Positions 1-38,787 of a stretch of DNA of 38,787 nucleotides are shown piece by piece (positions within the stretch are counted from its first letter, which is position 1; the number at the start of each line of letters is the position of its first letter). This DNA comes from a virus, in IMG/VR virus record IMGVR_UViG_3300044825_000232, positions 1-38,787 of that record; one strand, given 5' to 3'. A model generated the notes under the pieces. That model did no database searches, was not told the origin of the DNA, and was given only the letters and a program-made list of their open reading frames with translations. The translations under genes and the position numbers were made by a program.

Positions 1-127
1 CTGGAACAAATACATTCCAGTCAGCGCTGCCGACTTTGACGTAATCATTCTTGCACTTATCAAATGCACCCTTTGGTGCTGGGCAGAAGTAACCACGATA
101 CATACGTCCGTCTTTACCTGTTCCCTG
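1..127. repeat. Left copy of 127-bp terminal direct repeat
   Basis: The first 127 bases are identical to the last 127 (38661-38787). A match of exactly this size is what a de Bruijn assembler with k = 127 leaves on a circular contig. It therefore most likely shows that the genome is circular or circularly permuted with a unit length of 38,660 bp, not that the virion has a 127-bp terminal repeat. The repeat lies wholly inside a coding sequence that becomes intact on closure. Confidence 0.95.
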
Positions 128-445
128 GATAGCAGTCATCTTGCCGTGAGGGCAGTTACGTCCACCACCGATTGATGGGGCTGATGTGCTGACTGCTGCG
201 TTGTCAACGATTGATGCACCTAATGCTGCTGCTACCTGCGCTGGTGCCATTGGCGCTGGTGCTGATGGTGTAATTGTAGTAACACCTTTGACTGCTGATT
301 CTAGTTCTGTAACTGCAGAACGAATAGCATCTAATGAATGTGCAACTAGATTATCTAGTTCTTCTCCGTGCTCTGCACGAACTGTAACTAGTGAACCTGC
401 TGTTGTTTTTACTGTGATACTGATGGGTGCTTCGGTTGAAGACAC
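1..445 (-). CDS. Conserved small protein with C-terminal Cys/His cluster (3' end continues at 38660)
   Basis: This reading frame starts at GTG 445 with an AAGGAG ribosome site seven to twelve bases upstream. It runs leftward off the window edge. Joining base 1 to base 38660 gives 459 nt, an intact 152-residue protein ending in TAA at 38647. Residues 55-90 form an Ala/Pro/Thr-rich linker. The C-terminal part holds C98, H100, C121 and C131 around the segment RGYFCPAPKGAFDKC, which looks like a metal-binding knuckle. Proteins with this CPHG...YFCP tail recur in actinobacteriophages; the function is unknown. It sits between the RecB/Cas4-like nuclease and the DnaB-like ATPase, and its stop overlaps the ATPase start (TAATG), so a role in replication or recombination is plausible but inferred. 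Confidence 0.85.
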   Translation of the reverse strand, partial: MSSTEAPISITVKTTAGSLVTVRAEHGEELDNLVAHSLDAIRSAVTELESAVKGVTTITPSAPAPMAPAQVAAALGASIVDNAAVSTSAPSIGGGRNCPHGKMTAIQGTGKDGRMYRGYFCPAPKGAFDKCKNDYVKVGSADWNVFVP

Positions 446-455
446 TACCTTCTCC

Positions 456-1223
456 TTACTCTGGGAACGGAGTAGCAAGACCTTTCTTGTCTCGCCACTG
501 TCTGACTTTCATTGCAAATTGTACACCCTTCCAGCCTTCTGCAATATCAATCCATACAAGTTTGCACAGACCGCTACCTGCAGGTAGGTGAATGATGATT
601 GCTTTATCTTTGTTAACGTCTCCCCACTTACCGCGGGTTGCCGTGTCAGGAAAATACGGCAAGCCGTGTGCGTAGATAGCCAACTGCATAGCAATGTTAT
701 TGGGATGGTCAATGCGACCAGTCTTTATATCTGCAATGAATCTTTCGCCTTCATATTCAACAATTCTGTCTGGTGTACCAGCAATCTTAAACTTATCTAA
801 GACACAGAACTGTTCTATGAAAACTTTATTTAGTTTTTTTGTTGCTTGCTCGTAGGCAATTAAGTCCCCTGCCCACTCGTTTGGGATGTTAACTGGTATA
901 CCCAAATCCATTTTCTCTGCGAATGTATGTATGGCTGTGCCGATAGTTGCTGCTTTGCTAGCACCTGCTACTTCCATAGCATCTTCAATGTATTTATTGA
1001 TAGCCATCTTGTCATCCTGTGCTGCGTTAATAGCAAGGAGCAGGTCACTGCGAACTGATAAACCAATCGCAGCCATTCGCATCTTCCAGGCAGTAAGCGC
1101 TGACGGGTCGTCAAGACTGTTGGCTATTGTAGTAGCACGGGTATAAGCAATTGCTTTGCCACCTGAAGGTGGAACTATTAGTGGTCTACCGTATCGGTCA
1201 CGTTCTATTTCTACTGCTGCCAT
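456..1223 (-). CDS. RecB/Cas4-type PD-(D/E)XK nuclease
   Basis: This 255-residue protein carries the motifs of the Cas4/RecB nuclease family in order: a GTAIH histidine near residue 99, GTPDR with D152, DIKTG with D165 and K167, and QLAIYA with Q180. These match the H, D, D-x-K and Q-x-x-x-Y positions that bind metal and catalyse DNA cleavage. No cysteine cluster of the Cas4 iron-sulfur type is visible, so it is closer to the phage exonuclease branch. Its probable role is DNA end processing in recombination or degradation of host DNA. The ATG at 1223 follows AAGGAGAC (1238-1231), which can be masked by an upstream RNA structure (1231-1286). It shares the leftward early transcript with the DUF932 protein upstream. 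Confidence 0.85.
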   Translation of the reverse strand: MAAVEIERDRYGRPLIVPPSGGKAIAYTRATTIANSLDDPSALTAWKMRMAAIGLSVRSDLLLAINAAQDDKMAINKYIEDAMEVAGASKAATIGTAIHTFAEKMDLGIPVNIPNEWAGDLIAYEQATKKLNKVFIEQFCVLDKFKIAGTPDRIVEYEGERFIADIKTGRIDHPNNIAMQLAIYAHGLPYFPDTATRGKWGDVNKDKAIIIHLPAGSGLCKLVWIDIAEGWKGVQFAMKVRQWRDKKGLATPFPE

Positions 1224-1230
1224 AACTGTG

Positions 1231-1286
1231 GTCTCCTTATAAGTAGAGCGGGCTAGAAAGGAGACTAATCAAAACCAGCCCGCTCT
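1231..1286 (-). promoter_or_regulatory. Putative RBS-sequestering pseudoknot upstream of the nuclease gene
   Basis: On the minus-strand transcript, a perfect 10-bp stem (AGAGCGGGCT at 1286-1277 with AGCCCGCTCT at 1254-1245) encloses a 22-nt loop. That loop contains GTCTCCTT (1265-1258), the exact 8-base complement of the AAGGAGAC ribosome site (1238-1231) of the nuclease gene. The order stem 1, loop element, stem 1, ribosome site is that of an H-type pseudoknot with connectors of 11, 3 and 6 nt. Pairing would hide the ribosome site and limit translation. None of the other five early genes using AAGGAGAC has such a complement nearby. Function is inferred; the complementarity is directly visible. 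Confidence 0.6.
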
Positions 1287-1296
1287 CTCAGATGAA

Positions 1297-1318
1297 TAGT
1301 ACCAGAACGGTGGTACTA
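1297..1318 (-). other. Hairpin after the acidic-protein gene
   Basis: An 8-bp perfect inverted repeat (TAGTACCA at 1297-1304 and TGGTACTA at 1311-1318) with a 6-nt loop lies just after the stop codon of the gene at 1326-1742. No T-run follows on the minus strand, so it is not a standard intrinsic terminator. It could protect a transcript end or bind a protein. Confidence 0.45.
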
Positions 1319-1325
1319 CTCAAGG

Positions 1326-1742
1326 CTATTGCTGAGTTGTGTCGGTGATGTCTAGGCTCCAGTCATCTACTTGACCTTCACCATTGAATTCTACTGTCAA
1401 CTCATTGTTAACAATATCATTAGCATCATCTTCTGACTCTGCCTCAATATCTGTGATAACAAAATGGATAGTGCCAGTGACTGTAAATAAGGCCTTGAGT
1501 TTATCTGCACCAATAGACTCAAGTAACTCATTAACATCGTCAACAGTTACTGTAATCTCACTATCACCTGCATCATAACGGTCCTTAAAGAATTCGTAGA
1601 CACTGGCTTTTACCTGACCAATATTTGATATAGTTTTGTAATACTTATCCTGATAATAATCTTTATCAGTAATAACATTTTTAATCATATCATCGGTATA
1701 CTTGACAGTAGTACCGTCTGCATTTGTGTGTAGGTATTCCAT
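1326..1742 (-). CDS. Acidic hypothetical protein
   Basis: This 138-residue protein is strongly acidic and Asp/Glu-rich, with alternating Thr/Val stretches that suggest beta strands in the second half (around residues 85-135). No family is recognised. The ATG at 1742 has a good ribosome site (AAGGAGAC six bases upstream). It lies between the DUF932 gene and the nuclease gene in the leftward operon, and the only sizeable gap of this stretch (1224-1325) follows it. Acidic early phage proteins sometimes mimic DNA, for instance as anti-restriction factors. That is only a possibility here, because no homologous motif is visible. Confidence 0.8.
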   Translation of the reverse strand: MEYLHTNADGTTVKYTDDMIKNVITDKDYYQDKYYKTISNIGQVKASVYEFFKDRYDAGDSEITVTVDDVNELLESIGADKLKALFTVTGTIHFVITDIEAESEDDANDIVNNELTVEFNGEGQVDDWSLDITDTTQQ

Positions 1743-1752
1743 TGTAGTCTCC

Positions 1753-2751
1753 TTAGTTTGTTAGTAGTTCTAATGCACGTAACTTAAGATTGTCTGAGCC
1801 ACCAGACATAGCACGCACACCTGAGAGTGTGCCCTTATCTGCCTTGCCGTGGTCAGCATACTCAATTACTGCCTGCCATAGACCGAACTGTGTGCCACGG
1901 ATATTCTCCTGTGTCTCACTGGCTGAGTAGATGTGCATCGCAGTATGACGTGCGGTGTTAGCCCTCGTCAACTGCGCTTTCTCACCCTGTGATAGCAGGC
2001 TGAGTGGCTTGTCCTCAATGGTAGCAGGTAGAGGGAATACCTTCTTGAAGTAGTTGACTGCGTGCTCACGGTCTACCTCTTGCTGTAGTAGATGGTTAGC
2101 AATATCTGTGTATGCCTCAATGTTTTGATAAGACAACTTTAAGATGTGGCTAATCTCTGACACCTGCAACTTACTGTTGCTGGTGTGCTTGAGGGTATAG
2201 GTAAACTGATTATTCCTACGGAATATCTTATTGATTTGATTGTGACACCATAGCCGCTCAATGATTGGCTTGATGATGACTGAACTGCTGCCATCGTGGC
2301 TGGTCTTAGCCAAGATAAAGGCTGCGTGTGGGTCATTGGCTACTGTAATTTCTGTTGGTAACTCAAGCAACATCCACACCTTTGCGCCGCCATCATACTC
2401 GCCAGCGGCTGCGTAACGTGCCTCACCTGAATCAATTAAAGTATCCAGCGCTGAGAATATCTCTGCGTTCTGAAAGACTTGGTATCTATTACCTACAACA
2501 CCAATGTTATCTACGTTGCCAAACGGGGTAGTCTTAATGACTGCCTGCTTGTTACGCACTGGTACTGCTAGTGGCTGACCGCCACCAGGAATTAGATAGT
2601 GGGCTGTCATTGGGTGCAATGACACTGACCAGTCAAGACCTGCTTGTCTGGCTACATCTGATGCTGATGTGGCTGTTACACCTGTGCCTGACTTGAGCCA
2701 GTTGGCTCTGTTCTTGCCAGGGATAACTGGTGAGATTGTATCTGTGCTCAC
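1753..2751 (-). CDS. DUF932 / TIGR03299-like phage-plasmid protein
   Basis: This 332-residue protein has the signature of the DUF932 family: a segment reading GVVGNRYQVFQNAEIF followed by GGAKVWMLLELP, and a C-terminal part with HTAMHIYSASETQENIRGT. The family is common in phages and plasmids of actinobacteria; its biochemical role is unknown, though it often lies among replication and recombination genes as it does here. Translation starts at GTG 2751, which overlaps the TGA of the preceding small gene by four bases (GTGA), a sign of translational coupling. Length is within the usual range of the family. Confidence 0.88.
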   Translation of the reverse strand: MSTDTISPVIPGKNRANWLKSGTGVTATSASDVARQAGLDWSVSLHPMTAHYLIPGGGQPLAVPVRNKQAVIKTTPFGNVDNIGVVGNRYQVFQNAEIFSALDTLIDSGEARYAAAGEYDGGAKVWMLLELPTEITVANDPHAAFILAKTSHDGSSSVIIKPIIERLWCHNQINKIFRRNNQFTYTLKHTSNSKLQVSEISHILKLSYQNIEAYTDIANHLLQQEVDREHAVNYFKKVFPLPATIEDKPLSLLSQGEKAQLTRANTARHTAMHIYSASETQENIRGTQFGLWQAVIEYADHGKADKGTLSGVRAMSGGSDNLKLRALELLTN

Positions 2752-2951
2752 TTGGCTACCCGCAATTCTGCGAAGGACATACCTTCGTTGATGCCAACTT
2801 TGTTAAAGCAATCTTGAACGACACTTGCACTTAATAGATTAAGAAACTCAGTGCGTTCTTTATCTGACATAGCAATTAATGCTAGTGCTGATGGGTTTGT
2901 AGAGTCATCATTAATGATGGTCTCTAGTTCTACTATATGTTTGTATATCAT
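2748..2951 (-). CDS. Small hypothetical protein coupled to DUF932 gene
   Basis: This 67-residue, mostly helical, acidic protein begins with MIYKHIVELETIINDD and contains a LSASVVQDCF stretch. No family is recognised. The start at 2951 follows AAGGAGAC on the minus strand at a normal distance. Its stop overlaps the GTG start of the DUF932 gene by four bases, so the two are probably made in fixed proportion and may act together. Confidence 0.75.
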   Translation of the reverse strand: MIYKHIVELETIINDDSTNPSALALIAMSDKERTEFLNLLSASVVQDCFNKVGINEGMSFAELRVAK

Positions 2952-2963
2952 TTGTTAGTCTCC

Positions 2964-3386
2964 TTATAGATACTTGGTGATACTACCATAGGTTGCAGTG
3001 CTAATGAGTTCATCTTCGCACATCTTGAGAACACGGATAGCGTTCTCTATTTCTTCTTTGTTATCTTTGTATTGCCAGTCAGGTACAACCTCATAGTTTT
3101 TGGTTGGTTCTTCTGGTAATTTAACTACACCTGCAGGTAAATCAAAGTCAATATTTATATTACCGTTATAACGAACATTGACTCGTAGGTTTGTTGCTTT
3201 ACTAAACTTAGCCGTTGCTAGTTTAGTAACTTGCTGCTCCCACTTTTTATGAGCAGCCTCATATTTCTTTTGTTCTGCGTCTTGATTTTTGTAGTTAGTT
3301 TCTAACCTAACCAATGCCTGCTCAAGAGCCTTGATGACCTTGGCTCTAGGAACTTTGACATTGATTGTCTGTCCTCGTCTTGCCAT
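2964..3386 (-). CDS. Hypothetical protein with N-terminal coiled coil
   Basis: This 140-residue protein is basic at the N-terminus (MARRGQTINVKVPRAK). Residues about 15-60 are Lys/Glu/Gln-rich and likely helical or coiled coil. A central beta-like part (LRVNVRYNGNINIDFDLP) and an acidic C-terminal helix follow. No known family is recognised. The ATG at 3386 has an AAGGAGAC site five bases upstream. It is preceded by a 157-nt gap with several inverted repeats that would form the leader of its message. Confidence 0.78.
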   Translation of the reverse strand: MARRGQTINVKVPRAKVIKALEQALVRLETNYKNQDAEQKKYEAAHKKWEQQVTKLATAKFSKATNLRVNVRYNGNINIDFDLPAGVVKLPEEPTKNYEVVPDWQYKDNKEEIENAIRVLKMCEDELISTATYGSITKYL

Positions 3387-3410
3387 TGCTGTCTCCTTTG
3401 TTTGTTGTGT

Positions 3411-3540
3411 GCCCCGTGTTCGCTGGTAGCGGGGCCACCCACCATCACAAATCGCCTAGGTTGCAGAGCAATATCAATTGCTCAGGCTACAAAGCGGTGC
3501 GTTGTCAGATTACGCTGGCTAGGCCTGCATCTCTCTGACA
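3411..3540 (-). ncRNA. Structured leader or small RNA candidate
   Basis: The gap between the transglycosylase gene and the gene at 2964-3386 has, on the minus strand, three perfect stems: TGTCAGA with TCTGACA (3540-3534 and 3509-3503), GAGCAAT with ATTGCTC (3483-3477 and 3472-3466, 4-nt loop), and GCCCCG with CGGGGC (3435-3430 and 3416-3411). The hexamer GCCTAG inside the first loop is also complementary to CTAGGC beside the second stem, which allows a long-range contact. No tRNA features are present. It may be a cis-acting leader, a processed small RNA or a termination/processing site; the class is not recognised. Confidence 0.45.
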
Positions 3541-3543
3541 ATT

Positions 3544-3975
3544 CTAATACCATCCGTTCTTGCGCCAATGCGCCCAGGCAACTGATGGTTTGCCGTATCG
3601 GTGTTGGATATACTCCAAGCCACGAGCAATCTGCTCGGGCGCAGGAGTGCCTGGTTTCATCTTTAATAGTTGTGGTATGCCATATGCACTGGACTTAGGA
3701 TTGTCTGCATTGTGGTCCCAGGCTGACTCTTTACCCCAGAGTTTGGCTAGTGCACGATACTCTGATGCAGGCCAGTGTTCATACTGCGCTGAGATTAAAG
3801 CCTTCGCATAGGATTTGCTCAAGGATTTCGTCCAGCGAATCTCCTTGCGCTCGTTCTTTAAGTTGTCTTTGTCCTTGTGCTTGTCTGCTACGGCTATTGC
3901 ATATGATTGAGTGGGAAAGACTATGCTGGATAGTGTCAATGCCCAACTGAATAGCGCGGCTAACTTGTTCTTCAT
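3544..3975 (-). CDS. Exported lytic transglycosylase-like protein (SLT/goose-lysozyme fold)
   Basis: This 143-residue protein starts with a typical signal peptide: basic MKNK, a hydrophobic core to about residue 20, and a likely cleavage site after SYA (residue 26). A charged linker follows, then a lysozyme-like domain from residue 65 to the end. The segment LWGKESAWDHNADN gives the probable catalytic glutamate E83; SAYGIPQ and the C-terminal AWAHWRKNGWY match the short transglycosylases common in actinobacteria and their phages. It would cut peptidoglycan after export. Translation begins at ATG 3975 with GGAG six bases upstream and overlaps the preceding micro-gene by ATGA. An early position, far from the late lysis cassette, is unusual for a lysin. 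Confidence 0.82.
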   Translation of the reverse strand: MKNKLAALFSWALTLSSIVFPTQSYAIAVADKHKDKDNLKNERKEIRWTKSLSKSYAKALISAQYEHWPASEYRALAKLWGKESAWDHNADNPKSSAYGIPQLLKMKPGTPAPEQIARGLEYIQHRYGKPSVAWAHWRKNGWY

Positions 3976-4067
3976 CTAGTACTCCATCTGTATATGCAAT
4001 ACCCAATGCTAATGAGGTACAACCAGGTGATTGCTGTTGGGATGTGTGGAAAGATAACTTCACTCAT
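3972..4067 (-). CDS. 31-residue membrane micro-protein
   Basis: A 31-residue frame starts at ATG 4067 after an AGGACGGAG-like ribosome site and ends in TGA overlapping the transglycosylase start (ATGA). Its own start overlaps the previous gene's stop in the same way. Residues 9-26 (IPTAITWLYLISIGYCIY) form one hydrophobic segment followed by RWSTR, so an inner-membrane protein is likely. The gapless coupling to an exported cell-wall hydrolase suggests a holin-like or accessory role, which is inference. A longer GTG frame at 3779-4063 competes for this stretch but lacks the coupling. Confidence 0.6.
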   Translation of the reverse strand: MSEVIFPHIPTAITWLYLISIGYCIYRWSTR

Positions 4068-4207
4068 ACTCCGTCCTTTAGTAGAACTTCTTTGAGTCTG
4101 GTGTCGTCATTAGGACAGAACCAAACTCTGTCATTTAGTGTATCAAACCCACAGGTTGGGCAACGAAATACAAAGCCAGTTATCTTGCCATCTTGTATAA
4201 GAAACAT
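4064..4207 (-). CDS. 47-residue zinc-ribbon-like micro-protein
   Basis: This frame begins at ATG 4207, overlapping the TAA of the upstream gene (TAATG), and ends in TGA overlapping the next start (ATGA). It encodes 47 residues with C16-x2-C19 and C31 in RCPTCGFDTLNDRVWFCP. This is a rubredoxin-like knuckle with the second pair incomplete. The function is unknown. It is one link of a chain of eight overlapping genes between 4959 and 3544. Confidence 0.7.
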   Translation of the reverse strand: MFLIQDGKITGFVFRCPTCGFDTLNDRVWFCPNDDTRLKEVLLKDGV

Positions 4208-4350
4208 TATTCTGACCAGGCTTCTACTGATATAGGTGCCCCTGCAATGAGGTCTTCTACTACCTCATTGATACGGTTAACCTCTACTATCAGAGAGTCT
4301 AGCCATTTAGAAATCTCTGTTATGTTTGACATAATATCTTGGTCACGCAT
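4207..4350 (-). CDS. 47-residue helical acidic micro-protein
   Basis: ATG 4350 follows AAGGAG by seven bases plus, and the frame ends in TAA at 4207, sharing one base with the next ATG. The 47-residue product is acidic and probably a long helix (EISKWLDSLIVEVNRINEVV). Similar small helical acidic proteins occur in other phage early regions; no function is known. Its ribosome site lies in the end of the preceding zinc gene, which it overlaps by eight bases. Confidence 0.7.
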   Translation of the reverse strand: MRDQDIMSNITEISKWLDSLIVEVNRINEVVEDLIAGAPISVEAWSE

Positions 4351-4459
4351 CTATAGTCTCCTTCTCGTAACAGTGCACGCATTGTTCACCTTTGTCATCT
4401 GTCCAGATAATTTCTGATTCATCTGTTGGAACGTAGCATTGGTGGCAGATGATGTCCAT
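4343..4459 (-). CDS. 38-residue zinc-ribbon micro-protein
   Basis: This frame begins at ATG 4459, inside the TAA of the gene upstream (TAATG), and ends in TGA at 4343. The 38 residues contain two CxxC pairs, C5-x2-C8 and C27-x2-C30, separated by an acidic turn. This is the pattern of a minimal zinc ribbon. No function can be assigned. The second pair sits beside the ribosome site of the following gene. Confidence 0.7.
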   Translation of the reverse strand: MDIICHQCYVPTDESEIIWTDDKGEQCVHCYEKETIDA

Positions 4460-4602
4460 TAGTTATCACCTGGAACTGCGCCAATATAACTCATAGCGCA
4501 GGGCTGGCAGAAATTCTCACCGCTAGGAGACCAGTCATAGACTGGCACAACTATTGGTGTGTCACACTTGCGACAATTAGTCGTCTGATATTTGGCTGGC
4601 AT
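4459..4602 (-). CDS. 47-residue zinc-ribbon micro-protein
   Basis: ATG 4602 lies 26 bases inside the end of the preceding gene, with GGAG seven bases upstream. The 47-residue product has C10-x2-C13 and C32-x2-C35 (NCRKCDTPIVVP and FCQPCAM), the spacing of a treble-clef or zinc-ribbon fold. Small two-CxxC proteins like this are frequent in actinobacteriophage early operons; no biochemical role is established. Confidence 0.72.
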   Translation of the reverse strand: MPAKYQTTNCRKCDTPIVVPVYDWSPSGENFCQPCAMSYIGAVPGDN

Positions 4603-4807
4603 CTTCTAACTCCGTTCCGAATACTTCTTGCCAACATTCTGGGTGCATACCGCTGACTATCTGTTCTCTGAGCGGAACTGATAGCGAGGTGAAGGCTCGC
4701 TGAACATATTCGCCTCTGAGATAAACGAACAACTCTTTTTCATCTACCATAATACTGCCTGTCTTGTGGCAGTAGGGACATCTGCGTGTAGCAAATACGG
4801 TCATCAT
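4577..4807 (-). CDS. 76-residue zinc-finger protein of actinophage type
   Basis: The start is placed at ATG 4807 because it overlaps the stop of the upstream membrane gene by ATGA; the frame is open further upstream, but that stretch codes for the membrane protein in another frame. The product has RRCPYCHKTGSIMV near the N-terminus (C10, C13), then a hydrophobic region (FVYLRGEYVQRAF) and LREQIVSGMHPECWQEVFG. This arrangement, with a late HPxCW motif that could complete the metal site, resembles a conserved actinophage family of unknown function. Confidence 0.82.
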   Translation of the reverse strand: MMTVFATRRCPYCHKTGSIMVDEKELFVYLRGEYVQRAFTSLSVPLREQIVSGMHPECWQEVFGTELEDASQISDD

Positions 4808-4959
4808 CTGCGTGCTGCCCTTTCTGTTTTTAATAGCCTGACTATATTGTGGTATCGCTGCTCCCAATTGTAGGCAGAGCGGAATAGAACTATCAATAGT
4901 ATGAACTGAGAAACTAGCGCTAGGCATACAGCAATTAGTGTGCCTGTATCTATAAACAT
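4804..4959 (-). CDS. 51-residue single-pass membrane protein
   Basis: This frame begins at ATG 4959 with AGGAG seven bases upstream and ends in TGA at 4804 (ATGA overlap). Residues about 6-26 (GTLIAVCLALVSQFILLIVL) form a transmembrane helix. The rest is a basic tail (FRSAYNWEQRY, then KTERAARR) likely to face the cytoplasm. It is the first gene after the strong terminator at 5018-5069, so it probably has its own promoter in 4960-5017, though no convincing promoter was seen. The function is unknown; superinfection exclusion or an accessory lysis role are options. Confidence 0.7.
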   Translation of the reverse strand: MFIDTGTLIAVCLALVSQFILLIVLFRSAYNWEQRYHNIVRLLKTERAARR

Positions 4960-5017
4960 TTGTTATCTCCTAAAAAAGTATTGGACTTGTAACGGGCCGT
5001 TAATGTTGCTGGGGCCT

Positions 5018-5069
5018 GAGAAAAAAAAGAACAGTGGACTAGCCGAGCCGAAGCCCGACTAGCCCACTG
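5018..5069 (-). terminator. Strong intrinsic terminator after the SSB-like gene
   Basis: On the minus strand, bases 5069-5032 form a 17-bp stem (three G-U pairs) closed by a stable TTCG tetraloop. They are followed directly by a T-rich tract (TTCTTTTTTTT, 5031-5021). It starts six bases after the stop of the gene at 5075-5398. It should end most transcripts there and so separate a heavily transcribed front part of the leftward unit from the rest. Confidence 0.92.
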
Positions 5070-5074
5070 GATGC

Positions 5075-5398
5075 TTACGCTAGGAACTCAAGGTTGGTAA
5101 CGATTTGGTTGTCGTACCACTTGGTTTTGCCCTGGTCTTCACGGGCTGTGGTTGTGAGGTAGCCTGATAGATTGACTACGAACTCAGAGTTACTTGTTAG
5201 TAATGGTCTGAGTTGAGCGATGATGCTGGTGTCAGTGATTGTGACCTGACGGCTAGCGATGAAACGGCTACGCATTTCTCCGTTAGGTGTGTATTCCACC
5301 TGACGGGATTGAACGATGCCTTTGACTACGTTGCCATAGTCTTTAACTGACTTCAACAAAGCGTTGTTGAAGGTGAAGGAATTGATTGCTGTGTTCAT
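5075..5398 (-). CDS. Putative single-stranded-DNA-binding-like protein (OB-fold suspected)
   Basis: The 107-residue protein has a beta-rich pattern reminiscent of SSB proteins: VKGIVQSRQVEYTPNGEMRS followed by FIASRQVTI, then FVVNLSGYLTTTARED and a Trp/Tyr pair in TKWYDNQIV. The YTPNG turn occurs in bacterial SSBs at the same place. It lacks the usual acidic C-terminal tail, so the call is tentative. It begins at ATG 5398 with AAGGAGAC upstream. The dedicated terminator just after it fits a protein needed in large amounts, as SSBs are. Confidence 0.7.
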   Translation of the reverse strand: MNTAINSFTFNNALLKSVKDYGNVVKGIVQSRQVEYTPNGEMRSRFIASRQVTITDTSIIAQLRPLLTSNSEFVVNLSGYLTTTAREDQGKTKWYDNQIVTNLEFLA

Positions 5399-5435
5399 CT
5401 TAGTCTCCTTGTTAATTGGTTGATTACTTTTTGTT

Positions 5436-5470
5436 GGGGCTGTCCCCCGTCACTCTGACGGGGGCGCCCC
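5436..5470 (-). other. Very stable GC hairpin between two early genes
   Basis: A 9-bp perfect stem (CCCCCGTCA at 5444-5452 and TGACGGGGG at 5456-5464, 3-nt loop) is extended by a second helix (GGGGC at 5436-5440 with GCCCC at 5466-5470). It lies ten bases after the stop of the gene at 5480-5893. No T-run follows on either strand, so it may be an RNA-stability or processing element, or a weak terminator. Confidence 0.6.
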
Positions 5471-5479
5471 TTGTTGGGA

Positions 5480-5893
5480 TTAGTAGCAAACTGGGCAGTC
5501 TGCTTGGTACTTATTGTAGATGAGGTTGCAGGAATTGCATACAACCTCGTTGTTGGTGACAGTGACTGACGTTTCTAAATCAAAGATACGGTCAGTGAGT
5601 AGACTGATTGGAGGGAGGAACTCGTCTTCCCTGTCAGTCCAGTCGTGATTAGATACTAACTCACGAACTACGGACATAGGATTGAACTCTGATACTGAAC
5701 CTCCGTTGGCTACTGCGACCTTGTTCGCACCGTAGCCACGGTAGTAGAAATCCTCTGACTCGTCAACAATCTGATGAGCCAGATAGGTATCACGACTGTC
5801 ACGTAGTTCTTGACAGTCTGGACATAGTTCGGTTAGCGCTTGGCATTGGTAGCACATAGTTTGGATTGAAATGCCGTTGCTTGTGGTATTCAT
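5480..5893 (-). CDS. Hypothetical protein with two CxxC zinc knuckles
   Basis: This is the promoter-proximal gene of the leftward unit. The start is set at ATG 5893, which has AGAGG seven bases upstream; an in-frame start further out at 6022 lacks a ribosome site and would add an atypical stretch. The 137-residue protein has MCYQCQALTELCPDCQ near residues 14-29 and CNSCNLIYNKYQADCPVC at the very C-terminus. Each is a two-CxxC metal site. The middle (residues 35-110) is acidic and helical. Function is unknown; as the first early gene it may act in host takeover, which is inference from position. Confidence 0.8.
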   Translation of the reverse strand: MNTTSNGISIQTMCYQCQALTELCPDCQELRDSRDTYLAHQIVDESEDFYYRGYGANKVAVANGGSVSEFNPMSVVRELVSNHDWTDREDEFLPPISLLTDRIFDLETSVTVTNNEVVCNSCNLIYNKYQADCPVCY

Positions 5894-6044
5894 CTTTTTA
5901 CCTCTTTCTGGGCTTAACCACATTTGGGTTAAACTTGGAACACACGAACTCGTAGCATTTTGGAGTCCCTTGGACGAGAAAATGCGGTGATTTTCTGACC
6001 AGTCACCAACAGCGATATACACGATTTGATAAAATTTTTTGCAG

Positions 6045-6066
6045 GGAAGCCAATGGTTTGGCTTCC
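6045..6066. other. 8-bp hairpin flanked by A/T tracts
   Basis: GGAAGCCA (6045-6052) and TGGCTTCC (6059-6066) form a perfect stem with a 6-nt loop. A run AAAATTTTTT lies just left and TCAAAAAACTTTG just right. The surrounding A/T tracts make it look like a bidirectional terminator or a protein-binding dyad. Confidence 0.4.
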
Positions 6067-6089
6067 GAGGTCAAAAAACTTTGTCAAAT

Positions 6090-6107
6090 AGTTATAGCGC
6101 TGTAACT
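6090..6107. promoter_or_regulatory. 18-bp operator-like dyad
   Basis: The sequence AGTTATAGCGCTGTAACT is a palindrome with one mismatched pair (AGTTAyAGCGCTrTAACT). Its length and symmetry fit a dimeric helix-turn-helix repressor or regulator site. No phage repressor gene was recognised, so the ligand could be a host protein or one of the small early proteins. Confidence 0.4.
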
Positions 6108-6142
6108 GAAAGATAGATATTTTAATAGATATTCTTTCAGTT
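6104..6142. other. 10-bp hairpin with a direct repeat in its AT-rich loop
   Basis: AACTGAAAGA (6104-6113) pairs with TCTTTCAGTT (6133-6142). The 19-nt loop holds two direct copies of TAGATAT (6114-6120 and 6126-6132) separated by TTTAA. The loop is almost pure A/T and could melt easily, as in an origin or a promoter. It overlaps the right arm of the 6090-6107 dyad. Confidence 0.45.
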
Positions 6143-6370
6143 TGACGGGCAGAAAATCCGAGTAGGATGTCCTCCCGCGCCCCATTGCGGGAGCGGGGCG
6201 TGAGGAAGAATCCAGCAAGGCTCTATATGGCGAGCAATATCTATTCTAAAGAATAGTATTGCGAAGACATATGCCGACGGCTGGGGCTGACGAATTAGAT
6301 GCGATTAGCCTAGCCACGGCGCCAGCCACATTGGCTTTAGCCAATCCGCTTTTGCTTTTCATTTTGCTTT
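6143..6370 (+). ncRNA. Candidate structured RNA ending in a terminator-like hairpin
   Basis: This stretch is richer in GC than its surroundings and folds locally. CTCCCGC (6172-6178) can pair with GCGGGAG (6187-6193). The competing helix GCGCCCC (6177-6183) with GGGGCGT (6195-6201) is backed by CCTC with GAGG (6171-6174, 6202-6205). Next is a 12-bp bulged hairpin (GCAATA-T-CTATTC with GAATAG-TATTGC, 6234-6262), then GGCTGG (6279-6284) with CCAGCC (6322-6327). Last comes ATTGGC-TTTA-GCCAAT (6330-6345), followed by a T-rich tract to about 6371. That order resembles a plus-strand small RNA with an intrinsic terminator. A tail-recognition or packaging RNA, or a decoy, are open options. Short frames inside it (see 6271-6387) are a rival explanation. 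Confidence 0.4.
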
Positions 6371-6387
6371 TAAAGTTTTGTTATTAA
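6271..6387 (+). CDS. Possible 38-residue membrane micro-protein (uncertain)
   Basis: An ATG frame from 6271 to TAA at 6387 would encode an Ala-rich N-terminal half and a hydrophobic C-terminal segment (LANPLLLFILLLKF), a plausible small membrane protein. The ribosome site is weak (GCGAAG seven bases upstream). The same bases form the hairpins and T-tract described for the RNA candidate at 6143-6370, so the hydrophobic Leu/Phe run may only be the translation of a T-rich tract. Low confidence. Confidence 0.25.
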   Translation: MPTAGADELDAISLATAPATLALANPLLLFILLLKFCY

Positions 6388-6465
6388 TCAGCCTGGCACA
6401 GGATATATTTATAACAGAACTGGCGCGACTGATAGGGAGCGGAGATAGCCTGTAGACCAGCAAGC

Positions 6466-6499
6466 CCTGCTATAGTACAGAGCAGGACTGTCCACAGTC
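6466..6499. promoter_or_regulatory. Overlapping dyads with ACTGT/ACAGT half-sites
   Basis: CCTGCT (6466-6471) pairs with AGCAGG (6481-6486). It is directly followed by GACTGT-CC-ACAGTC (6486-6499), a perfect 14-bp palindrome. The half-site ACTGT/ACAGT recurs at 6758-6770, 6780-6784 and 6818-6822 near the terminase start, which suggests a shared binding factor. The identity of the factor is unknown. Confidence 0.35.
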
Positions 6500-6600
6500 T
6501 GTGCTGAGTCTACGCAGACCCCAGACTTATTAAAGGCGGGGTAAACACAGTAGAGTATCTACCAAAAAGATTTTCCCGTACAACCTACAGCCTGTGCACC

Positions 6601-6630
6601 TGTCCTATTATGTCCTATTTTGTATATATC
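6601..6630. repeat. Tandem 10-bp repeat (three units, the third degenerate)
   Basis: Three consecutive ten-base units begin TGTCCTATTA, TGTCCTATTT and TGTATATATC. The period of about one helical turn would place identical bases on the same DNA face. This is typical of iterons or of sites bound cooperatively, for example by a terminase or an origin protein. Confidence 0.5.
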
Positions 6631-6694
6631 CTTTCTGTGAGTTACCTCACACTTTGCAAGCAAAGCGTTCGTTTAGGCTGTTTGAACGGATTAA

Positions 6695-6750
6695 TACTAT
6701 ATAGGGGCGCAAAGCGCCCACTGATAGTAGCAAGGTCTTCAGGACCTTGC
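6695..6750. other. Pair of adjacent hairpins upstream of the terminase gene
   Basis: GGGCGC-AAA-GCGCCC (6705-6719) is enclosed by TACTAT (6695-6700) and ATAGTA (6724-6729). The next hairpin, GCAAGGTC-TTCAG-GACCTTGC (6730-6750), begins on the following base. The two back-to-back perfect structures, 75 bp before the terminase start, are candidates for a packaging site, a late leader or a transcription stop. No T-run follows either. Confidence 0.5.
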
Positions 6751-6790
6751 GTACAGAACTGTATTACAGTCTGTTTCTAACTGTCTGTAC
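6751..6790. promoter_or_regulatory. Nested dyads just before the terminase gene
   Basis: GTACAGA (6751-6757) pairs with TCTGTAC (6784-6790), and inside them ACTGTA-T-TACAGT (6758-6770) is a 13-bp palindrome. The half-site is the same as in 6486-6499. The position 36-75 bp ahead of the late unit's first codon suggests control of late transcription or terminase binding. Confidence 0.4.
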
Positions 6791-6825
6791 TAACTATCAG
6801 TATAGTATGTAGATGGGACAGTTCT

Positions 6826-8715
6826 GTGACTTTTGAGAAGGGAAAGAACAACCCTAGGACAGAGGCTATGGCAGCCGCAAAGGCTAAAGTAATAGCCCTT
6901 GTCTCTGAGGGTTGGACACCGCATAAGGCGATGGCTGAGGTTGGCAAGCAACCTGACACCATCCGCATCTGGTGTCTAAGAGACCCTAAGTTTGCTACAG
7001 CCTTGGCCCAAGCCAAGGAAGATGCTAAAGAGCGTTCCCTAACCGCCCTAGGTATTGCTAGGGATGATATTAGTTTTCCACAGTTCTCTGAGATGTTTTT
7101 AGAGCAAAAAGTCTTTAAGCACCACCAGGACTGGATTGACCTACTAGAGGGTAGGGAGCCTAGTTGGCTCCACGAGTCTATGATTTACGAGAAGGGCGAC
7201 CCCCACCGCCTTCTTGTAAACGTGCCACCTGAGCACGCTAAGAGTACGGTGATTACGGTCAACTACTCTACTTACCGCATCGCTCTCAATCCCAACGTTA
7301 GAATCATCGTAGTTTCTAAGACGCTTGTCAAAGCACGTGAGTTCGTGTATGCCATCAAACAAAGGCTGAGCCATCCGCGCTGGTTAAAGTTGCAAACAAC
7401 ATTTGGGCCAGAAGGGGGTTGGAAGGAAGACTCTGACACTTGGCGCGTTGACACCGTTTACCTTGGGGGCGATGCTCGTAACTCATCTGAGAAGGACCCG
7501 ACTATCCAAGCCTTAGGTATGGGTGGACAGATTTACGGTGCCCGTGCTGACCTGATTATTCTAGACGACTGCATAACTACCGCTAACGCTCACGAGTATG
7601 AGAAACAGATTAACTGGCTGCAAAAAGAAGTTATTACCCGTCTAGGCAAAAATGGTAAGTTGCTAGTAGTAGGGACGAGAATTGCGCCAACAGACTTTTA
7701 CAAAGAACTCCGCGACCCGAAGCATTGGTCGGGCGGTAAGTCTCCTTTCACTTATATGGGTATGCCTGCGGTTCTTAAGTACGCTGAAAAACCCGAAGAC
7801 TGGGAAACGCTTTGGCCTAAGAGTGACGTTCCTTGGGATGGCGATGACGATACGCCAGATGCTGACGGACTCTATCCTAAATGGGATGGAAAAGCATTAT
7901 TCAGAAGAAGGGGAGAAGTAACCCCCTCCACCTGGGCGCTGGTCTACCAGCAAGAAGACGTAACAGAAGATTCCATTTTTCCTGCTGAACTTGTTCAGGG
8001 TTCTATAAATGGGATGAGAAAGCGCGGTCCTTTGAGACCTGGCGCTGCAGGACACCCCTCTCAAGTAGAGGGTTATACCGTTGTGGGATTTGACCCTGCT
8101 ATGGGTGCTGGACGTGCTGCCTTTGTTGCTATGACATTTAACAGACACGATGGAAAGATTTATGTTCTGGATGTTCTGGATATGTCAGAACCTACACCGC
8201 AAAAGATTAGGCAGGCAATTGAGGAGTTTGTTCAAAGGTTTAAGCCACAGGAACTACGCGTTGAAATTAACGCACACCAAAAAGCCTACGCCCTTGACAC
8301 AGAATTACAACAGTGGTTGGCAGTTCACGGCGTTCGCCTTAATTCTCACTTCACTGGCAAAAACAAATGGGACTCCAACTTCGGAGTCGCTGGAATGTCT
8401 ACCTTGTTCGGAACAACCAACAACGGAAAACACCAAAGAAATAACCTCATTGAAATACCAAGCACTGAAGGCTCTGAGGGTCTAAAGGCTTTAGTCCAGC
8501 AACTACTAACGTGGAGACCTGGAACCAGAGGCAAGACCGACTGTGTGATGGCTTTGTGGTTTGGTGTCTTGCGCTGTAGAGAATTTATGCAGCAAAACTC
8601 ACACGTGCAAAAGTATGCTCACAACCGTTGGGCAACCAGAGCACAATCACAAAAAAGATATACAGTAAATCTTGACGAGATGCTTGCCGAGCAATGGCAA
8701 CAAACTTACGGATAG
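6826..8715 (+). CDS. terL: Terminase large subunit with helix-turn-helix-like N-terminal domain
   Basis: The 629-residue protein packages DNA: its ATPase drives translocation and its nuclease cuts concatemers. Residues about 15-65 (AKVIALVSEGWTPHKAMAEV then QPDTIRIWCLRDPKFATAL) look like the homeodomain-like DNA-binding domain normally found in a separate small terminase. The ATPase has a Walker-A-like PPEHAKST (134-141) and a Walker-B-like LIILDD (243-248). The RNase-H-like nuclease starts with VVGFDPAMGAG (D near 423) and has a late acidic residue in KTDCVMALWFG. The start is GTG 6826 with only a weak GGGAC ribosome site; ATG 6868 is an alternative. No separate small-subunit gene is seen next to it. 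Confidence 0.93.
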   Translation: MTFEKGKNNPRTEAMAAAKAKVIALVSEGWTPHKAMAEVGKQPDTIRIWCLRDPKFATALAQAKEDAKERSLTALGIARDDISFPQFSEMFLEQKVFKHHQDWIDLLEGREPSWLHESMIYEKGDPHRLLVNVPPEHAKSTVITVNYSTYRIALNPNVRIIVVSKTLVKAREFVYAIKQRLSHPRWLKLQTTFGPEGGWKEDSDTWRVDTVYLGGDARNSSEKDPTIQALGMGGQIYGARADLIILDDCITTANAHEYEKQINWLQKEVITRLGKNGKLLVVGTRIAPTDFYKELRDPKHWSGGKSPFTYMGMPAVLKYAEKPEDWETLWPKSDVPWDGDDDTPDADGLYPKWDGKALFRRRGEVTPSTWALVYQQEDVTEDSIFPAELVQGSINGMRKRGPLRPGAAGHPSQVEGYTVVGFDPAMGAGRAAFVAMTFNRHDGKIYVLDVLDMSEPTPQKIRQAIEEFVQRFKPQELRVEINAHQKAYALDTELQQWLAVHGVRLNSHFTGKNKWDSNFGVAGMSTLFGTTNNGKHQRNNLIEIPSTEGSEGLKALVQQLLTWRPGTRGKTDCVMALWFGVLRCREFMQQNSHVQKYAHNRWATRAQSQKRYTVNLDEMLAEQWQQTYG

Positions 8716-8723
8716 GAAGATAA

Positions 8724-8903
8724 ATGCCAAAGTTACCTAAAGGAAGACATCTTCCTAACTTTCCAGATAACTCACACGTAACACCTGAGTATTCTTTAAA
8801 TTCTGGTAATGGTCCAATAGGAGACCCAGGTTTTAATAATAATCCTATGTCTAAGAAATTAACTAAGTGGGCTAAAAAAAACAAAGACCTTTTTAGAAAG
8901 TAA
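8724..8903 (+). CDS. Small basic protein between terminase and portal
   Basis: This 59-residue protein starts at ATG 8724 with AGGAAG four bases upstream and ends eight bases before the portal gene. Its N-terminal half is rich in Pro, Asn and Gly (MPKLPKGRHLPNFPDN). The C-terminal end is strongly basic (LTKWAKKNKDLFRK). No family is recognised. The place between terminase and portal is often held by small head-completion or packaging accessory genes. Confidence 0.7.
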   Translation: MPKLPKGRHLPNFPDNSHVTPEYSLNSGNGPIGDPGFNNNPMSKKLTKWAKKNKDLFRK

Positions 8904-8911
8904 GGACATAG

Positions 8912-10648
8912 ATGCTATCAATAGAACAAATCTCAGCACGCGTTGAGAATTTGCGTGAGCGGTCTGCTGACCGTGATGCACGCCAACAAGACGTGCTTGC
9001 TGTCCGTAAAGGTCAGATTGCTACTGTCTACCCAGATTTTTTTCCTGAAGGTGTAGATGCCAATGTCGTTGCCAATTTTATTGATATTGTTGCGAGAGAC
9101 CTATCTGAGGTTATGGCGCCTCTCCCTTCGGTCAACTGCTCCGCGGCGAATCAGGCTAATGACCGTGCTCGTAAATTTGCTGATACTCGCACCCGTATTG
9201 CTACTAACTATTTTGCTCACTCAGATTTACAAGTCCAGATGTATACAGGTGCAGACCTCTACATCACCTTCGGTTTCGTTCCATTCATAATTGAGTTGGA
9301 CGAAGAAGCAGGGCTACCGCGTATCCGTATAGAAAACCCAGTGGGCGCTTACCCAGAGTTTGACCGCTATGGACGCTGTATTGCCTTTGCAAAACGTTAC
9401 TATATGGCAGTAGGAGAACTTGCTTCGCAGTTCCCTGAGTATGCCCATATCCTGCTTGGTAAAGAAATGTATAAAGCAGATATGAATTCACAAATTGAAA
9501 TTGTTCGTTATTACGATAATGAGCAATCTATTCTATATGTGCCAGAACGTAACAACCTAGTACTATCACAAGCCAAGAATCCAATTGGCAAGATGATGGT
9601 AGTAGTAGCACGCCGTCCATCAGTAGATGGCGAGATGCGTGGACAGTTTGATGACGTACTCGGTATTCAGTTGCTTCGCAACAGGTTCGCATTACTTGCG
9701 ATGGAAGCAGCGGAAAAATCCGTGCAAGCACCAATTGTTCTACCGCAAGATGTTAATGAACTTGAAATGGGTGGCGATGCGGTTATTCGTACTGCTAATC
9801 CACAAGGAGTTCGCCGTGTAGACCTAAACATTCCACCTGGAGCATTTACTGAACAAGCATTGCTTCAGCAGGAATTAAGAACAGGTACACGTTACCCAGA
9901 GGGACGTACTGGAAATATTGATGCCAGCATCATCACGGGACAGGGTGTGCAGGCGCTTATGGGAGGCTTTGATACACAGGTCAAGTCTGCTCAGGCTATT
10001 TTTGCTTCAGCACTACGAGATGTTATCTCTGTCTGCTTTGAGGTAGATGAGAAGTTCTTTAACTATGAGAAAACTATCCGTGGTGTAGATGCTGGTAGCC
10101 CATACCAAATTACATATTTGCCAGCAAAAGATATTAAGAAAGATTACTCAGCCGATGTTCGTTATGGAATGTTGGCAGGGCTTAACCCTGCACAGGGTTT
10201 GATTTTTATGTTGCAAGCACTTGGGGGCGGACTAATCTCAACAGACCTTGCTATGCGTGAACTACCATTTGGTATTAACGTAACGCAAGAACAAGAAAAG
10301 ATTGAGATTGAGAATATGCGTAAATCGCTAGTTCAATCTTTACAGGCCTACACCCAAGCAATTCCACAAATGGCAGTTGGCGGACAAGACCCGTCAATGG
10401 TTATTAAGAAAGTTGCAGATGTAATTAAGGCACGTCAGAAGGGTGTACCTATTGAAGACGCAGTGCAAGAAGTCTTCCCAGAATTACCTCCTGCTGGTGC
10501 TGCCGAACAAATGGTTGAGCAACCGTCCCCTGCTCCCGCAGGTGGCCCAGCAGGAGGCGCTCCTCAGCCATCACTACAAACTTTATTATCTAGTTTAAGT
10601 GCTGGCGGAACTGCTAGTGCTAGTGCTAGAACTGCAATACGGAGGTAG
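8912..10648 (+). CDS. Portal protein
   Basis: This 578-residue protein directly follows the terminase. It has the composition of a portal: a mixed helical core, RRPSVDGEMRGQFDDVLGIQ in the stem/wing region, and a helical C-terminal crown region (residues about 450-520) ending in a low-complexity Pro/Gly/Ala/Ser tail (PSPAPAGGPAGGAPQPS). The dodecameric portal forms the vertex through which DNA enters and leaves. The start at ATG 8912 has AAGGA five bases upstream. The assignment rests on position, size and overall pattern, as portals have few invariant residues. Confidence 0.85.
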   Translation: MLSIEQISARVENLRERSADRDARQQDVLAVRKGQIATVYPDFFPEGVDANVVANFIDIVARDLSEVMAPLPSVNCSAANQANDRARKFADTRTRIATNYFAHSDLQVQMYTGADLYITFGFVPFIIELDEEAGLPRIRIENPVGAYPEFDRYGRCIAFAKRYYMAVGELASQFPEYAHILLGKEMYKADMNSQIEIVRYYDNEQSILYVPERNNLVLSQAKNPIGKMMVVVARRPSVDGEMRGQFDDVLGIQLLRNRFALLAMEAAEKSVQAPIVLPQDVNELEMGGDAVIRTANPQGVRRVDLNIPPGAFTEQALLQQELRTGTRYPEGRTGNIDASIITGQGVQALMGGFDTQVKSAQAIFASALRDVISVCFEVDEKFFNYEKTIRGVDAGSPYQITYLPAKDIKKDYSADVRYGMLAGLNPAQGLIFMLQALGGGLISTDLAMRELPFGINVTQEQEKIEIENMRKSLVQSLQAYTQAIPQMAVGGQDPSMVIKKVADVIKARQKGVPIEDAVQEVFPELPPAGAAEQMVEQPSPAPAGGPAGGAPQPSLQTLLSSLSAGGTASASARTAIRR

Positions 10649-10650
10649 CA

Positions 10651-10911
10651 ATGCCACCGCGTAAAAAGGTAAATAAAAAGGCTAAGCCAACACCAAAGCG
10701 TAGAAGAACTACCAAAGAGCCAGTATTAGTAAAGATTGATTTCTGGGCTATTGCTGCTAAAGAAGTTTATGATGCTTGTGTTCGTGCAGGATTTGATGAG
10801 GGTACCGCAATGGCATTTGCTATGGATAGGTCAAGTTATCCTGATTGGATAGTAGACCCTTTAGACCCAATTAAAAACCCGCTTGATGATTTTGAGGAGG
10901 ATGAGGACTAG
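10651..10911 (+). CDS. Small protein with basic N-terminus and acidic C-terminus
   Basis: This 86-residue product begins with a very basic stretch (MPPRKKVNKKAKPTPKRRR), continues with a short helical core (AAKEVYDACVRAGFDEGTAM) and ends in an acidic tail (DDFEEDED). The start has GGAGG five bases upstream, inside the end of the portal gene. The stop shares one base with the next GTG. Possibly a DNA-contacting head accessory protein; no family recognised. Confidence 0.75.
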   Translation: MPPRKKVNKKAKPTPKRRRTTKEPVLVKIDFWAIAAKEVYDACVRAGFDEGTAMAFAMDRSSYPDWIVDPLDPIKNPLDDFEEDED

Positions 10912-11312
10912 TGGCAGATATTAGAGAAAAAGTGTCTGGGATTGGTTCTATGTCTGAAAGAACAGATTTAAATGTTTCTAGCCAACCTGCTCGTTATATT
11001 TCTGGTTTGCCTCAAGGGCAAGGTCAAGCAACCTATGACCAACAAACTGCTGCACCTATGGCAGCAACCCCACAAATTGAAGCAATGGGAATTGGTGCAT
11101 TAGACATTACTCCTATTACTGCAGAATCAAAACGTCCTGATGAAGATATTCTTACAGGTGCAAGTTTTGTTCCAGGAACAGATACTGCATTACTTAATTT
11201 GCCATACCAACAACCAACTATGCTAACTACATTGGGCAAGATTGCCCAGAATGACCCAACTGGAGACACAGAATTATTTATGATGATGTTCCAAAATAGG
11301 GGTCTTGGTTAA
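10911..11312 (+). CDS. Hypothetical virion-associated protein
   Basis: This 133-residue protein is rich in Gln, Thr, Pro and Ala and low in secondary structure, with a hydrophobic C-terminal end (TELFMMMFQNRGLG). It begins at GTG 10911, overlapping the TAG of the upstream gene, and its stop overlaps the ATG of the giant gene at 11312. It may be a chaperone or companion of the large protein that follows. No family is recognised. Confidence 0.72.
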   Translation: MADIREKVSGIGSMSERTDLNVSSQPARYISGLPQGQGQATYDQQTAAPMAATPQIEAMGIGALDITPITAESKRPDEDILTGASFVPGTDTALLNLPYQQPTMLTTLGKIAQNDPTGDTELFMMMFQNRGLG

Positions 11313-14300
11313 TGCCACGCGAGAATCTTCTTAGTCCTTCTGTAGCAGAGGTAAGTCCTAACTTTTACAATGCTGCACTTAAATCACAACTTTCAACTAG
11401 TGAGCAGGCTTTAGTAACCCAAGCCTCTTTAGCGTGGAAAACTGCTAATACACTAATGAAGTTAGGTAAAGATAAAGCACGTAAACAGTTTCTTGAACTT
11501 ACCCCTGATGTACAATCAACTATTCGGTATATGTATCCAGACCGTGAAGAATTTTTGCCAGAACAAAGTCCTCAACAACAACTAGCACAAAAAGTTATTA
11601 AAGGTGCTGGCAAAGTAGTTCAATTTTTTGGTAGTCCTATTATTAGTGCTTTTCAGGCTGCTGAAACTTATGGTCGTGTAATTAATACACCATACCAACT
11701 AGAGCAAAAACGTGAACAAGGTATTGACATTTTTAATACCAAAGTTCTTACTGATACTTATTATGGCAAAAATAATTGGCGTTGGGACCGTGTAGAAGAA
11801 TACAACAAAAAATATGGCGTTGCTTTAACAACGTTAGCCCGTGGCATTGCAGAAGGTAGAACTCCTGGTGAGTCTATTGACCTGTATGGCAAGTTTGATA
11901 AAGATATGGCTGCTGCTATTCAGTTTATGAATGACAATCCTAAACGTTTTGATACGTTTATGAAGTCTGTAAAAATGGATGCACAGGTTTCTTGGGGTAG
12001 AGATATTGTTAATAAGTTTGTTCCTACTGAAGCCGCTGCTTCTGGTGCTACATTAAATAGTAATCACTGGGCAGTTAAGTTTACGGAAAAACTTGGCATT
12101 GATTTAAAGACACAAAAAGGTCGCCTTAAGGCTAAGGGTTTAGTTTCTGGTCCACTAGATGCTATTTATCAGACAGCAATTGACCCATTGTCATATGTTG
12201 GTATTGGGCCAGGAGCAAAGGCTGCAACTACTGGTATTCGTGGCGTTAAAATGACTGGCGCTGAAGCCAAAACATTAGTTGGGTTAAAACCTAAAGGCGA
12301 ACGTCTTGCAGATATTTATCAAGTAATTGCAGAACGTAGTGGTAATGCTTCTGATGCTATTGCTTGGGCATTTACTCAACCAGATGTAATTAAATTTTGG
12401 GACGATGAACTAGGTCCGCTAATTAAAAAGTATGCCGAGGCAGAAGGACCTACAAACAAAGCCGCTGCTTACAATGAAATTTCTCAAAACTTTGCAGGTT
12501 ATACAAGCCGTGAATTTATTAAAGAACTTGCCAGCCCAGAGGTTCAAGCCTTTGATGCTGCGGGTGCAGAAAACTTCTTTACTAATATTGATAACTTTAA
12601 TAGAATACTAACTAGTCGTGTAGATGGCACAAGTTATAAACGCAATGGTATTCCATCTGCTAGTTTTTCACGCAAAATTGCAGCAACTGTAGAAAAAACA
12701 GCCCGTGCAGTATTTAGTCCGACAATAACTGCTAAGACGGACCCAGCAATTTTGGCTAAAGTAGATGATGAACGTCAAACTGCTATGGATATTCTTAAAA
12801 CAACAGCAGATTCTGATGAAGTTTTAGTAAACCCCAATGTACAAGAAGTATTTAAATTAGGCAAAGATGTTTCTAAAGTACAACGTGGGCTACAAAAAAT
12901 AGGTACTTCATTTGCCAGAAGCCCTGGTCGTATTCTTTTTGGCGATGATGCTATTAAAACAGCGCAAGATTTTCGTAATCTTGCCTATTTAGTTTTAGAG
13001 AATCCACGAATTGCCGATGCTATGACAGAATCTTTCTTGGACGAAACAATGGAAAACCAATTTACTATTGTTCGTAACCTATATCAGGCCGTAATGCTTA
13101 AGGCTGGTATGAATGGTTCTGCTGGTGGCGAAGCCCATATGGCTACAATTCTTTCATCTACCTTTAGCGAACAAGGATTAGGTACTACTTCTCGTATAGA
13201 GGTACCTCTTGACTTTGCTGATGTTATGAATCCTAGCGCTTTCCGTATGGAAAATGATGTACCACTATTGACTGGTAAGGGTGCTATACGTCCAAGTCAA
13301 TTAGTTGAGGGTATTGCTCCACTTCCTTATGATTTGATTTATCAGTATGGTGCTCAATCTAAAGTTTCTCAAAAAATTAACTTTACTAATGCACTAGGTG
13401 GTGCTACCAGAAATAACGCAGTACGTTTATATACAGACTTTTGGGCTCAGCAAACATTATTTCCGCGTTTAGGTATTCGTTCTGCTATAGATGAAGCCTT
13501 TTTTATGTATATGGCAGTGCCGTGGTATAATGTTCGCCAGTATTTAACTGGCGCTGCACTTGCACCTACCCGTGTTCTTGAGTCAATTACTGGTAGTAAT
13601 AGTGCTATGGGTATGTATCGCCGTGCTGCATATAAACTTCCTTTTGTTGGTAAGTTGCTTGACCCAAGAAAAAAGATTACTCCTGAACAGCGTTATCAAG
13701 CCGTTAAGAATTTAGCCAAAGAAGAATCTATAAAGCGTGGCTATGATGTCCCAGAGTCTGAAATTGCTATGTCTCTTATTCGTGGAGAGATAGTTCGTCA
13801 GGCTGAAGAAATTTATGGTAATACTTTAGACCCACAAACTTGGAAAAACATTCGTGAGTTAATTGAAGTTAATCCACAGGTTTTAGATTCTATGGTTAAC
13901 TCCTTGGGCGCTAGGTCATCTTTATCAGGTAAAATAGATGTTGAATATGTAGACACTATGTTTACTCCTAGCAATCTAAGTAAGATGTATGAAGACTATG
14001 GATTGACAGCAACTAAAAAGTTTAGACCAATTCAAGTTAGTAAAATGAGCCAGAAACAAGTTGCTATTGCTCACTATCGTCAATACTCTTTAAGTTTTCC
14101 ATATAATAGTAAGTCATTTGGTGATGGTGTATTTATTTCACCAGCAACGGCTTTCTTTACTAACAATGGTTTAAAAACTGCAGCAGATTTAGTTAAAGCC
14201 CGTAATCAACTACTTGAAAAAGTTGGCGTCAAGTTTTCTGAAGAAATTGGTGGCTATGCAGTTACTAATGAAAAGGCTGTAAAGGCTTTTAATACTAAAT

Positions 14301-16645
14301 TTTCATCTACTGTTTATAGTCGCCAACAAGGATTGCCAGAATCAGAAATTGCTTGGCTACATATAGACCGTATGTTGACTGAAATGCGTTATACATTTCA
14401 CGGTGGACCTAATGCTTTTAATAAAAAACTACTTGATGCAGTAAATACTAAGCATAAAGAAATAGTTGACTATCGCCTTAACGCCAAAAAATCTTTAGAA
14501 GGCGCTTGGGAAAATGCTGCAGCCAGCCTAACGTTTAAAGAGTTTGAAGACTTTACTGTAAATATGCACCCTATTGGTGAGATTAATACTGACTTAGTAT
14601 CTTATGGTGAAGTAAAAGATATGAAGGTATTTGAAGAAGAAGGCGGATTGCCTATGCTCCTTCAGAAATTTAGCAACTGGACTATGGAAGTTATGGATGC
14701 TACTGTCACAGGCTTTTATCGTCAGAAGGCTTTGTGGATTGCTTATGATGTTAACAGGGAAAAGATTAGACCATTAGAAAGTTTATTGGCTACTCGTTAT
14801 AAAAATGCTTTAATTGAACAAGGTATGAATCCAGGTAAGGCTGAGGCAATTGGAAAGACTCACGCAAAGAAACAAGCAGTAGAGCAAGCCTGGAAACAAT
14901 CTGGTGAAGAAGTTTTGCAATATGTAGATAACCCAAATATCCGAAGCAATATGGCTATCTCTGTTCGTTCAGTAGCCCGTTTCTACAGAGCAACTGAAGA
15001 CTTTTATCGCCGTTTGTACCGTGTATATGGCAAGACTCCACTACGCACTCTTTATAGATTGCGTCTATTAAACACAGGTCTTGACGCTGCTGGTGATATT
15101 TATGAGGATGACAGAGGAGATAAGTATATTATCTTCCCTACAGATACCATTATTAACTCAGCAGTAGAGCCAGTAGTCCGTGCATTTAGTGGCAAAGAAG
15201 AATTTAATATTCCTACCTTTAATGAACTATCACTTAAGTTAAGACTTGTTAATCCATCTTTTGCACCAGATGCAGGTTATCCTGCATTGTCTGGTCCTAT
15301 TGGTTCTTTTGGTACATTGGTATTAAAAGCAATAGTAGGAAATGTAGTTCCTTTTGCAGAGCGTTTAGGTATTATTTCTGAAGAGACTGCTGATAAAGCA
15401 CAAGCAAAATTTCTTGAAACTACAGATATTATTGGCAAGATTGGTTTAGGTAACTTTGCTGATACCACTAACTTTAAGAATTTCTTTGTGCCTATGTTGC
15501 AGAGTACATTCTTTCAGGCTGCTTCAACATTAATAGATAATGAAGCATTATCAGATAAAGAGTGGGACCGCCAACAGACAACTGCTGTAATGCAGGCTAT
15601 GCGTTACTTCCAAGCCTTTGGTATGGGTATTGATGAGTCAGCCTCTGAGCCTGAGAAATATGCTTATCAAAAGAAACTTAAAATTGCAACCAGCAATATT
15701 ATTATTGCTCGTACACTACTTGGCTACGTAAGCCCAGGTATGCCTACCTTTAGAGAGTCCAAAGATTTACCAGCCTTTTTAAAGAAGAATGGCATTACAG
15801 GATTTAAGTCTGAGTTTTGGGATATTTATAATGGTATCCTTCGTAATGAAGGCGAAGATGTAGGTAATGTATTTGACCTAGCCGTTGCTACATTTGTTGG
15901 CAAGTATCCTGATAAGGCCATCTATACAGTTCCTGCCACTGAAAAAGAGTGGAAAGTTATCATTGCTATGACAGATGATATGAAGGGCTGGATACGTAAG
16001 AACGAACGCTTTATTGATATTTATAAAGAAATGGGTTATGTATATGCCCCCAAAACTGGTGAGTTTAATGCTGATGTTTATAATTTCTTGGAGTCACAGG
16101 ACCTTATTAACATTCCAACCTTTGAAGATTATCTTATTAAACTACAGGTAGCAGTAGATAAAGAAAAATACTTTAACGTTCAACAGCAATTAGAAGAACG
16201 TCTTGCTACAACTGGAATTACCCAGGAACGTAGAGAACTTATTGATATTGCAGCCAAGACTAAAAAAGATATGACTACTGCTAATCCATATCTTCAGGCT
16301 GAAATTAATGGTTCAGTTAACGAACAAGGTAGTCTACGTATTAAGTTCAAGGCTTTGTATGAGGCTAACCAAGATAAACGTAACCCAGCCGATGCTAAGA
16401 CTAAGAAGGCTATGCAAATAGCCCTAGAAGAAGTTGCTAACTTTGTAGCCAATGCTACAGATGACTATCTATCACGTCGTTATGATTTTAGTAATCTAAA
16501 AGAACAACAGCGTGAAGAAGTTCAAGGCATTATTAATGAGTTGGCTAAAGCATATCCAGCAGTAAAAGAAGCAAATCGTGTGGTCTTTAAGCCACTACTT
16601 AATTCGTTCTCAAGAGATGCCGTGCAGGCAGGTACAGGAAGGTAA
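11312..16645 (+). CDS. Giant (1,777 aa) putative internal/ejection virion protein
   Basis: At 5.3 kb this one gene takes about 14% of the genome. It is mainly helical and strongly charged, with several moderately hydrophobic segments (for example KVVQFFGSPIISAFQAAE near residue 105 and NIIIARTLLGYVSPGM near 1470). It starts directly after the upstream protein and is followed by three further large unknown proteins. No enzymatic motif (transglycosylase, polymerase or protease) was recognised by eye. In podoviruses, very large proteins encoded beside the head genes are packed in the capsid and ejected to form a trans-envelope channel. That role is inferred from size, position and the absence of a tape-measure gene. 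It lacks the long coiled-coil repeats expected of a tape measure. Confidence 0.85.
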   Translation: MPRENLLSPSVAEVSPNFYNAALKSQLSTSEQALVTQASLAWKTANTLMKLGKDKARKQFLELTPDVQSTIRYMYPDREEFLPEQSPQQQLAQKVIKGAGKVVQFFGSPIISAFQAAETYGRVINTPYQLEQKREQGIDIFNTKVLTDTYYGKNNWRWDRVEEYNKKYGVALTTLARGIAEGRTPGESIDLYGKFDKDMAAAIQFMNDNPKRFDTFMKSVKMDAQVSWGRDIVNKFVPTEAAASGATLNSNHWAVKFTEKLGIDLKTQKGRLKAKGLVSGPLDAIYQTAIDPLSYVGIGPGAKAATTGIRGVKMTGAEAKTLVGLKPKGERLADIYQVIAERSGNASDAIAWAFTQPDVIKFWDDELGPLIKKYAEAEGPTNKAAAYNEISQNFAGYTSREFIKELASPEVQAFDAAGAENFFTNIDNFNRILTSRVDGTSYKRNGIPSASFSRKIAATVEKTARAVFSPTITAKTDPAILAKVDDERQTAMDILKTTADSDEVLVNPNVQEVFKLGKDVSKVQRGLQKIGTSFARSPGRILFGDDAIKTAQDFRNLAYLVLENPRIADAMTESFLDETMENQFTIVRNLYQAVMLKAGMNGSAGGEAHMATILSSTFSEQGLGTTSRIEVPLDFADVMNPSAFRMENDVPLLTGKGAIRPSQLVEGIAPLPYDLIYQYGAQSKVSQKINFTNALGGATRNNAVRLYTDFWAQQTLFPRLGIRSAIDEAFFMYMAVPWYNVRQYLTGAALAPTRVLESITGSNSAMGMYRRAAYKLPFVGKLLDPRKKITPEQRYQAVKNLAKEESIKRGYDVPESEIAMSLIRGEIVRQAEEIYGNTLDPQTWKNIRELIEVNPQVLDSMVNSLGARSSLSGKIDVEYVDTMFTPSNLSKMYEDYGLTATKKFRPIQVSKMSQKQVAIAHYRQYSLSFPYNSKSFGDGVFISPATAFFTNNGLKTAADLVKARNQLLEKVGVKFSEEIGGYAVTNEKAVKAFNTKFSSTVYSRQQGLPESEIAWLHIDRMLTEMRYTFHGGPNAFNKKLLDAVNTKHKEIVDYRLNAKKSLEGAWENAAASLTFKEFEDFTVNMHPIGEINTDLVSYGEVKDMKVFEEEGGLPMLLQKFSNWTMEVMDATVTGFYRQKALWIAYDVNREKIRPLESLLATRYKNALIEQGMNPGKAEAIGKTHAKKQAVEQAWKQSGEEVLQYVDNPNIRSNMAISVRSVARFYRATEDFYRRLYRVYGKTPLRTLYRLRLLNTGLDAAGDIYEDDRGDKYIIFPTDTIINSAVEPVVRAFSGKEEFNIPTFNELSLKLRLVNPSFAPDAGYPALSGPIGSFGTLVLKAIVGNVVPFAERLGIISEETADKAQAKFLETTDIIGKIGLGNFADTTNFKNFFVPMLQSTFFQAASTLIDNEALSDKEWDRQQTTAVMQAMRYFQAFGMGIDESASEPEKYAYQKKLKIATSNIIIARTLLGYVSPGMPTFRESKDLPAFLKKNGITGFKSEFWDIYNGILRNEGEDVGNVFDLAVATFVGKYPDKAIYTVPATEKEWKVIIAMTDDMKGWIRKNERFIDIYKEMGYVYAPKTGEFNADVYNFLESQDLINIPTFEDYLIKLQVAVDKEKYFNVQQQLEERLATTGITQERRELIDIAAKTKKDMTTANPYLQAEINGSVNEQGSLRIKFKALYEANQDKRNPADAKTKKAMQIALEEVANFVANATDDYLSRRYDFSNLKEQQREEVQGIINELAKAYPAVKEANRVVFKPLLNSFSRDAVQAGTGR

Positions 16646-16648
16646 ACA

Positions 16649-17479
16649 ATGGCAGTAGCCAAGTCTCCAGATGAAGCCAAAGCACAGGCTGAAAAGGCTC
16701 AAAAAGCACCAAAGAAACATCTTTCTGATTTGCAATCAGATTTTGGTGGTGATAATCCTACATATTATGTATCTTTTGATGACTATGGTAATACACGTAT
16801 TTTGCAGACAGTTATTGGCGACAAAACACAACAACGTTTCTTGGTTGTAAAAGCAGATGGTTTAGGTTATGACCTAGCCAATGGCGACCAAATAGTTAAG
16901 CAGGTCCGTACTTACTTTAAAAATAATAAAGAAGGTCTACGTAAGACCCTATATGACCTAGGCTATATGTCAGAGCGGGAATACACTACCCGTAGCGAAC
17001 AGGCTATTACCTCAGCAATTCTAAAGGTAGCCAATGAATATACAGTAGATGTTGTTGATTCATATCGCATTGATGGCAAGACTAAGTTTCCTACCTTTAC
17101 TAACTGGTTAAGTAGTATTCCTTCTGCTGGTGATGATAAAGATAGTGCTTATCCACGCAGAGATATTAACTTAGAAGACCGTGATGTAATTCGTGCTTTA
17201 GTTGAAGATGTCTATATGGATACCAATATGCAGTTGCCTGATGACCCTACAGTTATTGAGGCAAAGGTAGACCGCTATATGGATATGATTAAAAAGGGTG
17301 TACTAACTACAGCAAAAGAAGTCAAGGGTGAGAATGTATTTACTACTGGTAAAGGCTTTTCTGAAGCCAGAGTTCGTGCAGAACTAGGTAAAGAAATCCC
17401 AACTGAAAACCCAGAGGCTTATCAAAAAGCACAGAGTCTTAACTTCCTTAGTTTCTTGGCGCAGATGGAGCAGAGGTAA
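16649..17479 (+). CDS. Hypothetical structural protein of the ejection-protein block
   Basis: This 276-residue, charged protein begins with an Ala/Lys-rich segment (AKAQAEKAQKAPKKHL). A mixed alpha/beta domain follows (NPTYYVSFDDYGNTRILQTV). It lies three bases after the 1,777-residue gene, and its stop overlaps the next start by one base (TAATG). It has no recognised family. Its placement suggests co-assembly with the giant protein inside the head. Confidence 0.78.
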   Translation: MAVAKSPDEAKAQAEKAQKAPKKHLSDLQSDFGGDNPTYYVSFDDYGNTRILQTVIGDKTQQRFLVVKADGLGYDLANGDQIVKQVRTYFKNNKEGLRKTLYDLGYMSEREYTTRSEQAITSAILKVANEYTVDVVDSYRIDGKTKFPTFTNWLSSIPSAGDDKDSAYPRRDINLEDRDVIRALVEDVYMDTNMQLPDDPTVIEAKVDRYMDMIKKGVLTTAKEVKGENVFTTGKGFSEARVRAELGKEIPTENPEAYQKAQSLNFLSFLAQMEQR

Positions 17480-18480
17480 TGGCAGATACAGCAGAACAAA
17501 TTGCCTATGATACGGAGTTAGCACGTATCAATTCTATGCCCGTAGGCGTTGCTAAAATTAAAGCACGTGAGGCATTTGATGCTAAGTACCCTAATGGTCG
17601 TCCGACAGCAGTTGGTGTAGATACTACTGATACTACTACTGGCGTAGCAGAGGCGTTAGCCTTTGGTTTAACTGAAGCATTGATTGCTGCTTTCCCTGAG
17701 TTAAAGCCTATCTATGATTTGTTTGTAGTCAAAAAGTTTGCTGATGCTCGTATTGCTTACTATGCCTCTGACTACTATAAGAATTTAACTGCTACTTCTC
17801 AGGACCGTAAGAAGAAAAAGGCTACCCAGCCTGGTGTTTATGCCCAGGAGTTTGATGCCTGGAAACAAGCAACTAAGGTCAGGCTTACATCTAAAGGTGT
17901 TAAAGTAACACCAGAGATAGAAAAGTTATTAGAAGGTTTTTATGATGAGGGTTATAGCGACCTACAGATTGACCTTAAGATTCTTGACTCTGGCAAACTA
18001 GGAACTATTGGTGGCAGCACACTAGGTCTTATTAACCAACTTAAAGATGTAGCCTACGACCAGGGTGTAAACACTATCCTTCCTAAGTCTTATTGGGAAA
18101 AGGTATCTACTGGATTATTTGCAGGTACTTTAACTACTGATGATGTAGAAGAAGAACTAAAAGGTTTTGCTATTTCAGCCTTCCCTGCTTATGCCAAGGG
18201 CATAGAAGCAGGTCGTTCATTTAATCTACAAACTTCAGCATTACGTCAGACTATTGCTAATCTACTTGAGGTAGACGTAGATACTGTCACAAATGATAAC
18301 CCAATCTTTAAACAATTAGTTGGTTATGTAAATCCTAAAACACAAACACCAGAAGTAGTTCCTTTGTGGGAGGCAGAAAAGATTGTTAAAAGTAGAGATG
18401 AATGGAACTACACCAAGAACGCCAGAGATACCTATGATGCTCTTGGCCTTAAAGTATTGCGTGATTGGGGGCTAGCATAA
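17479..18480 (+). CDS. Hypothetical internal virion protein
   Basis: This 333-residue protein is mostly helical, with several amphipathic stretches and one mildly hydrophobic helix (VAEALAFGLTEALIAAFPEL, around residues 55-75). Both ends overlap neighbours by one base (TAATG), so it is tightly coupled to the genes on either side. The weakly membrane-seeking helix would suit a protein released into the host envelope, but this is inference. Confidence 0.78.
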   Translation: MADTAEQIAYDTELARINSMPVGVAKIKAREAFDAKYPNGRPTAVGVDTTDTTTGVAEALAFGLTEALIAAFPELKPIYDLFVVKKFADARIAYYASDYYKNLTATSQDRKKKKATQPGVYAQEFDAWKQATKVRLTSKGVKVTPEIEKLLEGFYDEGYSDLQIDLKILDSGKLGTIGGSTLGLINQLKDVAYDQGVNTILPKSYWEKVSTGLFAGTLTTDDVEEELKGFAISAFPAYAKGIEAGRSFNLQTSALRQTIANLLEVDVDTVTNDNPIFKQLVGYVNPKTQTPEVVPLWEAEKIVKSRDEWNYTKNARDTYDALGLKVLRDWGLA

Positions 18481-20240
18481 TGGTACAACCAAATACTTTA
18501 ATTGATGGTGGCGGAGATAACGAAACCGCAGCGGAAAAACGTGCAAGACGTATGGCTGAACTTAAGGCTGAACGTGAAAAGCGTATGGAAGAAGCGGCTA
18601 GACAACGTGCTGCCTCTGACCCGATGAAAGACCCTACTAACCGACCAGAAGCACCTCAGTTAGATGACGGATATATTCGGTATTATTCTTGGATTGGTGG
18701 AGTAACAACAGGTTCTTGGAGACTTTATAAAGAAAAAGCAGATTCTCCTAAAGCGGCTTCTGCTGAAGCACGCTCCGAGGGTGGAGCAACACAGGCTGAC
18801 TTTTCTAGTTCTACTGGTGCCAATACGTTAGCGGCAAGTGATTCTTCTGGAAGCACTGGTAGTACTGGTAGCACTGGTAGTACTGGAAGTACTGGTAGTA
18901 CTGATAGCGCTGGAAGTACTGGTAGTACTGGAAGCACTGGAGGCGCATCTCAAACTAATGAACAATATGCTCAATCTCTTGGCTATACATTTGGCGCACC
19001 CCCAGCATCTTTAGGATTTCAAGGGGTTTTAAGTTCTACATTCAGTGAATTTACTAGCCCTGGTGTACAAAAATCTTCACCAATTTTTGCATATAAAATT
19101 GTTGATAATGGTGACGGAACATATTCACTTGCTGTTTTAGCAAGGAGAGATGATAACTCAGTTACAGGCGGTACTTATGGTGCCCGATATTATCTTGACC
19201 CAAATAGTAAAACATATATAAATGCTGCCAGCAATAATACAGGTAGTGCTGGAAGTACTAGCAGTACAGGTGATAGTAGAACTACTGGCAATACAAGTAG
19301 CACAGACCCAGCAACATTAGCATTTATTAAATCTTTGCAAGACCAAATTGCAAAACTTACTGCAGGTAATCAACAATCTGCAGCAGATAAAGCAGCAGCA
19401 GATGCAGCAGCCAAAAAAGAAAAGGCTGAAAGTGCTATTGCAGTTTTGACAGACCGTTTTAGCAGATATGGTTTGGCTAGTTTAGTGCCTAAGATTAAAG
19501 AGTTGGCTATTGGTGGTGCTAGTGAAAATACTATTACCCTACAACTACAGGAAACAGAAGAATATAGACAGCGTTTTCGTGCTAATCAGGACCGTATTAA
19601 GAAAGGTCTATCTGTTCTTGACCCAGGTACATATTTAGCCCTTGAGGATGATTATCGTCAAATTCTTAGAGCATATGGCTTAAAGCAATTTGATAATGAT
19701 GACTATGTAACTCAGTTTATATCTAATGATATTTCTACAACTGAGTTGTCTAACCGTGTAGTTACAGCGGTTCAGCGTGTTCAGAACGCTGACCCAGCAG
19801 TTCTAACTACATTGCGTGGTTTTTATGGCATTAGCGACAATGACCTTGTTGCCTATGTACTTGACCCTAATCAACAGTTCCAGAAGATTGAACGTCAGGT
19901 TGCAGCAGCAGAGATTGGTTCAGCAGCAAGACTTCAGGGTATTAATGCTGGAGTGGCTGTATCTGAGCAGTTGGCTGCACAAGGTATTACTAAAGCCCAG
20001 GCTCAAAAGGGTTATGCAACTATTGCAGACATCCTACCTACGGCTGAAAAACTGTCTGATATTTATGCAGGAACTCTTGATGAATATCGTCTTGGTGAAG
20101 CAGAGCAAGAAGTGTTTAACACGCTTGCGTCTGCTCAACGTAAGAGACAAAAACTTGCAGAACGAGAAGTTGCAGCATTTTCTGGTACTAGTGGATTAAG
20201 TAAGGCTTCATTAAGTAGCCAAATTGGCGGCAATATATAG
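18480..20240 (+). CDS. Virion protein with Gly-Ser-Thr linker repeats
   Basis: The start is set at ATG 18480, overlapping the upstream TAA, giving 586 residues; an in-frame TTG at 18465 is less likely. Residues 15-45 are a charged helix. Residues about 123-154 are a run of GST triplets, and a second Ser/Thr/Gly linker lies near 253-275. Between them is a beta-rich domain (YKIVDNGDGTYSLAVLARR). The C-terminal half is helical, with an Ala/Lys coiled coil at about 295-320. The linkers give a flexible three-part protein. It ends the block of probable ejection proteins. Confidence 0.8.
   Translation: MVQPNTLIDGGGDNETAAEKRARRMAELKAEREKRMEEAARQRAASDPMKDPTNRPEAPQLDDGYIRYYSWIGGVTTGSWRLYKEKADSPKAASAEARSEGGATQADFSSSTGANTLAASDSSGSTGSTGSTGSTGSTGSTDSAGSTGSTGSTGGASQTNEQYAQSLGYTFGAPPASLGFQGVLSSTFSEFTSPGVQKSSPIFAYKIVDNGDGTYSLAVLARRDDNSVTGGTYGARYYLDPNSKTYINAASNNTGSAGSTSSTGDSRTTGNTSSTDPATLAFIKSLQDQIAKLTAGNQQSAADKAAADAAAKKEKAESAIAVLTDRFSRYGLASLVPKIKELAIGGASENTITLQLQETEEYRQRFRANQDRIKKGLSVLDPGTYLALEDDYRQILRAYGLKQFDNDDYVTQFISNDISTTELSNRVVTAVQRVQNADPAVLTTLRGFYGISDNDLVAYVLDPNQQFQKIERQVAAAEIGSAARLQGINAGVAVSEQLAAQGITKAQAQKGYATIADILPTAEKLSDIYAGTLDEYRLGEAEQEVFNTLASAQRKRQKLAEREVAAFSGTSGLSKASLSSQIGGNI
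18846..18942 (+). repeat. Nine-base GST-coding microrepeat
   Basis: This run of near-identical units such as AGTACTGGT and AGCACTGGT encodes Gly-Ser-Thr triplets in the upstream half of the gene at 18480-20240. Such a simple repeat can change length by slippage, so the linker length may vary between relatives. Confidence 0.85.
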
Positions 20241-20361
20241 ATTCCCGATGTGGACCAATCGGCCCCACACGGTGTATTAGACCGATAGTAAGAGCCAGCC
20301 CACCTACCCCTGGGTGGAACTGTGGCTTACGAACTAACTACAAATAGAAAGGGTGGTTGCT
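20241..20361 (+). other. Intergenic leader with a long hairpin ahead of the scaffold gene
   Basis: This is the only large gap inside the late unit. A hairpin spans 20288-20330: GTAA and GCCA (20288-20291, 20294-20297) pair with TGGC and TTAC (20323-20330), leaving a 2-nt bulge. An inner CCACC (20300-20304) pairs with GGTGG (20313-20317). No T-run follows. It may mark a separate promoter or RNA-processing point for the abundant scaffold and capsid messages. Confidence 0.5.
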
Positions 20362-20832
20362 ATGAGCAACAACTACTGGGATGACGAAGAAGACGAAGAC
20401 AATGTACCTGACCATCAACTGACTGGTGATGACTTAGTTAAGAAACTAAGAAAAGCCAAGCGTGCTGATGAGAAGCGCATTAAAGAACTCTCCGAACAAC
20501 TTGAAGGATTCCTCAAGGAGAAGCGAGAGTCTACCGTCAAAGAAGTCCTAGAAAAAAAGGGAGTAAACGCTAAGGCTGCACGCCTTATCTTGAAAGATGT
20601 GCCAGATGCCACAGAGGAATCTATTGATTCTTGGCTCCGTGATAACGGAGATTTAATTGGCTATAACCCACAGGCTGTTCAAGAAGATGTGCAAAATAAT
20701 CTTGCGGCATTACGCCAGCAAGATGTGTTAACTCAAGGCGGAATTACTCCAGACAAACTCGTAGACATTGAAGCACGTATGGAAAACGCAGATTCAATGG
20801 ATGAGTTAATTAACTTACTACGAAACTCCTAA
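20362..20832 (+). CDS. Capsid scaffolding protein
   Basis: This 156-residue protein is highly charged, starts with an acidic stretch (WDDEEDEDN), continues with a coiled coil at about residues 25-60 (KKLRKAKRADEKRIKELSEQ) and ends in a short amphipathic helix (SMDELINLLRNS). This layout and the place directly before the major capsid gene are the marks of a scaffold that guides shell assembly and is then lost. The ATG at 20362 has GAAAGG upstream; an in-frame GTG nine bases earlier is less likely. Confidence 0.82.
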   Translation: MSNNYWDDEEDEDNVPDHQLTGDDLVKKLRKAKRADEKRIKELSEQLEGFLKEKRESTVKEVLEKKGVNAKAARLILKDVPDATEESIDSWLRDNGDLIGYNPQAVQEDVQNNLAALRQQDVLTQGGITPDKLVDIEARMENADSMDELINLLRNS

Positions 20833-20864
20833 TCGTTCATAGTCACTGGAGGTGACGCAAAAAA

Positions 20865-22067
20865 ATGGCTAACCAATATACGTCAACCGCGAGCACATCG
20901 CTCGGCGGTTCCGTTGGTGGTGCTGGTCTAGTACAGAAGGCGTATGACCGTCTTCTAGAGTTTGCGCTACGTTCTGAACCACTCATTCGTTCAGTCGCAG
21001 ACAAGCGCCCTGCAAAGCAGGCAATCCCAGGCTCAACCGTAGTTCTACAGAAGTACGTTGACCTTGACCAAGTAACATCAACTTTAACTGAGACAACTGA
21101 CCCAGATGCAGTTTCTCTAACAACCCCAACATCTGTAACCATTACTCTTAATGAGTATGGTAATGCAGTGCTAGTAACCCGTGCTCTTGAGTTGTTCTCA
21201 TTGGCAGATGTAGACCCATCAATTGCAAATATCATTGCATATAACCTTGCTGATTCTATTGATACCGTTGCAATGAACACTCTACGTTCAGGTTCAAACA
21301 ACATCTTCTCAGGAGATGCAACTTCTGTCGCTGGCGTAGACGCTGCTGACACAATTGACTCTGCTGATATTCGCAAGGTAGTTGCAAAACTACGTGCTAA
21401 CAAGGCTAAGTACCGCCGTGGTTCTGACTACTGGTTCGGTATTCACCCAGAAGTTTCACACGACCTTCGTGCTGAGACTGGAAATATGGGCTGGAACTTT
21501 GTTCACGCACAGACTTCACCTGCCGTAGATAATATCTGGGCTGGAGAAATCGGACGTTATGAAGGTGGATTCTTTGTTGAGTCCCCACGTCTTTACAATG
21601 CTAAGACTGGTGCAGACCAGACTGCATTGGCTACAACCGCTGTAACTGTTGCAGGTACTTCAGCAGGCTTCACCTTTGGTGTTGCTTCTTCTGCTGTTAT
21701 CGCAACCCGTGCAGAGGTAGGCGACAAGATTGCTGGAACTGGTATTGCATCAGGTTCCAAGATTACTGACATCAGCACAACTGGTTCAACAACAACCATT
21801 ACTGTTGATACAGCGTTTACCGCTGCAGTTACCGCTACAACTACTGTAACTGTAACTCCAGTAACCCGTGTATTCAATACAATCGCTTGCGGTCAGCAAG
21901 CAATGGCTGAGGCTGTTGCTGAAGAACCACACATTGTTATCGGTAACGTAACTGATAAGTTGATGCGCTTCCGCCCAATGGGCTGGTACGGCGTACTTGG
22001 CTTTGCAGTTTACCGTGACGAAGCGTTGTATCGCATTACTTCTGGTTCTTCAATCGCTGCTCTCTAG
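20865..22067 (+). CDS. Major capsid protein (HK97 fold, N4 gp56-like) with inserted beta domain
   Basis: The 400-residue protein forms the head shell. Its first half matches the N4 gp56-type capsid family in pattern: AYDRLLEFALRSEPLIRSVA, then IPGSTVVLQKY and LNEYGNAVLVTRALEL, with a late MAEAVAEEPHIVIGNVTDKL and GWYGVLGFAVYRDEALYRI. Residues about 247-333 are a Thr/Ala/Gly-rich segment with VGDKIAGTGIASGSKITDI. It reads like an Ig-like surface domain inserted into the fold. The ribosome site GGAGGTGA is very strong and sits in a short hairpin (GTCAC 20842-20846 with GTGAC 20852-20856). Confidence 0.9.
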   Translation: MANQYTSTASTSLGGSVGGAGLVQKAYDRLLEFALRSEPLIRSVADKRPAKQAIPGSTVVLQKYVDLDQVTSTLTETTDPDAVSLTTPTSVTITLNEYGNAVLVTRALELFSLADVDPSIANIIAYNLADSIDTVAMNTLRSGSNNIFSGDATSVAGVDAADTIDSADIRKVVAKLRANKAKYRRGSDYWFGIHPEVSHDLRAETGNMGWNFVHAQTSPAVDNIWAGEIGRYEGGFFVESPRLYNAKTGADQTALATTAVTVAGTSAGFTFGVASSAVIATRAEVGDKIAGTGIASGSKITDISTTGSTTTITVDTAFTAAVTATTTVTVTPVTRVFNTIACGQQAMAEAVAEEPHIVIGNVTDKLMRFRPMGWYGVLGFAVYRDEALYRITSGSSIAAL

Positions 22068-22082
22068 TTGATTGACTCTGCA

Positions 22083-22104
22083 GGGTAGGCCTTGAAACCT
22101 ATCC
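22083..22104 (+). other. Short hairpin after the capsid gene
   Basis: GGGTAGG (22083-22089) can pair with CCTATCC (22098-22104) with one G-U pair and an 8-nt loop. It lies 15 bases past the capsid stop codon. No T-run follows, so it more likely protects or partly terminates the capsid message. Confidence 0.4.
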
Positions 22105-22131
22105 TTCGGGGTGAGTTCATTAGGAGGACTT

Positions 22132-22404
22132 ATGACTGAATGGCTATTTAAGACACCAACAGTACTAGAAGGTCCTGCTGGTGGTGCCCGTTTATTTTAC
22201 TTTTATAGAATAGACCGTGGCATAACTATTGTTAGGGATACAGATGGTGAGTATGCACAGATTAGATACCCACAGGATTCTGATTTGTTGAACTATCCAG
22301 AGGTATATCGTGGTGGTTATGACTACACAGTAGATGATGCTACTAAGGCAGCATTAATTGCAGGTGATGTAGGAGTTACGGAGGACAACTTTACAGCGCT
22401 ATGA
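22132..22404 (+). CDS. Small head-associated hypothetical protein
   Basis: The start at ATG 22132 is chosen for its strong AGGAGG site; an in-frame GTG at 22111 has none. The 90-residue product is rich in aromatic residues and acidic at the end (LFYFYRIDRG, YPEVYRGGYDYTVDD). It directly follows the capsid gene and overlaps the next gene by ATGA. It may be a head decoration or completion protein; no family is recognised. Confidence 0.75.
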   Translation: MTEWLFKTPTVLEGPAGGARLFYFYRIDRGITIVRDTDGEYAQIRYPQDSDLLNYPEVYRGGYDYTVDDATKAALIAGDVGVTEDNFTAL

Positions 22405-22712
22405 AACATTGGGAGCACCATCCCGAGCCTGTTGAGGATTGCTTTGGTTGCAAAGCACTGACTTTACAGATGAATACAGGGGATGCAAATAGCAAGAAAG
22501 CAATGCCTAACAAGGCATTTAACAAAGAATTGGATGCCTATAAAGAAGCAAGAGCACAGGGTATCCAACCTGCTGGAACTACGATGAGTAAAATCCAGGA
22601 GGCTGTTCAGGCTAGTGAAACACTAGGTAAAGCCTATGACGCAGGCAAGATGCCACCAGCCAAACATATCAATAAAAAATCGGCAGCAGTACTTAAAGAA
22701 CTAGGAGCATAA
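22401..22712 (+). CDS. Hypothetical protein with N-terminal Cys/His knuckle
   Basis: This 103-residue protein opens with KHWEHHPEPVEDCFGCKAL, in which two or three histidines and C14-x2-C17 could bind a metal. A Lys/Ala-rich helical part follows. A similar short opening (HxxPVxGCFGCK) is widespread in actinobacteriophage structural regions. The start overlaps the previous stop by ATGA. Function unknown. Confidence 0.76.
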   Translation: MKHWEHHPEPVEDCFGCKALTLQMNTGDANSKKAMPNKAFNKELDAYKEARAQGIQPAGTTMSKIQEAVQASETLGKAYDAGKMPPAKHINKKSAAVLKELGA

Positions 22713-22714
22713 CA

Positions 22715-22864
22715 ATGCCAAAAGTAGGCGGAAAGAAGTTTCCATATACAGCCAAAGGTAAGAAGGCAGCAAAGATGTATGCCAAGGCTGAAAAGATAGA
22801 AGACAAAGCAATGATGATGAAGGCAGCAAAAAAGAAAATGGCTGCTAAGAAAAAGAAGAAATAA
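22715..22864 (+). CDS. 49-residue lysine-rich micro-protein
   Basis: ATG 22715 to TAA 22864 encodes 49 residues of which close to half are lysine, opening with MPKVGGKKFPYTAKGKKAA and ending in a run of five lysines. Small proteins with this MPKVGxKxFPYT opening are common in environmental phages near the capsid genes. They are thought to be virion-associated and may contact DNA. It is the first of a run of short basic genes. Confidence 0.75.
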   Translation: MPKVGGKKFPYTAKGKKAAKMYAKAEKIEDKAMMMKAAKKKMAAKKKKK

Positions 22865-22866
22865 TT

Positions 22867-23070
22867 ATGCCAGGAAGAATTAAGCCAGGTATGACTGCTG
22901 GAGAACGTATGCAAAAGCAACGTGCTGCAGATGAGCGTAAGGCTCAGATGGCTGAGGATTTATTTCGTCAGAAAATGCAGCAAGGCAAAGTAACTCCACA
23001 AAATATCCAGAAGATTAAAGAGCAGATTGCTAAAAGAACTGGTGCTTATCCTATGGGAGATACAAACTAA
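22867..23070 (+). CDS. 67-residue basic helical protein
   Basis: This Arg/Lys/Gln-rich, probably all-helical product opens MPGRIKPGMTAGERMQKQ. The central helix DLFRQKMQQGKVTP carries few hydrophobic residues. It begins two bases after the preceding stop, and its TAA shares a base with the next ATG. No family is recognised. It belongs to the block of short basic genes after the capsid gene. Confidence 0.7.
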   Translation: MPGRIKPGMTAGERMQKQRAADERKAQMAEDLFRQKMQQGKVTPQNIQKIKEQIAKRTGAYPMGDTN

Positions 23071-23246
23071 TGAAGGCAAAAAAAGGAATGGGCTTCAAGG
23101 CAGCCCAATCACAAATTGCCAAAAAGCAGGGTATCTCAAAGGAACGTGCAGGAGCAATCCTTGCGGCTGGTGCTCGGAAAGCCTCAGCAGCAGCCAAGAA
23201 AAAGAACCCAAACCTTAAAAAAGTTAAAGGCAAGGCTAAAAAGTAA
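23070..23246 (+). CDS. 58-residue lysine-rich protein
   Basis: ATG 23070 (TAATG coupling) to TAA 23246 encodes a very basic product: MKAKKGMGFKAAQSQIAKKQ then GISKERAGAILAAGARKASA and a Lys-rich tail. The central part (QIAKKQGISKERAGAILAAG) is a family pattern seen in many environmental phage small proteins. It looks like a short helical hairpin, possibly DNA-binding. No experimental role is known to me. Confidence 0.75.
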   Translation: MKAKKGMGFKAAQSQIAKKQGISKERAGAILAAGARKASAAAKKKNPNLKKVKGKAKK

Positions 23247-23395
23247 TGTCTTCGGGCAAATACAAACCGCACCGCAAGTTTAACTCTGTGCAAATCAAAG
23301 ATGGCTATGTGGTGCGGTTAAATAAAAACGGAACAGTAAGAGCAGTACTAGGAAAGTATGGGGAATATGGCAAGCAAAGCGGACCCAAGGCTTAA
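23246..23395 (+). CDS. 49-residue basic micro-protein
   Basis: The start at ATG 23246 overlaps the upstream TAA (TAATG), and the frame ends at 23395, overlapping the next gene by about 30-38 bases. The product is basic, with a beta-like middle (NSVQIKDGYVVRLNKNGTVR) and a Gly/Lys-rich end. No family is recognised; the coupling at both ends supports its being real. Confidence 0.65.
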   Translation: MSSGKYKPHRKFNSVQIKDGYVVRLNKNGTVRAVLGKYGEYGKQSGPKA

Positions 23396-23654
23396 GAGGG
23401 CTGGAGTATCTGGGTTTAATAAACCTAAAAGAACTCCTAATCATCCAACTAAGTCACACGTAGTCGTAGCCAAAGAAGGGGACAAAGTAAAAACTATTCG
23501 CTTTGGTCAGCAGGGAGTTTCTGGTTCCCCTAAGAAGCAAGGCGAGTCTACGTCTTATCGCAAGCGTAGAGAATCCTTTAAGGCAAGACATAGTAAAAAT
23601 ATAGCAAAAGGCAAAATGTCAGCAGCCTACTGGGCTGATAAAGTTAAATGGTAG
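23358..23654 (+). CDS. Basic phage protein of a widespread environmental family
   Basis: This product of up to 98 residues is strongly basic. Its C-terminal half reads IRFGQQGVSGSPKKQGES then RKRRESFKARHSKNIAKGKM and ends AAYWADKVKW. This is a pattern shared by many uncultured and cyanobacterial phages, function unknown. Two starts are possible, ATG 23358 (AGGA four bases upstream) or ATG 23367. The conserved part is not affected by the choice. It overlaps the previous gene out of frame. Confidence 0.8.
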   Translation: MGNMASKADPRLKRAGVSGFNKPKRTPNHPTKSHVVVAKEGDKVKTIRFGQQGVSGSPKKQGESTSYRKRRESFKARHSKNIAKGKMSAAYWADKVKW

Positions 23655-23663
23655 GAGACCATT

Positions 23664-23858
23664 ATGAAAGTAACACCACAACCAATTGCACCAAAGCCAA
23701 AAAAGCAACCAAGTTCTAAAAAACCAAAATCACCTGGTGCTGAAAAACCATATGAAATGCCAAAAATTCTTCCAGGCCCGATTACAGGAAATCCTGGAGT
23801 ATCTTACTCAAAGGTTAATAGTTCTAAATTTGTAGACAGAGTATATAAGACATACTAA
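23664..23858 (+). CDS. 64-residue Pro/Lys-rich protein
   Basis: This short product is dominated by proline and lysine in its first half (TPQPIAPKPKKQPSSKKPKS). A less biased C-terminal part follows (ILPGPITGNPGVSYSKVN). It is probably unstructured for the most part. The start has AGGAGAC seven bases upstream. No family is recognised. Confidence 0.68.
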   Translation: MKVTPQPIAPKPKKQPSSKKPKSPGAEKPYEMPKILPGPITGNPGVSYSKVNSSKFVDRVYKTY

Positions 23859-23859
23859 T

Positions 23860-24255
23860 ATGGCATATACAAATCCTGCGCTACGTGAGCGTATAAAAAA
23901 TAAAGTTATGGCTAGCAGTAAAGGCGGAAAGCCAGGTCAATGGTCTGCCCGTAAAGCACAACTTGTAGCGCAGGAATACAAAAAAGCAGGCGGTGGCTAC
24001 TCGGGTAGTAAAACTAGTAAACAAAAGTCTTTATCTAAATGGACTAAAGAAGACTGGGGAACTAAATCAGGTAAGCCCAGCACTCAAGGTAGTAAAGCAA
24101 CTGGTGAACGGTATTTACCTAAGAAGGCTAGACAAAAACTTTCTTCTGCTGAGTATGCTAAAACGTCAGCAAAAAAACGTGAAGACCTACGCAAAGGTAA
24201 ACAATTTTCTAAACAACCTAAATCAATAGCAAAGAAAACGGCAAGGTATAGATAA
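23860..24255 (+). CDS. Basic protein resembling DUF5872
   Basis: This 131-residue basic product contains QKSLSKWTKEDWGTKSGKPS, then GERYLPKKARQKLSSAEYAK and a C-terminal QFSKQPKSIAKKTARYR. The order (a Trp-rich strand, RYLP, LSxxEYA, QFxxQP) recalls the DUF5872 family as I remember it; I could not run a profile search. Function is unknown. Its stop shares a base with the next ATG. Confidence 0.78.
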   Translation: MAYTNPALRERIKNKVMASSKGGKPGQWSARKAQLVAQEYKKAGGGYSGSKTSKQKSLSKWTKEDWGTKSGKPSTQGSKATGERYLPKKARQKLSSAEYAKTSAKKREDLRKGKQFSKQPKSIAKKTARYR

Positions 24256-24530
24256 TGACAACTGGTACAGCAGGTAGTTCATTTACAAGCGAACTTAATA
24301 GGTTGGCTAATGGTGGGACATATCCAGCACTAACGGCATATCAAGCACCAACTGCTGCTGCTAATGATTATGCTGGTACAACAGGCTTAGCGCTGATTGC
24401 AGCGCTTAATAAAAAGGCTGATGCTAATAGACAGCCAGATGATTACAAGGCTTTGGGCGGTATTTGCAATGAACTTGCTGGTACTACAGACCTTTCACCT
24501 ACTGATGCTTTAAGGAGCATAAACCTATGA
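24255..24530 (+). CDS. Small Ala/Thr-rich hypothetical protein
   Basis: This 91-residue, nearly neutral product (LNRLANGGTYPALTAYQAPT, then LALIAALNKKADANRQ) differs sharply from the basic proteins before it. It precedes the adaptor-like gene, which it overlaps by ATGA. It may be a head-tail joining component; no family is recognised. Confidence 0.72.
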   Translation: MTTGTAGSSFTSELNRLANGGTYPALTAYQAPTAAANDYAGTTGLALIAALNKKADANRQPDDYKALGGICNELAGTTDLSPTDALRSINL

Positions 24531-25450
24531 CATATACCTTGGCTCAGATGATGGATGAAGTCCTGATTAACCTATCAGGATATACCTATCAGCAAGACCG
24601 TTCTACTTATTTAACTGCTGCAATTACCACAACTACTTCTCCTAGTTCATCACCATTGGTTATTAGCATTGCCTCTACTCAAGATTTAGGCAAGGGCGTT
24701 ATTGAAATTGATGATGAGTTGATGTGGATTGATAGCGTAGACCGTGTTGCTAATACCGCTACTATCTCGCCTTATGGGCGAGGCTATCTAGGCACTACTG
24801 CCACTACTCACGCTGTTGATGCAAAGGTAACTATTAGCCCAATCTTCCCTAGATACAGCGTAGAAAAGGCTATCAATGATACTATCCGTGCGGTTGGTTC
24901 TGCTATTTATGCTACAAAGCAAACTACATTTACTTACAATGCAGCAGTAACTACTTACTCATTTAGTAATTTAGACATTGAAAACATTCTTGCTATCTCT
25001 TGGCAAGACATTGGACCCACAAAAGAATGGATACGTGTTAGACGTTGGGACTTTGACCCATTTGCAGATGTAGATACCTGGGGTAATAACACCCAGACAG
25101 TAACTATTGGTGATGTAATTATTGCTGGTAGAACTGTCAAGGTTATGTATGCAACAGAGCCATCTGAGTTTACTTCTACTAGCCAAGACTTTGTTACACA
25201 GACTGGACTACCTTCATCTACTAAAGATGTAGTAGTGCTTGGTGCTGCATACCGATTACTACAATATTTAGACCCAGCCCGTGCTGCTCAGTACAGCCCA
25301 CAGGCTGATGAGATTGATGCTAAGCGCCCATTTGGTGCAAGCAACACAGCAGTACGACAACTCTTTGCACTATATACCCAACGCCTCAATGAGGAACGTG
25401 GTAGACAACAAACTAAATATCCTCCCCGAGTTCACTACAGCGCCCGATAG
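24527..25450 (+). CDS. Tail adaptor-like structural protein (T7 gp11-like by position and layout)
   Basis: The 307-residue protein has a helical N-terminus (YTLAQMMDEVLINLSGY). A beta domain with IEIDDELMWIDSVDR and ISPYGRGYLGT follows, the latter a turn common in phage adaptor and baseplate-like proteins. The C-terminal part is helical (VVVLGAAYRLLQYLDPARAA). This alternation resembles tail-tubular or adaptor proteins that bind the portal and attach fibres. The start overlaps the previous stop (ATGA), and the fibre gene follows after eight bases. The function is an inference. Confidence 0.72.
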   Translation: MTYTLAQMMDEVLINLSGYTYQQDRSTYLTAAITTTTSPSSSPLVISIASTQDLGKGVIEIDDELMWIDSVDRVANTATISPYGRGYLGTTATTHAVDAKVTISPIFPRYSVEKAINDTIRAVGSAIYATKQTTFTYNAAVTTYSFSNLDIENILAISWQDIGPTKEWIRVRRWDFDPFADVDTWGNNTQTVTIGDVIIAGRTVKVMYATEPSEFTSTSQDFVTQTGLPSSTKDVVVLGAAYRLLQYLDPARAAQYSPQADEIDAKRPFGASNTAVRQLFALYTQRLNEERGRQQTKYPPRVHYSAR

Positions 25451-25458
25451 GAACATAA

Positions 25459-27483
25459 ATGACAACACGGCAATACTCATCACGCTCTCAGCAAACCACG
25501 CTGACAGGTGCTATTACCTCTGGTGCTACGTCTATGACCGTAGTATCTGGAACAGCACTGCTAGGTGGTGTTACTATCCCAGCAGGCAGAACGTTTACAT
25601 TAGTAATTGATGTTGATACGGCGCTGGAAGAAATTGTAGATGCAACGGCGGTATCTACTAATACATTTACAATTACCCGTGCAATAGATGGTTCAACAGC
25701 ACAAGACCATAGTGCAGGTGCAGTAGTACGGCATATGGCAATCGGGCGGGATTACAGAGATGCTAACCTACACGCAGAGGCTGATGCTTCCTATAATGAT
25801 GGCGGCGGTAATGCCCACACAATGCACGGTATTGCATCTGGTGAAGGTGTTGTAGTAGGTACTTTAAAGACTCAGACACTTACCAATAAAACTTTAACCA
25901 GTCCTACAATTTCTAACCCAACTTTAACTGGTACTCCTAGTGCCGAGGCAAGCATTGTTTTTGAAGGTTCTACTGCAGATGCTCACGAAACTACCCTAAC
26001 TGTAGTTGACCCTACACAGGACAATATAATTACTCTACCTAACACTACAGGTACAGTTACAATTAATGACGCTACCCAGACTCTGACTAACAAGACCCTG
26101 ACTAGCCCAATCATTTCTGGCTCACCAGTTATAACTGGTTTGTCCTCAGTGGGTATGTTAACTACCTCTGCTACCCCTAAAGATTACGTAGATAGCATCC
26201 TAGGCTCAGCAACGGCTGCAGCAACTTCAGCAGCATCGGCTGCTGCAAGTGCTACGGCAGCCGCTACAAGTGCTTCCAGCGCCTCTACAAGCGCCTCTAG
26301 CGCCCTAACTAGCGCCAACAGTGCATCTACCTCAGCCACAGCAGCGGCCACCTCTGCAACCTCTGCAGCGGCTTCTGCGACTGCAGCGGCTACCAGCGCT
26401 ACAAGCGCTGCAGCATCTGCCACTACGGCTGCTAACTCTGCTACCGCAGCAGCAACATCTGCTTCCTCGGCTAGTACCTCGGCTTCCTCAGCCCTAACCA
26501 GTGCTAACTCAGCAAGCACCTCAGCAACTAGCGCATCTAACTCAGCGACTGCTTCGGCTACTTCAGCCAGTGCTGCTGCGACAAGCGCTACATCTGCTGC
26601 AGCCAGTGCAACTGCTGCTGCTACCTCAGCAACTTCGGCATCTGCTAGCGCTACCGCTGCTGCAACTAGCGCAACAAGCGCTGCTGCTTCAGCAACTGCT
26701 GCATCTACAAGTGCATCATCTGCTAGCACATCTGCTTCAAGCGCTTTAACTTCTGCTAATAATGCATCTACATCTGCATCTGCTGCTGCTACATCTGAGA
26801 CTAATGCAGCAACATCTGCCTCAAGTGCAAGCACTTCAGCATCATCTGCTTTGACTAGCGCTAACAGCGCCAGCACTTCGGCTTCATCTGCGCTTACATC
26901 TGCTAACTCAGCAGCAACAAGTGCTGCATCTGCTGCTACATCTTATGACCAGTTTGATGATAGATACCTTGGTGATAAGTCATCTGACCCAACAACTGAT
27001 AACGACGGCAACCCATTATTAACTGGTGCATTGTACTTCAATACAGTAGTCGGAGCAATGAAAGTTTATGACGGCTCAGCCTGGGATTTAGTAGCCCCTG
27101 ATACATCTAACTTTATTGACAAATCAATCCTTACTGGTAAGGGTTCACTTATTTCTGCAAGTGGAGCATCTACTCCATCTGTATTAACTGTTGCTTCAAC
27201 CAATGGATATATTTTAGCGGTTGACTCAGCAACAACAACAGGACTTGCCTGGGTTTCTCCTAATCCTGGTGACATCACTAGCGTAACTGCTGGCACAGGA
27301 TTATCTGGCGGAGGCACATCTGGTGATGTGACTGTAAGCCTAGACACAACTTCAGTATATGTAGTACCAAGCCAGTCTGGTCAATCTGGTAAATATCTAA
27401 CAACCAATGGAACTACAGCCTCTTGGGCAGTAGTAGACACTCAATCCCTAGAGGTAAGCACCCTAATGGGTGTTTTAATCTAA
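25459..27483 (+). CDS. Tail fibre with about 35 Ala/Ser heptads
   Basis: The 674-residue protein should attach at its N-terminus, where residues 1-110 form a beta domain. A region with two copies of QTLTNKTLTSP (about 139 and 207) follows, a motif frequent in tail fibres. Residues about 250-494 are a continuous series of seven-residue units such as ATSASSA, STSASSA and LTSANSA, predicted to form a long thin trimeric coiled coil or Ala-coil shaft. The C-terminal domain (residues 495-674) is beta-rich, with GDITSVTAGTGLSGGG, and would bind the host surface or the next fibre part. The start has GGAACATAA upstream, a weak ribosome site. Confidence 0.9.
   Translation: MTTRQYSSRSQQTTLTGAITSGATSMTVVSGTALLGGVTIPAGRTFTLVIDVDTALEEIVDATAVSTNTFTITRAIDGSTAQDHSAGAVVRHMAIGRDYRDANLHAEADASYNDGGGNAHTMHGIASGEGVVVGTLKTQTLTNKTLTSPTISNPTLTGTPSAEASIVFEGSTADAHETTLTVVDPTQDNIITLPNTTGTVTINDATQTLTNKTLTSPIISGSPVITGLSSVGMLTTSATPKDYVDSILGSATAAATSAASAAASATAAATSASSASTSASSALTSANSASTSATAAATSATSAAASATAAATSATSAAASATTAANSATAAATSASSASTSASSALTSANSASTSATSASNSATASATSASAAATSATSAAASATAAATSATSASASATAAATSATSAAASATAASTSASSASTSASSALTSANNASTSASAAATSETNAATSASSASTSASSALTSANSASTSASSALTSANSAATSAASAATSYDQFDDRYLGDKSSDPTTDNDGNPLLTGALYFNTVVGAMKVYDGSAWDLVAPDTSNFIDKSILTGKGSLISASGASTPSVLTVASTNGYILAVDSATTTGLAWVSPNPGDITSVTAGTGLSGGGTSGDVTVSLDTTSVYVVPSQSGQSGKYLTTNGTTASWAVVDTQSLEVSTLMGVLI
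26206..26940 (+). repeat. 21-bp-period repeat coding for the fibre shaft
   Basis: About 35 units of 21 bases encode Ala/Ser/Thr heptads. The peptide segments recur (LTSANSASTSA appears several times), yet their codons differ widely between copies (AGC, TCT, TCA, GCT, GCG, GCA and so on). The DNA repeat is therefore much weaker than the protein repeat. A long open frame on the opposite strand (26184-26876) is a by-product of this composition. Confidence 0.9.
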
Positions 27484-27501
27484 AGAAAGGCACAGTAAAT
27501 A

Positions 27502-27807
27502 ATGGCTGTCGTATCTAAAGTTCTGTTCCGAGGAGCAGCAACAACATCAACAGGAACAACCCTTTACACAACCCCTGCTGGTAGCACTGCTGTTGTTACC
27601 AACATTGTAATTGAAAATAGCGCAGCAACTACATCAACATTTACCCTTGCGCTAAACTCAGTTCCTATCGCATCTACCGTATCGGTAGGAGCAAATAGCA
27701 TTACTGTTATAGACCTAAAGCAGGTACTTCCTGCAACTCAGACAATCACAGGTGGAGCATCTACTACTGCTGTAGATATTCACATTAGCGGAGTGGAGAT
27801 TGCGTAA
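27502..27807 (+). CDS. Small beta-sandwich virion protein
   Basis: This 101-residue product is rich in Thr, Ser, Ala and Val with alternating patterns (TLYTTPAGSTAVVTNIVI then TFTLALNSVPIASTVSVG). That suggests a compact beta sandwich, as in small fibre-associated or decoration proteins. It sits between two fibre genes and its stop overlaps the next start (TAATG). It is likely a connector or cap, which is inferred. Confidence 0.78.
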   Translation: MAVVSKVLFRGAATTSTGTTLYTTPAGSTAVVTNIVIENSAATTSTFTLALNSVPIASTVSVGANSITVIDLKQVLPATQTITGGASTTAVDIHISGVEIA

Positions 27808-28832
27808 TGGCTATTAGTCAATATCCTGGAGTAGGCCCTACAAATACTGATGTAGCCAATGCAGTAGTTACTGCAGGCAATGCTGCTGGTTTTGCTGCTA
27901 CTGGTCCTACAACAACTCAGATTGCTGCAGCACTACCAACTAACTCAAGTATTGCTTCTGCAGTAGCAGCATCCGTTCCTACTAATTCAAGCATTGCTAA
28001 CGCAGTTGCAGCAGCAGTTCCTACTAACTCATCCATTGCATCAGCGGTTGCTGCTGCAAATAATACAAACGTTCAAAATATTGTTCAGACTTATGCCTCT
28101 GCCAAGTCTTGGCGTAGTCAGATATTTACAGGCAACGGCAACTGGACTGCACCATCTGGCGTTAACTATGCAAGAGTATTTCTTGTAGGTGGAGGTGGCG
28201 GTGGAGCATCAAGAAACGGCGGTAACGGCACCAACGGTGGCGGTGGCGGTGGTGGACAAGTATTTGATGTTATGGTTGCAGTAACACCAGGAACAAACTA
28301 TGCCGTGACTATTGGTGGCGGTGGAGCAGGTGGAAATGGTGCTGCTGGAACTGTTGGAAGTTCAACTACATTCGGAAACATTCTAACTGCTGGTGGTGGC
28401 GGTGGTGGTGGTTATTTTGGTGGCGGTGGAACTGGTGGAAATGGAACCTATAACTTTGGCGGACACGCTGGTGCACCTGCTGGTAATACTAGCACTTACC
28501 CTGGTGGCGCTCGCGCTGGTGGTTCAGGTGGTGGTGCTGGCGGGGCTAGCGGATTTACCCCATCATTACCTGGTGGCGGTGGAGGTGGAGCGGGTGGACC
28601 TGCGATGGTATCAATTTCAAGCGCAAACTTTCCTGCAACTACTTTGCCAGGACCATCAATAAATGGATTTGGAGCAGGTGGATGGGGTGGTACTTCATAT
28701 ACTGGAAACATTACTCAAGTAATTGGTGGCGCAAATACTGGCTCTGGTGGAACTGGCGGAGGTACTGGTCAGAATATTAATACTGCCGACGCTGGAGCAA
28801 GTGGTATCTGTATAGTATACTGGGAGGCATAA
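27807..28832 (+). CDS. Glycine-rich tail adhesin
   Basis: The 341-residue protein has an N-terminal segment with three 14-residue repeats of the form PTNSSIASAVAAxV (residues 44-85). A conserved lead-in follows (FTGNGNWTAPSGVNYARVF), then a glycine-rich domain from 128 to the end with runs such as VGGGGGG and AGGGGGGG. Such domains fold as bundles of polyglycine-II helices in phage adhesins like the S16-type gp38 tip, where variable loops recognise the host. This protein is therefore a likely host-range determinant. Confidence 0.87.
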   Translation: MAISQYPGVGPTNTDVANAVVTAGNAAGFAATGPTTTQIAAALPTNSSIASAVAASVPTNSSIANAVAAAVPTNSSIASAVAAANNTNVQNIVQTYASAKSWRSQIFTGNGNWTAPSGVNYARVFLVGGGGGGASRNGGNGTNGGGGGGGQVFDVMVAVTPGTNYAVTIGGGGAGGNGAAGTVGSSTTFGNILTAGGGGGGGYFGGGGTGGNGTYNFGGHAGAPAGNTSTYPGGARAGGSGGGAGGASGFTPSLPGGGGGGAGGPAMVSISSANFPATTLPGPSINGFGAGGWGGTSYTGNITQVIGGANTGSGGTGGGTGQNINTADAGASGICIVYWEA

Positions 28833-28835
28833 CAA

Positions 28836-29213
28836 ATGGCACATTTTGCACAAGTTGATGAAAATAATATAGTACAAAGAGTAACAGTTGTTCCAAATGA
28901 ACAAGAACATAGAGCACTAGAGCATCTGACTCAAGATTTAGGTCTTGAAGGTAATTGGATTCAATGCTCATATAATACAATTCTTGGAGAACATAAGAAT
29001 GGTGGAACTCCACTTCGTGGAAATTATCCAGGACAAGGTTGGGTATATGACCCAGTACTAGATGCGTTTTTCCAGCCTAAACCATTTCCTTCTTGGGTAA
29101 AGGATACTGAAAAGTATATCTGGGTAGCCCCAGTTCCTGAACCAGAACAACCTGGCTGGGAATGGGATGAAGAATCTTTATCTTGGAAAGTAATTGTAAG
29201 AGAGGAAGAATAA
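28836..29213 (+). CDS. Conserved tail-associated protein of unknown function
   Basis: This 125-residue protein begins MAHFAQVDENNIVQRVTVVP and contains WIQCSYNT, PLRGNYPGQGWVYD and FPSWVKD, followed by a Trp/Pro/Glu-rich end. The same pattern is carried by many cyanophages and other aquatic phages next to tail-fibre or lysis genes. Its place among tail genes supports a virion or fibre-assembly role, not proven. Confidence 0.84.
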   Translation: MAHFAQVDENNIVQRVTVVPNEQEHRALEHLTQDLGLEGNWIQCSYNTILGEHKNGGTPLRGNYPGQGWVYDPVLDAFFQPKPFPSWVKDTEKYIWVAPVPEPEQPGWEWDEESLSWKVIVREEE

Positions 29214-29214
29214 C

Positions 29215-29913
29215 ATTAATAGGGGACAAAATATAATCTTTACTAATACTGGAAATATACCAGAGGAGTATGCACCAAAACCTGCCTCTAAATTTATTCC
29301 AGATTGGTATAAGAATTTAGAATCATATATGAATGGCAAGAAAGCGCCTACTGGTGATGGCAATTCTGCTGCCACCATTAAACGCTGTATGCCAGTATTT
29401 GATGCCATAAGCGCTGGTTACATAATCGTTAGCCCTGCTGATGTTTATGTTAGCCAGCGTGATGGGCAGCCATTTTACGAGTGGGCAAATTTTGGTCTTA
29501 TTCAGTTTCATCCTAAAGAACAAGCACCTGAACATCCTAATCGTAATGGACTTGAGGCATTTCCTAAGTGGATAAACTATTGGGCGATTAAAACCCCTAA
29601 GGGCTATTCAACTATGTTTGTCCAGCCATTTCATAGAGAGTCAGTATTTATTATTCTTCCAGGAGTTGTAGATACTGATACCTACACAGCAGCAGTTAAC
29701 TTTCCATTTGTTCTTAATGACCCAAAGTTTGAAGGAACTATCCCTGCGGGCACACCTATTGCGCAGGTAATTCCTTTCAAGCGTGAGGGCTGGGAGATGA
29801 GTTTTGGCGGACAAAAAGAATTTATTGAACAGGCTAAAGTAACTACTAAGTTGCAGACTAAGTTCTTTGACAGATACAAGTCTATGTTCAGAGCAAATAA
29901 AGAATACAAGTAG
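29215..29913 (+). CDS. Conserved phage protein, probable ATT start
   Basis: The first ATG in this frame is at 29329, but the frame stays open upstream from 29200. The extra stretch (NTGNIPEEYAPKPASKFIPD, then WYKNLESYM) is clearly protein-like: the ending IPDWYKNLESY followed by ATIKRCMPVFDAISAGYIIV is one continuous family pattern known from aquatic phages. No ATG, GTG or TTG exists in that extension. ATT 29215 is preceded six bases upstream by AGAGGAAG (29201-29208) and begins right after the previous stop, so it is the best start (232 residues). Function is unknown; it lies next to the glycosyltransferase. A start at 29329 would drop 38 residues. Confidence 0.75.
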   Translation: MNRGQNIIFTNTGNIPEEYAPKPASKFIPDWYKNLESYMNGKKAPTGDGNSAATIKRCMPVFDAISAGYIIVSPADVYVSQRDGQPFYEWANFGLIQFHPKEQAPEHPNRNGLEAFPKWINYWAIKTPKGYSTMFVQPFHRESVFIILPGVVDTDTYTAAVNFPFVLNDPKFEGTIPAGTPIAQVIPFKREGWEMSFGGQKEFIEQAKVTTKLQTKFFDRYKSMFRANKEYK

Positions 29914-29927
29914 AAAGCAAGGGGACA

Positions 29928-30659
29928 ATGATAGGTAAGTCAGATACAGTAGCCCTCGGCTGGTGCGACAATGGTACTACCGATGGTAAGTTTACAGAAG
30001 GGCTAGCCACAGCACTAGTTGCTGGAGCCCCTAATGGTATGCCAATACATACTACAATTAGAGTACAAGGCAATCAGATTGGCAGACAACGCCAAGTATT
30101 GTTTGACCACTGGGCTGATAACATTAAGACTGATTGGTTACTTTGGGTAGACTCAGACATAGTACTAACTATAGATGCTATGGCTAAACTGTGGAAGACA
30201 GCAGATAAAATTAACCGTCCTGTTGTTAGCGGTGTTTATTTTATATCTAAAGAAACTGAAGGCAGTCTTATGCGCCCGTTTCCTTGTCTATTTAATGACA
30301 TATCAGAGTTTCAGATTCAGTATTTACATCCACTTCCAGAGGATGAAGTAGTCAAAATTGATAATGCTGGTTTTGGTTTTGTGCTTATGCACAAGTCTAT
30401 TGTGCCAAAAATCCGTGAGGCTAATCCTGGTAAAGGTATGTTTATGGAGACTGGCGATGGAGAAGATGACCACTTTATAGGTGAAGATATTATTTTTTTC
30501 CGTCGTATGAAAGCAGCAGGTATTCCACTACACGCTCATACTGGTGCAAAGGTTAGACATATTAAACGTTTTAGTCTTGACTTTGACTACTACGCACTGT
30601 ACTGGTCTAATGAACATTTAAAGCAGAAACTTAAAGAACAACAACAGCAAGGAGAATAA
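29928..30659 (+). CDS. GT-A-type glycosyltransferase
   Basis: This 243-residue protein has the features of a nucleotide-sugar transferase of the family-2 type: an N-terminal nucleotide-binding part, the DxD metal motif in WLLWVDSDIV (D75, D77), a NRPVVSGVYF strand, and an acceptor-side acidic loop (DGEDDHFIGEDIIFFRRMKA). The product could glycosylate virion proteins or host surface polymers. Placement among tail genes favours fibre modification, but this is inference. The ribosome site is AAGGGG close to ATG 29928. Confidence 0.82.
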   Translation: MIGKSDTVALGWCDNGTTDGKFTEGLATALVAGAPNGMPIHTTIRVQGNQIGRQRQVLFDHWADNIKTDWLLWVDSDIVLTIDAMAKLWKTADKINRPVVSGVYFISKETEGSLMRPFPCLFNDISEFQIQYLHPLPEDEVVKIDNAGFGFVLMHKSIVPKIREANPGKGMFMETGDGEDDHFIGEDIIFFRRMKAAGIPLHAHTGAKVRHIKRFSLDFDYYALYWSNEHLKQKLKEQQQQGE

Positions 30660-32645
30660 GTGGCTGGGAGAGATATTACCGAAGGTCGCTCTAGTAGAGC
30701 GATTGCCGTTGATGTTGGTGTAGTTGCTACTGACAATATCTGGCAGAACACTGATATTGCCTATGATACAGCCCTTGGCGGTATGCCATTTATTTACGCC
30801 ATCTCTGACCAAAGACCTTATATTCGCCAGACTGCACCTTACCGAAAAGAACAGTTTGATAACCAGACTGAACCTGGTGAGCAAAGTCTAACTGGGTGGT
30901 GGATAAGAAGCCAGTCCTCGTTTCACGACGGGACTGGCATTACTTTTTATGACCCTGCTTTAATTCCAGGAGATAGCACATATCAGTTTGCTGACAGCCG
31001 TGGTGTTGATGTGTGGACAGAAGGACAAGTAACACTACTACATAATACAGCCAGCACTCACTACACAACTGGTCAGATTAAATCTAATGGTAAACCATTT
31101 CAAGCAGCCCGTCCTATTAATTGGTCTAGTACTGATGGCATTTTGTTATGGGATGAATATGATGTTGATAAGATTGCAGTAGACGGAACTCTTACTCATT
31201 TTGTTGATTATACTAGCGGTACAGATTATCCTGTCTATGCTATTTGCGATGATGGTGTTAATGCTTATTGGGTAACTAATGTACTTAATGCTGGCACTCC
31301 AAGATTGCGTGTATATAACAAGCCGTTAACTGGTACCTCATCTACTACTGCAACACTAATGATTAGTGATAACAGCATTACGGTTGAAGAAGGTGTAATG
31401 GAATACCTTAAAGACCGTATTATTATGGCTATTAACAATAAAATATATGAGTTTCCTATTAATGCAACAACTCTGCCATCTCCTGTTTATACACACGGTG
31501 ATACAGATGTAGTTTTTACTAGCATTACAGCATCAGGCACAGCCATCTATATTGCCGCCTTTAGCGGCATTCAGTCCTACATTTATAAGTTTACACTCAG
31601 CACAACGACTGGTGCTATGCCATCACTGACCTCAGCCATAACTGCAGCAGAAATGCCAGTGGGTGAGAAGATATACAAGATTGAATACTATCTAGGATAT
31701 ATGTTGATTGGCACTAGCAAGGGTGTTAGGGCTGCAACTGTAGATGACAATGGTTCTATTACATATGGTCCACTGATTGTTGAAACCGACCAGCCTGTAT
31801 ACGACTTTGCTTTTAGAGATAAGTTTGCTTGGGCTGCTACTGGTGTAGCAGGTGAGGCTGGAGTAATCCGTATCAATCTAGGTAATGAACTATCTCCATT
31901 ACGTTTTGCCTATGCTAATGACCTATGGACAGATAATGGTGTGACTGGTCATAAGACTACAGCCACTGCTTTTGCTGGCGAGACTGACCGATTAGTTTTT
32001 GTTACAACCGCAACTAGTGCATCTTCTGGCTCAATTAATATTGAGTCAAGTGGTGCATTAATGCTAGATGGTTATATAGAAACTGGCTACATCAGATACA
32101 ACACATTAGAGCCAAAGAATTTTAAGCGCCTCATTGCAAGAGGCGACTTTAACTATGGTTCTATTACATTAGAAACTGTGGCAGAAGATGGTACTGAGTA
32201 TGACTTAGTTACTTATGATGCGTCAGTTCCGCCAGTAGAGGTAACTACTAGCCAGCCATCGGGTTCACAAGAGGCGTTAGCCTATAAGTTTATTCTTTAT
32301 AGAGATGCTACTGCCAATACATTAGGACCAGTCTTTGAGGGCTATCAGGCAAAGGCTACTATCGCTACCCCACGTCAGCGGGTAATCAAGTTTCCTGTCT
32401 TTTGTTATGATGTTGAGACAGATAAGTACAATGTAATGCTGGGCTATGAAGGACGTGCTAAAGAACGTATTCAAGCCTTAGAAAACATTGAACAAAACGG
32501 TGACGTAGTAACTTGGCAGGACCTACAGACGGGAGAATCCCGTCAGGTAGTAATAGAACAAATTACATTCACTAGACAAACTCCACCAGACAGAGGTTTC
32601 TCTGGTTACGGTGGCATCATTGACATACTAATAAGGACAGTATAA
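30660..32645 (+). CDS. Large beta-rich tail protein (nozzle-like)
   Basis: This 661-residue protein starts at GTG 30660, directly after the previous stop, with AAGGAG in the end of that gene. It is beta-rich throughout, with repeated units of about 45-60 residues that could be propeller blades (for example AYWVTNVLNAGTPRLRVYNK and IYIAAFSGIQSYIYKFTL). The C-terminal domain ends in DRGFSGYGGIIDILIRTV. Propeller-type proteins of this size form the nozzle of T7-like tails. The N-terminal QSLTGWWIRSQSSFHDGTG also occurs in other actinophage tail proteins. The nozzle assignment is inferred from layout. Confidence 0.78.
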   Translation: MAGRDITEGRSSRAIAVDVGVVATDNIWQNTDIAYDTALGGMPFIYAISDQRPYIRQTAPYRKEQFDNQTEPGEQSLTGWWIRSQSSFHDGTGITFYDPALIPGDSTYQFADSRGVDVWTEGQVTLLHNTASTHYTTGQIKSNGKPFQAARPINWSSTDGILLWDEYDVDKIAVDGTLTHFVDYTSGTDYPVYAICDDGVNAYWVTNVLNAGTPRLRVYNKPLTGTSSTTATLMISDNSITVEEGVMEYLKDRIIMAINNKIYEFPINATTLPSPVYTHGDTDVVFTSITASGTAIYIAAFSGIQSYIYKFTLSTTTGAMPSLTSAITAAEMPVGEKIYKIEYYLGYMLIGTSKGVRAATVDDNGSITYGPLIVETDQPVYDFAFRDKFAWAATGVAGEAGVIRINLGNELSPLRFAYANDLWTDNGVTGHKTTATAFAGETDRLVFVTTATSASSGSINIESSGALMLDGYIETGYIRYNTLEPKNFKRLIARGDFNYGSITLETVAEDGTEYDLVTYDASVPPVEVTTSQPSGSQEALAYKFILYRDATANTLGPVFEGYQAKATIATPRQRVIKFPVFCYDVETDKYNVMLGYEGRAKERIQALENIEQNGDVVTWQDLQTGESRQVVIEQITFTRQTPPDRGFSGYGGIIDILIRTV

Positions 32646-32849
32646 ATGACACCTGCAGACTGGGCAGCACTTGCCGTATCCATCACAACCCTTGCAACCG
32701 CACTAGCAATGGTAGTAAAACATTTAACTAAACATTACCTGTCAGAACTTAAACCCAACGGTGGCTCCAGTCTTAAGGACAAAGTAGATAGTTTAGAAAA
32801 CAAAGTAGAACTGTTAACAGATTTAGTTAAAGAAGCATTGAGGAAATGA
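32646..32849 (+). CDS. Small membrane protein of the lysis cassette
   Basis: This 67-residue protein has one N-terminal transmembrane helix (WAALAVSITTLATALAMVVK, residues 6-25). A basic stretch and a C-terminal coiled coil follow (LKDKVDSLENKVELLTDLVK). This is the shape of XhlA-type holin partners. It sits directly before the endolysin gene; the stop TGA is immediately followed by the next ATG. It could be a holin or a regulator of the holin at 33371-33556. Confidence 0.78.
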   Translation: MTPADWAALAVSITTLATALAMVVKHLTKHYLSELKPNGGSSLKDKVDSLENKVELLTDLVKEALRK

Positions 32850-33371
32850 ATGAAACTGGCAAAGAAGCCAAGCCCTGCTGCCGTCGCCCTGTTGCGACAG
32901 GCGACTGCCATTGCTCCGAAGCGTATGAAGGCCAGCGATGGACTGCTACCTTCTGCTGCTCATCTGAAAGCAAGCCCGACTTCGGACCACAATACTGGGC
33001 TAGCAGTAGACTTAACACACGACCCGAAGAATGGGATTGATTGCGATGTCATCTTTGAAAAACTTAAAGAGGATGAACGCGTTGCGTACCTTATCTTCAA
33101 AGGAAAAATCTGGTCACGTCAAAGACGTAAAGAAGGTAACAGAAAGTATTCTGGTAGTAATCCTCACAATAAGCACCTTCACATTTCTATTAATGATGAT
33201 AGTGGTAATGACACTAGCCCTTGGTTCTGGTGGCTAAATCAACCTAAGATTGTGAATCAGGTAAAGGCTAGATTACAGCCAGCACCTAAGAAGAAGGTGG
33301 CAGAAGGTGCCATAGTGGCACCCGTCTGCACCTGCTGTAAGGTTCACAATACAACAAGAAAGGCAAGATAA
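32850..33371 (+). CDS. Endolysin, M15-type (VanY/L-alanyl-D-glutamate-like) peptidase
   Basis: The 173-residue protein has the zinc-peptidase pattern of the M15 group: SDHNTGLAVDLTH gives H47 and D54, and NPHNKHLHISI gives H109 and H111, the metal ligands and base. It would cut the peptide part of the host wall at the end of infection. No signal peptide is visible, so it should depend on a holin. The Lys/Pro/Cys-rich tail (CTCCKVHNTTRKAR) may be a small cell-wall or metal-binding tail. GAGGAA lies upstream of ATG 32850. Confidence 0.9.
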   Translation: MKLAKKPSPAAVALLRQATAIAPKRMKASDGLLPSAAHLKASPTSDHNTGLAVDLTHDPKNGIDCDVIFEKLKEDERVAYLIFKGKIWSRQRRKEGNRKYSGSNPHNKHLHISINDDSGNDTSPWFWWLNQPKIVNQVKARLQPAPKKKVAEGAIVAPVCTCCKVHNTTRKAR

Positions 33372-33556
33372 TGGAAACACTAAAGCAAGTATCGCTTACC
33401 TGGTTCCGTGCCGCAGCAGCCGCTGCTATCGCACTATACCTAGCAGGAGAGACTGACCTTAAAGTACTAGGCACAGCAGCCCTAGCGGGCTTCCTAGGCC
33501 CTGTTCTTAAGTGGATAGACCCATCTGCTACAGAGTTTGGCAGAGGCGCTAAGTAG
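33371..33556 (+). CDS. Holin-like membrane protein
   Basis: This 61-residue protein has a first hydrophobic segment (WFRAAAAAAIALYLAG, about 11-26) and a second (VLGTAALAGFLGPVLKWI, about 32-49) with a short polar tail. Two short helices after the endolysin gene fit a class II holin that forms lesions in the membrane. The start overlaps the endolysin stop by TAATG, so the two are coupled. It is the last gene of the rightward unit. Confidence 0.8.
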   Translation: METLKQVSLTWFRAAAAAAIALYLAGETDLKVLGTAALAGFLGPVLKWIDPSATEFGRGAK

Positions 33557-33571
33557 TCCGTTAAATAGATT

Positions 33572-33617
33572 AGACCCCCTTACCTGGTCCGATAAGACAG
33601 GTAGGGGGGTCTTTTCT
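33572..33617 (+). terminator. Terminator between the two converging units
   Basis: A 15-bp stem (33572-33586 with 33598-33612, one G-U pair) has an 11-nt loop and is followed on the plus strand by TTTTCTGCTTT. It lies 15 bases after the last late gene and about 35 bases before the end of the leftward unit, so it should stop late transcription. On the minus strand the tract after the hairpin is less T-rich, so it is a weaker stop there. Confidence 0.9.
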
Positions 33618-33649
33618 GCTTTCTGCTGGCTTCCCCTTCCAACAGAAAC

Positions 33650-33862
33650 TTAGTTTAGTTCCTTCTCAATAGCCTGAATAGTTGGGCAGGGGTAAGGTTG
33701 AGCGTAGCCAAGATGATGGTTACAAGATTGAAAGCATACAACTACTTTATCTTCTCTAATAAATGGCTTATGCAATTCTACTACTGCCTGAAGGGCGTTA
33801 GCCAAAGTGTCATAAGCAAACTCTTGGTCATTTATATTTGCTAGTAATTTTTCGTGTGTCAT
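33650..33862 (-). CDS. Small protein with YPCPTIQAI motif (last gene of leftward unit)
   Basis: This 70-residue protein has a helical N-terminal half (YDTLANALQAVVELHKPF). The C-terminal part holds C43, C47, H49-H50 and C59 and ends PYPCPTIQAIEKELN. A CPTI-type ending after spaced cysteines is frequent in small actinobacteriophage proteins, suggesting a metal-binding fold. The start at 33862 overlaps the preceding stop by ATGA. Function unknown. Confidence 0.76.
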   Translation of the reverse strand: MTHEKLLANINDQEFAYDTLANALQAVVELHKPFIREDKVVVCFQSCNHHLGYAQPYPCPTIQAIEKELN

Positions 33863-34320
33863 TCGTTTATTATCAGGTTGTGCCAGTATTCGGGCCTGCT
33901 CCTTGCGTCATAGAATACCACCAAATCACGCTCTTGCGTGTCCCATCTGGTATGAAAGACTGGCTCTAGATGTGCTAGTTCTCTGGCTGGAACCATTGCT
34001 ATGCCATCTGAAAATCTAAAACAGATACGATGATATGAGTGTTCGTTATCTGTATATGGTGGTGCTATCAGCATCTGTTGTAGTTTGTTAAAAGGAAAGA
34101 TGGCTGGTTTGCTACTGTCTGTTTTCAGCCATTTGATTTCTAAATCGCCGATGTAGTTCTCTCTACCATTGCCCCATTGTAAACAGATATGAAAGTCAGT
34201 AAAGTAAAAGCGGGGAGTGCCATAAAACTTCCAGCCCTGAAAGTATTCTGCCAAGGCTGTGGCTGCAATCTTTTCTCTCTTGCCGTCATTGTTTACCTGA
34301 CGTATAGGTTCAAGCGCCAC
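33859..34320 (-). CDS. Hypothetical protein with nuclease-like D...ExK pattern
   Basis: This 153-residue protein contains FTDFHICLQWGN, then ENYIGDLEIKWLK. It could supply the D-(E/D)xK residues of a PD-(D/E)XK fold, after an N-terminal helix (KREKIAATALAEYF). This is weak evidence and no named family is recognised. The start is GTG 34320 inside the end of the WhiB gene; the stop overlaps the next gene. Confidence 0.72.
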   Translation of the reverse strand: MALEPIRQVNNDGKREKIAATALAEYFQGWKFYGTPRFYFTDFHICLQWGNGRENYIGDLEIKWLKTDSSKPAIFPFNKLQQMLIAPPYTDNEHSYHRICFRFSDGIAMVPARELAHLEPVFHTRWDTQERDLVVFYDARSRPEYWHNLIINE

Positions 34321-34588
34321 GGACTCTTTGCTCCCATTCTGGTATCATTGACTTAGCCATTATGCCTCTGACTCTACGAATAGCCCTGCGCTGAGGTGGC
34401 AAAGTACCAGCCCAAAAACCATCTACATCATACTCAAGTGCATACTCTAAACATTCCTGCCTGGCTGGGCAGCCATTACAAATCCTAGTTAGTAGTTCTT
34501 TTTCAGGATAGTTGTTGCCTTCTTCAGAAAACCATAGCCGTGTTTCTGTACCTTCACAGGCTGGTCTGTTTTTAAATCTAGGAATCAA
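34310..34588 (-). CDS. whiB: WhiB-family iron-sulfur transcription regulator
   Basis: This 92-residue protein has the four cysteines of the family: C11, then C37-x2-C40-x5-C46 (ICNGCPARQEC). The DGFWAGTLPPQRRAIRR segment is the variant of the GVWGG turn plus basic helix that contacts the host sigma factor and DNA. WhiB proteins occur only in actinobacteria and their phages, so this is the main evidence for the host. Phage copies can interfere with host WhiB control. Translation starts at TTG 34588 with AGGAG seven bases upstream and overlaps the upstream stop by four bases (TTGA). Confidence 0.92.
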   Translation of the reverse strand: MIPRFKNRPACEGTETRLWFSEEGNNYPEKELLTRICNGCPARQECLEYALEYDVDGFWAGTLPPQRRAIRRVRGIMAKSMIPEWEQRVRGA

Positions 34589-34734
34589 AACTCTACTCCT
34601 ATCCAGATTACACCTAACTCAAGGTCTATAAAATTTCTATGCAGACTAATGCCTAAAGCAAATCTAGTAAAACTAAAACCAATACTTAAATATACTTTAC
34701 CTATCTTACGATAAGTACTACCTCTTAATCTCAC
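34585..34734 (-). CDS. 49-residue beta-rich micro-protein
   Basis: GTG 34734 has AGGAGG four bases upstream (in the end of the FmdB-like gene), and TGA at 34585 overlaps the WhiB start. The product alternates polar and hydrophobic residues (KIGKVYLSIGFSFTRFALGI then LGVIWIGVEF), a small all-beta pattern also seen in other actinophage micro-proteins. Tight coupling on both sides supports it; function unknown. Confidence 0.7.
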   Translation of the reverse strand: MRLRGSTYRKIGKVYLSIGFSFTRFALGISLHRNFIDLELGVIWIGVEF

Positions 34735-34908
34735 CTAGCCTCCTGTTTTGTAAAAGCCTGTGCCCTTAAAGTGCACTGGCGTTGCTGAAAACTTCTTATC
34801 CATCTGCACACCACAATCACCACAATTAATTATGTGGTCCGAGTCTATTGTAAAGTACTGTTCAATTACAATATTGCATATGGGACAACTAAACTCATAT
34901 GTCGGCAT
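34735..34908 (-). CDS. FmdB-type zinc-ribbon protein
   Basis: The 57-residue product starts at ATG 34908 (MPTYEFSCPICN). It has C8-x2-C11 and C29-x2-C32, and a KFSATPVHFKGTGFYKTGG ending: the exact layout of the FmdB/CxxC_CxxC_SSSS family, named after a putative regulatory protein of formamidase genes. It could be an RNA- or DNA-binding regulator. An in-frame start further up at 34947 would add an unrelated stretch that codes for the previous gene. Confidence 0.85.
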   Translation of the reverse strand: MPTYEFSCPICNIVIEQYFTIDSDHIINCGDCGVQMDKKFSATPVHFKGTGFYKTGG

Positions 34909-35077
34909 TATTACCCCTAGCAATAGTGGCTGCTTCTTCAAATTCACAACTCATAAAAGTATTTTTGCTTTCAGGACAAACACATTTAGCCTCAATTTCT
35001 TGGGCTATCTGCTCACGTATCTTCTGTTCAGTATCGTTATACATATAGCCGATAATATCAGCATCTCGTCTAGTCAT
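34895..35077 (-). CDS. Small protein with CVCPES...MSCEFEEA motif
   Basis: Translation is placed at ATG 35077 (AGGA five bases upstream), giving 60 residues; ATG 35089 lacks a ribosome site. A helical first half (RDADIIGYMYNDTEQKIREQ) precedes three cysteines in AKCVCPESKNTFMSCEF. This is a conserved small pattern of actinophages; function unknown. Confidence 0.72.
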   Translation of the reverse strand: MTRRDADIIGYMYNDTEQKIREQIAQEIEAKCVCPESKNTFMSCEFEEAATIARGNNADI

Positions 35078-35078
35078 T

Positions 35079-35300
35079 TCAATCCTCATTTACTGGGGTA
35101 GGTAATGTGACCATACTGCCACATCCTGCACACTCTGCATCTGTAAAGTAGAAGGCTATCTCTCCGTCTACAAATCCACCTAACATAACAAAGACATCAC
35201 AGCCACATACACATACTTCTGTTGGCTCACCACGCAAGTCCATTGCTTTGGTGTAGTCAATCCGCTTTAGCAAATCTCTGATGTCCTTACTCTGACTCAT
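35079..35300 (-). CDS. Zinc-ribbon protein of actinophage early operons
   Basis: The start at ATG 35300 lies in the end of the sigma-like gene, giving 73 residues; the frame is open upstream, but that part belongs to the preceding gene. The product has EPTEVCVCGCDVF, then FYFTDAECAGCGSMVTLPTP, a two-knuckle zinc ribbon with long separation. Very similar layouts (CVCG...CxxCG...PTP) are common in actinobacteriophages. Function unknown. Confidence 0.78.
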   Translation of the reverse strand: MSQSKDIRDLLKRIDYTKAMDLRGEPTEVCVCGCDVFVMLGGFVDGEIAFYFTDAECAGCGSMVTLPTPVNED

Positions 35301-35940
35301 CGTCCTGCTCTGCCTGTGATACATCTTCATCTGTGTATGGCCTCCAGCCACCTAGGTTTCTGATGAGAGAGTTGATAGCACGCTGTACTTTCATACGGGC
35401 ACCATCTGGTGTTGTCTTTAGGTCCTTGGCTATCAGGCTCCATTCCGCAGAGTCCGTGCTGAACCTAATTCGTAGAACATTTTGTTTAGCCTCTGTTAGT
35501 TTGAAGAAAGCGTTGGCTATATCTGACCTTAAAACTAGCCAGTTGTTACCATCACTGCTGCCTTCTGACTTACTGAACTTATAGTTTAAATCTTTAATCT
35601 TGCTAGGTATCTCATATGACTCAGAGATAATGCTAGGCAAGAAAGCCTCAATGACTGTGGCGTCATAGTAATACAAGTCAAGCAACTCGTAGCCTACCGT
35701 GCGGGCTTTCTCCCGCTCGCAATACTTTATGGCTGCATTGCGGAGAGATTTGGCTATTAACTTCTCTCTGTCTTTTTGCTCAAGGGCTGACCATTCAATC
35801 ATCTTTACTGGATGGGTGACAAACCAAAGCCAGAGCACCTGCTGTATGTCAGGTGTCTCCACCATAGGATACTTCCTATGATATTCAACTGATAACGAGG
35901 CTACTAGGTAGTCGTATTCAGTTATGAATTCCTGGCTCAC
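35287..35940 (-). CDS. Sigma-factor-like DNA-binding protein
   Basis: The 217-residue protein starts at GTG 35940. Its C-terminal part (residues about 145-195) reads LTEAKQNVLRIRFSTDSAEW, then SLIAKDLKTTPDGARMKVQRAI and NSLIRNLGG. This is the helix-turn-helix pattern of sigma region 4, which binds -35 boxes. The N-terminal half (LWLWFVTHPVKM, then IAKSLRNAAIKYCEREKA) resembles a degenerate region 2. A phage-made sigma-like factor could direct host polymerase to late promoters. It overlaps neighbours on both sides. Certainty is high for the helix-turn-helix, moderate for the sigma role. Confidence 0.8.
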   Translation of the reverse strand: MSQEFITEYDYLVASLSVEYHRKYPMVETPDIQQVLWLWFVTHPVKMIEWSALEQKDREKLIAKSLRNAAIKYCEREKARTVGYELLDLYYYDATVIEAFLPSIISESYEIPSKIKDLNYKFSKSEGSSDGNNWLVLRSDIANAFFKLTEAKQNVLRIRFSTDSAEWSLIAKDLKTTPDGARMKVQRAINSLIRNLGGWRPYTDEDVSQAEQDDESE

Positions 35941-36223
35941 TCAATCCTTCCCACTGACCTCTTTGTACCATTAGTCCTATTATGGCATAGTTTGCCAAAT
36001 CTTTTAGGGTATCTTCAATGGATTCATAGTTCGGCGTGTTGGTTTTTTTATTGAAGGTTAGATGTTCTAGCCGTGCCATCTTGTCGTGCATCCTGACAAT
36101 TAACCCATTCATTGCCCCGCCTGGGGCGCGGGCTATGTTGTATGGACCGTAGTCCTGATGCTTACGGACCATAGTTACTTTTAGTTCCATCAAGATGTCA
36201 TCTAGATATTTAGTGTCCTTCAT
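35918..36223 (-). CDS. Nmad1/DUF1599-like protein
   Basis: This 101-residue protein has the pattern VRKHQDYGPYNI, then GLIVRMHDKMARLEHL, then ESIEDTLKDLANYAIIGLMV. It matches the nucleotide-modification-associated domain 1 (DUF1599) as known from many phages. The family is linked by genome context to modified-base metabolism and related by fold to nucleotide pyrophosphohydrolases (the conserved acidic residues and DLANYA helix). It overlaps both neighbours by several bases. Confidence 0.85.
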   Translation of the reverse strand: MKDTKYLDDILMELKVTMVRKHQDYGPYNIARAPGGAMNGLIVRMHDKMARLEHLTFNKKTNTPNYESIEDTLKDLANYAIIGLMVQRGQWEGLSEPGIHN

Positions 36224-36521
36224 TTAGTACCTTTCTGGATTCACGGTCAAACTTAGCCATAGCCTCTTGGACTATGACTTCTTCTACTACTTCTTCACCA
36301 TCACCCTGTGCTGCTGCTACTAGGACATTAGCCAGTAGGGTAAGTAGCATCTGGGCTGACTGCTGGTCTTTCTTGTTGGTCTCGTATACGTCTCGTAATG
36401 CTGACAGTAAATCAATACCTTTGTGCTCTGATAGTGGGATACCTAGTAGCAAAGGGTTATCTGCTATGTGGTTCCAGACTCCCTCTAAATCATCCATTGA
36501 AACATTTTCTGATTCGCTCAT
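36210..36521 (-). CDS. Acidic helical hypothetical protein
   Basis: This 103-residue, strongly acidic, all-helical protein (LEGVWNHIADNPLLLGIPLS, then AQMLLTLLANVLVAAAQGDG and VVEEVIVQEAMAKFDRES) starts at ATG 36521 inside the end of the TOPRIM gene. It overlaps the Nmad1-like gene at its other end. No family is recognised; the order suggests a partner in DNA replication or nucleotide metabolism. Confidence 0.74.
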   Translation of the reverse strand: MSESENVSMDDLEGVWNHIADNPLLLGIPLSEHKGIDLLSALRDVYETNKKDQQSAQMLLTLLANVLVAAAQGDGEEVVEEVIVQEAMAKFDRESRKVLNEGH

Positions 36522-37119
36522 CTAAAAACTGTACTCCTTCCTGTAGCACGATGCTGTTGACATCGTGTCCGTCTGGCATCTGAACTATATTTACATTGCC
36601 TAACTCACGGCTGACTTTTTTACCAAACTCTAGCCCTGGATTGTCACCGTCTGCTAAGACAATGACTGTCTCAAAGTCATCTAGTATCTTGGTGTAGTAA
36701 GGCTTCCAGTTGTTAGCACCTGGGATACCCACTGCTGGGTGTCCAGTCTTGACTACTGTAGTGATTGCATCTATCTCACCTTCGGTGACACAGATATATT
36801 GGTTGGCTGTTAGCACCGCCTGTGCATTGAACATAGTGGTCTTAGCCCCTGGCAGACCTATGTACTTAGGGTCCTCACCATTGATAGACCTGAACCGTAT
36901 ATCCACCACGCCTGATGGCGTGATGTATGGGATAACTAACTTACCCTTGTAACCTTCGTGACCTGGTAATGGATTGTCCACTACTCCTAAATGAAACTTC
37001 TTTGCCTCGTCTACCGACAGACCCCGACTTGCCAGATAGTCTGCTGCTAGATGTATGTGCTGGGCGTACTCTGTTGTTGCCTGTAGGAGAAATTGTCTCT
37101 GCGAATTTGACAGCCTCAC
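36490..37119 (-). CDS. Primase TOPRIM subunit (split from CHC2)
   Basis: The 209-residue protein carries the catalytic half of a DnaG-type primase. It has YLASRGLSVDEAKKFHLG (RNA-polymerase-domain entry), IPYITPSGVVDIRFRSI, TEGEIDAI with E113, and VLADGDNPG with D157 and D159, the metal-binding TOPRIM acids. It starts at GTG 37119 with AAGGAGG eight bases upstream, all inside the CHC2 gene, and overlaps that gene by 179 bases in another frame. Together the two would make primers for the replication fork. Confidence 0.88.
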   Translation of the reverse strand: MRLSNSQRQFLLQATTEYAQHIHLAADYLASRGLSVDEAKKFHLGVVDNPLPGHEGYKGKLVIPYITPSGVVDIRFRSINGEDPKYIGLPGAKTTMFNAQAVLTANQYICVTEGEIDAITTVVKTGHPAVGIPGANNWKPYYTKILDDFETVIVLADGDNPGLEFGKKVSRELGNVNIVQMPDGHDVNSIVLQEGVQFLDERIRKCFNG

Positions 37120-37333
37120 GATAGTTGCCTCCTTCCTTGTGCATAATTAAATCATATACGTCTCCACCGACTCCACATCCGTGGCATTTAAATCTTTGTT
37201 CCTGATAGTTAACACCTGCTGAGGCGTGCTTATCTGGATGGAATGGACATTTAATCTTTCGCCACCCACTGCCCATTGCTGGCAGGGTGGCGCCTATATA
37301 TTCTAAATAGGCAGCGATGCTATGTTTGTCCAT
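36941..37333 (-). CDS. CHC2 zinc-binding subunit of a split primase
   Basis: From ATG 37333 this frame encodes 130 residues. The first 85 are a clear CHC2 zinc-binding domain: KIKCPFHPDKHASAGVNY, then FKCHGCGVGGDVYDLIMH, with C29, H32, C50 and C53. The EGGNYREAVKFAE helix follows. This domain reads the template for primer start sites. After about residue 86 the sequence becomes Ser/Arg-rich with no family pattern, because this part overlaps the TOPRIM gene, which is read in the +1 frame. The zinc part alone is therefore probably the functional unit. Confidence 0.86.
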   Translation of the reverse strand: MDKHSIAAYLEYIGATLPAMGSGWRKIKCPFHPDKHASAGVNYQEQRFKCHGCGVGGDVYDLIMHKEGGNYREAVKFAETISPTGNNRVRPAHTSSSRLSGKSGSVGRRGKEVSFRSSGQSITRSRRLQG

Positions 37334-37664
37334 CAACTTTCTTTAGGAGAGCAAGCCATACCTTTGCAGGCATAGTTGCATACCACTCTCCTACATCTCC
37401 TTTGCCTTTACGCTTATGGATTACAGTGCCTGTCCAAGCACCATCATTTTTCATCTCTACTTCTAACTCTGCTGTCCATCCTGCGAGGTCTAACTTAGCG
37501 TGATTCTTTACCTCAATGGTAACTCCTGGCAAACCGCTGATGTCGCCTTTGTCTAGGGTTGCTCCTGCTAGTCTGCGGTCTGCATACTTATAGCCGTTGG
37601 CTTTAAGCCAAGCCACGACTGCTCGTTCTGCTTGGCTACCTTTTGCCTTGGCTGGGTTACTCAA
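37320..37664 (-). CDS. Holliday-junction-resolvase-like PD-(D/E)XK nuclease
   Basis: This 114-residue protein opens GSQAERAVVAWLKANGY (E13) and continues RRLAGATLDKGDISGLPG with D40 in GDI, then VTIEVKNHAK with E52-x-K54. This is the E-D-ExK order of Hjc/RecU-like resolvases, common in actinophages. It would resolve branched DNA from replication or recombination before packaging. The start is TTG 37664, overlapping the previous stop; the ribosome site is poor, so translation likely depends on coupling. Confidence 0.84.
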   Translation of the reverse strand: MSNPAKAKGSQAERAVVAWLKANGYKYADRRLAGATLDKGDISGLPGVTIEVKNHAKLDLAGWTAELEVEMKNDGAWTGTVIHKRKGKGDVGEWYATMPAKVWLALLKKVDGQT

Positions 37665-37839
37665 GTCCTATTGCATCCCTTGCTATCTCATAAACCATCT
37701 TGTTGATAGTGTCATATAAAACATCATTGTTATACAACTCGTCAACAACTATGTTCCACTCGCCATCTAATATTTGTCTACCAATTAATGTCTCTATATC
37801 TTGTTGGGTTAAAGACATATCCCATATCTTAGTTTCCAT
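37657..37839 (-). CDS. 60-residue hypothetical protein after the helicase-like gene
   Basis: The ATG at 37839 (AGGAGG six bases upstream, inside the ATPase gene's end) gives 60 residues, acidic and helical (LTQQDIETLIGRQILDGEWN, then LYDTINKMVYEIARDAIG). A longer in-frame start at 37875 would run through ATPase coding sequence and is not preferred. Function unknown; it links the ATPase and the resolvase genes. Confidence 0.74.
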   Translation of the reverse strand: METKIWDMSLTQQDIETLIGRQILDGEWNIVVDELYNNDVLYDTINKMVYEIARDAIGLE

Positions 37840-38647
37840 ACATAGCCTCCTGTGCATACTTAATCTGAACATCATCTAGATACATACTGTCAGGGTTGAA
37901 GGCTAGGCTGACATAGTTGTTACCTGTCTGGTCTGCTCGCCCATATCTATTTTTGACTGGGGCTACACAGAGATAGGTATCATCACCCTGCTTCATCTGA
38001 CCTATGGTTAATACCATTGCTGGTATCTGATTGACAAGACCCTGGATAGCACTGCGTGGCTGGCAGGGATAACCCTCTGAGCCTTCTTTAGTATGGTGTA
38101 AGACAAGGACAGCAGCATTTGTATCTCTTGCAAGATACTTTAACTCCTTCATTGCTGAACGCATACCCTGGAATTCTTCGTGTCCATCCATTGCTATGTC
38201 CATCAAGTTGTCAACGACAATTAGTGTAGGACTCCTACCCCATACAGTTTCAAATGCACTGACCTCATCATCTAAATCTTTTAGAGTGGGTGTTGATTCA
38301 AAGGACCAGAACAAATGATTGTTAAGGGTAAGTATTTCTTCTGCTTTATCTGGCTCACGCTTGAGCATCTGCTCTGCTGCTGTCTGTGTAATACGGCTAG
38401 ACATTGCTAGCAAACGCATAGCCATAGTGTGAGCATTGGTATCTGCACTGAAGTACAGGGTAGGCACCTTTGCTCTGGCTGCAATAGCCAGCGCAACTGA
38501 TGACTTACCTGCACCTGGAGTGCCTGCAACCATAGTAATTTCTGCACGGCGCAGGATAATTCCTGCTCGCTCAAATGCCGCAAAAGCGGGTGGCAATGGT
38601 TCGCCACCCACCTCTGCTTTACTAATGCTGCGTTTAAGTGTACGCAT
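37829..38647 (-). CDS. DnaB/RecA-type ATPase (replicative helicase-like)
   Basis: The 272-residue protein has a Walker A loop GTPGAGKSS (42-50), a Walker B strand TLIVVDNL ending in D146, an AVLVLHHTKEG sensor-type motif near residue 205, and a C-terminal GNNYVSLAFNPD. This is the RecA-like core of hexameric helicases and of RepA-type DNA unwinding ATPases, without an N-terminal primase-binding domain. It should work with the split primase and SSB-like protein. The start at ATG 38647 overlaps the stop of the junction-spanning gene by TAATG. Confidence 0.88.
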   Translation of the reverse strand: MRTLKRSISKAEVGGEPLPPAFAAFERAGIILRRAEITMVAGTPGAGKSSVALAIAARAKVPTLYFSADTNAHTMAMRLLAMSSRITQTAAEQMLKREPDKAEEILTLNNHLFWSFESTPTLKDLDDEVSAFETVWGRSPTLIVVDNLMDIAMDGHEEFQGMRSAMKELKYLARDTNAAVLVLHHTKEGSEGYPCQPRSAIQGLVNQIPAMVLTIGQMKQGDDTYLCVAPVKNRYGRADQTGNNYVSLAFNPDSMYLDDVQIKYAQEAMYGN

Positions 38648-38787
38648 TACTTCACTTGGTCTGGAACAAATACATTCCAGTCAGCGCTGCCGACTTTGAC
38701 GTAATCATTCTTGCACTTATCAAATGCACCCTTTGGTGCTGGGCAGAAGTAACCACGATACATACGTCCGTCTTTACCTGTTCCCTG
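38647..38787 (-). CDS. 3' end of the junction-spanning Cys/His protein (duplicate of 1-127 plus last 14 bases)
   Basis: This segment repeats codons already present at 127-1 and adds the final 14 bases and the TAA (38649-38647) of the 152-residue protein whose start is at 445. It codes for its last 46 residues, including C121 and C131. It is partial only because the window opens and closes in the gene; it is not a second gene. Confidence 0.9.
   Translation of the reverse strand, partial: QGTGKDGRMYRGYFCPAPKGAFDKCKNDYVKVGSADWNVFVPDQVK
38661..38787. repeat. Right copy of 127-bp terminal direct repeat
   Basis: Identical to bases 1-127; see the left copy. When the ends are joined, base 38660 precedes base 1 and the reading frame across the join is kept. 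Confidence 0.95.

Follow-up and report, generated by a model that had tools for sequence, protein, structure and literature searches.

A likely Shine-Dalgarno-sequestering H-type pseudoknot in the leader of a phage nuclease gene

Introduction

Much is known about structured RNA switches in bacteria, but they have rarely been described in environmental phages. The closest described systems are pseudoknots that act at or near a ribosome site. In the preQ1-I type III riboswitch, which folds as an H-type pseudoknot, a pyrimidine-rich stem-loop pairs with the AAGG Shine-Dalgarno (SD) sequence and occludes it fully (PMC11625349). The SAM-V and translational SAM-II riboswitches are H-type pseudoknots which also bury the SD (PMC6061858). 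In phage T4, a pseudoknot located upstream of the ribosome site of gene 32 nucleates protein binding, and UUAAA-type repeats follow it (PMC535899).

Here we describe a phage leader that is, in our view, likely to be a real and previously unlisted H-type pseudoknot that shuts off translation initiation of a nuclease gene; there are no expression or probing data behind this reading. No description of the leader was found in the open-access literature that we searched. The window, by which we mean the whole stretch of DNA analysed, is an IMG/VR viral record of 38,787 nt, and the element is read on its minus strand.

Layout of the leader

The full minus-strand order is AGAGCGGGCUGG-UUUUGAUUA-GUCUCCUU-U-CUAGCCCGCUCU-ACUUAU-AAGGAGAC-cacaguu-AUG, and its parts are as follows.

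1275..1286, minus strand: 5' arm of stem 1, AGAGCGGGCUGG = AGAGCGGGCT(GG); its pairs show two-sided changes in relatives
1274-1257, minus strand: hairpin loop, UUUUGAUUA-GUCUCCUU-U; read from the sequence
1266..1274, minus strand: loop 1, UUUUGAUUA; conserved, approximately UUUNGRYU across clades
1258..1265, minus strand: 5' arm of stem 2, the anti-SD GUCUCCUU; from the sequence and comparison of relatives
1245..1256, minus strand: 3' arm of stem 1, CUAGCCCGCUCU = (CU)AGCCCGCUCU; from the sequence and covariation
1239..1244, minus strand: loop 3 linker, ACUUAU; to be set against a geometric minimum of 6-7 nt for 12 bp
1231..1238, minus strand: 3' arm of stem 2, the SD AAGGAGAC; from the sequence, SD counts and relatives
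1223-1221, minus strand: AUG start codon of the nuclease; read from the sequence

The GUCUCCUU in the loop is the exact complement of the SD AAGGAGAC, which lies 6 nt beyond stem 1. The arrangement fulfils the criterion for an SD-sequestering H-type pseudoknot, in which the loop of a hairpin base-pairs with a single-stranded segment further downstream that contains the SD. An original prediction made from the sequence alone had described this layout, and every element was found where it had been placed, with the complement and the six-base spacing exact. Its 10-bp stem held in part: the 10 perfect pairs are present, and with an inner G-U wobble and a G-C pair the full stem is 12 bp. It had also named five other early genes that share AAGGAGAC without a nearby complement, and this held (best score at most 6.5, versus 20 here). 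The AAGGAGAC site occurs 8 times in the window, versus 1.1 expected. When the window was searched for a 10-bp stem whose loop contains an 8-mer complementary to the next 20 nt, the nuclease leader was the one place found, and there was none in 60 dinucleotide shuffles. The minimum free energy of the leader has a z-score of -3.7.

Relatives and distribution

Relatives were gathered by scanning viral contigs, from IMG/VR and phage records, with the window nuclease. Judged by the last 90 nt, 152 of the 390 leaders collected are distinct; 126 of these carry the element, 18 carry a different pseudoknot, and 8 carry neither, six of the 8 coming from outgroup phages. The element stands before the same nuclease in all 126. 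No leader is present in the outgroup actinophage records examined (McProf, Dulem virus 32 and Puginator); there the nuclease gene lies directly against the gene upstream or overlaps it. In the nuclease tree the element is on every ingroup branch, with the other pseudoknot nested, and it is therefore probably ancestral to the ingroup, with the reservation that some of the supports are weak.

The leader is absent from the named phages with the best nuclease matches, and blastn with the leader gave no match. In genome contigs the nuclease query found no relatives; the loop pattern gave at least 119 matches, and none of the ones checked for a flanking stem showed the element. A freshwater actinobacterial host is a possibility, inferred from the relatives.

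Among the loci collected, the layout was found at 42 of 47 distinct nuclease starts versus 3 of 1603 other gene starts. The predicted specificity for the nuclease nearly held; the element is specific to the operon head, and there are two exceptions to nuclease specificity. In locus L325, leader and nuclease are separated by an inserted small ORF whose start resembles a signal peptide, and it is this ORF that the leader now precedes. The other exception, one of the three non-nuclease cases, lies at about 938-1000 of an unrelated 79-kb viral contig (L585), before an NAD-dependent (sugar) epimerase. This copy has a 12-bp stem, the loop AUUUUGA-GUCUCCUUU and the SD AAAGGAGAC; homologs of the epimerase leader were sought for conservation and none was found. 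As a separate matter, introns were considered for the "broken" nucleases of L085 and L109 and rejected, the many frameshifts pointing to sequencing errors instead.

Covariation in the two stems

Stem 1 is strongly supported by covariation. In 23 distinct leaders of clade A, the clade of the window, two-sided changes occur in 11 of the 13 pairs, giving 51 two-sided cells versus 16.7 in shuffles (0 of 500 reach the native value), and pairing stands at 95% versus 41-52% when the partner is slid. Stem 1 also varies in clades B and C with the pairing kept, and in clade B an outer extension of three pairs covaries (GAG/CUC and GGG/CCC).

Within clade A no change is seen in stem 2, and taken alone this is neutral evidence. 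Between clades, both sides change and the pairing is kept (GUCUCC/GGAGAC to CUCUCC/GGAGAG; CUCUUUC/GAAAGGG; UUUAGUC/GACUAAG). The two arms read:

Clade A: GUCUCCUU/AAGGAGAC
Clade B: UCUCCUUU/AAAGGAGA
Clade C (L315): CUCUCCUU/AAGGAGAG
Clade E (L283): CUCUUUC/GAAAGGG
Clade F (L286): UUUUAGUC/GACUAAGG

Variants of the SD within clades, for example AAGGGGAGAC and AAAGGGGA, can still be paired through G-U wobbles, and stem 2 reaches at least 7 bp in all 74 distinct loop/SD combinations of the 126 distinct leaders. The loss of the complement without compensation, which the original prediction had named as a refutation, was seen in no element-bearing leader among these 126. Loops of clade E score 15.5 with their own SD versus about 12.7 with the SDs of clades A-D, and those of clade F score 15.0 versus 7-9.5 with the SDs of other clades; this preference holds against most, not all, of the other clades. 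In per-clade shuffles of the loop, 1-14% reach the native mean, which is only a moderate surprise. Since a pyrimidine-rich loop will pair with a purine SD through its composition alone, the cross-clade changes were given more weight than the shuffles. It is worth stressing that the SD is also constrained by its pairing with 16S rRNA and that clade A is invariant, so the case for stem 2 rests on few deep events. When all the diverse leaders were aligned together with MAFFT, stem 2 came out misaligned, and the cross-clade comparison was scripted instead.

This comparison shows both helices, and also that the SD forms a strand of stem 2. The proposed check for covariation across homologous leaders thus came out strong for stem 1, and for stem 2 it held between deep clades only and through few events. 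The H-type pseudoknot reading of the original prediction is supported by the comparison of leaders; the exclusive hairpins it had offered as an alternative are less likely.

Geometry and energy

To cross a 12-bp A-form stem a linker needs about 6-7 nt, and the window has 6; the remark that the connector is tight held. For a contiguous stem, the linker is long enough for a straight path in 121 of 125 leaders, and long enough to wrap the helix in 111 of 125. With the full outer stem 1 formed, leaders of clade B would have a linker of only 2 nt, so the outermost pairs of stem 1 and stem 2 should compete, and this competition makes a bistable switch plausible. The pseudoknot geometry is tight and for the most part feasible, with the linker length at its limit.

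Energies were calculated with nearest-neighbour parameters, without a pseudoknot model, and the 16S tail used was the usual actinobacterial one. The stem 1 hairpin was calculated at -21.6 kcal/mol versus -9.1 kcal/mol for a hairpin of stem 2 only, and the loop-SD duplex in cis at -12.3 kcal/mol versus -8.2 kcal/mol for the 16S tail with the SD. Because the cis pairing is predicted to be stronger than the 16S pairing, the default state should be one of low translation.

Promoter, nuclease gene and operon

The sequences around the leader have the following features.

1319..1324, minus strand: -35-like hexamer CTTGAG, 17 nt before the -10; inferred from the sequence
1296..1304, minus strand: extended -10, TGGTACTAT (TGnTAnnnT); a conserved motif at a near-fixed distance
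456..1223, minus strand: the regulated gene, a PD-(D/E)XK/Cas4-RecB-like exonuclease of 255 aa; PHROG and Pfam matches
2..478, minus strand: the next operon gene, an open frame of 159 codons running off the window, with a Cys-rich C-terminus

Among distinct upstream regions, TGnTAnnnT is present in 39 of 40 of clade A, 35 of 35 of clade B and 15 of 16 of clade C, with 3-6% in shuffles, and its spacing to stem 1 is nearly fixed in clades A-C. With an extended -10 so positioned, the 5' end of the RNA is expected a few bases before stem 1; a transcript start at this place is likely, as inferred from the promoter motif. An inverted repeat, AGUAGUACCA..UGGUACUA (window 1297-1320, minus strand), spans the promoter spacer and the -10. 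Its sequences differ in relatives yet stay self-complementary, and it could therefore be an operator or the structured end of the upstream transcript.

The window nuclease matches the PHROG 466 exonuclease (E=3.5e-60) and, just above the family cut-off, Pfam PDDEXK_1, and the RecB/Cas4-type assignment first proposed held; the closest nuclease among named phages is 42% identical. Downstream in the relatives come a gene of 155-163 codons and then a DnaB-like helicase, the latter named by way of a 272-aa window protein. At the other end of the window, the same strand carries a helicase, a RusA-like resolvase, a primase and a sigma-like factor. We infer that the window cut probably falls inside a replication operon, and promoter position and gene order make it likely that the leader heads an early nuclease-helicase-primase replication operon. 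The sigma-like protein (35287-35940, minus strand) matches a phage sigma-factor family (PHROG 354, E=2e-13) and might be the reader of early promoters.

A second pseudoknot and other hairpins

The window contains a second conserved pseudoknot leader at 3401-3450 (minus strand), before the gene at 2964-3386, with the sequence GGUGG-GUG-GCCCCG-CUACC-AGCGAACA-CGGGGC. Its core, GUGGUCCCG..GCGAACACGGGAC, shows matched changes in both stems and was found in 104 viral stretches; it precedes the nuclease in 18 distinct leaders and is also present ahead of at least 3 other gene types. No Rfam match was found for this second pseudoknot, which could be a riboswitch-like element. Another strong structure, the double hairpin GGGGC-GCCCCCGUCA-gag-UGACGGGGG-aca-GCCCC, lies at about 5425-5475 (minus strand), upstream of the gene at 5075-5398. 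In three relatives (L109 352-403; L118 4343-4394, minus strand; L177 383-433) there are long G+C-rich hairpins with the conserved loop UACCUGC, directly preceding the AAAGGAGACUA ribosome site of another gene. These were model-scoring candidates for copies of the element, and were rejected for want of the anti-SD.

Proposed mechanism and rival readings

In the mechanism we propose, transcription would begin just before stem 1, which would fold first and expose the anti-SD in its loop. The SD, emerging six bases later, would be captured by the loop co-transcriptionally, and the resulting H-type pseudoknot would block 30S binding at the nuclease gene. The default state would be low translation, and some signal would tip the bistable fold open or closed; such a bistable, signal-tipped fold is suggested by the conserved loop 1 together with the stretched linker. 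A protein, from phage or host, and a small molecule are rated about equal as the opener, with a constant throttle as the fallback. The suggestion that the nuclease is throttled until needed is reasonable and still an inference: no trigger has been shown, and control may extend to the operon as a whole.

Three of the rival readings concern what the element responds to, and each remains possible. The leader may be a protein operator, its hairpin loop recognised sequence-specifically by the nuclease or another replication protein in autogenous repression, with the SD pairing secondary or confined to the bound form. Near-invariance of loop 1 and the anti-SD beside a drifting stem 1 is typical of protein-bound hairpins, and T4 gene 32, a replication protein with a pseudoknot operator at the 5' end, is a phage precedent (PMC535899). 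However, the loops of clades E and F change wholesale yet match their own SD, where a fixed site predicts otherwise, and the L325 leader stays in place before an inserted ORF. Alternatively, loop 1 and stem 2 may form a ligand pocket, as in the SAM-V or preQ1-I riboswitches; the topology and the SD burial agree with SAM-V and preQ1-I type III (PMC6061858, PMC11625349), and UUUNGRYU is conserved in loop 1. Against a metabolite riboswitch, the riboswitch models of Rfam match neither the window leader (E up to 10) nor its relatives, a major-groove triplex found support in two leaders only, the window not among them, and the gene encodes a nuclease rather than a biosynthesis or transport protein. 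The leader may also be a passive throttle, holding initiation constantly low or coupling it to temperature or ribosome availability without a dedicated ligand. The cis pairing outweighs the 16S pairing, and little nuclease protein may suffice; however, a weaker SD would achieve the same with far less conservation, and the conservation of loop 1 is left unexplained.

Two further readings dispute the fold itself. That stem 1 and stem 2 are mutually exclusive hairpins, with no pseudoknot, is favoured by the short linker and by the 2 nt left in clade B. We consider it unlikely: stem 1 is far more stable than the stem-2 hairpin (-21.6 versus -9.1 kcal/mol), both stems are conserved in all clades, and the linker minimum is met in 121 or 111 of 125 leaders, depending on the path. 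Least credible of all is a feature of the DNA, such as an operator palindrome or a terminator, or a chance repeat. Inverted repeats near promoters are often operators, but this repeat sits downstream of the -10, and stem 1 tolerates G-U wobbles and changes its sequence with the pairing kept; no U tract follows stem 1, and the layout is absent from shuffles.

The SD-sequestering pseudoknot, our preferred reading, is a compact and strongly conserved switch candidate whose read-out is the translation of the nuclease, and perhaps of the operon. With so obvious a read-out and a likely promoter position, mechanism and ligand are directly testable. In one branch another pseudoknot has taken its place, which suggests that phages of this group use leader RNAs as a general layer of control. 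A bolder reading, which we find attractive and on balance would not yet endorse, is that the element represents a novel class of translational switches that sense a ligand or a protein. Such a switch would go back to the ancestor of a large group of phages from the environment (probably freshwater actinobacterial); it would guard the head of the replication operon and could be replaced at the same promoter by a second, unrelated pseudoknot class also used before other genes.

Comparison with known systems

Searches of the window leader and its relatives against Rfam 15, at gathering and permissive thresholds, returned chance matches only and no family. The preQ1 models gave no match at gathering, nor any to the window leader at E up to 10, and the SAM-II and SAM-V models matched neither the window leader nor its relatives. 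Parallel U.A-U / C.G-C triples of loop 1 with stem 2 rose above shuffled loops only in L534 and L283 (a fraction of about 0.03 each), and not in the window. We also considered, by eye only, whether the leader imitates the 16S 3' tail outside the SD complement, and set this aside as not common to the clades.

Like preQ1-I type III, the phage leader uses a pyrimidine-rich loop to pair the SD in an H-type pseudoknot. Unlike it, the phage element has a longer loop, a freely variable stem 1 of 8-14 bp, another gene context, no Rfam preQ1 match and no known ligand. The burial of the SD in an H-type pseudoknot is shared with SAM-V and translational SAM-II, whereas the gene that follows is a nuclease and not one of the methionine pathway (metY, metX), and an Rfam match is lacking. 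Like our leader, the T4 gene 32 operator is a pseudoknot at the 5' end of the mRNA of a phage replication gene and acts in translational control, which for our leader is inferred; in our leader, however, stem 2 takes in the SD as one of its strands, and the T4 layout is absent. While it belongs to none of the families tested, the leader is likely to work in the manner of the SD-occluding H-type pseudoknots, its effect on translation being inferred.
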